NCBI RefSeq assembly: GCF_024494725.1 | Contig: NZ_JANHDK010000003.1 | Coordinates: 248,001 to 312,000, forward strand | DNA from: Haloplanus ruber | GTDB taxonomy: Archaea > Halobacteriota > Halobacteria > Halobacteriales > Haloferacaceae | Direction of reading: 5' to 3' | Length of the DNA stretch: 64,000 bases | Shown here: in pieces, positions 1 to 64,000 of the stretch | Layout: each line of letters opens with the position of its first letter | Position numbering within the stretch: position 1 is the first letter of the stretch | Notes under the pieces: generated by a model | Databases searched by the model: none | What the model saw: only the letters and a program-made list of their open reading frames with translations | Told to the model about the DNA's origin: nothing | Program-made: the position numbers and the translations under genes

Positions 1-1
1 G

Positions 2-823
2 GTCGGCTTGGTGAACGACCGCCTCGAGTCGCTCATCGAGGCGGTCGAACCGCCGGAACTCGCCGCGGAACTCGAACACGTCGCCCTCGCGGGCGGCAAG
101 CGCGTCCGGCCGGCGGTGACGGTGTTGACCTGCGAGGCGGTTGGCGGAGCGCCGGCCGACGCCGTCGAGTTCGCCGTGGGGATCGAACTCGTCCACAACG
201 CCTCGCTGGTGATCGACGACATCATCGACCGCTCGGACGTGCGCCGCGGCACGCCGAGCGCGTGGGAGGCGTTCGGCTACGGCCCCGCTATCGTCGCCAG
301 CGACGGGCTGCTCGGCGAGGCGTTCGCGCTCTTTTCGGAGGACGAACGCGCGATGCGAATCGTCGCCGAGGCGATGGTCGAACTCGGCGAGGGTGAGGCG
401 ACGGAACTGGTCGCCCGCCCCGAGACAGAGGCCGAGTATATGGAACTCGCCCGGCGCAAGACGGGTGTCCTCTTCCGGGCGGCGGCGGAACTCGGCGCGG
501 TCGCCGGCGGCGCCGACGCCTTCACCGTCGAGTCCCTGGGTGACTACGCCGAACGGGTCGGCGTCGCCTTCCAGATCCGCGACGACGTACTCGACGCGAC
601 CGCCGACGCGGACGCGCTAGGCAAGCCGACGGGCCAGGACGCCGAGATGGACCGCCCGTCGCTGGTCCAGGTAACGGGGCTCTCGCCCGACGTGGCAAAC
701 GAGCGGGCGCGCCGGCAGTCGGATCGGGCGCTGTCGGCGCTGGCCGCAGCCGACACCGAGGACGTCGACGCCGTCGACTACCTCCAAGACCTCGCGGAGT
801 TCGTCGTCGTTCGGGACCGCTAG
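2..823 (+). CDS. Polyprenyl (isoprenyl) diphosphate synthase, 5' truncated by window edge
   Basis: The frame is open to the left edge, so the start is missing; probably only a few residues are lost, since family members have about 40 residues before the GGKRVRP motif. Trans-isoprenyl diphosphate synthases condense IPP with allylic diphosphates in the cytoplasm to make precursors of archaeal lipids and quinones. Both aspartate-rich motifs are visible: DDIIDR followed by the basic R-R stretch, and QIRDDVLD. At about 275 residues it is shorter than the roughly 350-residue haloarchaeal GGPP/FPP synthases, so product chain length cannot be assigned. It is convergent with the DUF373 gene and overlaps its 3' end by 4 nt. 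Confidence 0.88.
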   Translation, partial: VGLVNDRLESLIEAVEPPELAAELEHVALAGGKRVRPAVTVLTCEAVGGAPADAVEFAVGIELVHNASLVIDDIIDRSDVRRGTPSAWEAFGYGPAIVASDGLLGEAFALFSEDERAMRIVAEAMVELGEGEATELVARPETEAEYMELARRKTGVLFRAAAELGAVAGGADAFTVESLGDYAERVGVAFQIRDDVLDATADADALGKPTGQDAEMDRPSLVQVTGLSPDVANERARRQSDRALSALAAADTEDVDAVDYLQDLAEFVVVRDR

Positions 824-1935
824 GCGGGGTCGGCGCCCGTCGGATACCGCGACTCCGCGACCGCGAAGGTGAGTGTGCTGAGAACGCCGAGTAGCGTCCC
901 CACGACGAGCGCAACCGCGAGATCGGTCAGGGTCAGCGTCGCCATCCCCTCGACGGGGGGCAACAGGAACCCCGAGACGGCATAGAGGACGACCGCGATG
1001 GCGGCGACGTAGAAGGGGGCGTTCAGATAGCGCCACTTGAAGCGCTCGGCGAGGTACTCGTCGGTCACCTGCCCCAGACTGCTGGTGATCCCCGCGGCGG
1101 CGAACCACTGGATCGCGCCGTTGACGAGCGCAGCGAGTACCGTCACCGCCGAGGGGTTCCCGGCGATGCCGCCCTCGACAGTGTGGAGCGTCGAGACGCC
1201 CTCGGCGCCGCCCACGACCAGGAGCGCCGCGGCGACGACGTAGGTGATGATCGTCACCCGGCCGGCATAGAGGACGTTCCGCACGCGGTCGGCGGCCTCG
1301 TCGACCGTCGATTCGAGACCGAGACCGCGGAACAGCGTATAGAGGCCGAGCAACGCGGAGATGACGCCGAGGACGGCTGCCCCCGGCACGTCGAAGAAGG
1401 TGGCGATGGTGACGAAGGGGTAGATCAACAGGAGGATACCCAGTGGCACCAGCAGGGTCCCCCGTGTCTCGGGGTCCGCGAGCACCTGCTTCATCGTGTA
1501 GTACATCGATTCCAGATTCTGCGCCTGGCGGACCACAACCCGCCGGACGCTGTCGATGGGCACCCGCGAGCGAATGACCGGCAACACCGACTCGTCTTGG
1601 GCGCCGTCGGTGATGACGATGGCCCGCACGGACTCGCCGGTCGAGAGTCCCGCCAGCACGCGGTCGACCTCCTCACCGACCGCCCGAGTGGCCCGCACCT
1701 CGCTCCCCTGAACGCCGGTGACGGCTGCCACCTCCACCTCTTCGCTCTCCTCTCGGCGGAGGTCGTCGAGTACGTGAAGCCCCTGGAACATGACGTTCAC
1801 GTCGGAATCTTCGGGGTCTGCCGTGGCGAGGTGGACGGCCGCGTCTCTGACGGCGTCCCGACCGACGACCGGTGTCTCGATGCCGGTCTTGCGACCGAGG
1901 TCGTCGTCGAGGTCCACACAGAGCACCAGGAGCAC
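820..1935 (-). CDS. DUF373 family membrane protein
   Basis: A 371-residue protein with a soluble N-terminal half (about residues 1-165, opening with LLVLCVDLDDDLGRKTG) and six predicted transmembrane helices in the C-terminal half (about 168-360). This layout and the opening motif match DUF373, an archaeal membrane family of unknown function. The N-terminal part has alternating hydrophobic strands and acidic loops (VVGRDAVRDAA; AIVITDGAQDE), suggestive of a Rossmann-like nucleotide or metal-binding fold, but that is inference. It is divergent from the small zinc-ribbon gene at 2017. No partner in the immediate context points to a pathway. Confidence 0.85.
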   Translation of the reverse strand: MLLVLCVDLDDDLGRKTGIETPVVGRDAVRDAAVHLATADPEDSDVNVMFQGLHVLDDLRREESEEVEVAAVTGVQGSEVRATRAVGEEVDRVLAGLSTGESVRAIVITDGAQDESVLPVIRSRVPIDSVRRVVVRQAQNLESMYYTMKQVLADPETRGTLLVPLGILLLIYPFVTIATFFDVPGAAVLGVISALLGLYTLFRGLGLESTVDEAADRVRNVLYAGRVTIITYVVAAALLVVGGAEGVSTLHTVEGGIAGNPSAVTVLAALVNGAIQWFAAAGITSSLGQVTDEYLAERFKWRYLNAPFYVAAIAVVLYAVSGFLLPPVEGMATLTLTDLAVALVVGTLLGVLSTLTFAVAESRYPTGADPA

Positions 1936-1980
1936 GCCACCTCGTATGCAACCCTGATATTTGCCTCTTCGGGACGATCC

Positions 1981-1990
1981 AAAGAATTAA
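1981..1990 (+). promoter_or_regulatory. AT-rich TATA-like box for the zinc-ribbon gene
   Basis: The stretch aaagaattaa lies about 31 nt before the ATG at 2017 and is the only AT-rich block there, so it is a plausible TATA box giving a leaderless or nearly leaderless transcript. Confidence 0.4.
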
Positions 1991-2016
1991 CACGTCACTT
2001 AGTCAATTGGTAACGT

Positions 2017-2217
2017 ATGTCAACCACGAACCGATCCGGGTCGACACCCTTCGCTCGACTCCGGGCGCACCTCGAGGCGTCGCGGGCGGCGTGTCCGGCG
2101 TGCGGGTTCGAGGACCCCGAGGCCGAGTGGCGAGCGACCACCACGGGTCGCCGCATCGCGTACCGGCACCGCTGTCCGAGTTGCGACGCCGTCGACGAGC
2201 GCGCACTCACCCTGTAA
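2017..2217 (+). CDS. Zinc-ribbon microprotein (HVO_0649-like)
   Basis: A 66-residue protein with one four-cysteine zinc ribbon: CPACGF near residues 26-31 and CPSCDA near 54-59, with a basic, aromatic strand between them (RRIAYRHR). It resembles the small zinc-finger proteins common in haloarchaea; the link to the HVO_0649 family is from memory of its opening and cysteine spacing. Such proteins are thought to bind nucleic acid or other proteins, but the role here is unknown. The ATG is preceded by an AT-rich box at 1981-1990. Its last 11 nt overlap the 3' end of the convergent DUF2070 gene. Confidence 0.75.
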   Translation: MSTTNRSGSTPFARLRAHLEASRAACPACGFEDPEAEWRATTTGRRIAYRHRCPSCDAVDERALTL

Positions 2218-4117
2218 GGAAGAAGATCAGGACGCTGACCGTCATCGCGACGATGATGATGACTGCGGCGAGCGCCCCGCCCATCGAGACGAGGGCGTTG
2301 GCGTGGCTGGCGAGAGTCTCCGTGCGGTCGTTACCGAACACGGTCACCGACGCTCGTTCGGTCGCCATCCCCGCCGCGACCGGTTCGAGGTCGGTGACAG
2401 CCTCGTCGACCAACCCCTCGATCAGCGCGACGAACTCGCCGTGATCGATGGCCGACCCCACCTGGTTGTCCGCCTCGACGCTGTTGACGATGTGTGTGTC
2501 GGTGGTCATCACCTCCACGGCGTCAATCGGGTCGCGGGCGGTCACCGCGTCGACCACCCGTCCCCGGAGACCGGGCACCATGTTGTTGCCGTCGACGAGG
2601 ACGTAGGCCGTATATTGTCCCTCGACTTCGGCGACCGCGACCCGCACTCCGAGAGGGCCGATGCCGTCGAGCGGGTCCCACGGTGTCCGGTCCCAGGCGA
2701 TGCCGAGGCGGAGCGGGCCGCGTGGTTCCTCTGCTAGTTGCTGTCCCGTGTGCCTGGCCGCGCTGATCATATCGAAGGCGCGCTCGCTGCCGGGCGTGAC
2801 GTGGCCCAGGTCCTCGCCCTGGAGACCGTTGTTGGAGTTGTGGGCGTCGACCAACAGGACGTCTTCGAGGCCGACAGTGCGGGCCTCGGCGGCCGCCGAG
2901 AGGCCAACGCCGTACTCCACGTCGTCGGCAAAGCCCGGGGCGTAGGTGGCGACCAGCAGCGCGTCGTCGCCGAAGCCCTGGCCGAGCATCGACGCCTCGC
3001 CCGAGGCCGTGCGGACGCTCTGTGTCGCCTCCTCGGCGTACGTGATCCGGTCGCCCGCGGCGTCGATGGCGTCGAGGATGGCATCGACCTCGCGTTCGGT
3101 CACGAGGTTGAAATCGTGGCCAGCGGTGGCGTGGGGTGGAAAGACCAGCCCCTCGGTGTGTTCGGCGACGCGGACGGGGAAGTTCCCGCCCCCGATCTCT
3201 CCCATCGGGCCGGGGTGGATCATCGGCAGGACGAACCGCGCCTTCTGGGTGCCGTCGGGCCGCTGGAAGGACAGTACCGTCACGGGGACGACTGCCTCCT
3301 CGCCCAGTTTCTCGAAGAAGTCCTCGAGTTCGCGCGACCCCTCGGCGACGTGGCCGACGAAGCCCCGGATGAAATCGAGGACCGAGACGCCGAGGCTGCG
3401 CTGCCACGGGCGGTCGATCACTCGGATGAACGTATAGACGGCGCCTGCGTAAATCACGCAGGTGACCGCGAGCAGTTGGAAGTGTCCGGCGTCGAGGATC
3501 CAGAGTTCCGGCGGCGCCTCCGAGGCCCGCGAGAGGTAGGGCATCAGGTAGGCGTCGACGAGCGGACCGCCGAGTTCCAGAAACCGGACGGTGCCGCTGT
3601 AGACAAACAGGAAGAGCGCGGAGACGACCGTCTGGAGGCTCGCGGGCACCGCGGCGATCAGGAGCGAGGACTGCGAGACGGCCATGACGACCAGCAGGCG
3701 GAAGGCGAAAATGGAGGCCAGCGCGATCACTAGGGCGTCGTAGACGAACGTCTGTCCCAGCGGCGTCACCTGCGAGACGATGCCCGCGACGATGACGATG
3801 GCCACCAGGATGACCTCACAGATCAGCGCCAGCAGCGACGACCGGTTCGGGGTGAGTTTGCCGCCGACAGCGCGGTCGACGCCGGTCGTCCCCACCGAGG
3901 CGATGACCGTCGGGAGCCCGATGAAGAAGATGCCCTGCCAGGCGTCACGGCCGAGGATGAGCAGGTTCCGCCACGTCGGCGACGTGGTCCCCGAGTCGAA
4001 GGCCGCGATGCCGGCCATCGCGGCGATCACGAGCGCGAATCCGAGGCTGGCATACCAGCTGGGCGCGGTGAAGATATACCGCGAGAGGTCCGCCAGATCG
4101 GACTGGGTCGCCGTCAT
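2207..4117 (-). CDS. DUF2070 family membrane protein
   Basis: A 636-residue protein with about six N-terminal transmembrane helices (residues about 20-245), a long soluble region (about 250-605) and a single C-terminal helix (about 612-634). The soluble part has conserved-looking patches such as MIHPGPMGEIGGGNFP, DAHNSNNG and HATAGHDFNLVT, rich in His, Asp and Gly and suggestive of a metal or phosphate site. This is the architecture of DUF2070, an archaeal family without known function. The ATG lies about 29 nt after a TATA-like GATTTACC (minus strand, 4143-4150), supporting the start. It lies directly downstream of the GMP synthase glutaminase gene on the same strand, with a 40-nt gap and its own promoter. 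Confidence 0.85.
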   Translation of the reverse strand: MTATQSDLADLSRYIFTAPSWYASLGFALVIAAMAGIAAFDSGTTSPTWRNLLILGRDAWQGIFFIGLPTVIASVGTTGVDRAVGGKLTPNRSSLLALICEVILVAIVIVAGIVSQVTPLGQTFVYDALVIALASIFAFRLLVVMAVSQSSLLIAAVPASLQTVVSALFLFVYSGTVRFLELGGPLVDAYLMPYLSRASEAPPELWILDAGHFQLLAVTCVIYAGAVYTFIRVIDRPWQRSLGVSVLDFIRGFVGHVAEGSRELEDFFEKLGEEAVVPVTVLSFQRPDGTQKARFVLPMIHPGPMGEIGGGNFPVRVAEHTEGLVFPPHATAGHDFNLVTEREVDAILDAIDAAGDRITYAEEATQSVRTASGEASMLGQGFGDDALLVATYAPGFADDVEYGVGLSAAAEARTVGLEDVLLVDAHNSNNGLQGEDLGHVTPGSERAFDMISAARHTGQQLAEEPRGPLRLGIAWDRTPWDPLDGIGPLGVRVAVAEVEGQYTAYVLVDGNNMVPGLRGRVVDAVTARDPIDAVEVMTTDTHIVNSVEADNQVGSAIDHGEFVALIEGLVDEAVTDLEPVAAGMATERASVTVFGNDRTETLASHANALVSMGGALAAVIIIVAMTVSVLIFFLTG

Positions 4118-4157
4118 CAGTCGGCCGGAGGATGCGGGGCTTGGTAAATCCCCATCT

Positions 4158-4706
4158 TCACTCGCAGCGAGCGATGAAGTTCGCGAACACCTCGTCGCCC
4201 TCGGCGGTGTGGGCGACCTCGGGGTGCCACTGCACGCCGTACAGATCTCGGTCGGGGGCGCTCATCGCCTCGATTTCGCAGACGTCGCTGGTCGCGGTGT
4301 GGGTAAAGCCCGTCGGGAGGGCGGTCACCTCGTCGGCGTGGCTCGCCCACACTCGTGTCTCGGGGGCGAGCGAGCCGATCAGCGGGTCGCCCTCGTCGAC
4401 GATCCGGACGTCCACGTCCGCGTAACCGCCGTACTCGCCGGAGCCGACCGACCCGTCGAGTTCCGTGGCCATGATCTGCATCCCCAGACAGATGCCGAGG
4501 ATCGGCACGTCAAGGTCGAGGTACTCCCCACAGCGGCCGATGCGGTCCATGTCGGGTCCCCCCGAGAGGACGAGCCCGTCCGCGTCGAGGTCGCCCGGCG
4601 GCGTGTCGTTGTCGACGATTTCGGTGTCCACGCCCGCGTCGCGGAGCGCCCGGCGCTCCAGGTGCGTGAACTGCCCGTGGTTGTCGACGACGAGGATCCG
4701 AGTCAT
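4158..4706 (-). CDS. guaA: GMP synthase, glutaminase subunit A
   Basis: Class I glutamine amidotransferase of 182 residues that supplies ammonia to the separate archaeal GMP synthase ATP-pyrophosphatase subunit, converting XMP to GMP in the cytoplasm. The nucleophile lies in GICLGMQ (about residue 73), the His-Glu pair in WHPEVAHT, and the oxyanion strand in LSGGPDM. In archaea the two GMP synthase subunits are separate polypeptides; the synthetase subunit is not in this window. A CTTTTAG box (minus strand, 4732-4738) about 28 nt before the ATG supports a leaderless start. The paralogous amidotransferases (HisH, PdxT, PurQ) fit less well. Confidence 0.93.
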   Translation of the reverse strand: MTRILVVDNHGQFTHLERRALRDAGVDTEIVDNDTPPGDLDADGLVLSGGPDMDRIGRCGEYLDLDVPILGICLGMQIMATELDGSVGSGEYGGYADVDVRIVDEGDPLIGSLAPETRVWASHADEVTALPTGFTHTATSDVCEIEAMSAPDRDLYGVQWHPEVAHTAEGDEVFANFIARCE

Positions 4707-4752
4707 TACGACCGGATAGGCCGGTAGCGCCTAAAAGATGACCGGAACCGGT

Positions 4753-5319
4753 TCACTCCCGGTCGTCTCGTTCGGCCGCCGTCTGGAAGCCAAACTCGGC
4801 TTGCTCCTTGCTCCGGCGTTCCTCGCGGGCGGCCAGCGCCTCGGCGTCCGGGTTCACGTCGTCGTCGACGCGCGCCCATCCGGCGTGGACCTTGGCGTGA
4901 CACCACCGACAGAGCGCCACCGTAATCTCGTGAGCGGGGTCGCCGTCCTCGTCGTCACCGCCGTACGACAGGTGGTGTTCCTCCAGTAACGGCCGCGTAT
5001 CCGCGTGGGCCATCCGAACCTCTTCGAGTCCGCAGCGACGACACTCCCGACCGTCGGTCGTCGAGCAGTAGTGGGGACAGTCCCGCCAGTCGTCGTCGCC
5101 GGCGGCGAGACAGTCGTAGTCGTCGTCGCGACGGTCGGCCGCGAAGGCGAGGTCGTCGTCGGCCTCCGGCCGACTGCCCGAGGGACTGTGTCCCTCGCTG
5201 TCACCGGCCCGTTCCAGCGCGAACCGACAGCGGCCGTCAGAGGTCAGGTGATCGCACCGTCCGGCGTGGGCGTAGGGGTCGTCTACGCCCACCGACGTGC
5301 CCGTCGGCGTCCGCTCCAT
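4753..5319 (-). CDS. HNH-nuclease-like zinc-binding protein (DUF7097-like)
   Basis: A 188-residue, Asp/Arg-rich cytoplasmic protein. The N-terminal part holds CDHLTSDGRCRF, and the C-terminal half holds ECRRCGL, then EEHHLSYGG, then ALCRWCHAKVHAGW: the CxxC - HH - CxxC-H pattern of HNH endonuclease folds, where paired cysteines bind structural zinc and the HH motif sits at the metal/phosphodiester site. The C-terminal tail is charged and probably disordered. Haloarchaeal proteins of this shape are annotated DUF7097; whether they cut DNA is unknown to me. It stands alone between guaA and the copper oxidase gene, 32 nt downstream of the latter. Confidence 0.7.
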   Translation of the reverse strand: MERTPTGTSVGVDDPYAHAGRCDHLTSDGRCRFALERAGDSEGHSPSGSRPEADDDLAFAADRRDDDYDCLAAGDDDWRDCPHYCSTTDGRECRRCGLEEVRMAHADTRPLLEEHHLSYGGDDEDGDPAHEITVALCRWCHAKVHAGWARVDDDVNPDAEALAAREERRSKEQAEFGFQTAAERDDRE

Positions 5320-5351
5320 GGGTCACGGTCGGGAACCCACGGGCAAGAACC

Positions 5352-6509
5352 CTACCCCTCGTAGCCCGCGTACTCCATCAGCTGCGCGAAGACGTCGGAG
5401 TCCATCGCCGACTCGTAGACGATGCCACCGACCATTCCGCCGGGGTAGGCGTCGCCGTTCATCGCGTGGCTCACCTTGTGGCAGTGCATGAGGTAGATGC
5501 CGGGGTCGGCGTCGGCCTCGAACTCGATGGTCTTGCGCTCCGCGGGCGCTATGTTGAGGATGTCCTCCTCGTACTGGGCGGCCGCCGGAATCTGCGAACC
5601 GTCCTTCTCGACGACCCGGAACCGGTGGTTGTGGGTGTGGATCGGGTGGTTCATGTAGCCGTTGTTGGCGTAGTGGATCCGCACCGTGTCGCCCTCGCTC
5701 ACCAACACGGGAGAGCCGTCCTCGGGGTGGAGCGTCCGCGGCGCGGACCGGCCGTTGATCGTGAACACGTCCGGCTGGCGGTTCCGCGGGCTGTAACTCA
5801 CATCCTGCCCCGCCATCTGCCGGTTGAGCCGGGAGTCCCAATCTTTCACCGTCATGAACAGCTCCTGATCGGCAGGCTCGTACCCCTCGGGATCGACCCG
5901 GAAGATTCCGTACATCCCCATGTCGATGTGCCGGTGGGTCTGGTAGTGACAGTGATAGAGGTGGGTCCCCGGAACGTTCGCCGGGATCTGGTAGGTGTGT
6001 TTCTCCCCCGGTTTGACGGTAATCCCCGTCGTCGTCGGGACGCCGTCGTTCTCCCACGTCTTGCGGACGCCGTGGAAGTGGACGGTGTGGGGCATGCTCG
6101 CGTCCGTATTGTCGAGGGTCACCTCGATGTCCTCGCCCTCGGTCGTCCGGATAATCGGACCGGGAACGCTCGGCTCACGGTCGTCGGCCTGCCACGCCCA
6201 GACCCGCGGCAGTTCCACCGGGCCGCCCATCGCCTCGCCGGGATGGACCGGCAACCGCGAGGAGACCGAGCGGAGCGTCACTTCGTTGTTCTGTTCGGTC
6301 ACGTCGACGACCTGTGGCTTGCCTGCGTCGGGGAGACCCCCGCCGCTTTGCTGTGCTGCCGTTGCCGTCCCCGTCGATCCAGGGGACCCGCCGTCGTTGT
6401 TCATCGGTGCCGTACAGCCGGCGAGACCGAGGACACCGGCCGTGCCGGTCGCCTTCACGAACTGCCGACGCGAGAGGTCCGTCCCGGGTGCTCCGACGTT
6501 GTCCGTCAT
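5352..6509 (-). CDS. Two-domain multicopper oxidase, Tat-exported lipoprotein
   Basis: A 385-residue cupredoxin-fold oxidase. The N-terminus is a Tat lipoprotein signal: RRQFVK at 14-19 and lipobox LAGC ending at Cys32, so the mature protein is anchored outside the membrane after a Ser/Thr/Gly linker. Domain 1 has PHTVHFHG (140-147) and HCHYQTH (186-192) with Met197; domain 2 has NHPIHTHNH (287-295) and HCHKVSH (342-348) with Met359. Both domains therefore show Cys-His-Met type 1 copper ligands as well as the HxH motifs of a trinuclear site. The ATG at 6509 is chosen because it opens the signal peptide; in-frame sequence upstream has no protein-like character. The physiological substrate is unknown; a laccase-like or nitrite-reductase-like role cannot be separated by sequence alone. 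Confidence 0.88.
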   Translation of the reverse strand: MTDNVGAPGTDLSRRQFVKATGTAGVLGLAGCTAPMNNDGGSPGSTGTATAAQQSGGGLPDAGKPQVVDVTEQNNEVTLRSVSSRLPVHPGEAMGGPVELPRVWAWQADDREPSVPGPIIRTTEGEDIEVTLDNTDASMPHTVHFHGVRKTWENDGVPTTTGITVKPGEKHTYQIPANVPGTHLYHCHYQTHRHIDMGMYGIFRVDPEGYEPADQELFMTVKDWDSRLNRQMAGQDVSYSPRNRQPDVFTINGRSAPRTLHPEDGSPVLVSEGDTVRIHYANNGYMNHPIHTHNHRFRVVEKDGSQIPAAAQYEEDILNIAPAERKTIEFEADADPGIYLMHCHKVSHAMNGDAYPGGMVGGIVYESAMDSDVFAQLMEYAGYEG

Positions 6510-6631
6510 ACAACTATGCGTTGCCGGAGTATCCACAAGTCGGGTTCGTCGGTTCCCGTCGGTCGGCAATCGCGTCGGCGGATCCCGAATATGTTCGGAT
6601 CCGACGTGGGGGGTGTGGTTCGCCGCCCGAC

Positions 6632-6799
6632 TCACCGCCGGTCGCGCTCGTCGACGTCGCGGCGGGCGACGCGCTCGGCGGCCTCGCGGTCCATCACCGC
6701 ACGGTCGTCGTGTTCCGCGCGGACGAGTCGGTACAGGACCAACGGGGCCGCCACGCCCGCCACGAGGACGAACGTGAGAACGACCGCCGTTCCGAACAT
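6632..6799 (-). CDS. Single-TM microprotein, 55 aa
   Basis: A short frame encoding 55 residues: an N-terminal hydrophobic helix (about residues 3-23, TAVVLTFVLVAGVAAPLVL) followed by a highly charged tail rich in Arg, Asp and Glu. Its ATG follows immediately on the TAA of the zinc-ribbon gene upstream (stop 6800-6802, start 6799), which is typical of a co-transcribed pair. The topology suggests an N-out/C-in membrane protein with a cytoplasmic charged tail. I recognise no family. Support is the clean start, the coherent TM-plus-tail design and the gene order; no homologue could be checked. Confidence 0.6.
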   Translation of the reverse strand: MFGTAVVLTFVLVAGVAAPLVLYRLVRAEHDDRAVMDREAAERVARRDVDERDRR

Positions 6800-7009
6800 T
6801 TAGCCCAGGAACACGTCGACGATGTCGCTTCCCGTCGACCCGGTGTCGCGGTACAGTTCCGAGTAGCCGCAGTTGACACACGACACCACTCGGAAGGAGT
6901 TGGTCTGAATGTCGAACATCTTGCTGAGGCCGCCGCCCGTGGTGGAAATCTTCCCTACGTCGGTTTCGGTGTGGCCACACTTCGGACAGCCGCGGTCGTC
7001 TCGTTCCAT
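6800..7009 (-). CDS. Zinc-ribbon nucleic-acid-binding protein (DUF2082-like)
   Basis: A 69-residue protein with CPKCGH near the N-terminus and CVNCGYSE in the second half, separated by GGLSKMFDIQTNSFRVV, the hallmark spacing of the small zinc-ribbon family with the GGG-SK-FDIQ insert (DUF2082). The usual suggestion is nucleic-acid binding; no function is proven. ATG 7009 is preferred over an in-frame TTG at 7036 because a TTCTTTG box lies about 27 nt upstream of it. The gene is followed without gap by the single-TM microprotein. Confidence 0.8.
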   Translation of the reverse strand: MERDDRGCPKCGHTETDVGKISTTGGGLSKMFDIQTNSFRVVSCVNCGYSELYRDTGSTGSDIVDVFLG

Positions 7010-7071
7010 ACGCACCGTTGGTGAGCCGTCGGACAAAGAACCGCCGTTGACTCAAAGACGCGTTTGGGCCT

Positions 7072-8031
7072 TCAGCTGTACTGCTCGTAGATGCTGTCGG
7101 CGTCGTCGGCGTTCCGCGAGGCGAGATACCGCAGGTCCTCGGCCACCGACTCGAAGGCGTCGGCCCGCTCCGGGAACTCGTCGAGGAGTTCGTCGAGGCG
7201 ATCCTCGGCGTCGTTCAACACGTCGTAGGACCGGTCGGCCGTGTCGGCGGCCCGGTCGGTTCGGTTGTCGTCGATTTCGTCGCGTGCTCGCGACAGCAGC
7301 GTGAGTCCGTTCCGGATGTCCTCCGCGTCGTCGGCGAGGGTCGTGAGGATTTCTGCCTCGTCGCCCAACTGGGCCACCTTCTCGCTGTACTCGTCCTCGC
7401 CGATAGCCTCGACGGCCGCCGCGGGTGACGATCCCTCCGTCTCGGTCCCGATGGCGTCGATTGGTTCCGCGATCTGATCGGCGGCGGTCCCGACCCGTTC
7501 GACGTCGTCCTCCGCATCGTCTAGGTCGCTGTCGTCCATGTGGGTGTACGCCTCGGTGATTGCGTCGTGTCCCTCGATGAGCCACGACTGAGCGTCGGTG
7601 GCGTGCGTGAGGAACTGCTGCATGGTGTCGATGGCGTCGATGGTCTGTTGCTGTTCCTCGGTCGTCGCCTCGGCCTCTGCCTCCACGAGCGTCCGCTGGA
7701 TGCCGTCGAGTTGGAGGAGCACCTCGCGTGCTCTGAACGACTCCGTCTCGGCCGTCACCGACAGGAGGTCGCCGGTGACTCCGTCGGTGTAGACGTAGAC
7801 GGCCTCGGAGAACTGTCCTTGTGCGGTGCTGATCAACTCCGCCGCAGCCTCCGACGCCTCCGGTTCCGGCGTGGCCGTCGCCGTGGGCGTCGCGGTTGGC
7901 TCTGGTGTTTCGGTGGCCGTCGGTTCAGGCGTCTCGGTCGGGGTCGCCGTGGCGTCCGAGTCGCTCGGCTCTCCGCCGAAGCAACCGGCCACGAGGGGGG
8001 TCAGGGCGACGAGGAAGGCACGTCGATCCAT
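7072..8031 (-). CDS. Haloarchaeal lipoprotein with T/P/E-rich stalk and helical domain
   Basis: A 319-residue exported lipoprotein. The N-terminus reads DRRAFLVALTPLVAGC, an RR-type signal with a lipobox ending at Cys17. Residues about 25-58 are an imperfect Thr-Pro-Glu repeat (TETPEPTAT units), a flexible cell-surface stalk. The remainder (about 60-319) is helical and strongly acidic with coiled-coil character (EAEAEATTEEQQQTID; DRSYDVLNDAEDRLDELLDEF). No catalytic motif is visible. A CGTTTTAC box (minus strand, about 8055-8062) lies about 27 nt before the ATG. It is divergent from the membrane protein gene at 8200. Function unknown. Confidence 0.8.
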   Translation of the reverse strand: MDRRAFLVALTPLVAGCFGGEPSDSDATATPTETPEPTATETPEPTATPTATATPEPEASEAAAELISTAQGQFSEAVYVYTDGVTGDLLSVTAETESFRAREVLLQLDGIQRTLVEAEAEATTEEQQQTIDAIDTMQQFLTHATDAQSWLIEGHDAITEAYTHMDDSDLDDAEDDVERVGTAADQIAEPIDAIGTETEGSSPAAAVEAIGEDEYSEKVAQLGDEAEILTTLADDAEDIRNGLTLLSRARDEIDDNRTDRAADTADRSYDVLNDAEDRLDELLDEFPERADAFESVAEDLRYLASRNADDADSIYEQYS

Positions 8032-8199
8032 GCTCGCCCCTGTGGTTTCGTCTCAGTAAAACGTATCGATGCTGTCAGACGTGTGTAGGACGTGAAAAGC
8101 CCGATTTCGAATGTCCGAACCGCTCTGTGCGACGTGCGTCAGACACATATCAGATTTAGATAAAAACATATACGTCGTCGTCGCCGTCAAATCCCTACG
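8032..8199. promoter_or_regulatory. Divergent promoter region, lipoprotein / membrane protein
   Basis: This 168-nt AT-richer gap carries a minus-strand CGTTTTAC box (about 8055-8062) serving the lipoprotein and a plus-strand block (gatttagataaaaacatatac, 8153-8173 region) whose ACATATAC end sits about 30 nt before the ATG at 8200. The heptamer GTCAGAC occurs near 8072 and again near 8128, a weak candidate for a shared regulator site. Confidence 0.55.
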
Positions 8200-8937
8200 A
8201 TGACCCTCCAGGACTCGTCCGCGGAACGCGACGGCGCCGGGGCCCGGGCCGCCGCCGTCGTCGTCGCGCTTCTCGTCGTCGACGCCGCGTGGAATCTCTC
8301 GCTCAATACGCTGCTCGTCCGCTCCGGGGCGGCCGAGACTCTCGGCACCACGTTCGCGGTGACCCTCCCGCTCACCACGCTGGGGGCAGTCGGGGGCCTT
8401 GCGCTCGCCTCCGTCGCGGGCCTCGTCCTGCTCGCGGCGCTGGCGCGGGTGTTCGCGGACGGTACCGGTGCTCTCGGGGGTGGCGAGACGCTCGTCGAGA
8501 CGCTCGCAGCCTACGCCCGGGCCGTCGTCGTCGGCGTCGTCGGTGTCGTCGCCGCCGGTGTCGGTCTCGCCGCTCTCGTCGTTCCCGGACTGGTCGTACT
8601 CGTCCACCTGCCACTGGTGTTCGTCGCCGTCGCCGTCGACGGTGACCCCATCGCCCAGGCGGTCGACCGCACCTGGACGCGTGCCGGGGGCAACCGCGCC
8701 CGGATCACAGCCATCAGCCTCGCCGTCGTCGCCGTCCCCCTCGCGTTGGCCGTCGTCGCGACTCTCACTGCCATGCTCTCGCCGGTCGTGGAGTTCGCAC
8801 TCGGTGTCGTCGTCACCGGCGCCGCGGCCGCGGCGGGTGTCGCTGCGTTCACCCGCATCGCCGCCTCGCTCAACGGGTCCGGGACCGGTTCGACACGCAC
8901 CGACCGGGTGAATCCGGCCGCCTCCGGACGGCTCTAG
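8200..8937 (+). CDS. Integral membrane protein (DUF7847/DUF4013-like)
   Basis: A 245-residue membrane protein with about five to six predicted helices. Its second half contains the segment VPGLVVLVHLPLVFVAVAVDG followed by DPIAQAVDRTWTRAGGNRARI, a proline-glycine turn plus a polar amphipathic stretch typical of the haloarchaeal DUF4013/DUF7847-type glycerophosphoryl-diester-phosphodiesterase-membrane-like fold. No transport or catalytic motif is recognisable. Its TAG overlaps the GTG start of the DUF192 gene by one base, so the two are likely co-transcribed. Assignment to a numbered DUF is tentative. Confidence 0.7.
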   Translation: MTLQDSSAERDGAGARAAAVVVALLVVDAAWNLSLNTLLVRSGAAETLGTTFAVTLPLTTLGAVGGLALASVAGLVLLAALARVFADGTGALGGGETLVETLAAYARAVVVGVVGVVAAGVGLAALVVPGLVVLVHLPLVFVAVAVDGDPIAQAVDRTWTRAGGNRARITAISLAVVAVPLALAVVATLTAMLSPVVEFALGVVVTGAAAAAGVAAFTRIAASLNGSGTGSTRTDRVNPAASGRL

Positions 8938-9290
8938 TGCCCCGGGTCGTCCACCGTCCCGCCGACGGCGACGACCGAGTCCTCGCCGCCGACGCCGCCG
9001 TCGCTGACTCCCTCCTTGCGCAGGCCCGTGGTCTCATGTTCCGTCGCTCGTTTCCCGCCGACGCCCTCGTCTTTCCCTTCGACGGCGTCGGCGCCCGCAC
9101 GCTCCACATGGTCGCCGTCCCCTTCGATATCGACGCCATCTGGCTCCGCGATGGCCGGGTCGAACGTGTTTCCCGCCTGTCGGCTTGGACCGGCCTCGGC
9201 CGTGCGCCCGCTGACACCGTGATCGAACTTCCTGCCGGCGTCGCCGACGGGGTGAGCACGGGCGACGGAATACGGATCGAAGGGCGCTGA
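8937..9290 (+). CDS. DUF192 family protein
   Basis: A 117-residue protein showing the DUF192 core: ARGLMFRRSFPADALVFPFDG, then the conserved THM-like turn (RTLHMVAVPFDIDAIWL), and the C-terminal IELPAGVADG segment before a final small strand. DUF192 proteins form a small beta-barrel of unknown function found in archaea and bacteria, often exported in the latter; no signal peptide is present here. The start is GTG at 8937, overlapping the preceding stop codon (TAGTG), implying translational coupling with the membrane protein. Confidence 0.85.
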   Translation: MPRVVHRPADGDDRVLAADAAVADSLLAQARGLMFRRSFPADALVFPFDGVGARTLHMVAVPFDIDAIWLRDGRVERVSRLSAWTGLGRAPADTVIELPAGVADGVSTGDGIRIEGR

Positions 9291-9304
9291 CGCCCGGCCG
9301 GAGA

Positions 9305-9310
9305 TTTAAG
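9305..9310 (+). promoter_or_regulatory. TATA box of cupin gene
   Basis: TTTAAG is centred 27-28 nt before the ATG at 9335. That spacing fits a leaderless transcript and decides the start codon against an upstream in-frame GTG at 9317. Confidence 0.65.
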
Positions 9311-9334
9311 CCCGCCGTGGTTCTCCGGGCGTGT

Positions 9335-9673
9335 ATGGAGATCCGATCCATCGGCGACGCGGAGACGACCGAAGCGGTCGCCGACGTCCACCTCTCTCAG
9401 TTGGCGTCGGGCGAGAAGATGAGCGTTCAAGAGTTCACCATCGACGCCGGCGCGACGGTGCCCGAACACAGCCACCCGCACGAACAGGCGGGCCTCGCCA
9501 CCCGCGGAGAGGTCGTCTTCATCCTCGACGGCGAGGAACGGATCGTCGGCGCCGGCGACACCTACGTGATCCCCGGCGGCGAACCCCACGCGGTCGAGAA
9601 CCGCGGCGACGAACCCTTCGAGGGCGTCGATATCTTCAGCCCACCACGGACCGACCCCGACTGGCAGGACTGA
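9335..9673 (+). CDS. Single-domain cupin protein
   Basis: A 112-residue cupin. The first cupin motif is seen in PEHSHPHEQAGLATRGEVVFILDGE, giving three His and one Glu as metal ligands, and the second in PGGEPHAVENRGDEPFEG with a further His. Such stand-alone cupins bind a divalent metal and act as small oxygenases, isomerases or ligand sensors; the substrate cannot be predicted. The ATG is fixed by the TATA box at 9305-9310. It is followed by a convergent zinc-ribbon gene 7 nt beyond its stop. Confidence 0.85.
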   Translation: MEIRSIGDAETTEAVADVHLSQLASGEKMSVQEFTIDAGATVPEHSHPHEQAGLATRGEVVFILDGEERIVGAGDTYVIPGGEPHAVENRGDEPFEGVDIFSPPRTDPDWQD

Positions 9674-9680
9674 CCCCTCC

Positions 9681-9854
9681 TTATCCGCCGCCACCCGCGA
9701 CGCCGCTCCCGATGGCGGCACCGCAGTCGCTACACGCGACGACGTAGAACCGCTTAGACGACCTGAACAGGCCGGCCATCTTCGAGTCCAAGTCGACGAA
9801 CTCGACGTCCGATTCCGCCGCGATGGTCCCATCACACTCCGGACAGTGAACCAT
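9681..9854 (-). CDS. Zinc-ribbon microprotein, 57 aa
   Basis: A 57-residue protein with CPECDG near residues 4-9 and CSDCGA near 45-50, a four-cysteine zinc ribbon, plus a basic-aromatic stretch (RSSKRFYVVAC) and a Gly-rich C-terminus. Start ATG 9854 is chosen because CTTACAC (about 9878-9884, minus strand) lies about 27 nt upstream; a GTG at 9863 is also in frame. One of three free-standing zinc-ribbon genes in the first 10 kb. Function unknown, probably nucleic-acid or protein binding. Confidence 0.72.
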   Translation of the reverse strand: MVHCPECDGTIAAESDVEFVDLDSKMAGLFRSSKRFYVVACSDCGAAIGSGVAGGGG

Positions 9855-9942
9855 ATCCGGCACGACGATACGGCTGTGTAAGTGTCTTCTCGACGGTGAA
9901 ATCCACGTCGTACCTTCCGTGACGGCCGCCGGGACGCGGGGG

Positions 9943-11547
9943 CTACCCCTCGCGCCGGAGTCGTTTCACGACGAACGACTCGTCGAGTTCGCCGAGGAAC
10001 TCCCCGAGACGGGGGCCCTCGGTGTCGTCGAAAAAGAGGCGGTAGCCCGCCGCGAAGAAGTCGCCGACCTCGACCCCGTGCTCGCGGGCCGTCTCGTACA
10101 TCTGTCCTTGGATCGTCTCGCCGTCGTGCCCCTCGGCCACGAAGTCCGCGAGCGCCGTCAGCGCGGCGGCAGTGTCGGCGTCGAAGTCCGTCTCGGGCAG
10201 ATCCGCCTGCAGGCGGTAGTTGTACGCGTTGTCCATCCGCTCGGCCCAGGTCCGGGCCCGTTCGACGCGGCCGAGGGCTTCCTCGACCGCCCACTCGGGC
10301 GTGTCGTCGTCGAAAAAGCCCTGGTTGCGGGCCATCCGCACCCGGAGGTCGCGGTCGTCGGTCATTCCGAGGACGGCCGCGAAGGTGTAGGGCAGGCGCA
10401 CCCGCTCCGGTCGGACCTCGTCGACGACGAACGGGTAGGCGCGATCCGCCAGCGGCTTCAGGTCCGCGTCGGTCTCCTCGCCGAAGTACACCCGTTCGAA
10501 CCGGTCGAATTCGTCGACCAAGAGGTCGATCCGCTCGGTGTCGAAGTCCTTGGCCCGTTGTGGGTTGCGGACGAAGAAATAGCGAAGGACCGCTGGTTCG
10601 AGGAGTGCGAGCACCTCGTCGACCGTGACGACGTTGCCCGCCGACGAGGAGAGGGGTTCACCGTCGAGCGTGAACCACTCGTAGGTCATGGGCACCGGCG
10701 GTTCGGTATCGAACACCTGCCGGGCAATCTCCTGCCCGCTCGGCCACGATCCCTCGGCGTGGTCCTTTCCGAACGGTTCGAAGTCGACGCCGAGGACCCG
10801 CCACTGGGCGGGCCACTCGAAGCGCCACGGGAGCTTTCCCTCCCGGAACGTGGCCGTCCCCTCGTGCCCACAGCCCTCGATGTGGTCGCCGCCGGCGTCC
10901 AAGCCTGAACAGACGTAGTCGACCGTGCCGTCGTCGAGGTCGACGCCGCGTACGTCTTGGGTGAGTCGACCGCACTCCGAACACTGCGGCATGAAGGGCA
11001 CGTAGTCCTCGCCGACGCCGTCTTGGTACGTGGCGAGCAGTTCGCGGGCGCGGTCGGCCTTCGCCAACACCTCGCGGGTGACCGCCTCGAACTCGCCGGA
11101 CTCGTAGAGCGCGGTGTTCGACACCATCTCGACGGGGACGCCGACGGCCTCGGCGCTCCGGGCCAAGAGATCCGTGAAGTGGGCGCCGTAGGAGTCACTC
11201 TCGCCGAAGGGGTCCGGGATGTCCGTGTACGGTGTGCCGAGATTGCGGCCCAGCGCCCCGGCGTCCACCTCGCCTAAGCCGACCAGATTCCAGTCCGAAT
11301 CGGCCAGTCGACGGGGGACCCCTCGCAGGGCGTCGCGGTCGTCGCTGGTGAACACCTGTCGTACCTCGTGTCCTCGCTCCCGGAGGACCGCGGCGACGAA
11401 GTATCCGCGCATGATCTCGTTGAAGTGGCCGAGGTGCGGCACCCCCGAGGGCGAGACACCGCCTTTGATGACGACGGGGTCGTCCGGGTCGCGGGACTCG
11501 ACCTCGTCGGCGATATCGTCGGCCCAGAAGGCGTTGTGGTCGCTCAT
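9943..11547 (-). CDS. lysS: Class I lysyl-tRNA synthetase
   Basis: A 534-residue class I LysRS, the form typical of euryarchaea rather than the class II enzyme of most bacteria. It charges tRNA-Lys in the cytoplasm. The HIGH-type motif is PHLGH (37-41) in GVSPSGVPHLGHF, and the KMSKS-type loop is LSSSAGN, with alanine where many homologues have lysine. A zinc-binding insert is visible (CSECGRL, later CSGLDAGG and GCGHEG). The alpha-helix-cage C-terminal region is complete. Its ATG overlaps the TGA of pyrH (ATGA), so the two form an operon. Confidence 0.96.
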   Translation of the reverse strand: MSDHNAFWADDIADEVESRDPDDPVVIKGGVSPSGVPHLGHFNEIMRGYFVAAVLRERGHEVRQVFTSDDRDALRGVPRRLADSDWNLVGLGEVDAGALGRNLGTPYTDIPDPFGESDSYGAHFTDLLARSAEAVGVPVEMVSNTALYESGEFEAVTREVLAKADRARELLATYQDGVGEDYVPFMPQCSECGRLTQDVRGVDLDDGTVDYVCSGLDAGGDHIEGCGHEGTATFREGKLPWRFEWPAQWRVLGVDFEPFGKDHAEGSWPSGQEIARQVFDTEPPVPMTYEWFTLDGEPLSSSAGNVVTVDEVLALLEPAVLRYFFVRNPQRAKDFDTERIDLLVDEFDRFERVYFGEETDADLKPLADRAYPFVVDEVRPERVRLPYTFAAVLGMTDDRDLRVRMARNQGFFDDDTPEWAVEEALGRVERARTWAERMDNAYNYRLQADLPETDFDADTAAALTALADFVAEGHDGETIQGQMYETAREHGVEVGDFFAAGYRLFFDDTEGPRLGEFLGELDESFVVKRLRREG

Positions 11548-12260
11548 CGGTTCCAGCCGTCCGGATCCTCGGTACAGCCCTCGGGTACCACGTCCGTCCC
11601 GGTGTGTTCCCCGCGGAGGACGGCCGCCTCGATCCGTTCGGGATCGGTCCCGTCGAGGACGACCGTCCGCATCTTCGAGCGTTCGATGAGTTTCGCCGCC
11701 AGCAGGTCGACGGGCGCCGAGGCGCCGGCCCCGCGGCTCATGGGGGCGATCAGATCGACGAGTTCCGACCCCGTGAGCCGGCCGTATTGCTCGGCCTCCG
11801 GATCGGTGTCGGGGTCGGCGCTGAAGACGCCGTCGACGCTGGTGGCGTAGACGAGCAAGTCGGCGTCGACGTACTCCGCGAGCGCCGCGGCCACCGCGTC
11901 GGTGGTCTGCCCGGGCATGACCCCACCCATGACGGGCACGTCGCCCCGCCGCAGCGCCTCGCCGGCCTCCTCGTAGTCGTGGGCGGGCGAGGGCGCGGAC
12001 AGTCCGTCCAGAGCCGCGATCAGCAGGCGGGCGTTGATCCGGGTTACGTCGATGCCGAACTGATCCAACTGTACCTCGTTGGCGCCGAGTCGGCGTGCCG
12101 TCCCGATGTACTCGCGGGCGACCCCGCCACCCCCGACCACCGCGCCGACCTCGCAGTCCTCCCCGACGAGTGTTTCGACTGCCGCCGCGTGGCCCGCGAC
12201 GCGGTCGGCGTCGAGGTTCGGCGCGAGGACACTCCCGCCGATAGAGATCACGACTCGCAT
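11544..12260 (-). CDS. pyrH: UMP kinase, archaeal type
   Basis: Amino-acid-kinase-fold enzyme of 238 residues that phosphorylates UMP to UDP in pyrimidine nucleotide synthesis. Diagnostic segments are the N-terminal VVISIGGSVLAP nucleotide loop, GGGGVAREYI, MPGQTTDAVAAALAEY and the YATSVDGVFSADPDTDP loop typical of UMP kinases. Start ATG 12260 is preferred over an upstream GTG because it opens directly with the first strand and sits about 29 nt from a CTTAAG box (12287-12292). It overlaps lysS by 4 nt, so nucleotide and tRNA-charging genes are co-transcribed here. Confidence 0.93.
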   Translation of the reverse strand: MRVVISIGGSVLAPNLDADRVAGHAAAVETLVGEDCEVGAVVGGGGVAREYIGTARRLGANEVQLDQFGIDVTRINARLLIAALDGLSAPSPAHDYEEAGEALRRGDVPVMGGVMPGQTTDAVAAALAEYVDADLLVYATSVDGVFSADPDTDPEAEQYGRLTGSELVDLIAPMSRGAGASAPVDLLAAKLIERSKMRTVVLDGTDPERIEAAVLRGEHTGTDVVPEGCTEDPDGWNR

Positions 12261-12357
12261 TATTCGTCCGGTAACCACGAGGCCGGCTTAAGGGTTGTCA
12301 AGCCGCCGAGCGTGCGTGAATCGTCCGCGTGGACCCGGTTCGCACCATCGAGTCACA

Positions 12358-12363
12358 GTTAAG
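12358..12363 (+). promoter_or_regulatory. TATA box of the MobB-MoaE gene
   Basis: GTTAAG centred about 27 nt upstream of the ATG at 12387, consistent with leaderless transcription. Confidence 0.55.
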
Positions 12364-12386
12364 GGTCCGCGTCCGCTTTTCGACGT

Positions 12387-13169
12387 ATGAAGACGCTCAA
12401 CATCGTCGGCCCGGGTGCCGTGGACCTGGCTGACCGACTCGTCGCCCGACTCGACGGTCGTGTCGCCACCGTCGAGACCCTCCCGGAGACTGCCGCCCGC
12501 GACACCGACGCCAGTGCGGCCTACGGACTCTCGACCGACGGATCGTGGATCGGCGCCGGCGACGGCGAGACACTCGACGGCCTTCTCGACTCGCTGACCC
12601 CCGACTACGACGTCGCTCTGACGGTTGGCTTCGCGGACGCCCGCCTCCCGACGGTCGCCGTCGCTGACGCCGAGGCGGCCGGCGAGATTCGGCACACCGT
12701 CGCCGAGGCCGTCGAGGCCGCCCTCGATCCGATCCTCGATGTCGTCGACGACCTCGAACCGCGGATCACGCTCGAATCCCTCGTTCGGCGGGCAAAGGCG
12801 TCGCCACAGGCCGACCGTTCCGGTGCCATCGCCACCTTCACCGGGCGCGTCCGGGTGAAAGACGGCGAGGACGACACCCCGACCACGCATCTGGAGTTCG
12901 AGAAGTACGAGGATGTCGCCGCCGACCGGATGCGGACCATCCGCTCCGACCTCGAAGCTCGCGACGGCGTGTTCGAGGTGCTGATGCACCACCGGACCGG
13001 CGTCATCGGCGAGGGCGAGGACATCGTGTTCGTCGTGGTGCTCGCGGGACACCGCGAGGAGGCCTTCGATACCGTCGAGGACGGCATCAACCGGCTCAAG
13101 GACGAAGTCCCTATCTTCAAAAAGGAGTCGACAACCGACGAGGAGTTCTGGATCCACGAGAAGGCCTGA
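12387..13169 (+). CDS. moaE: MobB-like/MoaE fusion: molybdopterin synthase large subunit
   Basis: A 260-residue fusion. Residues about 1-115 resemble MobB (guanine-dinucleotide cofactor adaptor) but the P-loop is lost: the opening strand runs NIVGPGAVDLADRL instead of GxxGxGKT. Residues about 125-260 are MoaE, which transfers sulfur from the thiocarboxylated MoaD/SAMP protein to precursor Z to form molybdopterin; GRVR, HLEFEKYEDVA, HRTG (202-205), and the active-site lysines K238 and K245 in LKDEVPIFKKE are all present. In haloarchaea MoaE works with ubiquitin-like SAMPs. The gene is monocistronic here, with a TATA box at 12358. Confidence 0.9.
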   Translation: MKTLNIVGPGAVDLADRLVARLDGRVATVETLPETAARDTDASAAYGLSTDGSWIGAGDGETLDGLLDSLTPDYDVALTVGFADARLPTVAVADAEAAGEIRHTVAEAVEAALDPILDVVDDLEPRITLESLVRRAKASPQADRSGAIATFTGRVRVKDGEDDTPTTHLEFEKYEDVAADRMRTIRSDLEARDGVFEVLMHHRTGVIGEGEDIVFVVVLAGHREEAFDTVEDGINRLKDEVPIFKKESTTDEEFWIHEKA

Positions 13170-13198
13170 GCGGCTCGACCCACCCGACCGCTCCGGAA

Positions 13199-13350
13199 GA
13201 TAATTATCAACACCGTATTTGGAAAAAGAAACGACGAGCGGAGCCGATAAACTGTCTCACGGCTTGGTAAAATGTTTTGAATGTTTTGCAAAACCGGGCG
13301 AATCGGTAAAACTGCCCGAACTGCTCCGAACGTTCCTCCCTTTATAACAC
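13199..13350 (+). promoter_or_regulatory. AT-rich promoter/operator island before the DUF7123 gene
   Basis: In a very GC-rich context this 150-nt stretch is AT-rich. It holds a tandem 9-nt direct repeat AATGTTTTG (13271-13279 and 13280-13288), the perfect palindrome GTTTTGCAAAAC (13283-13294), two GGTAAAA copies (about 13266 and 13306) and a strong TATA box TTTATAA (13341-13347). The TATA position predicts a transcript starting near 13370 with a short leader carrying GAGG before the ATG at 13386. Confidence 0.65.
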
Positions 13351-13385
13351 CTTCCGGGCTGTACGGATGATTGAGGCGAAACCCA

Positions 13386-13640
13386 ATGAGCGCAACCGCA
13401 GATCCCTCCCCCGACTCCGACGACAGTGCGTCCAAAGAGGAGCGGCTCAAGCAGTACCTGCTCTCGAAAGCCCAGGACGGTGAACACTACTTCAAGAGTA
13501 AGTTCATCGCCGACGAGGTGGACCTCTCGCCCAAGGAGATTGGTGCCCTGATGGTCAAGCTCCGCGATTCGGCCTCCGACCTCACCGTCGAGAAGTGGTC
13601 GTACACGAGTGCGACCACGTGGCGAATCGAGGCCGTCTGA
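13386..13640 (+). CDS. DUF7123-like winged-helix protein
   Basis: An 84-residue acidic protein. After a disordered Asp/Ser-rich N-terminus it has a compact winged-helix-like core: EERLKQYLLSKAQDG, YFKSKFIADEVDLSPKEIGALM and VEKWSYTSATTWRI, which I recognise as the haloarchaeal DUF7123 pattern (FKS - helix - K-E-G - WxYxSxTTW). It is probably a small DNA-binding regulator, but no function is established. ATG 13386 follows a GAGG element, while an upstream in-frame start at 13371 would coincide with the predicted transcription start. It is preceded by a repeat-rich AT island. Confidence 0.75.
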   Translation: MSATADPSPDSDDSASKEERLKQYLLSKAQDGEHYFKSKFIADEVDLSPKEIGALMVKLRDSASDLTVEKWSYTSATTWRIEAV

Positions 13641-13708
13641 TCGGCCGTCCCCGTCCCCGCTGCGCCATCGCCACCCCGCCTGCCGTCCGGTCCAGCTACT
13701 GTCACGGG

Positions 13709-13715
13709 TTTTATA
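13709..13715 (+). promoter_or_regulatory. TATA box of site-2 protease gene
   Basis: TTTTATA centred 28-29 nt before the ATG at 13741, a leaderless spacing. Confidence 0.6.
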
Positions 13716-13740
13716 CCGCTGAGCGCGTTAGCCCACGTCG

Positions 13741-14868
13741 ATGGACGGAGCCGATGGGCCACCGTCAGCAGCCCTCGAAGCGGTGTTTTACGTCCGCGAA
13801 ACCGACCGTGACGGTGACCGCGTTCGCTACTACGGCGAGCCGCTGGTTCCGAAGGGGTCGCTGGCCAACGAACTGCAGGACCCGTTCCGCCGTGCCGGCT
13901 ACCGTGTCGACATTGAGGCGGGACGCGAACCCTGGGAGACAGCCGTTGTCGCCACGCCTGCGGACGGCCGGATCGACGGGGTACCGTGGACGAACCTCGC
14001 GCTCTTTGCCGCGACGGTCGTCTCGACGCTCCTCGTCGGCGCTGCGGCCTGGTACTACATTCCGCCCGCCGACCTCCTCGCCAACCCACTGCTCGCCCTC
14101 CAGGCTTGGCCGTTCACCGCCGCGGTACTCGGCGTGTTGACCACACACGAACTCGGCCACTACCTCGTCGGGCGGTACCACGGTGTCGACGTCTCCTTAC
14201 CCTATCTCATCCCCTTTATCGTCCCCTTCGGGACACTCGGTGCCATCATCCGGATGCGCGGGCGGATGCCCGACCGCAAGACCCTGTTCGACATCGGCGT
14301 CGCCGGCCCGCTGGCCGGCCTTATCGCCACCGTCGTCGTGACCGCGATTGGGCTTTCACTCGATCCGATGACCGTCCCCCAGCGGGTCATCGACGCCCCC
14401 GGCCAGGTCATCATCTTCAACAACCCGCCGCTGCTCGACCTGATCGCGGCGGCGCTTGGCCGCCCGACGAGCTACGCCGACCCGACTCGGACGGTCCACC
14501 CCGTCATCATCGGCGGCTGGGTCGGGATGTTCTTCACCGTGCTCAACCTGCTTCCCGTCGGGCAACTCGACGGCGGACACATGGTCCGGGCGATGCTCGG
14601 CCGCCGGCAGGAGACGGTCGCCTCCCTCGTCCCCCTCGTGCTCTTCGCTCTCGCGGCCTACCTCTACTTCGTGCGAAACCTCGGATTCAACGAATCCGTC
14701 GGCCTGTGGGCCGTCTGGGGGCTGTTCGCCTCGTTTATCGCGTACAACGGTCCCGCCAACCCGGCCGACGAGTCGCCGCTCGGCTGGAAACGGCAGCTTC
14801 TCGGGCTCGTCACCTTCGCTCTCGGGGCGCTCTGTTTCCTCCTGGTCCCGATCCAGTTGCTCGGCTAG
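13741..14868 (+). CDS. Site-2-protease-family (M50) intramembrane metalloprotease
   Basis: A 375-residue membrane zinc protease that cleaves transmembrane segments of substrate proteins such as anti-sigma-like or signalling proteins. The zinc site HELGH is at 136-140 within a membrane helix, and the third ligand motif NLLPVGQLDGGH follows about 135 residues later. The N-terminal 80 residues are soluble and the rest comprises about seven helices. No PDZ domain is present, unlike bacterial RseP. The substrate is unknown. It converges on thiL with a 4-nt overlap. Confidence 0.92.
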   Translation: MDGADGPPSAALEAVFYVRETDRDGDRVRYYGEPLVPKGSLANELQDPFRRAGYRVDIEAGREPWETAVVATPADGRIDGVPWTNLALFAATVVSTLLVGAAAWYYIPPADLLANPLLALQAWPFTAAVLGVLTTHELGHYLVGRYHGVDVSLPYLIPFIVPFGTLGAIIRMRGRMPDRKTLFDIGVAGPLAGLIATVVVTAIGLSLDPMTVPQRVIDAPGQVIIFNNPPLLDLIAAALGRPTSYADPTRTVHPVIIGGWVGMFFTVLNLLPVGQLDGGHMVRAMLGRRQETVASLVPLVLFALAAYLYFVRNLGFNESVGLWAVWGLFASFIAYNGPANPADESPLGWKRQLLGLVTFALGALCFLLVPIQLLG

Positions 14869-15734
14869 TGGGTGTAGCCCCGATCCGGAAGTGACTCGCC
14901 ATCGGCGACGACCGCCCCGTCGGTCACGCGACCGATCCGTGTCACCGGCACCGATAGCCCGTCCCGCGCTTCGTCCAGCCGCGCTGGGGAGGCGGTGAAC
15001 ACGAGTTCGAAATCCTCACCGAAGAACGCCGCCAGTTCCCGACGGTCGGCGGCGTCCGCGGCGACGGCGTCGACGCTCGAATCGACCGGGAGTCGGTCCC
15101 ACGAGATCCGCAGTCCGCAGTCGCTGGCGGCGGCGAGTTGGTGGAGCGAGCGTGCCAATCCGTCCGAGGAGTCCATCATGGCGGTGGCGACCGGCGCGAG
15201 CGCTCGTCCGGCATCCACCCGCGGGGCAAACCGGAAGAGTTCGTTTCCCCGGTCCGCGTTTCCGGCCTCGAACTCGCGGATCGCGGCGGCGCTCCGGCCG
15301 AGCGCGCCCGTCACGTAGACGGCATCGCCGGGTGTCGCCCCACTCCGATAGACGGGACTCGTGACCCGCCCCACGACCGCTCCGGCGACGGTAAACTCGT
15401 CGTGGTCGTCGAGGTCACCGCCGACGTATCGGGCGCCGACCGTCTCGCAGACGTCGGCCGCGCCGTCGACGAACGCCGCCACCTCCGTGGGATCGAACTC
15501 GGGGGCGCCGTAGGCGGCGACGGCAGCCGTCGCCGCCCCGCCCATCGCGGCCACGTCGGAGAGTGACGCCCCAATCGTTCGCCAACCGGCCGTATACCGG
15601 GTCACACCCGCCGGAAAGTCTGTCCGCTCGTGGAGCATGTCCGTCGTCAGGACCAGCCCGTCGATCACCGCCGCGTCGTCGCCCGCCTCGCCGACGCGGT
15701 CGGCGAGGGCCGCCAGCGCGCTCCGTTCGTCCAT
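14865..15734 (-). CDS. thiL: Thiamine-monophosphate kinase
   Basis: A 289-residue member of the PurM/ThiL ATP-dependent family, converting thiamine monophosphate to the diphosphate cofactor. The signatures are GDDAAV near the N-terminus, TTDMLHERTDF, the SLSDVAAMGG helix, and MMDSSDGLARSLHQLA. Length fits ThiL, slightly short of bacterial forms (about 320). The start ATG directly precedes the conserved N-terminal helix. It overlaps the site-2 protease gene tail-to-tail and is divergent from the flippase-like gene at 15825. No other thiamine gene is in the window. Confidence 0.93.
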   Translation of the reverse strand: MDERSALAALADRVGEAGDDAAVIDGLVLTTDMLHERTDFPAGVTRYTAGWRTIGASLSDVAAMGGAATAAVAAYGAPEFDPTEVAAFVDGAADVCETVGARYVGGDLDDHDEFTVAGAVVGRVTSPVYRSGATPGDAVYVTGALGRSAAAIREFEAGNADRGNELFRFAPRVDAGRALAPVATAMMDSSDGLARSLHQLAAASDCGLRISWDRLPVDSSVDAVAADAADRRELAAFFGEDFELVFTASPARLDEARDGLSVPVTRIGRVTDGAVVADGESLPDRGYTH

Positions 15735-15824
15735 AGCCCGCGTTGGCGGTGCCGGCTCAAAAACCCCGACACCGCTCGGTGTCGATCCGGTGGGTTAATG
15801 TCTCGGCTCCCCCTCCGCGGGGAC

Positions 15825-16859
15825 ATGGCTGGCGGACGCACTCGGGCGACCGTCCTCGGGTTCGCCGGCGCGCTCGCCGTCTTCGCCGTCCTGTTTTCGG
15901 TCGCCGGCGTCGAAGACCTGCTCGCGCAACTCGCGGGCGCCGACCGCCGACTCGTTGGACTGGTTCTCCTGGCCACCCTCTGCTGGCTGGCGGCTTGGGG
16001 CCTCGCACTCCGGGTCGTCCTCGGCGTTCTCGGCATCCCGCTGTCGGTACCGCGGGCCCTCCTCGTGTTCACCGGCGCGATGTTTGCCAACAACGTCACG
16101 CCCTTCGGTCAGGCCGGCGGCGAACCGATCACCGCGCTCCTGATCTCGCGGGTGGCCGACACCGAGTACGAGACGGGACTGGCCGCTATCGCCAGCGTCG
16201 ATACGCTCAATTTCGTCCCCTCCATCACTATCGCACTCATCGGTGTCGGGTACTACGTCACCGAGGCAGCCCTCGGAGCCAGTCGACGCCTCGAACTCGC
16301 CCTCCTCGCGGTGGTCGCCCTCGCCGCCGGCGTTCCGGCGCTCGTCTATCTCGGCTGGCGGCACCGCTACCGACTCGAAGATCGGATCGTCGGCGTCCTC
16401 ACGCCGCTCGCCGGTCGGGTGGCGAGTCACGTTCCGCGCGTTCCGGAGCCGACCGTCGAGGGCGTCGAACGACGGATCAACGGGTTCTTCCGCGCCATCG
16501 AGCGTGTCGCGGCCAACCCTCGCGGCCTCGCGCTCGCCCTCGCGCTCTCCGCAGTCGGCTGGTTCTGTCAGATGCTTGGCCTCTGGCTCGCCTTCCAAGC
16601 CGTCGGGACACCGATTCCCCTCTCGGCCGCCCTATTCGTTGTCCCCATCGGCGCCATCGCGGGCGTCACGCCGCTCCCCGGCGGCGCCGGCGGTATCGAG
16701 AGCGTTCTCGTCGTCCTGTTGGTCGCCGCGCCGCTCGCGGGGGTCACCGAACCCGTTGCGCTCGCGGCCGTCGTCGTCTTCCGGGGGATGGTCTACTGGA
16801 CGCCGACGGTCCTCGGCGGCGCTGCGACCGGCGCTCTGGGCCTCCGCTCGCGGGGCTAA
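15825..16859 (+). CDS. Flippase-like / LPG-synthase TM-region family protein (UPF0104)
   Basis: A 344-residue membrane protein with about eight helices. It matches the TIGR00374/UPF0104 'flippase-like domain' family: MFANNVTPFGQAGGEPITALLISR, the amphipathic GVERRINGFFRAIERV loop, and the C-terminal TPLPGGAGGIESVLV motif. Relatives of this fold move or modify lipid-linked molecules; the substrate here is unknown. Start ATG 15825 is preferred because GTTAAT (15795-15799) sits about 28 nt upstream and the protein then opens with a positively charged cap before helix 1; ATG 15798 is an alternative adding nine residues. Confidence 0.83.
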   Translation: MAGGRTRATVLGFAGALAVFAVLFSVAGVEDLLAQLAGADRRLVGLVLLATLCWLAAWGLALRVVLGVLGIPLSVPRALLVFTGAMFANNVTPFGQAGGEPITALLISRVADTEYETGLAAIASVDTLNFVPSITIALIGVGYYVTEAALGASRRLELALLAVVALAAGVPALVYLGWRHRYRLEDRIVGVLTPLAGRVASHVPRVPEPTVEGVERRINGFFRAIERVAANPRGLALALALSAVGWFCQMLGLWLAFQAVGTPIPLSAALFVVPIGAIAGVTPLPGGAGGIESVLVVLLVAAPLAGVTEPVALAAVVVFRGMVYWTPTVLGGAATGALGLRSRG

Positions 16860-16867
16860 TACGATGG

Positions 16868-16875
16868 GTTTAAAC
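16868..16875 (+). promoter_or_regulatory. TATA box of rps19e (GTTTAAAC)
   Basis: A perfect 8-nt palindrome GTTTAAAC centred 28-29 nt before the ATG at 16900. It is a strong archaeal TATA element and supports ATG 16900 over an upstream in-frame ATG at 16864, which it would overlap. Confidence 0.7.
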
Positions 16876-16899
16876 GCCGTCCGCGGGAAGCCTGCGCCA

Positions 16900-17355
16900 A
16901 TGGTAACCCTCTACGACGTGCCGGCGGACGCGCTCATCGACGAGCTCGCTGACCGGCTCGCCGACCGTATCGAGGAGCCCGCGTGGGTAAACTACGCCAA
17001 GACCGGTTCCAGCAAGGAACTCCCGCCCCAGCAGGACGACTTCTGGCCCGTCCGCGCCGCGAGCCTCCTGCGGAAGGTGGCCGTTGACGGTCCCGTCGGC
17101 GTCGACCGACTGTCGACCGCCTACGGCGACCGCAAGCAGGGCTCGACCCGCTACCGCGTCGCCGCCAAGCACACCGAGGCTGGCAGCAAGAAGATCATCC
17201 GGACCATCCTCCAGCAACTCGAGGAAGAGGACCTCGTCTCGACCGCCCAGGGCGAGGGCCGCGTCGCCACGCCCGACGGACAGAGCCTCCTCGACGAGGT
17301 GGCCGCCGACGTGCTCGAGGACCTCGACCGACCGGAACTCGAGAAGTACGCGTAG
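16900..17355 (+). CDS. rps19e: 30S ribosomal protein S19e
   Basis: A 151-residue archaeal/eukaryotic-type ribosomal protein of the small subunit. Family signatures include VTLYDVPADALI, EPAWVNYAKTGSSKELPPQQDDFWPVRAASLLRKV, the RKQGSTRYRVAAKH basic motif and the C-terminal KIIRTILQQLEEEDLV winged helix. Start set by the GTTTAAAC TATA box. It is followed by the PDCD5-like gene, a conserved archaeal arrangement. Confidence 0.96.
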   Translation: MVTLYDVPADALIDELADRLADRIEEPAWVNYAKTGSSKELPPQQDDFWPVRAASLLRKVAVDGPVGVDRLSTAYGDRKQGSTRYRVAAKHTEAGSKKIIRTILQQLEEEDLVSTAQGEGRVATPDGQSLLDEVAADVLEDLDRPELEKYA

Positions 17356-17436
17356 ACACGGACCACTCCGAGGCGGTCGGTCCCGACCCCCTCGGCCTCC
17401 GAAATCGTTTTCACCGTTTCGACGGAATTTGTATCC

Positions 17437-17796
17437 ATGAGTGGTAACCCTGACGACGAACGGATCGAAGAGCTTCGCCAGCAGAAGATGCAGGAACTCA
17501 AAGAGCAGGCCCAGGAGGGGGGCGCCGACGGTGAGCGGGCCGAAGCCCAGCAGGCCGCCCAACAGCAGGCCGAAGCGCAGAAGCAGGCGCTGCTGAAACA
17601 GCACCTCACCGACGGCGCGCGTCAGCGACTCAACGCCGTCGAGATGTCGAAACCGCAGGTCGCCGAGAAGGTCGAACAGCAGGTGGTCGCCCTCGCCCAG
17701 AGCGGGCGCATTCAGGACCGCATCGACGAGGAACAGATGCGGAAACTGCTGAAGGAGCTTACCCCGGACAAGAGCTTCGACATCCGCCGCCGGTAA
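17437..17796 (+). CDS. PDCD5-like DNA-binding protein
   Basis: A 119-residue helical protein of the PDCD5/TFAR19 family, conserved from archaea to humans. It has a long charged N-terminal helix ([15 protein letters not shown], then a Gln/Ala-rich stretch), the core SRQ-type helical bundle ([26 protein letters not shown]) and the basic C-terminal tail KSFDIRRR. Archaeal members are described as DNA-binding; the cellular role is unresolved. It lies 4 nt upstream of the PP-loop gene and 81 nt downstream of rps19e, so all three are probably co-transcribed. Confidence 0.93.
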
Positions 17797-17800
17797 GCGA

Positions 17801-18421
17801 ATGGACGCCGCCGTGCTGTTCAGCGGCGGAAAGGATTCGGCGCTCGCGGCGCTCGTACTCGACCGGTTCTACGACGTGACGCTGGTCACCGGCACCTTCG
17901 GGATCACCGACGACTGGCGGCACGCCCGGACGGCAGCCGCCCGACTCGACTACCCCTTCCGAACCGTCGACCTGGACCCCGCCGTCGCCGACGATGCCGT
18001 CGAGCGCATGCGCTCGGACGGCTACCCCCGCAACGGCATCCAGCGTGTTCACGAACACGCCCTCGAACGCGTCGCCGCCTGCGACGTGACCGCCGTCGCC
18101 GACGGCACCCGCCGCGACGACCGTGTCCCGACCGTCGACCGACCGACGGCACGGAGCCTCGAGGATCGCCACGGGGTCGACTACTTGGCTCCCCTCGCCG
18201 GGTTCGGTCGCGGGGCCGTCGACCGACTCGTCGACGCCCACTTGGATGTCCGAGCCGGCCCGAGTGAGGCGGTTGGACGGGCCGACTACGAGGCCGAACT
18301 CCGCGCTCGCCTCGCTGACCGGGCCGGTCCCGACGCCGTCGAATCGGTGTTTCCCGCCCACGAACAGACGGTCGTCCGCGGGCGACAGGCCGGCGGAGCG
18401 AGTGGCGATACGCCGAAGTGA
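17801..18421 (+). CDS. PP-loop ATP pyrophosphatase-family protein (alpha hydrolase, DUF7411-like)
   Basis: A 206-residue protein of the N-type ATP pyrophosphatase superfamily. The PP-loop SGGKDS is at residues 8-13 of the opening strand AAVLFSGGKDSALAAL, and the later strand TAVADGTRRDDRVPT supplies the family's second nucleotide-contacting motif. Members adenylate a carbonyl or carboxylate (tRNA thiolation, asparagine synthase-like reactions), but the substrate is unknown and no zinc or sulfur-relay cysteine pair is visible. Archaeal genomes commonly keep this gene beside rps19e and the PDCD5-like gene. Confidence 0.82.
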   Translation: MDAAVLFSGGKDSALAALVLDRFYDVTLVTGTFGITDDWRHARTAAARLDYPFRTVDLDPAVADDAVERMRSDGYPRNGIQRVHEHALERVAACDVTAVADGTRRDDRVPTVDRPTARSLEDRHGVDYLAPLAGFGRGAVDRLVDAHLDVRAGPSEAVGRADYEAELRARLADRAGPDAVESVFPAHEQTVVRGRQAGGASGDTPK

Positions 18422-18441
18422 CTGGGCGCGAAAGCGGGGCT

Positions 18442-19167
18442 ATGGACCTCATCGAGGCGCTGTCGGCCGACGCGGAACTCGTCTGTGTCGTCGGCGCCGG
18501 CGGCAAAAAGACCACCCTCTATGCCTTGGCCGCCCGCCTGGAGCGTGCCGTCGTGACCGCGACGGTTCGCATCCCCATCTTCGACGACCACGTCGCCGCG
18601 GTGCGTGTCACCCGCGACCCCGTCGGGACGCTCTGTGACGCCGACGCGGCGGCCTGGCCGCTCGGCCTCGTTCCCGCACAGGAGCGCGACGACCGCTATC
18701 TCGGCTACGACCGCGAAACCGTCACCGCCGTCCGCGCGGCACACGACGGACCGGTCCTCGTCAAGGCCGACGGGGCGCGAACCCGGATGCTCAAGGCACC
18801 AGACGAGCGCGAACCGCAGGTGCCCGCGACTGCCGACACCGTGATCCCCGTCGCTAGCGCCCGCGTCGTCGGCAAGCCGCTCACCGACGACCACGTCCAC
18901 CGTCCGGAGCGGGTGGCCGCCCTCACGGGTCTCGCCCGCGGCGACCCCATCGGTCCCGAGGACGTGGCGACGGTCCTCGCCAGTCGAGCGGGTGGGCGCA
19001 AGCGGGTGCCGCCGACGGCGACGGTCGTCCCGCTGGTGAACATGGTCGACGACGACGATTTGGCGGCGACCGGCCGCGAGATTGCCGCGGCCGTCCACGA
19101 CCGTGCCGACGTTCCCCGGGTCGTCCTCGCACGGATGGCCGACCCCACGGTCGTCGACGTGGTCTAA
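18442..19167 (+). CDS. yqeC: YqeC-like selenium-dependent hydroxylase accessory protein
   Basis: A 241-residue protein with a non-standard P-loop VVGAGGKKTTLYALA (about residues 12-26), then the VKADGARTRMLKAPDEREPQVP motif and VVGKPL, which together define the YqeC family linked to maturation of selenium-dependent molybdenum hydroxylases. Its proposed role is an NTP-dependent step on the molybdenum cofactor or selenium site; this is family knowledge from gene neighbourhoods. An in-frame GTG at 18418 overlapping the preceding stop is an alternative start, but ATG 18442 opens closer to the core. It is convergent with mobA (4-nt overlap). Confidence 0.85.
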   Translation: MDLIEALSADAELVCVVGAGGKKTTLYALAARLERAVVTATVRIPIFDDHVAAVRVTRDPVGTLCDADAAAWPLGLVPAQERDDRYLGYDRETVTAVRAAHDGPVLVKADGARTRMLKAPDEREPQVPATADTVIPVASARVVGKPLTDDHVHRPERVAALTGLARGDPIGPEDVATVLASRAGGRKRVPPTATVVPLVNMVDDDDLAATGREIAAAVHDRADVPRVVLARMADPTVVDVV

Positions 19168-19787
19168 TCCTCCTCGCCCAGGCGTCGCTCGGCGTCGACG
19201 AAGTCCGCCCGCGTGTTACAGTTCTCGAAGGTGCGGGGGTGCCCGTGCTCTCGTACCGCCTCGGCGTCGACGACGACAAAGTCCAGTTCGAACAGCGGCG
19301 CGACGATCCGCTCTTCGCCCGCGTCGAGGGCTGCTTCGCAGGCTTCGGCCATCGCCGTCGCCCGGTAGACCGCGTGAGTCGTCTCGAACCACTGTGCCGG
19401 CCGGGGGACGGCCGCGTCGTGGCCCGTCGCTCGCTCGAACAGGTACGCGACAAACTCGGGATCGACGAAGGGCATGTCGCAGGCGACGACGAAGGCGTAC
19501 TCGCCCGCGGCGGCGTGAAGCCCTGTCGCCATCCCCGCCATCGGCCCCTCGTCGGGATACTCGTCCTCCGCGAACGTGACGGGGACGGCCGCCCCGTCGA
19601 GTGCCCTGTCTATCGCCGGCGTCTGCTCGGCCCGACAGTTGATCACGGCGTCGTCGACGACAGGGGTGATTCGGTCGATCACTCGCCGGATCATCGGTGT
19701 CCCCGCGAGGTCGGCGACCGCCTTGTCACCGTCATCGAACCGCGTCGACCGGCCGCCGGCGAGTACGACGGCAGTACGCTCGGGCAT
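19164..19787 (-). CDS. mobA: Molybdenum cofactor guanylyltransferase (MobA-like)
   Basis: A 207-residue nucleotidyltransferase that attaches GMP to molybdopterin (family function). The NTP-binding start VVLAGGRSTRFDDGDKAVADLAG carries the GGxSxRxGxxK pattern with an Asp-rich variation, followed by DEYPDEGPMAG and VVACDMPFVDP, the metal-binding Asp motif. ATG 19787 opens directly on this motif; a GTAAAAT box (about 19812-19818, minus strand) sits about 27 nt upstream. CTP/MocA-type specificity cannot be excluded, which matters because a YqeC gene lies convergent to it. Confidence 0.86.
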   Translation of the reverse strand: MPERTAVVLAGGRSTRFDDGDKAVADLAGTPMIRRVIDRITPVVDDAVINCRAEQTPAIDRALDGAAVPVTFAEDEYPDEGPMAGMATGLHAAAGEYAFVVACDMPFVDPEFVAYLFERATGHDAAVPRPAQWFETTHAVYRATAMAEACEAALDAGEERIVAPLFELDFVVVDAEAVREHGHPRTFENCNTRADFVDAERRLGEED

Positions 19788-19888
19788 GCCGCCGGCTACG
19801 CGACCCCTCCATTTTACGTCGTCGGGTAGCACCCCCCTGTGTCGTCGGCTTGTGCGGACTGCGCCGTCCCTACTCCTCGTCACCCCGT

Positions 19889-20686
19889 TCACTCGATTCC
19901 GTCACACAGGCTGTCGACGACCCGTGCGACGGTCAGCGCCTCGATGCGTCGCTCCCCGAAGACCCCGCGTGCGCTCTCGACGGCGTCGGGGTCCGAGACG
20001 AAGGTGACCCCCGGATAGGTCACATCCGTGAGGACAAGCGGCGTCGCCGGCGCGGTAGCCACCCCTTCGGGGCCGTCGAGCGGTTCGGGACCGAGGACGC
20101 GACCCACCCGCTCGGGGTCACTCTCGCCGGCACCGACCGCCCGCACCAGCGACGCGACTCGGCGGACCATGTGCCGCGTGAACCCGCCTGCGGTCAGCGT
20201 CAACACGAGGAAGTCGCCGTCCCGCTTGCCACTCGCGTCGAGGCGACGGACGGTCCCCGTGTCGTCGGTCGTGAGGTTGTGGAAGTCGTGTTCACCGGTC
20301 AGGCGGTCCAGCGCCTCGCCGGCCCGGTCGTCGTCGAGTGTCGGGGCGTACAGGTGATACCGGTAGCGCCGGCGGCTGGCGTCGTGGGTGGCGTGGAAGT
20401 CGGCGGCGACGTCCGCGCTCGCCCACGCTCGGACTGTCGCGGGGAGCGTCCCGTTCAGCGCCGCGGGCGAGAGCCAGTCGGGGGCCTCGAAGGCGACGGT
20501 CTGGGCGAGCGCCGAGACGCCGGCGTCGGTTCGCCCCGCAGCGGCGTAGCCCGGCGGTGGCGACGCGATATCGAGGTCACGCAGGGCGTCGAACACGGCA
20601 TCCTCGACGGTCGGGCGGTCGGGCTGTCGCTGGAACCCCGCGTACGGGCGGCCGTCGTACGCGATCCGAAAGGCGCGTTTCGGCAT
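19889..20686 (-). CDS. truA: tRNA pseudouridine synthase A
   Basis: A 265-residue TruA-family enzyme that isomerises uridines 38-40 in the anticodon arm. The catalytic aspartate is D54 in AAGRTDAGVSAL. Other family marks are RIAYDGRPYAGFQRQP at the N-terminus, SRRRYRYHLY, GEHDFHNLT and GGFTRHMVRRV. Full length. It follows hisS by 41 nt on the same strand, forming a tRNA-related operon. Confidence 0.95.
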   Translation of the reverse strand: MPKRAFRIAYDGRPYAGFQRQPDRPTVEDAVFDALRDLDIASPPPGYAAAGRTDAGVSALAQTVAFEAPDWLSPAALNGTLPATVRAWASADVAADFHATHDASRRRYRYHLYAPTLDDDRAGEALDRLTGEHDFHNLTTDDTGTVRRLDASGKRDGDFLVLTLTAGGFTRHMVRRVASLVRAVGAGESDPERVGRVLGPEPLDGPEGVATAPATPLVLTDVTYPGVTFVSDPDAVESARGVFGERRIEALTVARVVDSLCDGIE

Positions 20687-20727
20687 CGACGGGGATGAGT
20701 CGGGCCGACAGTTAAATCGCCGGTCCG

Positions 20728-22026
20728 CTACGCGAAGTCGTCGTAGGTCGGCCGGTCGTGGTCGCCCGGGAAGGCGTCGACGGGCGCCGTCGTCTGGTCG
20801 CCGCTTTCCATCTCCTTTATCGTCACCTCGCCGTTCTCTAAGTCGCGCTCGCCGACGATGACGACCGTCTCGGCGTTGACGCCGTCGGCGTAGGACATCT
20901 GCGCGCCGAAGCTCCGCCCCGCGAGGTCCGTCTCGACGACATGGCCCCGCCCCCGAAGGTCACGGGCCACCCGCGCGGCCGTCCCTCGGGTGTCGCCCAC
21001 CGAGAGGACGTAGTAGTCCGTCGTGAGCGCCTCCTCGGGCCAGACGCCCGCGCGCTGGAGGAGCAACGAGAGCGTGGCGTGGCCGGGTGCGACGCCGACC
21101 GCGGGGGTCGGCTGGCCGCCGTAGCTCTCGATTAGGTCGTCGTATCGGCCGCCGCCGAACACCGCCCGGGACACCTCCCCCTGCGTGTCGAAACACTCGA
21201 AGACGGTGCCGGTGTAGTAATCCAGCCCCCGGGCCGTCTCCAAGGAGACGGTGCAGTACTCCCGGACGCCGAAGTCCGCGGCGGCCGAGAGGACGTTCTG
21301 CAGATTCCCCACCGCCGCCGCCACGTCGTCGGTGCCGGCAAAGGCCGTGAGGTCGTCGAGGTCGTCGGTCGCCAGCAGGTCGTCGAACTGCTCGGCCTGA
21401 TCGTAGGAGAGCCCAGCCTCGTGGAGCAGGTCGTAATACTGCGCTGGTTCGATCTTCTCGGACTTGTCGACCGCGCGGATCGCCGCCCGCAGATCCACAT
21501 CGGCGTCGAACGCCCGGAGCAGGCCACCGAGGATGTCGCGGTGAGAGACCCGGAACTCGAAGTCCTCAGCGGAGAGACCGAGGGCAGTCAGCGCGTCGGC
21601 CGCGTACGCCAGAATCTCCGCGTCGGCCGTCGGCTCCGCCGATCCGAACACGTCGACGTTCGTCTGGTAGAACTCGCGGAACCGCCCCTGCTGGACCTGT
21701 TCGTACCGCCAGAATGGCCGCGTCGACACCCACTTGATCGGCTTCTGGAGTTCCTGACCCTTCGCGACGACCATCCGCGCGACCGTCGGCGTCAGCTCCG
21801 GCGTCATGGCGACGTGGCGGCCGCCCTTGTCCTCGAAGGCGTACAGTTCGTCGACGATTTCCTCGCCGCTTTTGTCCGTATAGAGGTCGACAGCCTCCAG
21901 CGTCGGGGTGCCAATCTCCCGGAAGCCGTACCGCCGGGCAGTCTCCTCGAGTCGGTCGGCCACCGCCCGCCGGGCGGCCATCTCCTCGGGGTAGAAATCG
22001 CGGAACCCCTTCAGTCGGTCGTACAT
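20728..22026 (-). CDS. hisS: Histidyl-tRNA synthetase
   Basis: A 432-residue class II synthetase. Motif 2 appears as TRPFWRYEQVQQGRFREFYQ, the HisA signature as GLDYYTGTVFECF, and motif 3 in GVAPGHATLSLLL. The C-terminal anticodon-binding domain (YYVLSVGDTRGTAARVARDLRGRG onward) is complete, so this is the tRNA-charging enzyme rather than HisZ. It leads a hisS-truA operon. A minus-strand TTTCAAG (about 22051-22057) lies about 27 nt before the start. Confidence 0.96.
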   Translation of the reverse strand: MYDRLKGFRDFYPEEMAARRAVADRLEETARRYGFREIGTPTLEAVDLYTDKSGEEIVDELYAFEDKGGRHVAMTPELTPTVARMVVAKGQELQKPIKWVSTRPFWRYEQVQQGRFREFYQTNVDVFGSAEPTADAEILAYAADALTALGLSAEDFEFRVSHRDILGGLLRAFDADVDLRAAIRAVDKSEKIEPAQYYDLLHEAGLSYDQAEQFDDLLATDDLDDLTAFAGTDDVAAAVGNLQNVLSAAADFGVREYCTVSLETARGLDYYTGTVFECFDTQGEVSRAVFGGGRYDDLIESYGGQPTPAVGVAPGHATLSLLLQRAGVWPEEALTTDYYVLSVGDTRGTAARVARDLRGRGHVVETDLAGRSFGAQMSYADGVNAETVVIVGERDLENGEVTIKEMESGDQTTAPVDAFPGDHDRPTYDDFA

Positions 22027-22304
22027 ACCGCGTCGTTGGCGAAGGCCGCGCTTGAAACCTGTCCTTTCCGATCTGCCGAACTCCGCGGTCGACGAGTGTC
22101 CCGACGGCCGTGCCGAACACGCGGCGTGTGTTCACCGGCAGTGAGGGTACACGACCCGGCTGGATCGGTGAGAGAGCCACCCAGTGACACGCCCTGCGAC
22201 GGCCGCGCCGAGGCGAGAAGCAGACGAACTGGGATGCTCGGGAGTGTCTGAGGGGGGATTCGGACCGGTATTTTCAATCGCTTGGACACGAAGGCGAGTG
22301 AACA
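22027..22304. promoter_or_regulatory. Divergent intergenic region hisS / P-loop-MscS operon
   Basis: A 278-nt gap. It carries the probable hisS TATA (minus, about 22051-22057), an inverted repeat GAACAC-N7-GTGTTC (22115-22133), and a plus-strand GTATTTTCAA box (about 22267-22276) ahead of the ATG at 22305. No small protein or stable RNA is evident. Confidence 0.5.
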
Positions 22305-23300
22305 ATGAGTGACCGTGCCGTCGAACGGGGAGGGCATGATCCGGCTGTCGATGTCCCGACGCTCCTCGGAGACGACTACGAAGCGTTCGAGGCGATTCTC
22401 TCGGGCGAGGACGCCGGGCCGGTTGCCGTCGTGGGCGAGCCTTTCTCCGGACGCGGGTCGGTCCTAGACCGTGCTGTGCGGGCGCTGGACGCAACTCGTG
22501 TCAGTCTCGACCCGGGCGATGGGATCGACCACATCCGAGCACAACTCGACGGAGCGCCGGTCGTGATCGAGGACTGCCAGCACCTGTACGAGCGTCGCAT
22601 CGGCGGATTCGAGAAGCTGTCCGCGTTTCTCGACGATCTGGCGAGCGTCGACGCGCCAGTGGTGACCGGCTGGAATCGGTACGCGTGGGCGTATCTCGCG
22701 GCAGTGCAGGCCCTCGGTCCAGCGTTTCCCGTCCGCGTCGAGGTCCAGTCCCTTTCGGCGGACCGGATCGCCGAACTCGTGTTAGCTCGGTACGACGAGA
22801 TGCCGGCGTTTCTCGCAGACGACCCCGAGCAGAGCGGGTTGGCCGTCACGACGCGTCACGAGCTTGGTTGGCGGGACTGGTCGGTGTCGGTGCCGATCCC
22901 GACGCTCGACCCCGTCGCTGTCAGAAGCCTGTTTTCGGACAGCGATCCGGATCCAGCGGACGTAACGTTCGGCCGGCTCGCTGCGGTTTCGAACGGGAAT
23001 CTCGGTGTCGCCACGGCGATCTGGGAGGCTCGCCACGGGTCGGAGGTCCGCCCGAGCGACATCGCCGTCCCGACGTCGGACCGGGACCTGAGCCGTGAGG
23101 AGGCGTTCTGTCTGCGGATCGTCCTCGCGAAAGAGCGGGTCGACCGGGCACAGCTCACGGATATCGTCGACGAACTTGACCGGGTCCTCGGGCGCCTCTC
23201 GCGCGACGGCCTCGTCACGGTTGAGGATGGTCTCGTGGAACTGGTCCCGGCGGCGGTACCGACCGCCGTCGCGACGACTGAACGGGGGCGGATACTGTGA
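22305..23300 (+). CDS. P-loop-NTPase-like protein with winged-helix C-terminus, coupled to MscS
   Basis: A 331-residue cytoplasmic protein. A Walker-A-like loop GEPFSGRGS (44-52) has Arg in place of the invariant Lys and an extra Gly, and a Walker-B-like strand VVIEDCQ (86-92) follows; the order resembles AAA/STAND ATPases (DALDATRVSLDPGDG, then TGWNRYAWAYLAAV as a sensor-like region). The last 90 residues (REEAFCLRIVLAKERVDRAQLTDIVDEL, GRLSRDGLVTVEDG) look like a winged helix. NTP hydrolysis is doubtful given the degenerate P-loop. The stop codon overlaps the GTG of the MscS gene (GTGA). I do not recognise a characterised family. Confidence 0.72.
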   Translation: MSDRAVERGGHDPAVDVPTLLGDDYEAFEAILSGEDAGPVAVVGEPFSGRGSVLDRAVRALDATRVSLDPGDGIDHIRAQLDGAPVVIEDCQHLYERRIGGFEKLSAFLDDLASVDAPVVTGWNRYAWAYLAAVQALGPAFPVRVEVQSLSADRIAELVLARYDEMPAFLADDPEQSGLAVTTRHELGWRDWSVSVPIPTLDPVAVRSLFSDSDPDPADVTFGRLAAVSNGNLGVATAIWEARHGSEVRPSDIAVPTSDRDLSREEAFCLRIVLAKERVDRAQLTDIVDELDRVLGRLSRDGLVTVEDGLVELVPAAVPTAVATTERGRIL

Positions 23301-24106
23301 TCGCACTTCAGGTGCTGGTGGACCTCGGACTCGACCGAGAGACCCTCGTCGGGATCGCGGGGGTGCTCGTGGCCGCGTATCTCGCCAGCCGGGTCGTCGG
23401 GTATGCGCTCGTCGCGGTCGCCGAGCGCAGTCCCCGCCGGCGGATCAGTATCAAGATGCTGGTCCCAATCACGCGATTTCTCATCTACGGGGCCGCGGCG
23501 TTTCTGGTTCTGGGACCGTTGCTCAGACTTTCGAGCGCGCAGTTACTCGCCGCGTCGGGACTGCTCGGGGCGGCCGTCGGCTTCGGTCTCAAGGATCTCC
23601 TCGCGGGGATGATCGGCGGACTGGTACTGATCACCGAGCGTCCGTATCAGGTCGGTGACAAGGTCACCATCGACGGCGACTACGGCGAAGTGACCGATAT
23701 CGGTCTCCGGGCGACGACGCTGGTGACGCCGGACGACAACGCGGTCAGGATTCCGAACGCCACGCTGTTCACCGCGAACGTCTCGAACGCCAACGACGGC
23801 GATCCGGAGATGATGGTCGTCGTCGAACTCGCGGTCACCGCCGGAACGGATGTCGACCGGGCGAGTGTGATCGTCGAGGAAGCCATGGTGACCTCGAAGT
23901 ACGTCTACGTCGATGACGACCACCCATTTGCGGTCCTCGTCGAGGACGAAACCTACCACCGGACGATCCGTGGCAAGGCGTACGTCGCCGACCTGCGCGA
24001 CGAGTTCGCGTTCGTCTCGGACGTGACAGAGCGCTCGATGGCCGCCTTCGCCAGCGAAGGGATCGACATGCCCGAGGCACCCGTACACGTCTCCGAGGAC
24101 CGCTGA
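23297..24106 (+). CDS. MscS-family mechanosensitive channel
   Basis: A 269-residue small-conductance mechanosensitive channel. Three helices occupy about residues 10-100; the pore-lining TM3 is Gly/Ala-rich (LLAASGLLGAAVGFGLKDLLAGMIGGL), followed by the conserved beta-domain start ERPYQVGDKVTIDGDYGEVTDIGLRAT and the TPDDNAVRIPNATLF loop. Channels of this family open on membrane tension to release solutes on osmotic downshift. Translation from GTG 23297 overlaps the previous gene's TGA, implying obligate co-translation with the P-loop protein. Confidence 0.94.
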   Translation: MIALQVLVDLGLDRETLVGIAGVLVAAYLASRVVGYALVAVAERSPRRRISIKMLVPITRFLIYGAAAFLVLGPLLRLSSAQLLAASGLLGAAVGFGLKDLLAGMIGGLVLITERPYQVGDKVTIDGDYGEVTDIGLRATTLVTPDDNAVRIPNATLFTANVSNANDGDPEMMVVVELAVTAGTDVDRASVIVEEAMVTSKYVYVDDDHPFAVLVEDETYHRTIRGKAYVADLRDEFAFVSDVTERSMAAFASEGIDMPEAPVHVSEDR

Positions 24107-24363
24107 CTTGCCTGTCGCCTGCCGGGGTCGTCAACCCGAAGCGAGTGTCTCGAATGTCGATTCCGGAGTTGATGACTCCGCCGCCCTGGCTGGATGCACG
24201 CTCGAATCCGGCCACACTCCCGGTCACACCGTCCCGCGGCCGACCGTCGCCACACCACCGAACGATACTGCGCTCGACGGCCTCTGACGCGCTCGTCGCA
24301 TTGAAACCGGAAGCGCTTGCTCCCATACGGAGGTTGAGACATCCGGCTGTCGACCCGGCCGGT
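24107..24363 (+). promoter_or_regulatory. Intergenic region before AEC transporter
   Basis: A 257-nt gap without a convincing gene. A hairpin CGGAGT-TGATG-ACTCCG (24164-24180) lies 58 nt past the mscS stop and could form in RNA. Near the 3' end CATTGAAACC (about 24299-24308) is the best TATA-like stretch and GGAGGT (24330-24335) the best Shine-Dalgarno-like element, though it is about 30 nt from the start. Confidence 0.35.
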
Positions 24364-25320
24364 ATGTCGCTCGTCTCCGCATTCACGTCGGCCATCCTCC
24401 CTATCGTCTCGGTGATGGGACTCGGCTACGCGTTCGCGTCCGTCCTCGACGTCGACGTCGACTCGCTCAACGACGTCGCTCTCTATCTCTTTCTCCCCGC
24501 GCTCATCTTCCACAGCATCGTCACGACGACGCTCTCCGGCGATACCGTCGCGCTCATCTTCGCCGGGGTCGGGCTCTTCGTCGCCGTCACGATGGGGCTG
24601 GTCGAACTTCTCGACCGACTGCTGGGCGTCCCCGAACCCTACCGGAGCGCGGACGTCCTCGCGGGAGCGCTCCCCAACGCCGGCTTCTACGGCATCCCAC
24701 TCGCGGAGTTCGCCTTCGGCGACGTGGGCCGGACGACAGCCGTCATCTACATTACCGCTCAGGCGTTCCTGATGTACACCCTCGGCGTTTACGTCGCTTC
24801 CCGCGGCGGCGGCGACGCCGGTATCGGCGCGGTCAAGGAAATCTTCCGCCTGCCGCTCGTCTACGCCATCGCCGCCGCCGGCGCCGTTCGCCTTCTCGGG
24901 GTCGCCCCGCCAACTGACGGGACGTTCATGTCCACTGTCGGCCTCGTCGGCGACGCCTCCATTCCCCTGATGCTCGTCATCGTCGGCATCCAACTCTCCG
25001 GCCTAGAGTACGGGAACGTCCGCCGGGTGATCCGCCCGTCGATTGTCAAACTCGTCGTCGCACCTCTGACCGGTCTCGCCGTCGCCCTCGCCCTCGGAAA
25101 GTTCGACGATATTGCCGTTGCCCGCGTGTTCGTCCTGCTCTGTGCGACGCCCGTCGCGCTCATTCCCCTCGCGCTCACCCTCTCGTACAGCGATGTCGAC
25201 GACCGGGACGGCCTTTCGGCCTCCGAATATCTCACCATGACAATCTTCGTCACGACGGTCGCCAGCGTCCCGGTGTTGACCGTCCTGATCACGCTCCTGC
25301 AGGACGGCGCCGTGCTGTGA
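24364..25320 (+). CDS. AEC-family (auxin efflux carrier) transporter
   Basis: A 318-residue membrane protein with about ten helices in two repeats. Family marks are the start LPIVSVMGLGYAFASVLDVD, the PNAGFYGIPLAEFAFG motif in the first half (PxxGF-GxP), and the PLMLVIVGIQLSG stretch in the second. AEC carriers in prokaryotes transport small carboxylates or malonate-like substrates; specificity is not readable. ATG 24364 is used because it opens at the first helix, although the frame runs further upstream without protein-like sequence. Confidence 0.88.
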   Translation: MSLVSAFTSAILPIVSVMGLGYAFASVLDVDVDSLNDVALYLFLPALIFHSIVTTTLSGDTVALIFAGVGLFVAVTMGLVELLDRLLGVPEPYRSADVLAGALPNAGFYGIPLAEFAFGDVGRTTAVIYITAQAFLMYTLGVYVASRGGGDAGIGAVKEIFRLPLVYAIAAAGAVRLLGVAPPTDGTFMSTVGLVGDASIPLMLVIVGIQLSGLEYGNVRRVIRPSIVKLVVAPLTGLAVALALGKFDDIAVARVFVLLCATPVALIPLALTLSYSDVDDRDGLSASEYLTMTIFVTTVASVPVLTVLITLLQDGAVL

Positions 25321-25362
25321 TTGCCTGAACGCTTTTGCTCGTTCGGTTGCTCTCCGCGCACG

Positions 25363-26121
25363 ATGTCAACGTCAGGTTCGACCGTCCGCGGTGCGATCAG
25401 GGGTATGGGTCAGCGAGCCAACCCGGCTTTCGCCGTCGGCGCCGTCGCCGTCCCCGCGGTCGCGCTCCTCTATGCCCTCCTTTTCGCCCCCGTCGTCCAC
25501 CATATCTACGTCCACGTGATGGCGGGCGTGCTGTGGACGGGTATCGACCTCTTCATGGCGCTCGTCCTCGGCCCCGTCCTCGGAGGACTGTCCGTCGAGG
25601 CACGCGCCAGCGTCTTCCGTCGGTTCACCCCCAAGATGGCCTTCCTCATGCCGTCGCTCGCCTTCGTCACCATCGTCGGCGGCGTCACCCTCGCCGAACG
25701 AGTGGGCGTCTTTCCCCACGCGAGACCGTGGACCGCCCTCCTGACGCTCGCCACCACCGTCCCCGCGCTGCTCCTTCTCGGCTGGCAGTTCGACGCCCTC
25801 GACGACCCCCGGTGGATCGTCGCCTTCGCCGTCTCGCTTCTCGGCGGCGGCGCCTATCTCGCCGTCACCGCCGACGCCTTCGGGATGACCTCTCCGACGA
25901 TTCTCGTCTCGCTTGCCATCGTCACCGTCCTCTCGGTGCTCGGATTCGGCGTCCTCCTGCCCGGTGAGGTTCGTATCTACCGCCAACTGGCCTCGGGCGA
26001 TCCCGATCCGACCGTGATCAGTCGGATCGGGATGCGAAACGCTCGCCTGAGCGGCGTGCAGGGGCTGTTTCAACTCGCGGTTGTCGTCGCGATGGTGTAT
26101 CTGCGCTGGCCGGCGGCCTAA
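25363..26121 (+). CDS. CopD/DUF2269-like integral membrane protein
   Basis: A 252-residue membrane protein with about six helices. The stretch HHIYVHVMAGVLWTGIDLFMALVLGPVLGGL, with paired His and a W-x-G turn in helix 2, resembles CopD and DUF2269-type proteins. A later VRIYRQLASGD segment precedes the last helix. Copper or heme handling is possible through the histidines but unproven. Start ATG 25363 is chosen over ATG 25405 with low certainty; the later one trims a polar N-terminus. It stands between the AEC carrier and pgi on the same strand. Confidence 0.7.
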   Translation: MSTSGSTVRGAIRGMGQRANPAFAVGAVAVPAVALLYALLFAPVVHHIYVHVMAGVLWTGIDLFMALVLGPVLGGLSVEARASVFRRFTPKMAFLMPSLAFVTIVGGVTLAERVGVFPHARPWTALLTLATTVPALLLLGWQFDALDDPRWIVAFAVSLLGGGAYLAVTADAFGMTSPTILVSLAIVTVLSVLGFGVLLPGEVRIYRQLASGDPDPTVISRIGMRNARLSGVQGLFQLAVVVAMVYLRWPAA

Positions 26122-26320
26122 TCGACCGACTGCCCCAACGAGAAACAGCGCGCCGACGCCGACCGACACGCAATCCATCACCAGCGTGAGGGCGGTGCCG
26201 ACTCGTCCGGAGGCCCCGCTGCGTCGCGTCCCCGTCCGCAGAGCGCTGGGGATCGTCCCCCGTCCGCTCGGGTTTGCCGAACTGGAAACGGTTTTCCCGG
26301 AGCGCACCCCCGATTCGGCC

Positions 26321-27607
26321 ATGTACGTCGACCTCGGCAACGCGCTCGACGCCGAACCGCGACTCACGCGCGAGGCCCTAGAGCGACTGGACGAACGCGT
26401 CGCCGACGCCCACGACCGCATCGACCGCCTGCGGGACGAAGGCGCACACGGCTACGCGTCGCTGAACCTCCCCGAGACGGTCGACCCGGCGGCCATTCGC
26501 CGGGCGGTGGCCCGCTTCGACGACCCCGCGGCCGTGCTCACCGTCGGCATCGGCGGGAGCGCCCTCGGCGCCGCGACCCTCACCGAGGCGCTCGGAACCG
26601 ACCTCGACGCGTACGTCCTCGACAACGTCGACCCCACCCACGTCGCCGCCCTCCTCGATACGCTTCCCCTTTCCGACACCGTCGTCCACGTCGTCTCTCG
26701 CTCTGGCACCACCGCCGAGACGCTCTCGAACTTCCTGGTCGTGCGCGAGGCGATGGCCGACGCCGGTGTCGACTGGACCGAGCGCACCCTCGTCACCACC
26801 GGTCCGTCGGGGAACCTCCGAGACCTGGCCGCACGCCACGACCTGCCAGTCCTCGACGTGCCCGCAGGCTCTCCCGGGCGCTTCTCGGTCCTCTCGACGG
26901 TGGCGCTCCCCGTCGCCGCCCTCGCCGGCCACGACATCGAGGCACTCCTCGACGGCGCGCGCGCCGAGGCCGACCGGCTCACGGGTTCGCTGTTCGAGGC
27001 ACCCGCCTACGCCTACGGCGCGACCTGCTACGCCCTCGAACGCCGTGGCGCAGGCGTCAACGCGATGATGCCCTACGCCGAGTCCCTGGAGTCCTTCGCG
27101 GAGTGGTTCGCCCAGCTCTGGGCCGAGAGCCTGGGCAAAGACGCCGTCGGCCAGACGCCCGCCCGCGCGCTCGGTGCGACGGACCAACACTCACAGCTCC
27201 AGTTGTACCGCGCCGGCCCGCGGGACAAACTCGTGACGCTCGTCCGCCCGCGCGAGCGCCCCGACGTCTCTATCCCCGAGACGGACTTCGACGGCCTCGA
27301 TTACCTCGGGGGCGGAAGCCTCGGTGACCTGCTCGAGGCCGAGTTTCGGGCGACCGAGGCGAGTCTCGCGGCCTCGGACTGCCCGAACGTCCGGATCGAG
27401 GTCGACCGAATCGACGAACGAGGTGTCGGCGAACTCCTCTACGGCATGGAGGCGGCCTGTACTCTCTACGGCGAACTCGCGGGCGTCGAGACGTTCACCC
27501 AGCCGGCCGTCGAGTGGAGCAAGCGCGCCGCGCGTGGCCTCCTCGGCGGCGGCGACGTCGACGCCGACGACGCGGTGCCCGAGAAACGCCGCCTCGTCAT
27601 CGACTGA
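26321..27607 (+). CDS. pgi: Glucose-6-phosphate isomerase
   Basis: A 428-residue PGI interconverting glucose 6-phosphate and fructose 6-phosphate in the cytoplasm. Key features are VGIGGSALGAATL, the phosphosugar loop SRSGTTAETLSNFL, GSPGRFSVLS, the catalytic-region AESLGKDAVGQTPARALGATDQHSQLQLY, and the C-terminal EWSKRAARGLL. It is of the PGI superfamily form, not the cupin-type archaeal PGI of Thermococcales. ATG 26321 sits about 28 nt past CGGTTTTCCC, consistent with a leaderless start; the 199 nt before it hold no convincing gene. Confidence 0.95.
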   Translation: MYVDLGNALDAEPRLTREALERLDERVADAHDRIDRLRDEGAHGYASLNLPETVDPAAIRRAVARFDDPAAVLTVGIGGSALGAATLTEALGTDLDAYVLDNVDPTHVAALLDTLPLSDTVVHVVSRSGTTAETLSNFLVVREAMADAGVDWTERTLVTTGPSGNLRDLAARHDLPVLDVPAGSPGRFSVLSTVALPVAALAGHDIEALLDGARAEADRLTGSLFEAPAYAYGATCYALERRGAGVNAMMPYAESLESFAEWFAQLWAESLGKDAVGQTPARALGATDQHSQLQLYRAGPRDKLVTLVRPRERPDVSIPETDFDGLDYLGGGSLGDLLEAEFRATEASLAASDCPNVRIEVDRIDERGVGELLYGMEAACTLYGELAGVETFTQPAVEWSKRAARGLLGGGDVDADDAVPEKRRLVID

Positions 27608-27637
27608 TACTTACTTTCGGGCCGACAGATATCGGGT

Positions 27638-28576
27638 ATGGTCAACGAACTCCTCGTACCCGGGGCGATGTTGCACCTGCTCGTCGGGCTGGTGCTCGCG
27701 ACGCTCGTCCACCAGGACGCGTCGCTCCGGGGGAGCGACCGCGCGGCCGAACTCGGGGTCGCAACTCTCGCCGTCGGACTGGTCTTTGCCGTCGGCTACT
27801 ACCTCCGCTGTGAGCGGATCGGCGATCTGCCCCCCGACGCCGGTCGGCGCCGCGCCTCGCTCGTCGACCGCGGGTGGGACCTCCTCCGGGGCCTCCTCCT
27901 CATCGTCGCCGCCTTCCTCGCGGCCACGGCCGTCGTCGGTCTCGGGATGAGTGCTCTGGTCGGGGCCGGCGTCATCGTCCGCGACACGCTTGAATACCGC
28001 GTCGTCGCCTCCGTCTTCCAGTTCGTCGGCTTCGGCCTCGCCGTCGGCGGCTACCTCGCCATCACCCGCGAGTGGGAACTCCTGCAGGTGCGCCGGCCCT
28101 CCGTCCGAGAGGTCGGCCTGATCGCCGTCGGCGTCCTCGCACTCGTCGGCGCCCAACTCGTCATCGCGCGTCTCTTGACGGCACTTAGCGTCGACGTAGC
28201 CCAGAATCAGGTCGTCGTCACCGGTCAGCGCGACCCCAGCTACTTCCTCTATATGATTCCCGTCGCCATCCTCCTCGTCGGCCCGTTCGAGGAACTCGTC
28301 TTCCGGGGCGGCGTGCAGGGTATCCTACGGCGGACCTGGGGTCCCTCCGTCGCCATCGCCCTCTCCAGTGTCCTGTTCGGACTCGTCCACTGGATTGCCC
28401 TCACCGGCGGGGGCGGCTCGCGGCTTCCGTACGTCACCGTCGCGGCCGTTCTCGGCCTTGTCCTCGGCTACCTCTACGAACGGACCCGCAACCTCGTCGT
28501 CCCGGCGGTCGTCCACGGCCTCTACAACACCGTATTGTTCGGCGTCCAGTACCTCTCCGCGACGGGGATGGGCTAG
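27638..28576 (+). CDS. CPBP (CAAX/ABI) intramembrane glutamic protease
   Basis: A 312-residue membrane protein with about eight helices carrying the three ABI/Rce1-like motifs: GPFEELVFRG (E218-E219 and R223), FGLVHW (H251) and VVHGLYN (H293, N297). Members are intramembrane glutamic proteases, acting in prenyl-protein processing in eukaryotes and in bacteriocin or signalling processing in prokaryotes; the substrate here is unknown. The first 190 residues are an extra membrane region compared with the minimal 200-residue domain. It lies 30 nt downstream of pgi and is convergent with the coiled-coil gene. Confidence 0.9.
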   Translation: MVNELLVPGAMLHLLVGLVLATLVHQDASLRGSDRAAELGVATLAVGLVFAVGYYLRCERIGDLPPDAGRRRASLVDRGWDLLRGLLLIVAAFLAATAVVGLGMSALVGAGVIVRDTLEYRVVASVFQFVGFGLAVGGYLAITREWELLQVRRPSVREVGLIAVGVLALVGAQLVIARLLTALSVDVAQNQVVVTGQRDPSYFLYMIPVAILLVGPFEELVFRGGVQGILRRTWGPSVAIALSSVLFGLVHWIALTGGGGSRLPYVTVAAVLGLVLGYLYERTRNLVVPAVVHGLYNTVLFGVQYLSATGMG

Positions 28577-28577
28577 G

Positions 28578-29537
28578 TCACCGTACCTCGATATCCAACT
28601 CGTCGAACTGCTCGTCGAGTCGGGACTCGACGCCGGCCCAGTCGACCGGTGGTTCGAGATCATCGAGCGCCGCCTCGAACGCCTCGACGGACGCCGCCAC
28701 CGCGCTCCACGACTCCTCGAAGCCGTCCATCGAGTCGGCGGTCATCTCGAGGCGCTCCGAACACGTCTCGTGACGCGCCACGAGGTCGGTGACCCGGTCG
28801 CGGATCGCCGCTAGGTCGTCGTCGTATGCCCCGTCTTGCCGATTCAGCCACGCGCTGAGTTCGTCCCCGTCGAGTCGGAGTTCGTCGAGGATGACGCCCA
28901 TGGTCTGCTGGAGGTGGTAGGCGGCCAGCCATCGGTCGAACGCGCGGTCCTCGTCTCCTTCGCCCACTTCGATCCGGTCGAGGAGACCGTCTGTGTTGTC
29001 GAGATATCGCTCGAACCCCTCGAGTTCGTCGCGAAACGCGTCGATCCGTGCCGCGGGGTCGTGGAGCCACGACTCGAACTCGTCGAGGGCCTGGTCGACG
29101 TGATGGAGGCCGTGTGCAACCTCGTGGACGGCCCGCTCGCACGCGGCCAGCCGCTCGGCACCGGTATAGAGGTCGGCGGCCGATGCTGGCGCCGTCGGCG
29201 CTGCGTCGAGTCGGTCGCCCGCCGCCGACAACTCCGCGCGCAGTGTCTCGAACTGTGATTCGAACTCCTCGACCTGCGCCCGAACCTGGTTGTGTTCGCG
29301 GTCCGCCGCCTCGACCCCTGCCAGCAGGTCACGGAGGCGCGACTCCGCGGCGTCGACGTCCTCGGCCGTCGACGCCCGCTCCCGTCGGCACTCTTGGTAC
29401 CAAGACGTGAACGCCTCGGTCACGTCCGCTCCGTCCGCCGCACGCTCCGCCAGCGCGTCGAGTACGTCGGCGTCCGCCGCGTCGACGCGTTCGCGGACGG
29501 TCGCCACGTCGAGGTCCTGCTCTCGGTCGTCGGTCAT
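28578..29537 (-). CDS. Coiled-coil protein, 'halo transducer'-like
   Basis: A 319-residue, strongly acidic, almost wholly helical cytoplasmic protein. Heptad-like stretches dominate (AAESRLRDLLAGVEAADREHNQVRA and SARE-type repeats onward), with no TM segment and no enzymatic motif. Its C-terminal LEPPVDWAGVESRLDEQFDEL resembles the ending of haloarchaeal proteins annotated 'halo transducer protein', which lack the signalling hairpin of real taxis transducers. The name is therefore tentative and the function unknown. It is convergent with the CPBP protease gene (1-nt gap). Confidence 0.65.
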   Translation of the reverse strand: MTDDREQDLDVATVRERVDAADADVLDALAERAADGADVTEAFTSWYQECRRERASTAEDVDAAESRLRDLLAGVEAADREHNQVRAQVEEFESQFETLRAELSAAGDRLDAAPTAPASAADLYTGAERLAACERAVHEVAHGLHHVDQALDEFESWLHDPAARIDAFRDELEGFERYLDNTDGLLDRIEVGEGDEDRAFDRWLAAYHLQQTMGVILDELRLDGDELSAWLNRQDGAYDDDLAAIRDRVTDLVARHETCSERLEMTADSMDGFEESWSAVAASVEAFEAALDDLEPPVDWAGVESRLDEQFDELDIEVR

Positions 29538-29644
29538 CGACGGCCCTTCGAGGGGTTCGCATTTAGGTGATTCGAGGCGCCCCGCGGAACCGACGGTCAG
29601 AGCGCATCGAAGACGCCATTACCCTCGCCTTCGGAACGTCGATC

Positions 29645-30217
29645 ATGAGTGCGAACGAGGGCGACACCGGGGCGTCGGAGCAACACCCCAACGCCGAACA
29701 GGCGGTCATCGCCGTCGACGGAGACGATCAGGAGCAGGGGACGGTCAACCGCCTCGACGCACACACCGGCGAGGGCGTCCGTCACCGTGCGTTCACCGCT
29801 ATCGTCTTCGACGGCGAGGGGCGAGTGCTGCTCGCACAGCGCGCGCCGGGCAAGCGCCTCTGGGACACCCACTGGGACGGCACCGTCGCTTCCCACCCGC
29901 GGCCGGGGCAGACCCAGAAGGAGGCCACCCGCCAGCGACTCGTCGACGAACTCGGCGTCACGTCCGACCAGTACGACGACCTCCGGGTGACCGACAAGTT
30001 CGAGTACAAACGCTACTACGAGAACGCGGGCCTCGAGTGGGAGGTCTGTTCTGTCCTGCAGTGTACCCTCGACGACACGAGCCTCGACCCCGACGAGGCG
30101 GAGGTCGCCGGCCGCCTGTGGGTCGACTACGACCACCTCCACGAGAACCCGGCATGGTACCGACAGCTCCGCCTCTGTCCGTGGTTCGAGATCGCGATGC
30201 GTCGTGACTTCGACTGA
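29645..30217 (+). CDS. Type I IPP isomerase-like Nudix protein lacking the catalytic Cys
   Basis: A 190-residue Nudix-fold protein related to type I isopentenyl-diphosphate isomerase, which makes DMAPP from IPP. The strand AFTAIVFDGEGRVLLAQRA, the KRLWD turn, the helix TQKEATRQRLVDELG, and EWEVCSV plus LCPWFEIAM match IDI. However the position of the bacterial catalytic cysteine (V-C-G-H-P in E. coli) is alanine here: TVASHP with A82. The conserved Glu and Trp regions remain. It may be a divergent isomerase or a Nudix hydrolase. It overlaps the JAMM gene by 14 nt. Confidence 0.8.
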   Translation: MSANEGDTGASEQHPNAEQAVIAVDGDDQEQGTVNRLDAHTGEGVRHRAFTAIVFDGEGRVLLAQRAPGKRLWDTHWDGTVASHPRPGQTQKEATRQRLVDELGVTSDQYDDLRVTDKFEYKRYYENAGLEWEVCSVLQCTLDDTSLDPDEAEVAGRLWVDYDHLHENPAWYRQLRLCPWFEIAMRRDFD

Positions 30218-30647
30218 TCCGATCCGGCTCCGCCCGGCCGTCCGCGACGCCCTCCTCGACCACGCCCGCGAGGGTGCCGCCCGCTCGCCGCCAGCGGAGG
30301 TCTGTGGCGTCCTCGCGGGGGCGCGCGGCCCACCCGACCGCGTGACCGACACGCACCGCGTCGACAACGTCGCCGCCAGTCCCCGCAAGGCGTACGAACT
30401 CGACCCTGCAGCCACCGTGGCGACCGTCGACCGGATCGAGAACGCGGGCGAGGACGTCGTCGGCTTCTATCACTCACACCCGGAGAGTCCCGCGGTACCG
30501 AGCGCGACCGACCGGGCGAAGGCGACCTGGACCGGCTACGTCTACGCCATCGTCTCGCCGCCGGAGACCATCCGTGCCTATCGATTCACCGGCGAGCGTG
30601 ATAATCCGTTCCGGGAGCTTCCCGTTCAGGTCGAGAGCCGCGAGTAG
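30204..30647 (+). CDS. JAMM/MPN+ metalloprotease (desampylase-like, HvJAMM1-type)
   Basis: A 147-residue zinc isopeptidase. The complete JAMM signature is present: Glu32 in AEVCGVL and H90-S-H92-x7-S100-x2-D103 in FYHSHPESPAVPSATD. In Haloferax the size-matched HvJAMM1 removes ubiquitin-like SAMP proteins from conjugates and regenerates free SAMP; this is inferred from size and motif. The GTG start at 30204 lies within the end of the preceding IDI-like gene, so the two are co-translated. Its last 22 nt overlap the convergent AIR-synthase-family gene. Confidence 0.88.
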   Translation: MTSTDPIRLRPAVRDALLDHAREGAARSPPAEVCGVLAGARGPPDRVTDTHRVDNVAASPRKAYELDPAATVATVDRIENAGEDVVGFYHSHPESPAVPSATDRAKATWTGYVYAIVSPPETIRAYRFTGERDNPFRELPVQVESRE

Positions 30648-31630
30648 GCGGCCCACGAAGCGTCGACCGACGGCGCCGTGATCTGCTCGCCGTCGACATA
30701 GACCCCTTTGCCTTCGACTACCTGCCCGATCCGGGCGGCGGCCGTCCCTCGCTCGTCGAGCGCCGCGAGCACTGCGTCCGTTCGCTCGGGGTCGACGGCG
30801 GCCACCAGCGACCCCGAGGCCGTGGCGGTCCAGGGATCGATATCGAGGGCGGCACACGTCTCGGCGACGCCTGGCCGGACGGGAATCCGGTCGCGCTCGA
30901 TTTCGAACCGGGCGCCTGCGCCCGTCGCCATCTCGACGAACGCGCCGTAGAGACCGCCTTCGGTGGCGTCGTGCATCGCGGTCACCGGCCCCGCGGCCGC
31001 GGCGGTCAGGGCGTCGCGGACGCAACTCGCCTCGTCGAGTCGTTCCTGAGCCGTCGCCAGCGTCGCCGGCGGGAGATCGATCCGCTCGGGGAACAGCGTC
31101 GTCAACAGCCCTGTCGTCTCGACGGCCGGCCCGCCGGTCACCAGCAGGTCGTCACCCGGTCGCGCTCCGTCCGGGCGCACCACGTCCGCGGCGTCGCCGA
31201 CGGCAAGCGCCGTCGCCCCGCCGACCCAGGGGAACGAACACCCCTCGTACCGGGCGGTGTGGCCGGTGACGATGCTCACGCCGAGATCCGCCGCCTCGGC
31301 GTGGAGGCCCTCCCACACCGCCCCGAACGCCTCGTCGCTCATCTCGGGTGGCAGGGAGAACGAGACGGCGAGATGCGAGGGCTGGAGACCGCTGACCGCG
31401 ACGTCCGCGAGGACGACGTCGAGTGCGAAGCGGCCGGCGCGCTCGTAGCCGAGCGCCGGGAGGACCGAGACGGGGTCGGTGGCGATGGCGACGACTTGGT
31501 TGCCGACCGACAGCAGGCCGAAGTCGACGCCGGGTGTCGGGCCGAGGCGCACGTCGTCGCGTTCGGCGCCGAGACGGGGGCGCACGTGGGTCTCGAAGAA
31601 CTCACGGTCGATCTTTCCGAGATCCGGCAT
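30626..31630 (-). CDS. AIR synthase-related (PurM/HypE-fold) protein
   Basis: A 334-residue ATP-dependent PurM-fold protein. The opening GVDFGLLSVGNQVVAIATDPVSVLPALG, the DVAVSGLQPSHLAVS segment, the GHTARYEGCSFPWVGGATALAVG motif and HDATEGGLYGAFVEMA (the glycine-rich HDxTEGG loop) place it with HypE and AIR-synthase-like proteins. No HypE C-terminal cysteine is present, and the other hydrogenase genes are absent, so a hydrogenase role is unlikely. The reaction is unknown. It shares its 3' end with the JAMM gene by 22 nt. Confidence 0.85.
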   Translation of the reverse strand: MPDLGKIDREFFETHVRPRLGAERDDVRLGPTPGVDFGLLSVGNQVVAIATDPVSVLPALGYERAGRFALDVVLADVAVSGLQPSHLAVSFSLPPEMSDEAFGAVWEGLHAEAADLGVSIVTGHTARYEGCSFPWVGGATALAVGDAADVVRPDGARPGDDLLVTGGPAVETTGLLTTLFPERIDLPPATLATAQERLDEASCVRDALTAAAAGPVTAMHDATEGGLYGAFVEMATGAGARFEIERDRIPVRPGVAETCAALDIDPWTATASGSLVAAVDPERTDAVLAALDERGTAAARIGQVVEGKGVYVDGEQITAPSVDASWAAYSRLST

Positions 31631-31709
31631 ACCGTCGCTGGCCGCGCCGGGAGTAAAGGCGTGCCGCTCGCCGCGCCGGACAGCCGACCCGCACGGCCGT
31701 CACCGCCGC

Positions 31710-32942
31710 CTACTGTCCGGTGGTGGCGGACACCGCCCGGTCGGCGCACAGTACGCACACCGTCCCAACGGCGACGCTCCCGACGACGACGGCGAGGAGC
31801 GTCCCGCGGACGGCGGCGCTGAAGCCAACGCGGGGCGTGGCGAACGCGACGGCCCCGCCCATGACGACGGGCGCGACGGTGCTGCCGATCCGGCCCGCGG
31901 ACTCGCCGAGGCTGACGAGCGACCCCCGGAGCGACGCGGGGGCGACCGTCGAGATCGTGCTGCGATAGAGCGTGAGCACGACCCCGAAGCCGGCGCCGAC
32001 GACGAGAGAGCCGACGCCGGCGACGGGAAGCGAGGGGGCGAGCGCGACGGCCGCGAGGCCCACTCCGGCGGCGGCCGTCCCGACGAGCAGGGGGGCCTGC
32101 CGGGTGTCGAAGGCGGCGGTGAGCCGCCCCACCTGGGAGCCGCCGACCGAACTCGCGACGCTGGCGACGGCGACCAGCGCCCCCGCCACGCCAGGTGTCC
32201 CGTCCAGTAGACGCACCACCACGATGGAGTTGTAGGTGAGAAAGCCAAACCAGACAAAGGAGGGGACGGCCCGGCCGAGCAACACCAGTGCGATCCGGGG
32301 TGTCCGGACGAGCGCGAGCAGTCGCCGCACGTCGAGGCCCCCCGGCTCGGGGGCGGCAGCGGGTTCCTCGAATCGCCGGTGGACGACGGCGGCCGCCGGC
32401 AGGCCGAGCGCGAACAGGTAGAAGGGGTACTGCCACGCGACGGCGACGAGCAGCCCGGCGAGAAACGGAAAGAACGCGAGGGAGGCGCCGACGGTGGTAA
32501 AGCGGAGGCCCTGGGCCGTCGCCTCGCGCTCGCCGGTAAAGAGGTCGCCCGTGGCCGCGATGAGGACGGGCGCGATGCCAGTGAAGCCGACGCCTTGGAC
32601 GAGTCGCAGAGCGACGGCGACCCGAAAGTCAGTCGTGAAGGCAAGTCCCAGGCCGGCGGCACCGAACAGGGCCAGCCCGGCCGTGAGCACCGGCTTTCGG
32701 CCCACCCGATCCGACACCATGCCGACGAGTGGGATGGCGAGGATTCCCGGGGCGGTGAAGGCCGCCATCACGAGACCGATCTGCGTTCCTTCGACGCCGT
32801 AGACGCCGGTCAGCGAGTCGAGCAACGGCGAGACGAGCGAGGCACCCATCGGCGAGACCACGCTTCCGAGGAGGATCACCCTGAACCGCGGGTCGGCCAT
32901 CACGTCCGCGTCGTCGCCGGCGAACCGTGTTGCGAGTCCCAC
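31710..32942 (-). CDS. MFS transporter, 12 TM
   Basis: A 410-residue major facilitator superfamily exporter-type protein with about twelve helices. The loop between helices 2 and 3 reads GMVSDRVGRKPVLTAG, the canonical MFS motif (G-x-x-x-D-R-x-G-R-R/K), and a shortened copy RLTAAFDTRQ lies in the second half. Substrate not predictable; the short N-terminus is similar to drug or metabolite exporters. GTG 32942 is chosen since GGCTCAAAG (minus, about 32968-32974) lies about 27 nt upstream; ATG 32900 is a fallback. Confidence 0.86.
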   Translation of the reverse strand: MGLATRFAGDDADVMADPRFRVILLGSVVSPMGASLVSPLLDSLTGVYGVEGTQIGLVMAAFTAPGILAIPLVGMVSDRVGRKPVLTAGLALFGAAGLGLAFTTDFRVAVALRLVQGVGFTGIAPVLIAATGDLFTGEREATAQGLRFTTVGASLAFFPFLAGLLVAVAWQYPFYLFALGLPAAAVVHRRFEEPAAAPEPGGLDVRRLLALVRTPRIALVLLGRAVPSFVWFGFLTYNSIVVVRLLDGTPGVAGALVAVASVASSVGGSQVGRLTAAFDTRQAPLLVGTAAAGVGLAAVALAPSLPVAGVGSLVVGAGFGVVLTLYRSTISTVAPASLRGSLVSLGESAGRIGSTVAPVVMGGAVAFATPRVGFSAAVRGTLLAVVVGSVAVGTVCVLCADRAVSATTGQ

Positions 32943-32993
32943 GACGGTCGCTGTGGGTCGTCGGCTTTGAGCCTTCCCGTTTCGGACGGCCGG

Positions 32994-33887
32994 TCACTCG
33001 GCGGCGTCGAAGCCTGTTTGCAGGTGGTCGACCACCTGGTCCGGCTGCTCGTGGTGGAGCCAGTGGGTCGCGTCGTCGAGCAGGACGGCTTCCCCCTGCC
33101 GGCAGTAGGCGACGCTCTCCTTGGCCATCGACGCCCGGAGGAAGCGGTCGCGGACGCCCCAGATCACGCGCGTCGGTGGGTCGACCGGATCGGTTCGTTC
33201 GGGCGGCGGATACCGCGCCACCGCCCGGTACCAGTTCACCATGGCGGTGAGCGCGCCGGGCTGGCGCCACGCCGCTCGGTAGCGCTCGAAGTCGGCGTCG
33301 TCGAACGCTCCGGGGCGGCTGGACTCGCGCATCGACCGCTCGAAGAGGCGGTAGTTCCCCGCCCGCGCGGCGAGTTCGGGAAGTCGAGGGAGTTGGAAGG
33401 CGGCGAAATACCAGCTCCGACGGCGTTGGTCCCACGACCGGTCGAGGGTCCGTCGCATCACCGTCGGATGCGGGACGTTCAGCGCCGCGAGCGTCCGGAC
33501 TCGGCTTGGGTGATCGAGCGCCAGCCACCAGGCGACCGCGGCCCCCCAGTCGTGGCCGACGACGTGGGCGGTGTCGGCGCCGACGGCGTCGAGGAGGCCC
33601 GCGGCGTCGGCGGCGAGTGTCGGCAGGCGGTAGGCGCCGACCCCCGACGGCTTCCCGCTCGCGTTGTAGCCGCGCTGATCGGGGACCAGCACCCGATAGC
33701 CCGCGTCGGCGAGGCGGCGGGTCACCGGGTCCCAGCCGTACCAGCACTCGGGAAAGCCGTGCAGGAGGAGCACCGGCTCCCCGTCGGCGGGGCCGGCCTG
33801 CACGACGTGGAGGCGGACGCCGTTCGCCGTCACGACGGTCGACTCGCCCTCGGACGCCCGGGGACGGGCGGGATCGGGATCGGTCAC
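32994..33887 (-). CDS. Alpha/beta hydrolase, epoxide hydrolase/dehalogenase-like
   Basis: A 297-residue alpha/beta hydrolase. HGFPECWYGW forms the oxyanion region, GHDWGAAVAW carries nucleophile D113, RVIWGVRDRFL the acid region and DATHWLHHEQP the catalytic His. This Asp nucleophile set is that of soluble epoxide hydrolases and haloalkane dehalogenases; the HGFPE motif favours epoxide hydrolase. Start GTG 33887 lies about 25 nt past a TATA box CTTTTATC (minus, 33909-33916). Confidence 0.87.
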   Translation of the reverse strand: MTDPDPARPRASEGESTVVTANGVRLHVVQAGPADGEPVLLLHGFPECWYGWDPVTRRLADAGYRVLVPDQRGYNASGKPSGVGAYRLPTLAADAAGLLDAVGADTAHVVGHDWGAAVAWWLALDHPSRVRTLAALNVPHPTVMRRTLDRSWDQRRRSWYFAAFQLPRLPELAARAGNYRLFERSMRESSRPGAFDDADFERYRAAWRQPGALTAMVNWYRAVARYPPPERTDPVDPPTRVIWGVRDRFLRASMAKESVAYCRQGEAVLLDDATHWLHHEQPDQVVDHLQTGFDAAE

Positions 33888-33908
33888 GTTCCGGCCTACG
33901 GCCACAGC

Positions 33909-33916
33909 GATAAAAG
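33909..33916 (-). promoter_or_regulatory. TATA box of the alpha/beta hydrolase gene
   Basis: Minus strand CTTTTATC (plus gataaaag), centred about 25 nt before GTG 33887; the GTG is chosen on this basis. Confidence 0.6.
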
Positions 33917-33933
33917 CCCGCCGTGTAGGTCGC

Positions 33934-34449
33934 TCATCCCATGAGCTGTTGGCCGTTCCCCCGCTCGACGAGCAGGAGTCCGACCAGTCCGAGAATGAGC
34001 ACGGCGTAGGCGACGGCGGCGAGGAGGGCGTTGGTCGTCGTCGCGTACTCGCCGGTCCGGAAGATGATCGTCTTTCGCACCATCGCGATGACGCCCGTGT
34101 AGATGACCAGTCTGACGATCCGACGGGTCTCGCTCTCCTGGGTGTAGGCGATAACCGTCTCGTACACCTCGACGATGATGAGCAGGAGGAGGCCCGTGTC
34201 GATGAAGCCGATGACGACCAGCGGATCGGTGATCCGGCCGGCACGGGTCGCCTGGACGATTTGGATCATGAGGTCGACGACGCCGATGGCAAAGAGCAGC
34301 GCGAAGATTCCGGCGGCGACGAGTTCGACCGCGTGAACAAACCGGTTGGTAATCGCCGCGACCCGATCTGGATTCGTCCGGCTGCGCGGTTCGAGTCGTT
34401 CGGACGAGTCGTCCTCGGCCGTCGGTTCGTTCTCGGTATCCTGTCCCAC
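33934..34449 (-). CDS. PsiE-family membrane protein
   Basis: A 171-residue membrane protein with a charged, probably cytoplasmic N-terminus (NEPTAEDDSSERLEPRSR) and four predicted helices. The order VELVAAGIFALLFAIGVVDLM, VIGFIDTGLLLLIIVEVYETV, RLVIYTGVIAMVRKTIIF and the last helix is the pattern of the PsiE (phosphate-starvation-inducible E) family, of unknown molecular function. A CTTTTAG box (minus, 34475-34481) lies about 28 nt before GTG 34449. A GTG at 34458 is an alternative start. Confidence 0.8.
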   Translation of the reverse strand: MGQDTENEPTAEDDSSERLEPRSRTNPDRVAAITNRFVHAVELVAAGIFALLFAIGVVDLMIQIVQATRAGRITDPLVVIGFIDTGLLLLIIVEVYETVIAYTQESETRRIVRLVIYTGVIAMVRKTIIFRTGEYATTTNALLAAVAYAVLILGLVGLLLVERGNGQQLMG

Positions 34450-34455
34450 AGCACA

Positions 34456-34465
34456 CACGTACGTG
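34456..34465. promoter_or_regulatory. Palindrome CACGTACGTG in psiE leader
   Basis: A perfect 10-nt palindrome between the TATA box and the start of the PsiE gene, placed where a repressor could block initiation. Function unproven. Confidence 0.4.
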
Positions 34466-34529
34466 ATTCGACCCCTAAAAGACGAGGCCGCCCGTGGCTC
34501 GGCGGCGGGACCTGCCCGGCGCCGGCCGC

Positions 34530-34874
34530 TCAGTCGCGGTCGGTCCAGAAGTCGAACGAGCGCCCCGGTGCGAAGACGTCGAGGCCGACGGCGCGTTCCT
34601 CGCCCGTGTTCTCGACGCGGTGGGGTTCGTCGGCGTCGAGCCACACCGAGTCGTTCGGGCCGAGGGTGACCGCGTCGTCCGCGGTGGCGACGGTGAGTTC
34701 GCCCGACAGACAGAGACAGACCTGTTCGTTCTCGTGGTCGTGCATCGGCGAACTGTGCCCTGGCGGCTTCTCGAACCACTCGAAGGAGAAGCGGTCGCTC
34801 CCGGCGAGCGCGACGCGCCGCCACCCCTCCTCGGGTTCGTAGGTCTCCGCCTCGTCGAAGGCGACGGGCTTCAT
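34530..34874 (-). CDS. Single-domain cupin protein
   Basis: A 114-residue cupin. The first motif is SSPMHDHENEQVCLCLSGEL with two His, Glu and a His-like position; the second is LDADEPHRVENTG with a further His. The C-terminus ends in an aromatic FDFWTDRD. It is similar in size to the cupin at 9335 but not closely similar in sequence. A 16-nt inverted repeat upstream suggests regulation. It is divergent from the MoxR operon. Confidence 0.82.
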   Translation of the reverse strand: MKPVAFDEAETYEPEEGWRRVALAGSDRFSFEWFEKPPGHSSPMHDHENEQVCLCLSGELTVATADDAVTLGPNDSVWLDADEPHRVENTGEERAVGLDVFAPGRSFDFWTDRD

Positions 34875-34904
34875 CGGGGCACCTCCGCCGGACTACCGGT
34901 GGCC

Positions 34905-34920
34905 GGAATCATGTGATTCC
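34905..34920. promoter_or_regulatory. Inverted repeat GGAATCA-TG-TGATTCC upstream of cupin gene
   Basis: Perfect 7-nt arms separated by TG, placed about 31-46 nt before the cupin ATG at 34874, in its promoter region. Symmetric sites of this size are typical for dimeric haloarchaeal helix-turn-helix regulators. Confidence 0.6.
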
Positions 34921-34989
34921 CACCGCGGGCGACGGGCAAAATCCTTTCCTCGATACACCCGGTGGCCGAAGGTATAGGTAGGCCCGGGT

Positions 34990-34998
34990 GTTATACTA
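34990..34998 (+). promoter_or_regulatory. TATA box of the MoxR-DUF58-transglutaminase operon
   Basis: GTTATACTA is the strongest TATA match before the MoxR gene. It predicts a transcript start near 35020 and a leader of about 45 nt, longer than in most genes here. Confidence 0.5.
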
Positions 34999-35064
34999 TC
35001 TCACCCACTGCTGTTCCCGGTCGGTTGCCGACCTCGGGCCGGCCGTCGGCCCGCTTCATCACCC

Positions 35065-36027
35065 ATGACGGACGCAGGTATCCCGGACTCGGAGCACGCC
35101 GAGCAGGTCCCGCCACTGTCGGTGTCCGCCGCCACGACACTCACCGACCGCATCGTCGACAACGTCGAGGAGGTCATCGTCGGCCAGCACGACGCCATCG
35201 AGCACATCCTCGTCGCGACCCTCGCCCGCGGACACCTCCTTCTCGAGGACGTCCCAGGGGTCGGCAAGACGGTCCTCGGACGAGCCGTCGCCACCTCCGT
35301 CGACTGCTCGTTCAAGCGCGTCCAGTTCACGCCCGACCTCCTTCCCTCGGACGTGACCGGCGTCAACGTGTTCAACCAGAAGACCCGGGAGTTCGAGTTC
35401 CGCCCCGGACCCGTGTTCGCGAACGTCGTCCTTGGCGACGAAATCAATCGCGCCCCGCCGAAGACCCAAGCCGCCCTGTTGGAGGCGATGGCCGAAGGGC
35501 AGGTGACCGTCGACGGCGAGACTCGCCGGCTCCCCGACCCCTTCACCGTCATCGCGACGCAGAACGACGTGGAGCCGGGACGAACCTACGACCTGCCGAT
35601 GGCCGAGGTCGACCGCTTCATGAAGAAACTCCGACTCGGCTACCCCGACGAGGACGCCGAGACGCGCCTGCTGGAGCGGGTCGCCGGCGCTCACCCCATC
35701 GAGTCGCTCGACCCCGTCGCGACCCTCGACGACCTGCGGGGCGCCCGCCAGACCGTCGCGAACGTCACGCTCAGCGAACCCGTCCGGCGGTACGTCTCGC
35801 GGCTGGCCGCCTACACCCGGGAGGAGGCCGCCCTTGGCGTGAGTCCTCGGGGTGCCATCGCCCTCACCCGCGCCGCGCAGGCGCGGGCCGTCCTGAACGG
35901 CCGCGAGTACGTCGTCCCCGACGACATCCAGACCGAGGCGCCGAGTGTCTGGAGCCACCGCATCGACACCGACCGACCGGGGCGCGACGTCGTCGACGCC
36001 GCGCTGACCACCGTCACGGTCGAGTGA
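35065..36027 (+). CDS. MoxR-family AAA ATPase
   Basis: A 320-residue AAA+ ATPase. Walker A is DVPGVGKTVLG (about 65-75), Walker B VVLGDEINRAPPK, with the ALLEAMAE helix and sensor ATQNDVEPGRTYDLP and arginine finger in RGAIALTRAA. MoxR proteins act as chaperones, typically with a VWA or DUF58 partner, in assembling extracytoplasmic complexes. It starts an operon with a DUF58 protein (1-nt gap) and a transglutaminase (4-nt overlap). Confidence 0.92.
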   Translation: MTDAGIPDSEHAEQVPPLSVSAATTLTDRIVDNVEEVIVGQHDAIEHILVATLARGHLLLEDVPGVGKTVLGRAVATSVDCSFKRVQFTPDLLPSDVTGVNVFNQKTREFEFRPGPVFANVVLGDEINRAPPKTQAALLEAMAEGQVTVDGETRRLPDPFTVIATQNDVEPGRTYDLPMAEVDRFMKKLRLGYPDEDAETRLLERVAGAHPIESLDPVATLDDLRGARQTVANVTLSEPVRRYVSRLAAYTREEAALGVSPRGAIALTRAAQARAVLNGREYVVPDDIQTEAPSVWSHRIDTDRPGRDVVDAALTTVTVE

Positions 36028-36028
36028 G

Positions 36029-37039
36029 ATGCCCCGGCGCCTTCTGCCGACCCGTCGCGGGATCGCGGTTGGCGTCGTCGCCGTCACCGCCGTCGCCGCG
36101 GGCGCGACGTTCGGCCCGCCGTCGCTCGACGCCGTCGTCGTCCCCGCGGGCGTCGCGCTTCTCGCCGCGGGCGTCCAACTCCTCTCACTCGATCCGCCAA
36201 CCGTCGAGCGAACGACCCCACCGTCCGCCGATCCGGGAACGACCGCGACTGTCCGGCTGGCGTTCGCCACCGACACGCCCGTCACCGCCGTCGTGCGCGA
36301 CCATCTCCCGCCGGGCGTCGACGGCGACGCCACCGCGACGACCCTGGTCGGGGGCGACCCCGTTGCCTACACGGTGACCTACCGCGAACGGGGTGCACAC
36401 GCGCTCGGTCCCGCGACCGTCGACGCCCGCGACGTGCTCGGTCTCGCGCGGCGAACGTTCGTCATCGAGGGGCGGGACACGGTGCTGGTGTATCCGCGAG
36501 TGTTCCACCCGTCGTCGGCCGTCGCCGGACGGCTCCGTGCCCTCACGGCGCCCGACGCGGGCGCCAAGCGTGGCGCGTTCGATCACCTCCGGGAGTACGT
36601 CCACGGCGACTCGCTGCGGGACGTCCACTGGAAGTCGAGCGCCAAACGTGAGGGACTCGTCGTGCAAGAGTTCGCGGACGACGGTGACCGCCGGACGGTG
36701 ACGGTGGCGGCAAGCGCCGAGCGCGGGTGGGCGGACGCGATGGCGGAAGCGGCCGCCACCGTCACCGTCGCCCTCCTCGACGAGGGCGTGTCCGTGTCGC
36801 TCGCGACGCCCGACGGCCGGGTTCGGGCGACGCCGAGCGACGCCGACCGACCTCTCGCTCACCTCGCTCGCGTCGGCGCTGGCGACGCCGACACCGACGC
36901 CGACGTCGCGGTTCGCGCCGCTGCCGACGGGGTGACGGTCCACATCGACGGTGTGTCACACCCCTTCGACCCCCGACGGCGACGCCGGATCGACGACGCG
37001 AGTGACGCCGCCCCGTCCGCCCCGGAGGTGCGAGCGTGA
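36029..37039 (+). CDS. DUF58 family protein
   Basis: A 336-residue protein with two N-terminal helices (about residues 12-50), a beta-rich region, and the DUF58 core FDHLREYVHGDSLRDVHWKSSAKREGLVVQEF, the conserved W-K-S-A-K segment of this family. DUF58 proteins sit beside MoxR ATPases in many genomes, where they are thought to be the partner whose assembly or folding MoxR assists. Position between MoxR and transglutaminase, with tight spacing, supports the same complex. Confidence 0.9.
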   Translation: MPRRLLPTRRGIAVGVVAVTAVAAGATFGPPSLDAVVVPAGVALLAAGVQLLSLDPPTVERTTPPSADPGTTATVRLAFATDTPVTAVVRDHLPPGVDGDATATTLVGGDPVAYTVTYRERGAHALGPATVDARDVLGLARRTFVIEGRDTVLVYPRVFHPSSAVAGRLRALTAPDAGAKRGAFDHLREYVHGDSLRDVHWKSSAKREGLVVQEFADDGDRRTVTVAASAERGWADAMAEAAATVTVALLDEGVSVSLATPDGRVRATPSDADRPLAHLARVGAGDADTDADVAVRAAADGVTVHIDGVSHPFDPRRRRRIDDASDAAPSAPEVRA

Positions 37040-39228
37040 GCGCCGAGGCGGCCGACCGCTCCGGTCTCCTCCCGGGGTCGTTCGCCCCGGACGCTCGACT
37101 CGCCGCTCTCGGCTCGCTGGCCGTGCTCACCGCCGCCTACGGGAGCGTCCTCTATCACGTGACGGACGTGGTCGGGGGGTCGCGGCTCATGCTCGCGACG
37201 CTCGTCGGGACGGCGACGCTGGCCGTGGCGACGGGGCGGGTTCTCCGGGTCCGAACCGCTCTCCTCCTGGCGGTGCTTTCCCTGGCCGGCGGGTTCGCGG
37301 TGTACTTTCTCTCCGTGCCCGCGAGCCAGCGGGCGCTCATCTCCCCCGAGCGTCTGCTTTCCGACACCGTTGCCCTGCTCACCGGGCTGTCGGTGCTGCG
37401 GCTGACACAGGCGAACGTCTGGGCGTTGTCGGTCGCACCGACGCCCGTCTTTCTCTCGTGGTATCTGGCGGTCCGCCGGCGGTACGTCCCGAGTGTCATC
37501 GTGGGCGGGACAGTACTCGCGGTGCTCGTGCTCACGGGCGATGCGGGGCTACTCACGACGCTCGCGGGCGTCGTCGGCGCGGCCGCCGTCGTCGGCTTCG
37601 GGACGCTGGATCGCCACGGAGGGACGGCCACACAGGTCGATACGCTGGTGATCCTGCTCGCGGTCATGGTAGTCGCTGCGGCGACGCTGTCGGTGGTGCC
37701 CGCGACGCGGACGGCGCCGGTCCTCCCCGACCGCGGTTCTCCCTCGGGGGTGACCAGCCTCGTCGACGCACGGGACCGGGTAGAGGTCGTCGGGACGATC
37801 AGACTCTCGCCGCAGGTGCAGTTCACCGTCGAGAGCCAGGCCGAGTCCTACTGGACGACGGCCACGTACGACCGCTACACCGGCACGGGGTGGGTACGAT
37901 CCGGCGACACCAGCCCCTACGAGGAGCCGTTGTCCGGCCCGCCCGGGGAGGGGCCTGCGGTGCAGCAGACGGTGACCGCCGAGACGGAACTCGGGGCGAT
38001 GCCGGCGGCGTGGCGGCCGACCACGGTCACGGACATCCCCGCCTCACGGGTCCGGGTGACGCCACAGGGCACCCTCCGCCCGGCGACGACGCTCGACCCC
38101 GGCGAGCGATACACCGTCACCAGTCGACTGAACCGGCCGTCCCCCGACACACTCCAGGCGGCCGGCACCGACTACCCCGACGCGGTGGTCGAGCGCTACA
38201 CGCAACTGCCGGCGTCGACGCCGGATCGGGTGCGGGAGCGCGCCGCGACGGTTGCGGACGACGCCGGCGCCGAGACGCCGTACGAGACGGCTGTCGCGTT
38301 CGAATCCTATCTGGAGTCGACCAAGCGGTACTCGCTGACCGTCGAGCGCCCCGAGGGGAGCGTCGCCGACGCCTTCCTGTTCGAGATGGACGCGGGCTAC
38401 TGCACCTACTACGCGACGACGATGGTGACGATGCTGCGGGCCGAAGGGGTGCCCGCGCGGTTCGCCACGGGCTATACGGCGGGAGAGCGCGTCGGCGCGG
38501 ACGAGTGGGTGGTCCGTGGCCTCGACTCCCACGCGTGGGTGCAGGTGTACGTCCCCGACGAGGGCTGGGTGCGGTTCGATCCGACGCCGGCCGCCCCCCG
38601 CCAATCCGCCGAGCAGGCCCGCTTGAGCGACGCCCGTCGGTCCGACGCCGGTGGCGTCGACACGGCGGAGACGCTCAACGCGACGCCCGTGCCAACGCCC
38701 GCGGACGACGACTCGGTCGTCGACGCCACGCCGACGCCGGCGCCCGCCGGCGGTGGCAACATGCCCGGAAACCGGGCCGCGCCGGACGCCGTCGCCGATC
38801 CGGTCGCAGCCAGTGACGCCGGCGGCGGCCCGACCCTGCCCTCGCGGGAGACGCTCGCGCTGTGGGGAGTGGTGCTCGTCGGCGTCGGGGCGGCGGTCAG
38901 GCGGACGGGGGCGGGCGCTCGGGCGGTGCGAGCGGTGTGGCTCCGGCGGCGTGGCCCGCGCCGTGACCCCGATACCGACGCCGTCCGGGCGTTCGAGCGA
39001 CTGGCGTACCTGCTCGAACAGCAGGAGCGCCCCCGCCGCCCGGGCGAGACGCCGCGGGCGTACGTCGAGTGCGTGACGAGTGACGACCGTGCCCGACTGG
39101 TCTTGCGGGCGTACGAGCGTGCGCGATACGGCGATGGGGTGGACCGCGAGACGGCGGACGCGGCGACCGATGCGGTCGGTGAACTGGTCCGCGAGCGGAC
39201 GCTCCCGACCCGCCCGTTCGCCCGCTGA
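37036..39228 (+). CDS. Transglutaminase-domain membrane protein (TgpA-like)
   Basis: A 730-residue protein. About eight N-terminal helices (residues about 15-220, DUF3488/TgpA_N-like) are followed by a large external region with a transglutaminase core: C456 in MDAGYCTYYATTM, H499 in GLDSHAWVQVYVPDEGW and D515 in WVRFDPTPA form the triad. After a Thr/Pro/Ala-rich linker, one helix (about 620-635) and a C-terminal DUF4129-like region complete it. It probably cleaves or crosslinks proteins outside the membrane; substrate unknown. GTG 37036 overlaps the DUF58 stop by 4 nt. Confidence 0.9.
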   Translation: MSAEAADRSGLLPGSFAPDARLAALGSLAVLTAAYGSVLYHVTDVVGGSRLMLATLVGTATLAVATGRVLRVRTALLLAVLSLAGGFAVYFLSVPASQRALISPERLLSDTVALLTGLSVLRLTQANVWALSVAPTPVFLSWYLAVRRRYVPSVIVGGTVLAVLVLTGDAGLLTTLAGVVGAAAVVGFGTLDRHGGTATQVDTLVILLAVMVVAAATLSVVPATRTAPVLPDRGSPSGVTSLVDARDRVEVVGTIRLSPQVQFTVESQAESYWTTATYDRYTGTGWVRSGDTSPYEEPLSGPPGEGPAVQQTVTAETELGAMPAAWRPTTVTDIPASRVRVTPQGTLRPATTLDPGERYTVTSRLNRPSPDTLQAAGTDYPDAVVERYTQLPASTPDRVRERAATVADDAGAETPYETAVAFESYLESTKRYSLTVERPEGSVADAFLFEMDAGYCTYYATTMVTMLRAEGVPARFATGYTAGERVGADEWVVRGLDSHAWVQVYVPDEGWVRFDPTPAAPRQSAEQARLSDARRSDAGGVDTAETLNATPVPTPADDDSVVDATPTPAPAGGGNMPGNRAAPDAVADPVAASDAGGGPTLPSRETLALWGVVLVGVGAAVRRTGAGARAVRAVWLRRRGPRRDPDTDAVRAFERLAYLLEQQERPRRPGETPRAYVECVTSDDRARLVLRAYERARYGDGVDRETADAATDAVGELVRERTLPTRPFAR

Positions 39229-39267
39229 TCGACCGCCCGGCCGGCCGTCGTGACCGGTCCCGACACT

Positions 39268-39276
39268 GTTTAATAG
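39268..39276 (+). promoter_or_regulatory. TATA box of aIF1 gene
   Basis: GTTTAATAG centred 30 nt before the ATG at 39302. Confidence 0.55.
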
Positions 39277-39289
39277 TCCCGTCCAGTAG

Positions 39290-39595
<306 letters not shown>

Positions 39596-39641
39596 TCGCC
39601 GGCTAACCCCGCCCGTCGAGCGCCTTTCCTTTCTGCGCCGA

Positions 39642-39989
39642 TCAGAACGGTGAGTCCGGCCGCTCGCCGTCGGTGGCCGCTTCGAGCGGTCCCTCCCACG
39701 CTTCCAGTCCGCCAGCCATGCTCTCGACCCGTGCGTCGGCTGTCCCCTCGAAGGACCCGATGAGGCGTGCGGCTTGAACGCTCGCCTTCCCGTGGGGACA
39801 GACCGTGACGATGCGGTCGGCGTCGGTGAACTCCGCGATGCGGTCCGGCAGTTCCTCGAAGGGAACGTTTTCACTGCCCGGGATGTGCCCGCGCTCGAAC
39901 TGTCCCGGCGAGCGAATGTCGACAACCCGCGGCCGCTCTTCGGTTTCCAGCAACGACTCGACTTCCTCGGGTGTGATTTCGTCGTCCAT
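39642..39989 (-). CDS. Rhodanese-domain protein
   Basis: A 115-residue single rhodanese domain. The active-site loop is CPHGKAS within DRIVTVCPHGKASVQAARL, and the CH2-type motif GHIPGSENVPFEEL is present. Such proteins move sulfane sulfur to acceptors and in archaea may feed thiolation, or SAMP and Moco pathways. A GCTTATTCGC box (minus, 40011-40020) is centred about 27 nt before ATG 39989 and decides this start against a longer in-frame extension. The gene lies 38 nt downstream of the unknown gene on the same strand, and is convergent with aIF1. Confidence 0.88.
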   Translation of the reverse strand: MDDEITPEEVESLLETEERPRVVDIRSPGQFERGHIPGSENVPFEELPDRIAEFTDADRIVTVCPHGKASVQAARLIGSFEGTADARVESMAGGLEAWEGPLEAATDGERPDSPF

Positions 39990-40010
39990 ACTCGCCCAAG
40001 AGACGCCGAG

Positions 40011-40020
40011 GCGAATAAGC
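40011..40020 (-). promoter_or_regulatory. TATA box of rhodanese gene
   Basis: Minus-strand GCTTATTCGC, centred 27 nt before ATG 39989, just downstream of the stop of the unknown gene at 40028. Confidence 0.6.
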
Positions 40021-40027
40021 CCCCGGG

Positions 40028-41203
40028 TCAGTCGGTGTGGAGTACCGCCGTCGGGAATTGTTCGCGGCGCGCGGCCGGATCGTCGGGCAACTCCCGCGGT
40101 TCGTCGAAGTCGGCGTCGGGACTCGTCCACAGGAGCGTCGTTCCCTCGCGGTCCGCGTACTCCGCAGCCGTGAGCTTCGTTCCCGCGCCGACGGTGAGCG
40201 TGCGGTCGTCGAGGACCAGTCGGTCCACCCCTTCGAGGGGGTCGTCGGCATCCGTCGGCCCGATTGCCAGGAGGTGTGCGCCGGTGCCGACGGGGTCGTC
40301 GGCCACGGCGAGGCCCGTCACGCCCGCCTCCCGCGCTCGGTCGACGAGCGCCGGCAGCGTCGTCTCGACTCGCTCTAGCGCCTGCTGGAGGCGTTCGACG
40401 CCCGCCGCAGGATCAGTGTCGTCGGCCGCGAACAGGGTGAGCAACGACCCCGTTCCGGCGTCGGCCGGGCGATGCTCGATCCCGAACGGGTACGGCGTGT
40501 CGTCGACGCGGACCGCCGTCGCCTCGACCTCGAACGCCACCGACTCGGGACCGTGGACCGACAGCGGTAGCTCCCGGTCCCATCCCGGGTTGACGGTCCG
40601 GACGCCGACGTAGGTCGCGCCGGCCTCACGGAGCCGTTCGAGCAGGGTTTCGAGCGGGACCGCGTCGACCGTCTCGTCGAGGAGCCGTTCGAGTGCGTCG
40701 TTGTACCCCTCCTCGGGGCCGAGACGGCGCGCGAGACGCTCGGCCACCTCGCCGTCGACCCACAGCATCGTCGGTTCCGCGTAGCGGTCGTCGGGGTACG
40801 GCGGCGGCTCGATCCGCTTGACCGTCGCCTCGGCGGCGTCGACCTTCTCGACGGCTCGCTCGTGGTAGCCGTCGACGATGGTCCGCGAGAGGGGGTCGCC
40901 GTCGGCCGAGCGACCGATCGCCCAGATGTAGAGCCCGATGGCCTCGAACGAGAGGCGGTCGGCGCCCTCGTAGACGAGGTTCCGCAACACCCACGTCTGG
41001 GCCTCGCGGCGGGAGAGCGTCGTCTCCGCGGTCATCTCGTCGACGTAGGCGCCGTACAACTGCTCGAGCGTGTAGCAGTACTCCTCGATCTGGTCGCGCG
41101 TGACGTTCTCCGGAAGGGGGTCGACACTCGTGAAATCCAGCGCCGCGCCGATGGCGTTCAGTTTCGTCGAGGGGTGCCACCGCGTCTCGATCTCCACGTT
41201 CAC
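40028..41203 (-). CDS. Haloarchaeal protein of unknown function with an RHH-like segment
   Basis: A 391-residue cytoplasmic protein I do not recognise. Residues about 1-130 are helical (NATRDQIEEYCYTLEQLYG, REAQTWVLRNLVYEGADRL). The middle (about 148-178) reads MLWVDGEVAERLARRLGP then EGYNDALERLLDET, like the ribbon-helix-helix/VapB-type pattern in haloarchaeal antitoxins and regulators. The rest is mixed with repeated hydrophobic strands (TGLAVADDPVG; RLVLDDRTLTVGAGTKL). No enzymatic residues can be named. Its neighbours are livJ upstream and the rhodanese gene downstream, on the same strand, but gaps of 61 and 38 nt with own promoters argue for separate control. Confidence 0.65.
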   Translation of the reverse strand: MNVEIETRWHPSTKLNAIGAALDFTSVDPLPENVTRDQIEEYCYTLEQLYGAYVDEMTAETTLSRREAQTWVLRNLVYEGADRLSFEAIGLYIWAIGRSADGDPLSRTIVDGYHERAVEKVDAAEATVKRIEPPPYPDDRYAEPTMLWVDGEVAERLARRLGPEEGYNDALERLLDETVDAVPLETLLERLREAGATYVGVRTVNPGWDRELPLSVHGPESVAFEVEATAVRVDDTPYPFGIEHRPADAGTGSLLTLFAADDTDPAAGVERLQQALERVETTLPALVDRAREAGVTGLAVADDPVGTGAHLLAIGPTDADDPLEGVDRLVLDDRTLTVGAGTKLTAAEYADREGTTLLWTSPDADFDEPRELPDDPAARREQFPTAVLHTD

Positions 41204-41264
41204 GTCCCGGGGTAGTGGCGTCGGCCCGTTAAGTGCGCCGGGCGGGCGTCCGGCGCCGGTCGAC

Positions 41265-42614
41265 TCAGACCTTCCCCTCGAAGTACGACAGCGGCACCTC
41301 TTCGACCATCTGTGCTTCGCCGCTCTGCACCTGTAGGATGCGGTAGGGGACGACCGGTTCGAGGTTCTCGTTCAGGTCGACCGACCCCGAGGCGCCGTTG
41401 TAGTCCACGGCCTCGTCGTTTCCGAGCGCGTCCTTTCCGGCCTGGAACTCGGCGACCGAGACGGTCGTGTCACCGTCGTTGGCCCGGGAGACGGCCCGGA
41501 TGTTCTCGGCGATACCCGTGCCGCTGGCCTCGCCTGCGGCCTCCATCGCGAGGCCCATGAGGTACGTCGCGTCGTAGGCGTGGGGGGCGAACTGCGTGAT
41601 GTTCCCCTCGCCGCCCATGTTCTCTTGGAACGTGTCGCTGTTTGCGGTCTGGGGTGAGGTGATGTACATCCCCTCGACGATATCCGAGAGATCGGAGAGC
41701 AGTTCGGGCGACAGGATCGCCTCGGCGCCGACCCACTCGCCGCCGTAGCCGCCTTGGTTCCACTGCTGGAGGATCGTCCGCCCGCCGCCGGGGTACATCA
41801 CCGCGCCGACCGCGTCGGGGTCGCCGTCGAACACCGAGTCGAGGGTGGACGTGTAGTCGCTGGTCTGCTGGGAGTAGCCGACCATATTTAGCGTCTCGCC
41901 CTCGAAGTTCTCGCTCGCCGCCTCCGCCAACCCCTGTCCGTAGGGGTTGTCGACGTAGAGGAAGGAAGCCGTCTCGGCCTCGATAGATTGGTTCAGCACG
42001 CGCGCCATCACGAGCGCCTGCTGGACGTCGTTGGGCGAGGTCCGGCCGTAGTACTTGACGCCGTTGCTCTCGTTGACCCCCGCGGTCGCCAGCGCGGGCG
42101 AGGTGTTGCCGTTCGAGACCTCTATCACCTGGTTGTCGCGGGCGATGGGGGCGAGCGTCGTCCCGATACCGCTGGAGTACGGCCCCACGAGGCCGACGAT
42201 TCCCTCCTGATTGATCATCGTCCGGAACTTCTGGGCTGCCCGCGACGGACTCCCCTCGGTGTCGCGGTTGACCGGCGTGATCTCCCGGCCGCCGAGGACG
42301 CCGCCGGTGCCGTTGATCTCCTCGACCGCGAGGTTGAACGCCTGCTGATGGCCACCGCCGTACGCGCTGTTCGTCCCCGTGATCGGGAAAATCGAGCCGA
42401 GCGCGATAGGCTCGCCACCGCCGGACTCCATCTCCGTCGCCGTCTCCTCCATCTCGCCGTCGCCGCCGTCGCCGTCCATGCTCCCCTCGGTTTCGGTCGC
42501 CGTCGCGGTACTTCCCTCGCCGTCCTGTTGTGAGCAGCCAGCGAGCGAGACTAGCCCGGCCGTACCGGTCGCACCGAGTCCTCTGAGGATGTCCCGTCGA
42601 CTGTGATCAGACAT
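41265..42614 (-). CDS. livJ: Branched-chain amino acid ABC transporter, substrate-binding lipoprotein
   Basis: A 449-residue periplasmic-binding-protein-type receptor (Peripla_BP_6), anchored outside the membrane. The N-terminus SDHSRRDILRG with lipobox LAGC gives a Tat-exported lipoprotein, followed by a Gly/Asp/Glu-rich linker. The core shows ALGSIFPITGTNSAYGG, GLVGPYSSGIGTTLAPIARDNQV, and the ligand region VEVSNGNTSPAL. ATG 42614 is preferred since GATTAATTTG (42641-42650) predicts a start of transcription near 42619; ATG 42626 and GTG 42641 are in frame. It is divergent from livH, so the importer genes share a regulatory region. Confidence 0.9.
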   Translation of the reverse strand: MSDHSRRDILRGLGATGTAGLVSLAGCSQQDGEGSTATATETEGSMDGDGGDGEMEETATEMESGGGEPIALGSIFPITGTNSAYGGGHQQAFNLAVEEINGTGGVLGGREITPVNRDTEGSPSRAAQKFRTMINQEGIVGLVGPYSSGIGTTLAPIARDNQVIEVSNGNTSPALATAGVNESNGVKYYGRTSPNDVQQALVMARVLNQSIEAETASFLYVDNPYGQGLAEAASENFEGETLNMVGYSQQTSDYTSTLDSVFDGDPDAVGAVMYPGGGRTILQQWNQGGYGGEWVGAEAILSPELLSDLSDIVEGMYITSPQTANSDTFQENMGGEGNITQFAPHAYDATYLMGLAMEAAGEASGTGIAENIRAVSRANDGDTTVSVAEFQAGKDALGNDEAVDYNGASGSVDLNENLEPVVPYRILQVQSGEAQMVEEVPLSYFEGKV

Positions 42615-42924
42615 TACGTGCGCCATGTTATTCCTTTCCACAAATTAATCTACTGCTCATTTGTACACAAATGTATAGGTTCGAGGGCGAAAAATATGTA
42701 CGTAGGGCTCTCATGTTCGCCGATAGTGTCCGTCTATCTCACTGGTGGTCCGATATGTTAGCCGTACCATCATGTATCCGACACACGATTGCGGGAATCC
42801 GCGAGAGGCCCGCACGCATCGGGAGGGCGGTGCCGCGACGGTCGACCGACCGGTGGTGGTCGGTTCCACACGACCGCTCCGATGGCACCCAAACGATATT
42901 AACCGTGGTATGTCATTCCGACCT
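42615..42924. promoter_or_regulatory. Divergent livJ-livH control region
   Basis: A 310-nt region without a gene. It carries the livJ TATA GATTAATTTG (minus, 42641-42650), a perfect inverted repeat CATTTGT-AC-ACAAATG (42658-42673) just upstream of that box, AT-rich stretches (AAAAATATGTACG around 42691, ATATGTTAG around 42753), a GC-rich middle, and the livH TATA GATATTAACC (42895-42904) about 26 nt before ATG 42925. Confidence 0.7.
42658..42673. promoter_or_regulatory. Operator-like inverted repeat CATTTGT-AC-ACAAATG
   Basis: Seven-nt arms, perfect, two-nt spacer, located 8-23 nt upstream of the livJ TATA box, where a regulator could compete with or recruit TFB/TBP. Confidence 0.65.
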
Positions 42925-44349
42925 ATGGTCGCCGAAACGGGACTGCTGAACGCTGTCGTAACGGGCGTCGTCACCGGAAGCATCGTCGCCCTCGGTGCGA
43001 CTGGGTTGGCGCTGGTGTACGACATCGCCGAGGTACCCAACTTCGCACACGGGGACCTGCTGACCCTCGGCGCGTACGCCGCCTTGCTGGTCAACAAGCC
43101 GGACACGGTTCCGCTGTTTGACCTGCTGTCGACCGGCCCCCAACAGGTCGGCGTCGCCGGCGCTGCGGTGTTGTTCGTCCTGTCGGCCGCCGGCGTCCTC
43201 GGCACCGTCTATCACCTCGGCGGGGCTCGGGCGTTGAAGGGGAGTTGGTGGGGCTTCGACGCTCCAGACGGCGTCGCACTCGCCGTTCACGGCGCCGTGG
43301 CGGCGCTGGTCGGCGCGGCCGTGGTGCTCGGCGCGCCTGCCTTCCCCGCCGCGTTGCTCTTTGCGTTCGTCCTGCTCGGTGCCGTCGTCCCACTCTTGGA
43401 GTCGCTGATCTTTCGCAAGTTCCGCGAGAAGGACGTCGAACTCGCCTTGATGCTCATCGTCTCGCTCGCCGTCGCCTTCGTCGTCCGGTTTGGGATCCAG
43501 ACGATTTTCGGCGGTCAGATCCGGTATTACACCGTCGAAACGACCGTGCCGTTTTTCGGCGGCGTGCTCGATTTCACCCTCGCGAAGTTCTTCGACTTCT
43601 TCCTCGTCGACGGTGGACTGACCCTCGCGATTATGGAGAGTCGCGGTGACGCTCTCCGGCCACTGCTCGTGATGAGTTACTCGTGGCTCGAACTCCTCGT
43701 CGTCGTCGTCGCGACGGGCGCCGTCGCCTACGCCGCACACCGCCGGCGGCGGGGCACCGCCGGCGTCGTCGGCCCGCGTCTCGCCGCCACACTCTCGGGA
43801 CTCGCCGTTCTCGCCCTCGGTGGCGCAGTCCTCCAGGGTGGCGGGACTGGCGTCCCGGAGGCGGCCATCGCGGCCACCCGCGTCCGCACCTCGCCGCTCC
43901 GTCTCAGCATCATCGTCCTCGCCTTGCTCATGATGTCCGCGCTGCATTACCTCCTGCAGGCGACGACCCTCGGCAAGGCCATGCGGGCGACGAGCGACAA
44001 CCGCAAACTCGCGATGGTTCGCGGGATCAACACCCGACAGGTAATGATGTCCGTCTGGATCATCTCCGGTCTCTTTGCGGCCATCGGCGGGGTCATGCTC
44101 GGCTTCCTGTTCAGTTCGATCACGATCAATCTCGGGTTCAACCTCTTGTTGGCGATGTTCGCCGGCGTGATCCTCGGCGGCATCAGCGTCTACGGCGCCA
44201 TCCTCGGGAGCTACGTCGTCGGCCTCGCGATGGAGGTGGGCATCTTCGCCATCCCGGGACTCAGCGCCACCTACCGCATCCCCGTCGCGTTCGTCGTCCT
44301 GTTGCTCGTGTTGCTCGTTAAACCCGAAGGCATCGTGGGGGGGAGCTGA
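42925..44349 (+). CDS. livH: Branched-chain amino acid ABC permease LivH, enlarged
   Basis: A 474-residue permease, compared with about 290-310 for bacterial LivH. The family core is present: LYDIAEVPNFAHGDLLTLGAY-type start, GKAMRATSDNRKLAMVRGINT (the EAA-type coupling loop), SITINLGFNLLLAMFAGVILGGI and the final EGIVGGS. Extra hydrophobic blocks lie at about residues 60-150 and 200-320. It forms the channel with LivM and is powered by LivG/LivF. ATG 42925 follows the TATA box at 42895-42904; upstream in-frame sequence is not protein-like. It leads a livHMGF operon with overlaps or 1-2 nt gaps. Confidence 0.9.
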   Translation: MVAETGLLNAVVTGVVTGSIVALGATGLALVYDIAEVPNFAHGDLLTLGAYAALLVNKPDTVPLFDLLSTGPQQVGVAGAAVLFVLSAAGVLGTVYHLGGARALKGSWWGFDAPDGVALAVHGAVAALVGAAVVLGAPAFPAALLFAFVLLGAVVPLLESLIFRKFREKDVELALMLIVSLAVAFVVRFGIQTIFGGQIRYYTVETTVPFFGGVLDFTLAKFFDFFLVDGGLTLAIMESRGDALRPLLVMSYSWLELLVVVVATGAVAYAAHRRRRGTAGVVGPRLAATLSGLAVLALGGAVLQGGGTGVPEAAIAATRVRTSPLRLSIIVLALLMMSALHYLLQATTLGKAMRATSDNRKLAMVRGINTRQVMMSVWIISGLFAAIGGVMLGFLFSSITINLGFNLLLAMFAGVILGGISVYGAILGSYVVGLAMEVGIFAIPGLSATYRIPVAFVVLLLVLLVKPEGIVGGS

Positions 44350-44350
44350 G

Positions 44351-46036
44351 ATGGCGGCCGCCGACGTCGTCATCTCGTTCATGCTGTTGGTGTCGATTTA
44401 CGGCATCCTCTCGCTCGGCCTGAACGTCAAGTACGGCCACACCGGCCTACTCGACTTCGGCCACGTTGGCTTCTACCTGATCGGCGCGTACACCGCGGCG
44501 CTGTTCGTCCTCGGCCCGGACGATCCCACCGACTTCACCGCCTATATCATCGGCCTCGGTAACGTGCCTGTGGTTGGCACCTGGCCCGTCGCTATCGCCG
44601 CCGCGACGCTTCTGGCCGGGGTGATCGGTGGCCTAGTCGCGCTGCCGACGATCCGTCTGCGCGAGGACTACCTCGCTATCACGGTGCTCGGCGTCTCGGT
44701 CATCTTCCAACGGGTCATCCAGTCCGAGACGTGGCTGGCGAACGGGCCTGACGCCCTCCGGGGGTACAGCCCGCCGCTTCAGGATCTGTTCCCGCTGGCG
44801 ATGGAGACGCTGGTCGGCCCCGCGATGTTCGGTCTCATCGTCGCCGTCGTCTGGGGAATCGCCACGGGCGCGCTCGGGCGACTCCGCGGATCGGACTCGC
44901 GGCTCCCACTCGACGGCGTCTACACCGTCACGACGTTCGGTCTGACGCGTCTCCGCCGCCGAACCGACGCGCTCGGCTCGGCCACGACGGTCAGCGCCGC
45001 CGCGGGCGCTGTCGCCGGCCTACTCACGTTCGCCCTGCTGGTGGCGGTCGATCCCCTCTTGAGCCTCGGAGCGGTCGTCTCGCTGTACACCTGGTTCGTG
45101 GCGCTCGTGGCCGTTACTCACCACTACGGCGGCCTGGGTCGCCGCGAGGGGCTGTTCGGTATCGCACTCGGCACCGGACTGCTGGTTGCCCTCCTCCCGC
45201 TCCCACTCATCGACTCTGTCGGACTCAAAAGCGCGCTGGCGCTCGCCTTACTCGGCGCGCTGGTGGCCGCCTACTACCTCGGCGTGACGCGGGTCGACTG
45301 GCTCGCGGACGTGAAACTCGCCGTCGTCGGCGTCGGCGCGCTCTGGTTCGTCGCGCTGTGGTACTTCCTCCTGCCCATCCTGGGACCGCTCGGCGACGGT
45401 GACGTCGGCGGCGCCCTCAACATACTGGTCCAGAACGTCGTCTGGCTCCTCGGATTCGGCGGCGACACGGGCATCGGCTACGCCGTGGTGCTCGTCGGCG
45501 AGTTGACCGTCAACGTCGACTACGCACGATTCCAACTCGCCGCGTTCGTCCTCTTCCTGGCCGGACTGTACTACGTGCTGGAACTCGCCGTCCGGTCGCC
45601 GTTCGGCCGCGTCCTGCGGGCCGTCCGCAACGACGAGACGGTCGTGCAGTCACTCGGCAAGGACCCCTTCGTCTACAAGGTTCAGACGATGGTCTTGGGG
45701 TCCGCGCTCGGCGGGTTCGCGGGCGCGCTCTGGGCCATGTACGCCCAGGGGCTGACGTTCACCACCTTCGCCCCCCGGGTTACGTTCATCACCCTGCTGA
45801 TCATGTTCCTGGGCGGTGCCGGCAACAACAAGGGTATGATCCTCGGGGCCGCCATCTTCTGGGCGTTCCAGCAGGCGACGACACAGCTTGCCTCCTTCTT
45901 CCCGCCTGCCGTCCGCGTCAACATCCAGGCGTTCCGACTGGTGGTCGTCGGCGTCCTCTTTTTGCTCGTCCTCTACTACGTTCCCGAAGGACTGCTCGGG
46001 CGTGAGGAGGGGACGTCCTCGGAGGTGGACGGATGA
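44351..46036 (+). CDS. livM: Branched-chain amino acid ABC permease LivM, enlarged
   Basis: A 561-residue permease, against roughly 330-420 in bacteria. The start SIYGILSLGLNVKYGHTGLLDFGHVGFYLIGAYTAA, IRLREDYLAITVLG, and the coupling segment SPFGRVLRAVRNDETVVQSLGKD define LivM; the end GLTFTTFAPRVTFITLLIMFLGGAGN is also typical. About 200 residues (about 150-390) of extra hydrophobic helices lie in the middle. One nt separates it from livH; its stop overlaps the livG start. Confidence 0.9.
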   Translation: MAAADVVISFMLLVSIYGILSLGLNVKYGHTGLLDFGHVGFYLIGAYTAALFVLGPDDPTDFTAYIIGLGNVPVVGTWPVAIAAATLLAGVIGGLVALPTIRLREDYLAITVLGVSVIFQRVIQSETWLANGPDALRGYSPPLQDLFPLAMETLVGPAMFGLIVAVVWGIATGALGRLRGSDSRLPLDGVYTVTTFGLTRLRRRTDALGSATTVSAAAGAVAGLLTFALLVAVDPLLSLGAVVSLYTWFVALVAVTHHYGGLGRREGLFGIALGTGLLVALLPLPLIDSVGLKSALALALLGALVAAYYLGVTRVDWLADVKLAVVGVGALWFVALWYFLLPILGPLGDGDVGGALNILVQNVVWLLGFGGDTGIGYAVVLVGELTVNVDYARFQLAAFVLFLAGLYYVLELAVRSPFGRVLRAVRNDETVVQSLGKDPFVYKVQTMVLGSALGGFAGALWAMYAQGLTFTTFAPRVTFITLLIMFLGGAGNNKGMILGAAIFWAFQQATTQLASFFPPAVRVNIQAFRLVVVGVLFLLVLYYVPEGLLGREEGTSSEVDG

Positions 46037-47004
46037 GCGACGCCATCCTCGAAGTCGATGGTCTCCGCAAGACCTTCGGCGGCATCGTCGCCGTCGACGG
46101 TGCCACCTTCGACATCGCCGAGGGGTCGATCACGGGTCTCATCGGCCCGAACGGCGCGGGCAAGACGACGACGTTCAACCTCATCAGTGGCTTCTACGAA
46201 CCCGACGGCGGCACCGTCCGGTACGACGGCCGCGACCTCCAGACGATCATGCGCCCCCACCGGGACGAGACGGTCATCTGGGGGGGTGCCAGCGGCCTCA
46301 CGGCCGGCACCCTCGGTGGCGTCGTCGGCCTCGGACCGCTCGGGCTGGGGGCGGCTCCGGCCGCCGGTGCCACCGTCGCCGGCGCGGCGCTGGGCGCGGG
46401 CGGCTACCTCGCCAAACAGCGGCTCACCCAGCGTCGCCCTGGCCACACCAACAGCCGCCCGTACATGCTGGCCCGCGAGGGACTGGTCCGCACCTTCCAG
46501 CTCACCCGTGAACTCGGCGACATGACCGCCCTAGAGAACCTGATGCTGGCCCCGCAGGGACAGGCCGGCGAGAACCTCGCCAACGCCTGGTTCCGTCGCG
46601 GGGCCGTCGCCGAGGAGGAGGCGTCGGTCCGGGAACGCGCCGAGGAGACCCTCGAACTGCTCGAGATCGACCACCTCCGGGACGAACCGGCGGGCAACCT
46701 CTCCGGCGGGCAGCGCAAACTGCTGGAGCTTGGGCGGGTGTTGATGCTCGAACCGCGGGTGATCCTGCTCGACGAACCCGTCGCCGGCGTCAACCCCGCG
46801 CTCACCGAGAAGCTGATGGCCCGCATCGAAGCGCTCCGTGCGGACGGCTACACCTTCTGCATCGTCGAACACGACATGGAAGTGATCATGGAACTCTCCG
46901 ATACGATCATCGTGATGAACGAAGGGAAGAAACTCGTCGAGGGACAGCCCGACGCGATCAGAAACGACGAGGCGGTTATCGACGCCTACCTCGGGGTGGG
47001 GTGA
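46033..47004 (+). CDS. livG: Branched-chain amino acid ABC ATPase LivG with hydrophobic insert
   Basis: A 323-residue nucleotide-binding subunit, about 65 residues longer than bacterial LivG. Walker A GPNGAGKT is at 38-45, the Q-loop follows REGLVRTFQ at about 149-156, the signature LSGGQRKLLELG and Walker B RVILLDEPVAGVNP are intact. Between GRDLQ (about 70) and REGLVRTFQ, where bacterial LivG has about 10 residues, there are about 75. Residues 84-127 (46282-46413) are almost wholly Gly, Ala, Val and Leu with glycine-zipper spacing. It overlaps livM by 4 nt (ATGA). Confidence 0.92.
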   Translation: MSDAILEVDGLRKTFGGIVAVDGATFDIAEGSITGLIGPNGAGKTTTFNLISGFYEPDGGTVRYDGRDLQTIMRPHRDETVIWGGASGLTAGTLGGVVGLGPLGLGAAPAAGATVAGAALGAGGYLAKQRLTQRRPGHTNSRPYMLAREGLVRTFQLTRELGDMTALENLMLAPQGQAGENLANAWFRRGAVAEEEASVRERAEETLELLEIDHLRDEPAGNLSGGQRKLLELGRVLMLEPRVILLDEPVAGVNPALTEKLMARIEALRADGYTFCIVEHDMEVIMELSDTIIVMNEGKKLVEGQPDAIRNDEAVIDAYLGVG

Positions 47005-47006
47005 CG

Positions 47007-47714
47007 ATGGCGCTGCTCGAAGCCCGCGGCGTGGTCTCGGGCTACGGCGACGCCGAGATTCTCCACGGCGTCGACCTAGACGTCGAGGATCGCGAAATCG
47101 TGACCATCATCGGTCCGAACGGCGCGGGCAAGTCGACCATGATGAAAGCGACCTACGGCCTCATCGACTGCTGGGCCGGGACGGTCACCTTCGACGGCGA
47201 GGACATCACGCCACTCCGTGCCGATCAGGTGACCGAACGCGGCATGTGTTACGTTCCCCAGCGGGAGAACATCTTCCCGACGCTGACGGTGCGCGAGAAC
47301 CTCGAGATGGGGGCGTACATCGACGACCCCGATCCCGAGGACTTCGAGGCGGTGTGGGACCGGTTCCCGTTCCTCGAAGAGCGAGAGAACATGCGGGCAA
47401 GCGCCATGTCCGGCGGCCAACAGCAGATGCTCGCCCTCTCCTCGGCGCTGATGATCGACCCCGACCTCCTCCTCGTCGACGAACCCTCCGCCGGCCTCGC
47501 GCCCGACCTCGTCGACGACATGTTCGAGCGCCTGGTTCAGATCCGCGACGAGACGGACACGGCCATCCTGATGGTCGAACAGAACGCGCGGCAGGCGCTG
47601 GCCGTCTCGGATCGGGGGTACGTCCTCGACATGGGCGAAAACCGGTTCGAGGGGTCCGGCGAGGAACTCCTCGAAAGCGACGAGGTGGCGGAGCTGTACC
47701 TCGGGGGCGGTTGA
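47007..47714 (+). CDS. livF: Branched-chain amino acid ABC ATPase LivF
   Basis: The second ATPase, of standard length (235 residues from ATG 47007; an overlapping GTG at 47001 is also possible). Walker A GPNGAGKS, the signature AMSGGQQQMLALS, Walker B LLLVDEPSAGLAPDLVD and the His-switch are all in place. Unlike LivG it has no insertion. The gene ends 4 nt before the convergent glycine-zipper microprotein. Confidence 0.93.
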   Translation: MALLEARGVVSGYGDAEILHGVDLDVEDREIVTIIGPNGAGKSTMMKATYGLIDCWAGTVTFDGEDITPLRADQVTERGMCYVPQRENIFPTLTVRENLEMGAYIDDPDPEDFEAVWDRFPFLEERENMRASAMSGGQQQMLALSSALMIDPDLLLVDEPSAGLAPDLVDDMFERLVQIRDETDTAILMVEQNARQALAVSDRGYVLDMGENRFEGSGEELLESDEVAELYLGGG

Positions 47715-47718
47715 CCGC

Positions 47719-47901
47719 CTACTTCGAGCAGGGACAGCGCGATTCCACGCGGTCCCGGACCGTCCCCGCGAGGTAGCCACCCGCTCCGCCGAAGCCCGCG
47801 CCGATTCCGGCCCCGACCGGGCCGAGCGGACTGCCCATCACCGCGCCGACGGCCGCGCCCATCGATGCACCCTTCCGTGCGTGGTTGTCATCCTTTCGCA
47901 T
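47719..47901 (-). CDS. Glycine-zipper microprotein, 60 aa
   Basis: A 60-residue protein: a charged start (RKDDNHARK), then a Gly/Ala-rich hydrophobic segment (about residues 12-46) with G-x3-G spacing, ending GAGGYLAGTVRD and a C-terminal RCPCSK tail. Glycine-zipper segments insert into or oligomerise in membranes. The sequence of this segment resembles the insert in LivG, both ending GAGGYLA. A CTTTTG box (minus, 47925-47930) about 27 nt upstream supports a leaderless ATG at 47901. Function unknown. Confidence 0.72.
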   Translation of the reverse strand: MRKDDNHARKGASMGAAVGAVMGSPLGPVGAGIGAGFGGAGGYLAGTVRDRVESRCPCSK

Positions 47902-48074
47902 CGTCGGTCCTTCGACTCGATGGACAAAAGCCTATCCACGAGGCCGACGCCGGCCTGCGAACTTCCAGCCATGAGATCCAGAGCACCCGCTCGACCGACG
48001 TGGGTTGGATTCCAGTTATTACAATTTGATAATTGGCACCGCGGATTCATACGTCAGTAGTATATTTCCCGGAT
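47902..48074. promoter_or_regulatory. Divergent region glycine-zipper / transducer genes
   Basis: 173 nt. The left side serves the microprotein (CTTTTG, 47925-47930, minus). On the right, ACAATTTGATAATTGG (about 48018-48035) is the best TATA-like block for the transducer and GTATATTT (about 48059-48066) is a second AT-rich element closer to the start. Confidence 0.4.
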
Positions 48075-49805
48075 ATGCTCATGGACCAGTACCGACGAGC
48101 GCTGTGGGGGACGATGGATGTCCTCGGGATCACCGAGTCCATCGAGCGCAAGATCGTCGCCGCGGTGACGATTCAGTTCAGCGTCGCCGTCGCCCTCGCC
48201 CTCCTCCCGTTCGTCCTGACCGGTGTCGCCCGGACCGCCCTCACGGTCGCGCTCCTGGGTGGTGCCGCCCTCGCGTTCGTCAACACGCTGCTCATCGCCC
48301 GCCGTGACTTCGTCGCTCCAGTACGGATGCTGGAGGACGCGGTGACGACGATTGCCGCCGGCGAGATCGACGAGGTTACAATCGAGTCCCACGACCAGGA
48401 CGACGAGATCGGGAGCCTCGTGGCGGAGTTCGACGACATGCGGGCGTCGCTCGTGACCATCTCCGCGCAGGCCGACGCTCTCGCCGAACAGGAGTTCGAC
48501 GCGCCGGTCCTCGAGGAGTCGGTCCCCGGGTCGTTCGGTGACTCCCTGGACCGAATGGCTGACAACCTCCGACAAAACACCCGCGAACTGGAGGCGCTGA
48601 CCGACCACCTCGAGCGGACGGCCGACCGGTACGGCGACGTGATGGCTGCCGCCGCCGACAAGGACCTCTCGGTCCGAATGGATCCCGACGACGAGAGCGA
48701 CGCCATGGCCGCCATCGCGCGGTCGTTCAACCGGATGCTCGACGACATCGAGGGGACGGTCGGTGAGGTGTCCGCCTTCGCCGACACCGTCTCGGAGCGC
48801 ACCGTCGACACCTCGACCGAACTCGACGAGGTGGCGCGGGCGAGCGAACGGATCAGCGATGCCACGGACGAGATTTCCGACGACGCCGAGGAACAGCGCG
48901 ACCAACTCCAGCGGATCGTCTCGGAGATGAGCGACCTCTCCGCGACTGTCGAGGAGATTGCCGCCTCGGCCGACAGCGTCGCCGAGGTGGCCACCCGCAC
49001 CGCCGAGATGGGCGACGACGGACAGACGGCGGCGGTCGACGCCCTCGAACGGATGGACGCCATCGAGACCCGGGCGACCGAGACGATGGACCAACTCCAC
49101 GAACTCGACGACCGCATGGCCCGCATGGGCGATATCGTCGCCACTATCTCCGACATCGCCGAGCGGACGAACCTACTTGCCCTGAACGCCTCCATCGAGG
49201 CCGCCCACTCGGACTCCGGTGACGGCGCCGAGGGCTTCGCCGTCGTCGCCGACGAGGTGAAGTCACTGGCCGAGGAGGCCCAGGCCGAAGCCACGGACGT
49301 CCAGGAGATCATCGACGGTCTCCAGACACAGACCACGGCCACCGTCGAGGGGATGCGCGAGACGACCGAGGAGGTCGCCGACGCCGTCGAAACTGTCGAG
49401 GACGCCATCGACTCGCTCGACCGCATCGCCGAACTCGCCCACGAGACCGACGAGGGCATGCGAGAGATTTCGGACGCGACCGACCAGCAGGCCGCCTCGA
49501 CCGAGGAGACCGTCTCCATGGTCGAACAGATCGAAACCACGAGCCAGGAGACCGCTACCGGCGCCACCGACGTCGCCGTGGCCGCCCGCGAGCAGTCTAC
49601 CTCTCTCGACGACGTCTCCGGCCGCGTCGACGACTTGGCCGAACAGGCCGACGCCCTCCGAGAACTGCTGGAGACGTTCGAACTGTCGACACGGGTGGAC
49701 GACATCGACGCGACCGACGGCGATGTGGGCGCACAGACGCCCGACGACGACGGCGCCACACCCCCCGAGGTCGAAGCCGACGGCGGGATCACGTTCGACC
49801 GCTGA
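48075..49805 (+). CDS. Two-TM taxis transducer (methyl-accepting chemotaxis protein)
   Basis: A 576-residue transducer. Two helices (about residues 30-50 and 55-80) are joined by only a few residues, so there is no external sensory domain. A HAMP domain follows (RRDFVAPVRMLEDAVTTIAAGEID), then a second HAMP-like unit (VMAAAADKDLSVRMDPDDESDAM), then the long four-helix bundle with the hairpin ERTNLLALNASIEAAHSDSGDGAEGF, which contacts CheA/CheW. Glu/Gln-rich repeats offer methylation sites. ATG 48075 is chosen from several in-frame starts. It lies next to the Liv importer, but control of taxis by that importer is unproven. Confidence 0.9.
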   Translation: MLMDQYRRALWGTMDVLGITESIERKIVAAVTIQFSVAVALALLPFVLTGVARTALTVALLGGAALAFVNTLLIARRDFVAPVRMLEDAVTTIAAGEIDEVTIESHDQDDEIGSLVAEFDDMRASLVTISAQADALAEQEFDAPVLEESVPGSFGDSLDRMADNLRQNTRELEALTDHLERTADRYGDVMAAAADKDLSVRMDPDDESDAMAAIARSFNRMLDDIEGTVGEVSAFADTVSERTVDTSTELDEVARASERISDATDEISDDAEEQRDQLQRIVSEMSDLSATVEEIAASADSVAEVATRTAEMGDDGQTAAVDALERMDAIETRATETMDQLHELDDRMARMGDIVATISDIAERTNLLALNASIEAAHSDSGDGAEGFAVVADEVKSLAEEAQAEATDVQEIIDGLQTQTTATVEGMRETTEEVADAVETVEDAIDSLDRIAELAHETDEGMREISDATDQQAASTEETVSMVEQIETTSQETATGATDVAVAAREQSTSLDDVSGRVDDLAEQADALRELLETFELSTRVDDIDATDGDVGAQTPDDDGATPPEVEADGGITFDR

Positions 49806-49895
49806 CGAAGCGCGTCATCGGTTGGTAGTCCGTCCCCGACGAACGGTGTCCGCGCCGCCCCGAATATTATAGGTGATACCGCGGCACCAACGGCT

Positions 49896-49931
49896 ATGTT
49901 GATTCCGTCGGAGGTGTGGCGTGATGAGTGA
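49896..49931 (+). other. Possible leaderless 11-codon upstream ORF overlapping the secretion-ATPase start
   Basis: ATG 49896 begins a frame of 11 codons (MLIPSEVWRDE) ending TGA at 49929-49931, in another frame and overlapping the downstream gene start at 49924. The TATA-like AATATTATAG (49863-49872) lies about 28 nt before this ATG, so a leaderless transcript would begin on it. GGAGGTG (49910-49916) inside it is the ribosome binding site for the next gene. Confidence 0.4.
49910..49916 (+). promoter_or_regulatory. Shine-Dalgarno GGAGGTG before secretion ATPase gene
   Basis: A full-strength site 7 nt before ATG 49924, rare in this window where most genes look leaderless. It favours ATG 49924 over GTG 49921, which is only 4 nt away. 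Confidence 0.65.
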
Positions 49932-52149
49932 CGGACCGACCCTCTCGTTCGGGGACACGGACGGGGACGCGGCGGATGGGCCGGTCCCCGCCCCGCGGCC
50001 GCCGGACGACGCCGACGCGTGGTACGCGCCAGCCGTGGTCGATCAGTACGAGGTCACCCCTGGTGTCGTGGCGACGGTGCGCGAAGCCGACGACGAGTTC
50101 GCCTACGCCGTCCGGGAACCCGGTCTCGGCCCCGCGGACCAAGCCGCGATGGAGCGCATCCGCGAGCACTTCACGGTCGTCAACCGCCGCCGACCGCTGA
50201 CCCGCGAGGGGACCGCCGAGCGAGCCGCCGCGGGGTTCGAACCGAAGTACCGTCGGGCGCTCGACCGCCTGATCGACGCCTCGCCCGCCGCGTGGCGTCG
50301 GCTCACCTACCACGCGCTCTGTGAACTCCGCCTGCTCGGGGCGTCGACACCGCTCGCGCTCGACGACCGAATCGAGGTGGTCGACGTCGGCCGGGCGGAC
50401 GACCGCGTGGTGGTCCACACCGAGGACTACGCCCCTGCACACACCGCGTTCGACGCCGACGCCCGCTTCGTCGACCGGGTCGCCGGCGAACGCCTCCGGC
50501 GCTACGCCGTCGACTTCGCCGGCTTCGACGTCGACGTGGTGATCTACCGCGAACACCTGCTCGGGAGCGACCAGTTCTCGACGAAATACGCCGTCCTCGA
50601 ACCCGACCTGCTTCCCGGCGACGAGCAACTCATCGCGGAGTGCAAGGAGCGCATCTGGGAGGCAAACGTCGAGGACGTGGTCGAGGACCGCCACGCCTTC
50701 GTGCGGGAGCGCGCTCGCGAGTTCCTCTCTCGCCGGCTCACCGCTCGAAACACCCGCGCCTGGGTTGCCGCGACGAAGTACCGCCTGACGACCGCCCTCG
50801 CGGAGTACGGTCTCGCCGTCCCGCCGGTCGACAGCCGCTACGCCACCGACCGCCTCGACGACCTGGTCTACTACGTCCTTCGGGACTACGTTGGCCACGG
50901 CGTGCTCACCGTTCCCATCCGTGACCCGTCGCTGGAGGACGTAGAGGCCAACCGCGTCGACGAGCGGGTGAAGGTGATCCCGCGAACCGACGAACTTCCC
51001 GTCGGCCGCGTCCCGACGAACCTCGCCTTCGAGGACGAGACGGCCTTCGTCAACGTGGTCACTCAGTTGGCGGCGAGCGACGGGACGGAACTCAGCGCGA
51101 GTCAGCCGAGCGCGAAGGTGAACCTCGAACCGCCGGGCGTCGACGAGACGATTCGGTGTGCCGTTGCCCTCCCCGTCATCTCCGAGGACGGCCCGCACGT
51201 CTCGATCCGCAAGCAGGCCGGCGACCCGATGACTCCTGTCGACCTGATCGAACGCGACGCCCTCTCGACGGAACTCGTGACTCTCCTCTGGATGCTGTAC
51301 GAGAGCCACGGCGTCGTCCTCTTCTCGGGACCGACCGGCGTCGGCAAGACGACGCTCATGAACGCCCACATGCCGTTTGTCCCCTACGACGACCGCCCGG
51401 TCTCCATCGACGAGGGGAGCCGCGAGGTGCGACTCCCCCACGAGACGGGTATCTCGCTGACGACGCGGGACCACGAGAACGAGTACAAGCGTGTCTCGAT
51501 GGCGCGGCTGATGACCGAGACCAACTATCTCAACCCGGACGTGGAGGTAATCGCGGAGATCAACACGCCCGCCTCCTTCGAGACGTTCGGTGAGACCCTG
51601 AATACGGGCCACGGCGTCATCGGCACGACCCACGCCGAGGACGTAGAGACGCTCATCAACCGCGTCATCGAACAGGGACTCGCGCCCTACCTCCTGCGGG
51701 AGATCGACCTCGTCGTCTTCCCGCATCACGTCGACGGTGACCGCTATGTCGCCGAGGCGGTCGAACTCCTGAGCGAACGCGAGTACGAGGCGCTCGGGTC
51801 CGGCACGCTCCCCTCGGGAGCCGTCGAGAAGGAAGGCCGGACGCTCTACTGGAACGTCGTCGCTCGCCGCGACACCGACGGCCACTTCCACCTCGATTAC
51901 ACCCACCCTCACCTCGACGACGGCCACCGGGCGCTTGGCTTCCGACTCTTTCATCGCCTGGCCGACGCCAGTGACCGCGAAGTCGAAGCCGTGGAGGCGG
52001 AGTTCCACCGGAAACACCGGTACGTGCAGTATCTCGTCCGGGAGGGTATCGCTGACTTCGACGCCCTGTTCGGCTTCGTCTCGGACCTCCGGACCGACGA
52101 GGCGGCGACGGTCGAACGCGCCACGAGCGAGGCGACCGGCGACGACTGA
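49924..52149 (+). CDS. Type II/IV secretion or pilus-assembly ATPase (PilB/ArlI-like)
   Basis: A 741-residue hexameric secretion ATPase. A long N-terminal domain (about 1-450) precedes the core: Walker A SGPTGVGKTTLMNA, Asp box VSIDEGSREVRLP, the Walker-B-like region NPDVEVIAEINTPASF and His box TGHGVIGTTHAED. Such proteins drive assembly of archaeal type IV pili, the archaellum or related machines at the cytoplasmic membrane face. Its partner, a PilC/TadC-type polytopic membrane protein, usually follows immediately but is absent here: the next gene is a 52-residue acidic protein. It may work with distant partners. Confidence 0.9.
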   Translation: MSDGPTLSFGDTDGDAADGPVPAPRPPDDADAWYAPAVVDQYEVTPGVVATVREADDEFAYAVREPGLGPADQAAMERIREHFTVVNRRRPLTREGTAERAAAGFEPKYRRALDRLIDASPAAWRRLTYHALCELRLLGASTPLALDDRIEVVDVGRADDRVVVHTEDYAPAHTAFDADARFVDRVAGERLRRYAVDFAGFDVDVVIYREHLLGSDQFSTKYAVLEPDLLPGDEQLIAECKERIWEANVEDVVEDRHAFVRERAREFLSRRLTARNTRAWVAATKYRLTTALAEYGLAVPPVDSRYATDRLDDLVYYVLRDYVGHGVLTVPIRDPSLEDVEANRVDERVKVIPRTDELPVGRVPTNLAFEDETAFVNVVTQLAASDGTELSASQPSAKVNLEPPGVDETIRCAVALPVISEDGPHVSIRKQAGDPMTPVDLIERDALSTELVTLLWMLYESHGVVLFSGPTGVGKTTLMNAHMPFVPYDDRPVSIDEGSREVRLPHETGISLTTRDHENEYKRVSMARLMTETNYLNPDVEVIAEINTPASFETFGETLNTGHGVIGTTHAEDVETLINRVIEQGLAPYLLREIDLVVFPHHVDGDRYVAEAVELLSEREYEALGSGTLPSGAVEKEGRTLYWNVVARRDTDGHFHLDYTHPHLDDGHRALGFRLFHRLADASDREVEAVEAEFHRKHRYVQYLVREGIADFDALFGFVSDLRTDEAATVERATSEATGDD

Positions 52150-52216
52150 CGCCCCACGTGTCACCGCGGAATCGTTTTACGCGTCGAATCCACAGTGTCG
52201 TGTGGGTAACGTACCC

Positions 52217-52375
52217 ATGTGTCATCACCACGAACGCACGTCCTGGTGGACCGACTCCGAGCAAGAACTCGCGGAGGACGACCCCGAGACAGCGGACGAC
52301 GACTGGACCCCCGAGGAGTTCGAAGCGGACCGCGACGTCGAGGTCGAACTCCTCACCGACGGCGGCGACGAGTAG
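52217..52375 (+). CDS. Small acidic protein with N-terminal CHHH, 52 aa
   Basis: A 52-residue protein, MCHHHERTSWW at its start then more than a third Asp/Glu. The N-terminal Cys-His cluster could bind a metal; the rest is likely disordered. CGTTTTACG (about 52172-52180) is a TATA-like box, predicting a leader of about 12 nt. It lies 67 nt past the secretion ATPase stop. The alternative, that it is only a chance frame, is not excluded; the Trp-rich N-terminus and clean promoter favour a gene. Confidence 0.55.
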   Translation: MCHHHERTSWWTDSEQELAEDDPETADDDWTPEEFEADRDVEVELLTDGGDE

Positions 52376-52411
52376 GCCGCGCGGTCGCGTCTCCGTCCGT
52401 CTCGTTCCGAC

Positions 52412-53059
52412 TCAGATACCGTAGGGATCGAACGCCGGCCGGGTGTCGGCGTCGAGGGGACAGTCGTACTGCTCTCGGAGACGCGTCGCGAACCCCGTCG
52501 ACGAGCGCGTAAACAGGAAGACGACGCCGTAGGGCTGCGTGTGCGACGTGGCGTCCGGGGGTGACGGGTCGAGAAACACCGCCTCGACGGCCGGGTCGCC
52601 GACCGTCGGGACCGCCTCGAACTCGGCTTCGAGCGGGAGCAGCCCGGTCACCACGCTCGGAACGAACGTGCCGTTTGGCAGTGGGTCACGCGGCTGGACA
52701 CCACAGACACCGATAGGGGCGCCGTCCTCGGTCAGGCGGGTGTACGCCGGCGTCGTCCGGTCCGGCGTCCAGCAGTCCCGGGCAACGTCCGGCGGGTCGA
52801 CGCCGACGGCGAAGGCGGTTCGCACCCGCCCGACCCGCTCGACGGCCGTCAGGCGCCACGGCTCGGCCTCGTCGTCGGGGTCGCCGGCGAGTGTCGCTTC
52901 GATCAGGTCACCGGTTTCGAGGTCGTCGACCGTCGACTGGACGGTGTCGTAGCCGGTCCGATAGACCGAGTACAGCGTCGGCGAGTCGACAGCTTGGACG
53001 TTGATGTGGGGCACCGATTCGACGCCGCGGTACACCCGAAACCGCCCGGATCGCTCCAT
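52412..53059 (-). CDS. Haloarchaeal protein of unknown function (possibly DUF6663)
   Basis: A 215-residue soluble protein opening with a basic strand (ERSGRFRVYRG) and then mixed alpha/beta sequence with no recognised catalytic motif. The segments LETGDLIEATLAGDPDDEAEPWRL and RLREQYDCPLDADTRPAFDPYG end in a Pro-Tyr-Gly tail. Haloarchaeal proteins of this size and start are labelled DUF6663 in my memory; this is uncertain. ATG 53059 is preferred over an upstream in-frame start at 53077 because of an ACCCATACC box about 25 nt away. It is followed on the minus strand by the small intergenic gap to the acidic protein (convergent). Confidence 0.6.
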   Translation of the reverse strand: MERSGRFRVYRGVESVPHINVQAVDSPTLYSVYRTGYDTVQSTVDDLETGDLIEATLAGDPDDEAEPWRLTAVERVGRVRTAFAVGVDPPDVARDCWTPDRTTPAYTRLTEDGAPIGVCGVQPRDPLPNGTFVPSVVTGLLPLEAEFEAVPTVGDPAVEAVFLDPSPPDATSHTQPYGVVFLFTRSSTGFATRLREQYDCPLDADTRPAFDPYGI

Positions 53060-53104
53060 ACGGATCGGCCGGCCCACACCGGGGTATGGGTTTCGCCGCC
53101 CCCG

Positions 53105-53890
53105 TCACCGCGGCGCCCGGGTCACCCCGCCGTCGATCCGGACCGTCTCTCCGGTGACGTAACTCGCCCGCGGCGAGAGCAGGAACGCGACGAGGTCCGC
53201 GAGTTCGGCCGGGTCGCCCGGGCGACCGAGCGGAACGTCACCGCCCCACGCCTCGCGGGCTGCCGCGGCCGAGTCGAAGGCGCCGACCTCGAGGCTCTCC
53301 TCGACCAATGTGTCGATTCGCCCGGTCTCGAACGGGCCGGGCGCGACGGCGTTGACCCGCACCGACGGCGCGAGTTCGCGCGCGAGCGTCGAGTCCAGCC
53401 CGACGATGGCGAGTCGAAGCGCGTTCGACAGCGCGTAGTTCTCGATGGTCTCCCAGACCGTCCGGGACGTGACCGAGACGACCGATCCGCCGCCGTCCCG
53501 GAGATGCGGTGTCGCCGCCCGGACGACGCGGACGACGCTCAACACTAACAGCTCGTACGTATCGAGCCACGCTGCGTCGTCGATATCGAGAAACGGGCTG
53601 GCGGCAGGTCCCCCCACGTTCGTGACGACGTGATCGAGGCCGCCGAACGTCGCCACCGTCTCGTCGACGAGCGCCGCCACCGCGTCCGGATCGGTGAGGT
53701 CGGCCGAGACGCCGACCACCTCACCCGGGCCGTCGTCGAGTGACGCCACCGCCTCCGCCAGTCGCTCCTCGTCCCGGCCGTTACAGACGACGTGTGCGCC
53801 CTCGTCGACCAGCGTCCGGGCACACGCCTTGCCGAGTCCACGACTCGATCCCGTGACGAGCGCGACGTTGCCGTCGAGTTCGAGGTCCAT
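53105..53890 (-). CDS. Short-chain dehydrogenase/reductase, non-classical active site
   Basis: A 261-residue SDR with cofactor motif TGSSRGLG (13-20), NVGG in place of NNAG, and a C-terminal [14 protein letters not shown] and [11 protein letters not shown]. The catalytic pattern is unusual: Ser142 and Tyr152 are present in [18 protein letters not shown] but the conserved Lys of YxxxK is Asn156 (Y-A-L-S-N). This resembles a subgroup of SDRs in which that Lys is replaced, and whose reductase activity is not assured. Substrate unknown. It is 52 nt upstream of the Pot operon end on the same strand. Confidence 0.86.
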
Positions 53891-53942
53891 ACGCCGGAGT
53901 TCGGCGCCAGCGACTAATACCGACCGGCGGCGGGCGGCCGAC

Positions 53943-54794
53943 TCAGGTCGGCGGCTCTAGGCTGGCGGCGACCGACGCGACCGCCCCGCTGATGAGAAGC
54001 ACCAAGACGCTCGCGGCGTTGAGAAAGCTCGTCGCCCCGATGCGGACCTTTCCGTAGATTTCTAGTGGCATGGTCGTCACGCCGCTCCCGGCGAGGAAAA
54101 ACGTGATCAGAAACTCGTTGAACGAGAGGGTAAACGCGAACAGGACCGACGCGACGAGTGCCGGCCTGAGCAGGGGAAGGGTGACGGTCCGAAAGACGGT
54201 GAGACCGTCGGCACCCAGGTCACGGGCCGCTTCGTCGAGGCCGTCGTCGAGGCTGGCGTAGCGGGACGTGACGAGGAACGTACTGAACGGCAACACCCAG
54301 TAGAGGTGGCCGGCGAGGACGGGAGCGAGTCCGAAGCCGAGACCGAGTCGCCCCGCGGCCATCCCGATGCCGAGCGCCACGACGACGGTCGGAACGAACA
54401 GAGGGAGCGCGACGACGAGTGCGACACCGAGCCGGACCCACCGGGGAAGTCGCGACCTGACGATGGTGCGGGCCGCAAGCAGTCCGAGACCGGTCCCCGC
54501 GACGGCGGTGACGACGCCGATTGCGGTGCTCGTCGCCAGGCCGCGGACGAACCGCGCGTCGGTGAACACCGCGCCGTACCACCGGAGGGTGACGCCGTCG
54601 AGCGGAATCGACGGCTGTGACCGTGGCGACAGCGACAGATACGCCACGACGATGACGGGCACGTAGAGGAAGACGGCGGTCAGGGCGACCGTGATACGGA
54701 AGAAGCCGCCGTCGACGGCCGCGGTGAGCCGTCGATGGAGACGGCCGGACGACTCGTCGGACGCGTCGACCGTCGACGAGGGGAGGTCGTTCAT
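53943..54794 (-). CDS. potC: Polyamine-type ABC permease (PotC-like)
   Basis: A 283-residue permease with six helices and the inner-membrane EAA loop [26 protein letters not shown], the conserved binding site for the ATPase. It is the last gene of the pot operon, 6 nt after potB. The pair of permeases, a PotA-type ATPase and a lipoprotein receptor indicates uptake of spermidine/putrescine or another cation-like solute; the substrate is not certain. Confidence 0.87.
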
Positions 54795-54800
54795 GTTGGG

Positions 54801-55706
54801 TCACCACCGCGCGAGCGCCGCGCGCACGTCACTCGACATCGCGCCCATCCCGAGTCCGACGACGACGATCACGAGGAAGGCCACCGAGAGCGCGGCCGCG
54901 AACGGGTAGTCGAGGACGTCGTAGAACTGCGTCGCGATAACTTGGGCGATCATCTGTTCGGACGGGGCCGCGAGGATCTGTGGCGTCGCAAAGGCGCCGG
55001 CGATGCGGGCGTAGACGATGAGTGCGCCCGCGACGGCGCCGCCGTACGTCCCCGGGAGCACCACGTCGCGAAAGACCCGAATGGGTCCGGCGCCGAGGTC
55101 ACGGGCCGCCTCGACCTGCCGGTAGTCCAGTCGCTCCATCGAGACGTACATCGTCAGGAGGACGTACGGGAGGTAGATATGAACGAACCCGAGGCCGAGC
55201 GAGAGTCCCGGGAGTTCGAGCGGTCCGACGCCGACGCCGGCGTCCCGAAGCAGGTCGAGCGGTTGGCCAACGATTCCCGTCCCCGTGAGAAACGCGTTCA
55301 CCAAGCCGTCCTCCGCCAGGAGCCACACCCAAGTGTAGTTGAGGACGACGTAGTTCAGCCAGAGGGGAAGGGTAAACGAGATCAAAAGCGGGAGGCGATA
55401 GCGAACGGGACAGCGGTGAGCGAGCCAGTAGGTCACGGGGTATGCGACGGCCAGACAGACCACGGTGACGACGGCTCCGATGCTCAGCGACCGGAGCATG
55501 ATCGTCGGGTAGACGCTCTCGCCAAGGGCCGCGTAGTTCGCGAGCGTCACCGGTGGGCTGACGCTCTCGACGAACAGGACTCCGAGCGGGATAACACCGA
55601 GGGCGACGGCGAGGAGGGTCGGCAGCGCGGCCACTCCAACGTCGGCGAGCGTTCGGCGCCCGGCGGGGGTCGACGGCCACCATCGTCGGTCGGTCCGCCG
55701 ACTCAT
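54801..55706 (-). CDS. potB: Polyamine-type ABC permease (PotB-like)
   Basis: A 301-residue permease with six helices. The EAA loop is [26 protein letters not shown]-terminal stretch RRTDRRWWP is basic and cytoplasmic. Its start overlaps the end of potA by 4 nt. Together with PotC it forms the membrane channel of the importer. Confidence 0.87.
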   Translation of the reverse strand: MSRRTDRRWWPSTPAGRRTLADVGVAALPTLLAVALGVIPLGVLFVESVSPPVTLANYAALGESVYPTIMLRSLSIGAVVTVVCLAVAYPVTYWLAHRCPVRYRLPLLISFTLPLWLNYVVLNYTWVWLLAEDGLVNAFLTGTGIVGQPLDLLRDAGVGVGPLELPGLSLGLGFVHIYLPYVLLTMYVSMERLDYRQVEAARDLGAGPIRVFRDVVLPGTYGGAVAGALIVYARIAGAFATPQILAAPSEQMIAQVIATQFYDVLDYPFAAALSVAFLVIVVVGLGMGAMSSDVRAALARW

Positions 55707-56767
55707 CCCTGGCTCCCCGCTCCGCTCGAGTCGGTCTCGGTCACCAGCGACGCCTCGTCTACGTCGAGGCCGACGGCTTCACCCGGCGAAACGTTCTGCC
55801 CGGCCGGGGCTCGCACCCGGACCGTTCCGCCGGCGTCGAGGTCGACGGTGTACTCCTCGTCGGCCCCCTTGTACGTGACGTGGCGAACGGTCCCAGTGAG
55901 CGTGTCGCCACCCGGCCGGAGATTCTCGGGCCGGATCACGGCGGTCGTCGACTCCCCCGAGATGTCGGCATCGTCGGCGGCGGCGACGAACTGCCCTCCG
56001 CCGGCTTCGACGGTCACCCGACCGTTCCGCCGTTCCCGAATCGTGGCGGAAACGAGGTTGGCATCGCCGAGGAAGTCGGCGACGAAGGCCGTCCGCGGGT
56101 GATCGTACAACGCCGCTGGCGGCCCCGACTCGACGACCTGGCCCTCCCGCATCACCGCCATTCGGTCGGACATGCTCAGCGCGCTCTCCTGATCGTGGGT
56201 GACATAGAGAAACGTCGTCCCGACTTCACGCTGTATCCGGCGGAGTTCGGTCCGCATCTCCCCCCGAAGCTTCCGGTCGAGCGACGAGAGCGGTTCGTCA
56301 AGGAGGAGAATCGAGGGTTCGTTGACGAGCGCCCGAGCGAGCGCGACCCGCTGGCGCTGCCCGCCGGAGAGTTCGGTGGGGTCGCGGTCCCCGTACCCAG
56401 ATAAGCCGACCGTCGCCAGCATGTCGGTCACCCGCTCTCGGCGTGCCGCCGCCGGCACGCCGTCGCGGGCGAGGCCGTATCCGACGTTCTCCGCGACCGA
56501 CATGTGCGGGAAGAGCACGAGGTCCTGAAAGACGAGGTTGGTGTCCCGCAGTCGCGGCGGTCGGTCGGTCACGTCCCGGTCATCGAGTTCGATCCGTCCC
56601 GTGGTCGGTGACTCCAACCCGGCGAGTAGCCGGAGAGTCGTCGTCTTCCCGCAGCCGGATGGGCCGACGAGCGAGAAGAACTCGCCCGCGGCTACCGACA
56701 GCGAGACGCCGTCGACGGCGACTGTCTCACCGAACCGTTTCGTCAGGCCGTCCGCGTGCAGGATCAT
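55703..56767 (-). CDS. potA: Polyamine-type ABC ATPase (PotA-like)
   Basis: A 354-residue ATPase with C-terminal TOBE domain. Walker A GPSGCGKTTTLRLLAG, Q-loop LVFQDLVLFPHMSV, signature ELSGGQRQRVALARA, Walker B SILLLDEPLSSLD and switch THDQESALSMSDR are intact. The last 110 residues (starting ISGESTTAVIRPENLRPG) are the TOBE/regulatory part, typical of MalK/PotA-type ATPases. The potD stop is 28 nt upstream. Confidence 0.92.
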   Translation of the reverse strand: MILHADGLTKRFGETVAVDGVSLSVAAGEFFSLVGPSGCGKTTTLRLLAGLESPTTGRIELDDRDVTDRPPRLRDTNLVFQDLVLFPHMSVAENVGYGLARDGVPAAARRERVTDMLATVGLSGYGDRDPTELSGGQRQRVALARALVNEPSILLLDEPLSSLDRKLRGEMRTELRRIQREVGTTFLYVTHDQESALSMSDRMAVMREGQVVESGPPAALYDHPRTAFVADFLGDANLVSATIRERRNGRVTVEAGGGQFVAAADDADISGESTTAVIRPENLRPGGDTLTGTVRHVTYKGADEEYTVDLDAGGTVRVRAPAGQNVSPGEAVGLDVDEASLVTETDSSGAGSQG

Positions 56768-56795
56768 CGTCGGAACGTCGCGGTCCGTCCCGTGG

Positions 56796-57857
56796 TCATG
56801 TGCCCGCGGCGCTTTTCGCCTCGCTCCACACCTGCGCGTACTGCTCGATCAGCGACTGGGGCTTGGGTTCCTCGTAGATGAACCGCGTCGGGTCGTCGAG
56901 GCCGAACGCCGCGGGGTCGACGTCGTTTTCCTCGAACACCCGCGTGTTCGGGACGGCGATGTTCGAGGGGGCCATCAGCGAGTCGTACCCCATCCCGGCG
57001 TGCCATTCCTGGACGAACCGATGGGCCGCCTCGACGTTCTCGGCACCCTCGGGGATACAGAACTGGATGAACCACGCCTTGGTCCCTTCCTCGGGGTAGA
57101 CTCGCTCGACTGGGTCGCCGCTGTCCTGCATCGACGAGATGACGTAGTTCCAGACCGGCTGGATCGCCACCTCGCCCGACCGGAGCAACTGCTCGGACTC
57201 GCCGCCGGACGACCACAGGCCGGCCGCGAGGTTGACGTGACTGGCCAGGCGCTGTCGGGTCGTCTCGAAGTCTATCGCGTCGGCGTCGGTCGGGTTGAGC
57301 GGCTCCGCCCCGAACGCCGCCCGTTCGTACAGGAACTGGAGTCGGGCGTCGTCACGCCCGCCGATCCGCCCCTCGTACGCGTCGTCGAACAGTGCGCGCA
57401 GACTCCGCACATCGTCGTCGACCACGTCCGTATTGATCGCGAGCGGCGTCTGGCCGAACGACCGGGGGACGCCGTAGACCGAGCCGTCGGCCCGAAAGTA
57501 CTCCCGCTTGACCACGTCGAGGATGTCGTCGTACGCGGGTACCTGCTCCAGATCGATTGGTCTGAGCAGTCCCTCCTCGATAGCCGGCGGGACGGCGTAG
57601 TTGCCGAGTCCGACGAGGTCGTGATCCGACCGCCCCGAGCGCAGCAGCGAGAGGTTCTGTGCCGAACTCTGTGCGGCTTGGAGTTCGACCGAGATTCCCG
57701 TCTCTCGCTCGAAGTCGTCTAGGATTCCGTCGGCGTACACGTAGTTCCAGTCCAACAGGCGGAGGGTCGTCCCGCCGCCGCCGCCACCGGTACAGCCCGC
57801 ACCGACGGCGACACTTCCCGCACCGACGCTGGCGAGATACTGCCTCCGTGTGAGCAT
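56796..57857 (-). CDS. potD: Polyamine-type ABC substrate-binding lipoprotein (PotD-like)
   Basis: A 353-residue receptor. The start RRQYLASVGAGSVAVGAGC is a Tat signal with a lipobox, and the poly-Gly linker follows directly. Core features are LRLLDWNYVYADGILDDFERETG, LVGLGNYAVPPAIEEG, the YGVPRSFGQTPLAINTDVV hinge region and GVAIQPVWNYV, similar to spermidine/putrescine-binding PotD. First gene of potDABC. A TTATTA box (57881-57886, minus) centred 26-27 nt before ATG 57857 supports a leaderless start. Confidence 0.88.
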   Translation of the reverse strand: MLTRRQYLASVGAGSVAVGAGCTGGGGGGTTLRLLDWNYVYADGILDDFERETGISVELQAAQSSAQNLSLLRSGRSDHDLVGLGNYAVPPAIEEGLLRPIDLEQVPAYDDILDVVKREYFRADGSVYGVPRSFGQTPLAINTDVVDDDVRSLRALFDDAYEGRIGGRDDARLQFLYERAAFGAEPLNPTDADAIDFETTRQRLASHVNLAAGLWSSGGESEQLLRSGEVAIQPVWNYVISSMQDSGDPVERVYPEEGTKAWFIQFCIPEGAENVEAAHRFVQEWHAGMGYDSLMAPSNIAVPNTRVFEENDVDPAAFGLDDPTRFIYEEPKPQSLIEQYAQVWSEAKSAAGT

Positions 57858-57880
57858 CGGCGCGAGTTACGACCGAACCA

Positions 57881-57895
57881 TAATAAGTCACGTGA
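57881..57895. promoter_or_regulatory. pot operon TATA box and overlapping palindrome TCACGTGA
   Basis: Minus-strand TTATTA (57881-57886) is the TATA element; directly upstream the 8-nt palindrome TCACGTGA (57888-57895) covers the BRE position, a likely place for regulation. Confidence 0.5.
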
Positions 57896-57922
57896 GTGGC
57901 ATGTGAACTCGTCCCGTCCAGC

Positions 57923-59308
57923 TCAGCGCTTGCCGAGCGCCCGCTCGAAGGTGCGCTGTGCCCGTTCGTACGCCGCATTTCGGTCGACGATTGGGTGTGG
58001 ATAGTCCGGCGCGAGCGATTCCCGTTCGTCCCGCGAGAGCGTCGGCCACTCGACGATTCTATCGGCCGGCACGTCCCGCAGTTCCGGGACGTACTCTTTG
58101 ACGTACGCCGCTCCGTCGTCGTACTTCGACAGCTGGCTCACGGGGTCGAAGATGCGCACGTCCACCGAATCGGTGCCGGTCGACGCAATCCACTGCCAGT
58201 TTCCGTTGTTCGAGGCGTAGTCGTGATCGATCAGCTGTCGCTGGAAGTGACGCGCGCCGCGCCGCCAGTCGACGAGTAGGTGTTTGGTGAGAAAGCTCGC
58301 GACCACCTGCCGAGGTCGGTTATGAATATACCCCTCCCGATCCAGTTGCCGCATCCCCGCGTCGACGAGTGGATAGCCCGTCTCGCCCGCGACCCACGCC
58401 TCGAAGGCGTCGTCGTCGTCGGCCCACGCGATGTCGCCGGGCGGGTCGTCGTAGTTCGACTTCCCGAGGTCGGGGTTGTGATACAGGAGGTGGTAGTTGT
58501 GCTCGCGCCACGAGAGCTCGTAGCGGTATTTGTCGACGTTTCGTGCCTCGCCGCCGCTCACCGCGTCGTACACCGCGGTGGCGTCCGCCCACACCTCTCG
58601 AACACCGATCATCCCCGCTGCGAGATACGGCGACAGCCGTGAGACGGCCTGTGTCGGTGCCTCGACCGCCCGTGCGAGGTCGTCACGGGTGTCGTTGTAG
58701 TCGTAGATTCCGGCGTCGAGGAAGTCGTCGAGTCGGTCGCGCGCAGCGTCGTAGCCGGCCGTCGGGAGGTCGATGTCGACGTCCGGCAGCGGGACGGTCG
58801 TCTCGTCGGTCACGTCCGCGAGGTGGTCGCCGCTCGGCTCGTCGAACGGCCGCGATTTCGGCACCCGCTCCCAGTCGTCGTAGAACCGCCCGTGGGATGG
58901 GTATCGCGCGTCGAGTCGCCCCGGATCGACCAACACGAGGTCGGTCCGGGCGTCGGTCCCGACGCCTTCCGCCGACAGCGCCCGCTCGACTGCCCGTTGT
59001 CTCGTGCGCCGTGCCGGGCGGTAATGTTCGTCGTAGTGGACGGCCTCGGCGTCGAACGTCGTCGCCACCTCGGTGAGGACTTCCGCCGGCGTCCCGCTTC
59101 GGACGAGTAGGTCGCCGCCGAGTTCACGATACCGCGATTTCAGTGCTCGCACGCCACGCATGAGAAACGCACGCTGGCGCCGTCCGATGGTGCCGAGCGC
59201 CTCCGTATCGTAGACGTACACCGGAAGCACCGTCTCCGACTGCGCCGCCGCCGCCAGTCCCGCGTTGTCGCGTGTCCTGAGGTCGCGCTGATGCCAGTAG
59301 AGACGCAT
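57923..59308 (-). CDS. phr: Deoxyribodipyrimidine photolyase
   Basis: A 461-residue class I photolyase/cryptochrome-family enzyme that splits UV-induced pyrimidine dimers using blue light and FAD. The N-terminal antenna domain opens RLYWHQRDLRTRDNAGL. The FAD domain shows SRLSPYLAAGMIGVREVW, KYRYELSWREHNYHLLYHNP, TGYPLVDAGMRQLDREGYIHNRPRQVVASFL and DYASNNGNWQW with the expected Trp residues and the conserved NGNWQW loop. Antenna type (8-HDF or folate) cannot be told. Next to it lies a pteridine-reductase-like SDR. Confidence 0.95.
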   Translation of the reverse strand: MRLYWHQRDLRTRDNAGLAAAAQSETVLPVYVYDTEALGTIGRRQRAFLMRGVRALKSRYRELGGDLLVRSGTPAEVLTEVATTFDAEAVHYDEHYRPARRTRQRAVERALSAEGVGTDARTDLVLVDPGRLDARYPSHGRFYDDWERVPKSRPFDEPSGDHLADVTDETTVPLPDVDIDLPTAGYDAARDRLDDFLDAGIYDYNDTRDDLARAVEAPTQAVSRLSPYLAAGMIGVREVWADATAVYDAVSGGEARNVDKYRYELSWREHNYHLLYHNPDLGKSNYDDPPGDIAWADDDDAFEAWVAGETGYPLVDAGMRQLDREGYIHNRPRQVVASFLTKHLLVDWRRGARHFQRQLIDHDYASNNGNWQWIASTGTDSVDVRIFDPVSQLSKYDDGAAYVKEYVPELRDVPADRIVEWPTLSRDERESLAPDYPHPIVDRNAAYERAQRTFERALGKR

Positions 59309-59393
59309 ACCACCCGTATGGACTGCGGCGGCGAGTACCTATCGCGTCGGCCGGGGGGCACCCCGTCCAGGCACGACCGGCGCCGCCGCGTCG

Positions 59394-60131
59394 CTATCTC
59401 TCGGCGAGGCGGCCGCCGTCGACGGCGACGTTCTGCCCGCTGATGTAGGCCGCCGCCTCGCCGAGGAAAAAGAGCATGGGCGCGGCCACGTCGTCGAACG
59501 ACGCTGCCCGACCGCGGGGAAACGACGACACGTCGGAGACGGTGTTCTCGACGGCGAACGGCGACACCGCGTTGACCGTGACTCCGTCGTCCTGTGTGTC
59601 GGCCGCGAGCATCCGCGTGAACATCAACACGCCCGTCTTCGCGACGAAGTAGGGAAAGTTGACCGGGTGAGCGACCCCGCGGTCGCTGTCGGCGAAGCCG
59701 ACGTTGACGATCCGACCCCAGTCGGCCGCACGCATTCCCGGAAGCGCTCGACGCGAACAGAGGACGGTCCCGTAGAACGTACTTTCGACCACGTCGCGCC
59801 ACGCGTCCCACTCGATGTCGGCCCAGTGGCGCGGATCGAAGTTTCCGACGTTGTTGACGAGGATGTCGACGGTCCCCAGTGTCTCCTCGACGGACTCGAA
59901 CATCGCGTCCACGTCGTCGGGGTCGGTCACGTCGGCCTGGACTGTCGTCGCCTCGACGCCGCTCTCGCGTGCCTCCTCCGCCGTCGCCGTCGCCGCCGCC
60001 TCGCTCGTCCGGTAGTGGACGGCGACGTCCGCGCCGCTCGCCGCAACCGACAGGAGCAGTTCGCGACCGACCCGCGTCGCGCTACCGGTCACCAGTGCCG
60101 TTCGTCCGTTCAGATCGGGACGCGTACGCAT
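59394..60131 (-). CDS. Pteridine-reductase-like SDR
   Basis: A 245-residue SDR. The cofactor motif TGSATRVGR (15-23) has the RxGR pattern of PTR1/FolM-type pteridine reductases, and the second strand VAVHYRTSEA (HYxxS) is the NADPH-selecting loop of those enzymes. The active site fits: D148, Y161 and K165 (Y161-FVA-K165), with Asp 13 residues before Tyr, matching the Asp-Tyr-Lys triad known for pteridine reductase 1. Ser149 leaves a classical SDR reading open. The gene is 85 nt upstream of phr on the same strand; phr and pterin cofactors may be related. Confidence 0.82.
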   Translation of the reverse strand: MRTRPDLNGRTALVTGSATRVGRELLLSVAASGADVAVHYRTSEAAATATAEEARESGVEATTVQADVTDPDDVDAMFESVEETLGTVDILVNNVGNFDPRHWADIEWDAWRDVVESTFYGTVLCSRRALPGMRAADWGRIVNVGFADSDRGVAHPVNFPYFVAKTGVLMFTRMLAADTQDDGVTVNAVSPFAVENTVSDVSSFPRGRAASFDDVAAPMLFFLGEAAAYISGQNVAVDGGRLAER

Positions 60132-60247
60132 ATCGCCTCAACGGACGGGACGGTGTTGAATCCCTCGCGCCGGTGGCGGCTATCGTCGTCCCCGTGGGAT
60201 CGGTCGAGTCGTCCTATTGACCGGCCGATACCGTCGCCTCTCTGCGG

Positions 60248-61057
60248 TCAGTAGTCTCCGAGGACGCCGAGACGGCGTGCCCGCCGGGTCGCGTACCGGA
60301 AGACGAGATAGCCGAGGCCGAGATACGCGACGGCGACGCCGACGAGAAGCGCGAGGTCGGCCGCCGGGAACGCCAAGAGGTGGACGCCGTCGACCATCGC
60401 TCGCTGGAGGAGGGCGCTCCCGTGGGCCAGCGGGAGCACTCGCGTCCAGCCCAACTCGAACACCGGGGCGGAGATGAGGACAATAAACCCGAACTGGAGG
60501 AGGTTCAGCCAGTTGCCGATCCGCTTGTACAGGACGGTCACGCCGCCCGCGGCGAGGCCACAGCCGAGCACCGACGCGACGCTGAGGGCGGCGACGACGA
60601 CTACTGTCGGCACGTTGACGTGGAGTCGCGTCCCCGTCACGAGGAGCATCACCGCCAGGATCACCGCGGAGGTGAGGAAGGTCCGGACGAGTTTCGCCAC
60701 GCCCTTCAGCAGCGCCACCGGCGCGAAGCCAAACGGCGTCATGACGTGTCGTTCGAGCGTGCCCCACTGGACTTCGCTCCCGATGTCGTTCGCGATAGCG
60801 GAGTAGGCACCCACCGAGAGCGTCCAGAGGAAGTACCCGACGACGATTCCCTCGATGGAGTCGGTGAGCGCACGGCCAGCGACCATCCGCCCGCCGTAGA
60901 AGAGGACCCCGAAAAAGAAGACGGCGACGACGATACCGCCCACGGCGTTCGCGGGGTAGCGGACGAACACGAGGAGTTCGCGGTACAGTACGGCTCGCAT
61001 GAGGGCGGCGTACCCCGCTCGTGTCGCCGTCGAATCGTCCGAGTGCCCCCCAGTCAC
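60248..61057 (-). CDS. ABC-2 type export permease
   Basis: A 269-residue permease with six helices. MRAVLYRELLVFVRYPANAVGGIVV is the typical start with a basic re-entrant helix, and EVQWGTLERHVMTPFGFAPVALLKGVAKL is the conserved inner region contacting the ATPase. It exports an unknown substrate. Its start overlaps the end of the ATPase gene by 4 nt. Confidence 0.86.
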   Translation of the reverse strand: MTGGHSDDSTATRAGYAALMRAVLYRELLVFVRYPANAVGGIVVAVFFFGVLFYGGRMVAGRALTDSIEGIVVGYFLWTLSVGAYSAIANDIGSEVQWGTLERHVMTPFGFAPVALLKGVAKLVRTFLTSAVILAVMLLVTGTRLHVNVPTVVVVAALSVASVLGCGLAAGGVTVLYKRIGNWLNLLQFGFIVLISAPVFELGWTRVLPLAHGSALLQRAMVDGVHLLAFPAADLALLVGVAVAYLGLGYLVFRYATRRARRLGVLGDY

Positions 61058-62088
61058 TCACCTGTCCCCCGCCCCGGGTCGTCGCCGGTGAGGTCGAGCA
61101 ACACGTCGTCGAGTCCCGGGTCGACGCTTCGCACCTCGGTCAGCGGCACGTCGCGGCGCCGGAGGGCGTCCATGAGCGCGTACAGGCCGTCGGTGTCCGC
61201 CGTCACCTCGATCCGTGCGCCGCGGTCGAGGCGCTCGACGTCCGTCACGGTGAACCGCTCGCGCAGGCTCGTCACCACGTCGGCGTCGAACGCCGGACTC
61301 GTCAGCCGAAGGGTATGCTCGTCGGCCCGGAGCAACGCGTCGACCGTGTCGTCGGCGACGATCCGTCCGTCGGCGACGACGATCACCCGGTCACAGACGG
61401 CTTCGACAACCTCCATGTCGTGGCTGCTGAGGACCACCGTTAGCCCCGTCTCGGCGGCCAGTCGGCGGATCTCCGCCCGGAACGTCCGCGCGCTCGCGAC
61501 GTCCAGTCCGAGCGTCGGTTCGTCGAGAAAGACCACGTCCGCACCACCCGCGAGGACGCTCGCCAGCGACACCTTCTGTTTCATGCCTCGGGAGAGGTTT
61601 CGGACCGGTTCGTCGGCCTTCGCGGCGAGGTCGAGTCGGTCGAGCAGTCGGTCGTGGCGCGTCGCCACCGAGTCCGGATCGACGCCGCCGACGGTCGCGA
61701 AATATCGGAGATTCTCCCGAACCGTGAGCCGCCAGTAGTCGTTGCGGGCCCCTTCGAGCATCGCGTCGACGTGGGCGTACGCCTCCCGCGGCGCCTCGCG
61801 AACGTCGACACCCATGATCCGCACCGCGCCCGCGTCCGGCAACACCGTCCCGATGATCGACTTGATGAGCGTCGTCTTCCCGGCGCCGTTCGGCCCGAGA
61901 AGGCCAACCACCGACCCCTGTTCGACCGCGAACGAAACCCCGTCTACGGCCGTCACCGCGTCGGGACCGCTCCCGAACCGCTTGTAGAGTCCGTCGACGG
62001 CGACGGCGGGTGCCACGTCGTCGTGCTCCGCGTGCGGGGACGACGACCCCCCACGGCCCCTGGCGTCCTCCCGATGTCGCGTCGTCAT
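61054..62088 (-). CDS. ABC-2 type exporter ATPase
   Basis: A 344-residue ATPase (DrrA-like family). Walker A GPNGAGKTTLIKS, Q-loop region EGARNDYWRLTVRENL, signature NLSRGMKQKVSLAS (a variant LSRGM), Walker B VVFLDEPTLGLD and H-switch SSHDMEVVEAV. The last 100 residues are an extra C-terminal domain common in this family. ATG 62088 is set by ATTTAT (62113-62118, minus), centred 27 nt upstream; an earlier in-frame ATG at 62139 would precede the box. Confidence 0.9.
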   Translation of the reverse strand: MTTRHREDARGRGGSSSPHAEHDDVAPAVAVDGLYKRFGSGPDAVTAVDGVSFAVEQGSVVGLLGPNGAGKTTLIKSIIGTVLPDAGAVRIMGVDVREAPREAYAHVDAMLEGARNDYWRLTVRENLRYFATVGGVDPDSVATRHDRLLDRLDLAAKADEPVRNLSRGMKQKVSLASVLAGGADVVFLDEPTLGLDVASARTFRAEIRRLAAETGLTVVLSSHDMEVVEAVCDRVIVVADGRIVADDTVDALLRADEHTLRLTSPAFDADVVTSLRERFTVTDVERLDRGARIEVTADTDGLYALMDALRRRDVPLTEVRSVDPGLDDVLLDLTGDDPGRGTGE

Positions 62089-62112
62089 CGTCCCCTCTTG
62101 CTGTGTGTAGGG

Positions 62113-62118
62113 ATAAAT
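62113..62118 (-). promoter_or_regulatory. TATA box of the ABC-2 exporter operon
   Basis: Minus-strand ATTTAT, centred about 27-28 nt before ATG 62088, which fits a leaderless start. Confidence 0.65.
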
Positions 62119-62207
62119 GACGCGGCGGCTCGCCGGCATCCGATGGCGTAGACGGGCACCCGCGCCGGCACCGCCGCGCTTGTGTCCCTCCGGCCCTCAC
62201 GCCACCC

Positions 62208-62981
62208 ATGGAAACCGACGCCGACGACCGAGTGGCCGCCGCCGTCGCCGCCCTGTCCGAACGAGAGACCGAGCACGCGGGCGACGAATTCACGCGCGCG
62301 GCGTGGCTGACACTCGCCGATCCGCGCCCCTCCGAAGCGCAGAGTCCGTTCGATGCCGACGACCGGGGCTGGGTCGGCGCGGGACTTCGGTGGCTAGCCG
62401 TCGCCGCCGTCGCCTACCGGGTCGCGGGGCGAGACGCCCGCGCCGCTCGCCGGAGTGCCCAAGGAATCGCCGTCGCCCGCGACCTGCACACCGCTCTCGA
62501 GATGCCCGCCCAACAGGCCTGTCTCAACGAGTTCGTCGCCGACTTCCGCGCCGTCGCCGACATGGACGGCGTCGAGGCGGCGTACACCGACGCCGCCGAC
62601 GCCTACCGTGCCGCCGGCGACACCGTGGACGACCCGCATCGACTCGCGACCAGTCCCCTGTTCGAGGCTGCCGCGGCGCCGATCAAACAGGTCGCGCGCG
62701 GCCCTTCGAACGGCGAAATCGCCGTCGAGTGGGACGACCTGCACGGCGACGACCCCGCCAATCCCGGCCCCTTCCTCGCCGCCCGGGCGACGTACAAGCG
62801 ACAGCGATTCCCCTCACTCGTCGCGCGGGTCGTCGACGAGGGACGACTGGCCGCGCCGCGGGGCACGACCGCTTACGGCGACGACCACCACCGTTGTCCG
62901 GACTGTGGGTCAAGCGACGTGAACTGGACCGCCGGGCACGTCCTCTGTCTGCGGTGTTCGGCGGCGATGGAGCGGGTGTAA
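62208..62981 (+). CDS. Helical protein with C-terminal zinc ribbon, unknown function
   Basis: A 257-residue protein. About residues 55-180 are alpha-helical with TPR-like hydrophobic spacing ([35 protein letters not shown] and [17 protein letters not shown]), and the C-terminal 32 residues form a zinc ribbon: [11 protein letters not shown] and CLRCSAAME. Such a design suggests a protein-interaction scaffold with a nucleic-acid or protein-binding finger, but the function is unknown. Upstream context is the divergent ABC-2 exporter; downstream, the Sec61-beta gene follows after 182 nt. Confidence 0.68.
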
Positions 62982-63163
62982 CACACGCGCCGACCGCCGT
63001 GCCGAGCCGACAGACGCCGCCGGCCGTCGACGCGGGTGGTCACGCGCACCGGACCGATCCTCGACACGTTCGGCCGTCGGGACGCCGCCCGGACGAATCC
63101 GTCGTGTGGACGCCTCGCGGGCGGAGCGAAACGTTTAGGCGCGCGACGGACCCAGAGACAGGT
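62982..63163 (+). promoter_or_regulatory. Intergenic region with Sec61-beta promoter
   Basis: 182 nt, GC-rich, no gene seen. GTTTAG (63133-63138) is centred 28 nt before the Sec61-beta ATG and is the probable TATA box. Confidence 0.55.
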
Positions 63164-63328
63164 ATGAGTGGAAGTCAGGGCGGCGGCGGACTGATGTCGA
63201 GTGCGGGACTCGTCCGCTACTTCGACGCGGAGGACCGCAATGCCATCCGGATCGACCCCAAGACGGTCGTCGCGTTCGGCGTCCTCTTCGGCGTGCTGGT
63301 GCAGGTACTGAACATCGTCTCGCTGTAA
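63164..63328 (+). CDS. secG: Preprotein translocase subunit Sec61-beta (SecG)
   Basis: A 54-residue single-TM protein of the archaeal Sec translocon (SecYE-beta). The Gly-rich N-terminus [19 protein letters not shown], the acidic [11 protein letters not shown] linker, and the C-terminal helix [19 protein letters not shown] are characteristic. It supports protein passage through the membrane channel. Its stop overlaps the pdxT start (TAATG). Confidence 0.93.
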
Positions 63329-63933
63329 TGGGCCGCAAGATCGGCGTGATCGCCGTCCAGGGAAACGTAAGCGAACACGTGGCGGCAATCGAACGGGCGG
63401 CCGACGCCGTCGGCATGTCGGTCTCCGTCGTCGAGATCCGTGAGGCCGGTCACGTCCCCGACTGTGACGCCCTCGCGCTCCCAGGCGGCGAGTCGACGAC
63501 CATCTCCCGACTCCTCGGCATGGAGGGCATCGACGCGGAAATCGTCGATCACGTCGCCGCCGGCAAGCCCGTCCTCGCGACGTGTGCCGGGTTGATCGTC
63601 GCCTCGCGGGACGCGCGCGACGACCGCGTCGACACCCTCGGCGTCGTCGACGCCGTCGTCGACCGCAACGCCTTCGGCCGACAGGTCGACAGCTTCGAGG
63701 CCGGTCTCGACGTCGGCGGCCTCGACGACCCGTTTCACGCGGTGTTCATCCGCGCGCCCGTCGTCGACGAGGTGGGACCGGACGTCGAGGTGCTGGCGAC
63801 GTGGGAGGATCGCCCGGTGGCGATCCGCGACGGCCCGGTCGTCGCCACCTCCTTTCACCCCGAACTTACCGACGACAATCGCATCCACCGGCTCGCACTC
63901 TTCGACCCGCTTCGGGCGTCCGCGTCGGCGTAA
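63328..63933 (+). CDS. pdxT: Pyridoxal 5'-phosphate synthase, glutaminase subunit
   Basis: A 201-residue class I amidotransferase that hydrolyses glutamine and passes ammonia to PdxS for PLP synthesis. The opening IGVIAVQGNVSEHVAAIE, the LPGGESTTISRLLG motif, the Cys nucleophile in LATCAGLIV, and the His-Glu pair in SFHPEL define PdxT. PdxS is not in the window. ATG 63328 shares its A with the last base of the secG stop. Confidence 0.95.
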   Translation: MGRKIGVIAVQGNVSEHVAAIERAADAVGMSVSVVEIREAGHVPDCDALALPGGESTTISRLLGMEGIDAEIVDHVAAGKPVLATCAGLIVASRDARDDRVDTLGVVDAVVDRNAFGRQVDSFEAGLDVGGLDDPFHAVFIRAPVVDEVGPDVEVLATWEDRPVAIRDGPVVATSFHPELTDDNRIHRLALFDPLRASASA

Positions 63934-63970
63934 CGACAGGCCCTTGGCCCCGCCGGCCGTCCGGACGCAC

Positions 63971-64000
63971 ATGACCTGCGACTACCGCCCGGCGGTGATC
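63971..64000 (+). CDS. Start of a gene cut by the right window edge
   Basis: Only ten codons are visible (ATG at 63971, product MTCDYRPAVI). CCCTTGG (about 63942-63948) about 26 nt before the ATG is a weak box. No family can be named from so short a fragment. Confidence 0.4.
   Translation, partial: MTCDYRPAVI

Follow-up and report, generated by a model that had tools for sequence, protein, structure and literature searches.

A conserved, clade-specific variant of the LivG ATPase subunit of a branched-chain amino acid-type ABC transporter carries a 69-residue insert that is predicted to fold into a helical hairpin on the edge of the permease-docking groove. This variant is encoded in the window, a 64,000-nucleotide stretch of the Haloplanus ruber genome. 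To our knowledge, the nucleotide-binding domains (NBDs) of ABC importers are taken as soluble proteins that touch the membrane pore only via coupling helices; a conserved uncharged hairpin beside the docking groove would give the ATPase a further connection to the pore, possibly one within the membrane. We favour, with some reserve, the reading that the hairpin, with its uncharged surface, serves as a membrane or permease tether or as a coupling element.

The LivG locus and the limits of the insert

The livG gene (46033..47004, + strand; 323 aa, P0001) encodes a protein with matches to Pfam ABC_tran (101.6 bits, cut-off 25) and, at its C-terminus, to BCA_ABC_TP_C (34.3 bits, cut-off 25.5), the latter characteristic of LivG of the branched-chain amino acid type; its closest solved relatives are MJ1267 and LptB. 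Walker A, Q-loop, LSGGQ, Walker B and H-loop are all retained in the alignment, identifying an ABC ATPase. The protein is LivG-like and lies outside the Escherichia coli LivG equivalog (NF008449; 230.5 bits, below the curated cut-off of 362). The gene set of a branched-chain-type operon is complete and arranged as livHMGF with livJ divergent: livJ encodes the substrate-binding protein (41265..42641, - strand; Pfam Peripla_BP_6, 145 bits), livH (42925..44349, + strand; 474 aa, Pfam BPD_transp_2) and livM (44351..46036, + strand; 561 aa, assigned by Pfam, alignment and AlphaFold2) encode enlarged permease subunits, and livF (47001..47714, + strand; ORF and Pfam) encodes the second ATPase of the operon, which has no insert. 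Downstream of livF, an ORF at 48033-49805 of the window resembles a methyl-accepting chemotaxis protein.

The insert comprises LivG residues 73-141 (46249..46455, + strand) and is situated after the strand that follows Walker A and ahead of the Q-loop, as delimited by Walker A-Q-loop spacing and by alignment to insert-less LivG proteins and E. coli LptB; other LivG proteins lack it. The preliminary description of this DNA had placed an extra stretch before the Q-loop at residues 72-148; the stretch is present, and those limits are slightly too wide, taking in part of the normal helix that precedes the Q-loop. Column statistics over 32 aligned rows delimit an apolar stretch at residues 82-127 (46276..46413, + strand), with Trp83 (31/32) and Tyr125 (32/32) at its ends. 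The segment singled out earlier, 46282-46413, corresponds exactly to residues 84-127, given the LivG start at 46033, and had been described as nearly all Gly, Ala, Val and Leu with glycine-zipper spacing. The composition is borne out: these four residues make up 82% of positions 83-126 (G15 A11 L7 V3 T3 P2, plus one each of W, S and Y), which contain no D, E, K, R, H, N or Q. The spacing does not hold up; small residues are abundant in many columns, and they occur at i,i+3/4/7 no more often than in shuffled sequences (P 0.4-0.9), nor is there a significant excess among columns that hold only small residues throughout the family, so that the insert does not qualify as a glycine zipper.

The longest run without D/E/K/R/H/N/Q is 48 residues in this LivG, as against 9 in the remainder of the same protein and at most 12 in insert-less NBDs of the fetched loci. 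On both sides the insert is flanked by stretches with many charged residues and Q/N. In 31 homologues from other records, its length and its hydrophobic pattern are both maintained. Charged or strongly polar residues are nearly absent from columns 82-127 across the 32 rows, with exceptions mostly at positions 100-110, in the turn, and near the ends. Invariant or nearly invariant positions of the insert include P75, W83, A86, G92, G117 and G123, together with M73, E79, G121 and Y125, which are identical in all 32 rows.

Distribution, descent and selection

Spacing between Walker A and the Q-loop is bimodal, at 41 or 108-113 residues with no intermediates. Of 392 genomes sampled across the order, 40 (17 of 95 genera) have an insert-bearing orthologue, including five from the window's genus. 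Absence from close homologues had been named at the outset as a result that would refute the suggested contact with membrane or permease; the insert is kept in all 40 detected orthologues. In a one-genome-per-species collection, 31 insert-bearing and 44 insert-less LivG proteins were readable, and the carriers were all haloarchaeal. In a tree of the ATPase core, with the insert left out, a single branch (support 99/90) sets all 32 insert-bearing proteins apart from the others, in a clade that spans Haloferacaceae, Haloarculaceae, Haladaptataceae, Natrialbaceae and Natronomonadaceae. Judged from these sequences, the pattern is consistent with a single origin, with no loss seen among the 32 rows.

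Insert-less haloarchaeal LivG proteins, which share about 54-66% identity with this LivG outside the insert, are likewise encoded in livHMGF operons, with permeases of standard size. One of them is the closest paralogue in the same genome (G000:C1:457410-458168), whose matches to LivG residues 2-70 and 139-321 abut. The same genome holds a second liv-type operon (L038; G000:C1:447000-465000) with standard-size permeases and an insert-less LivG, which constitutes a natural internal control. In several operons of the Halorussus group (L045, L046, L047, L055 and L056), two or three livJ-like binding-protein genes are adjacent, which suggests one transporter common to several substrates.

A phylum-wide profile search detected no homologous insert outside the order; two weak matches beyond the orthologues, presumably EamA-like and MFS-like membrane transporters, were read as membrane-like composition and rejected as homologues. 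Pfam searches with two insert segments returned only chance matches below the cut-off, and an origin from a known domain was rejected; a profile search of PDB sequences with the insert gave nothing below E 0.07. In the literature searched, with most subscription journals outside its coverage, no publication on this insert was found.

In close pairs, dN/dS of the insert is mostly about 0.08-0.23, a range from which we judge the insert to be under purifying selection in those pairs. Over all pairs, the median is 0.50 for the insert versus 0.23 for the core, with dS partly saturated. A low-complexity, Gly/Ala-rich insertion that is merely tolerated, without a specific role, in a genome rich in GC would account for amino-acid substitution at a higher rate than that of the core (dN ratio about 2.7) and for the use of GC-rich Gly and Ala codons, but hardly for a nearly constant length, the four invariant residues, the near-exclusion of charge, the lack of any observed loss and the low dN/dS in close pairs, and we consider it quite improbable.

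Predicted structure and position in the ATPase fold

An AlphaFold2 model of LivG alone, computed from a 59-row alignment (mean pLDDT 92), predicts an ordered helical hairpin rather than the disordered loop that had been allowed for as a contrary outcome. Helix 1 is predicted at residues 77-100 (46261..46332, + strand; block pLDDT 91/86/75) and helix 2 at residues 107-134 (46351..46434, + strand; block pLDDT 74-93). The remainder of the model is a normal LivG/LptB-like NBD. The closest solved relative in sequence and structure is MJ1267, the LivG-type ATPase of Methanocaldococcus (PDB 1G6H, 1GAJ and 1G9X; Z 30.9 to 1GAJ), which shares the NBD fold and the LivG-type C-terminus but lacks the hairpin: LivG residues 69 and 139 align to its adjacent residues 71/72. 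An extra segment within the NBD of an ABC protein is also found in CFTR NBD1, where the regulatory insertion precedes Walker A. The LivG insert follows Walker A and is predicted helical, and is thus not an insertion of the CFTR type; the regulatory insertion comprises residues 405-436 and is described as significantly disordered (PMC3776845). The name 'LivG insert' is used in the same paper for a part of MJ1267 (PMC3776845) and, because that part belongs to MJ1267 itself, denotes something other than the insert at residues 73-141.

The position of the hairpin can be read from E. coli LptB, the ATPase of LPS export, which is 34% identical to LivG, superposes at 1.7 Å over 231/234 residues and has the groove that docks coupling helices in common with it. 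LptB has no insert, and the two NBDs of its transporter are identical. By alignment, the insertion point falls between LptB L70 and P71, immediately before the equivalents of P71-L72-H73. In the portion of the LptB study that deals with these positions (PMC5082905), pBPA at L72 and H73 gave several UV-dependent cross-links in vivo, as did other groove positions, in a passage that names no cross-link partner; D64 and R77, described there as cytoplasm-facing, gave none, and the groove bearing L72 and H73 receives the LptFG coupling helices. Because the insertion point adjoins the equivalents of L72 and H73, the hairpin probably emerges from the NBD at the edge of the docking groove that faces the membrane. 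Among the arguments for contact between the hairpin and the permease or membrane, this analogy carries the most weight, although it comes from a homologue of limited identity that does not give the direction of the hairpin.

In the mechanism that we propose, the hairpin would exit LivG at this edge, where the coupling helix of the permease docks, and its two helices would most likely lie in the membrane or at the permease/membrane boundary, beside transmembrane helices of LivH or LivM. It could thereby tether the ATPase to the permease and transmit or limit movement of the ATPase during ATP-driven closure. There would be one hairpin per transporter, an asymmetric arrangement, because only LivG, and not LivF, has the insert. 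A hairpin that instead joined two transporters, or LivG to LivF, by helix packing would suit the small residues in many columns, which permit close packing; yet the spacing of those residues does not go beyond composition, co-divergence of the insert with LivF is no greater than with other controls, and the insertion point, as placed by alignment and by the groove data described for LptB (PMC5082905), is at the permease groove and not at the NBD dimer interface, all of which makes such a joint highly unlikely. A tethering hairpin would make the limits on the movement of importer NBDs testable by deletion and swap, and natural controls exist in the paralogues without the insert that the same cells encode and in the pair of operons that combine the insert with standard permeases.

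The membrane and the enlarged permeases as possible partners

The preliminary description had suggested that the insert could reach into the membrane or pack against enlarged permeases, forming a different ATPase-permease interface. The position at the groove edge supports contact with membrane or permease in general. Each helix of the hairpin has about 21-23 uncharged residues and is long enough to cross a bilayer; in a membrane hairpin, Trp83 and Tyr125 would both lie at the cytosolic end, with charged residues on either side of the hairpin and polar ones tolerated in the turn. Composition and predicted hairpin thus fit a bilayer-embedded element, and hydropathy is borderline: the best 19-residue Kyte-Doolittle value of the insert is 1.25-1.84 across the family, and summed biological-scale values for the window's insert are +5 to +7 kcal/mol, so the hairpin may not insert on its own. 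The ATP synthase proteolipid (c/K subunit) of the same organism is also a Gly/Ala-rich two-helix hairpin, and its first helix has a similar best 19-mer hydropathy (1.8), which indicates that Gly/Ala-rich membrane helices of this kind are normal for the organism; the proteolipid is a stand-alone membrane protein, with no established sequence relation to the insert.

On these grounds we conclude that the uncharged surface is buried, most probably where permease and membrane meet, and that entry of the hairpin into lipid is plausible. A bolder reading, which we put forward tentatively and think somewhat doubtful, is that these insert-bearing LivG proteins, although ATPases of an importer, are integral membrane proteins in their own right: a transmembrane hairpin beside the coupling-helix groove would anchor one of the two NBDs permanently, make the importer asymmetric and open a second route of communication between ATPase and permease. 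Alternatively, the hairpin might never enter lipid and might act as a brace, packed against loops that LivH or LivM exposes to the cytosol, that widens the NBD-permease interface. Borderline hydropathy, an uncharged surface suited to a buried protein interface and an insertion point near the groove (by alignment and the part of the LptB study cited above; PMC5082905) agree with such a brace, as does the presence of enlarged permeases in nearly all insert-bearing operons. We nevertheless think it rather unlikely, since about 46 charge-free residues bounded by Trp and Tyr look, as a sequence pattern, more like lipid or intramembrane packing, and in two operons the insert is accompanied by standard permeases, which have no extra segments.

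Enlargement of the permeases, as described at the outset, is confirmed. Both subunits carry long extra membrane segments: relative to standard LivH, LivH has extra blocks at about residues 60-130 and 205-312, and LivM has about six extra predicted helices within about residues 134-397 (155-348 in another delimitation; AlphaFold2 mean pLDDT 79.9, pTM 0.84). When all 40 whole-genome insert-bearing operons were read, 38 had enlarged LivH and LivM, and insert-less operons had no extra segments. The two exceptions pair an insert-bearing LivG with standard-length permeases, which form a separate deep lineage: one is in Halorubrum persicum (L086/L169; L086:2627-7601), where LivH has 298 aa, LivM has 321 aa and the insert is kept, and the other is in a genome of another family (G264; L168:6096-9000). 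Because the insert occurs there without extra permease segments, a role in meeting the enlarged permeases is weakened, and contact is more likely with the core that all these permeases have in common, with lipid or with some other partner. An AU test did not reject LivG of enlarged-permease operons as one clade (p 0.30), and either of two histories could apply: the insert may be older than the permease enlargement, or the ATPase genes may have been transferred to different permeases.

A partial Mantel test for co-divergence between the insert and the additional LivH and LivM segments was positive and was rejected as evidence, as the extracellular LivJ control behaved similarly. A natural LivM-LivG read-through chain was also considered and rejected; livM and livG share no frame in any fetched insert-bearing locus with a readable LivM. 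On one contig of a metagenome-assembled genome (L070:3420-5084), livH is apparently split into two ORFs, by a frameshift or an assembly error.
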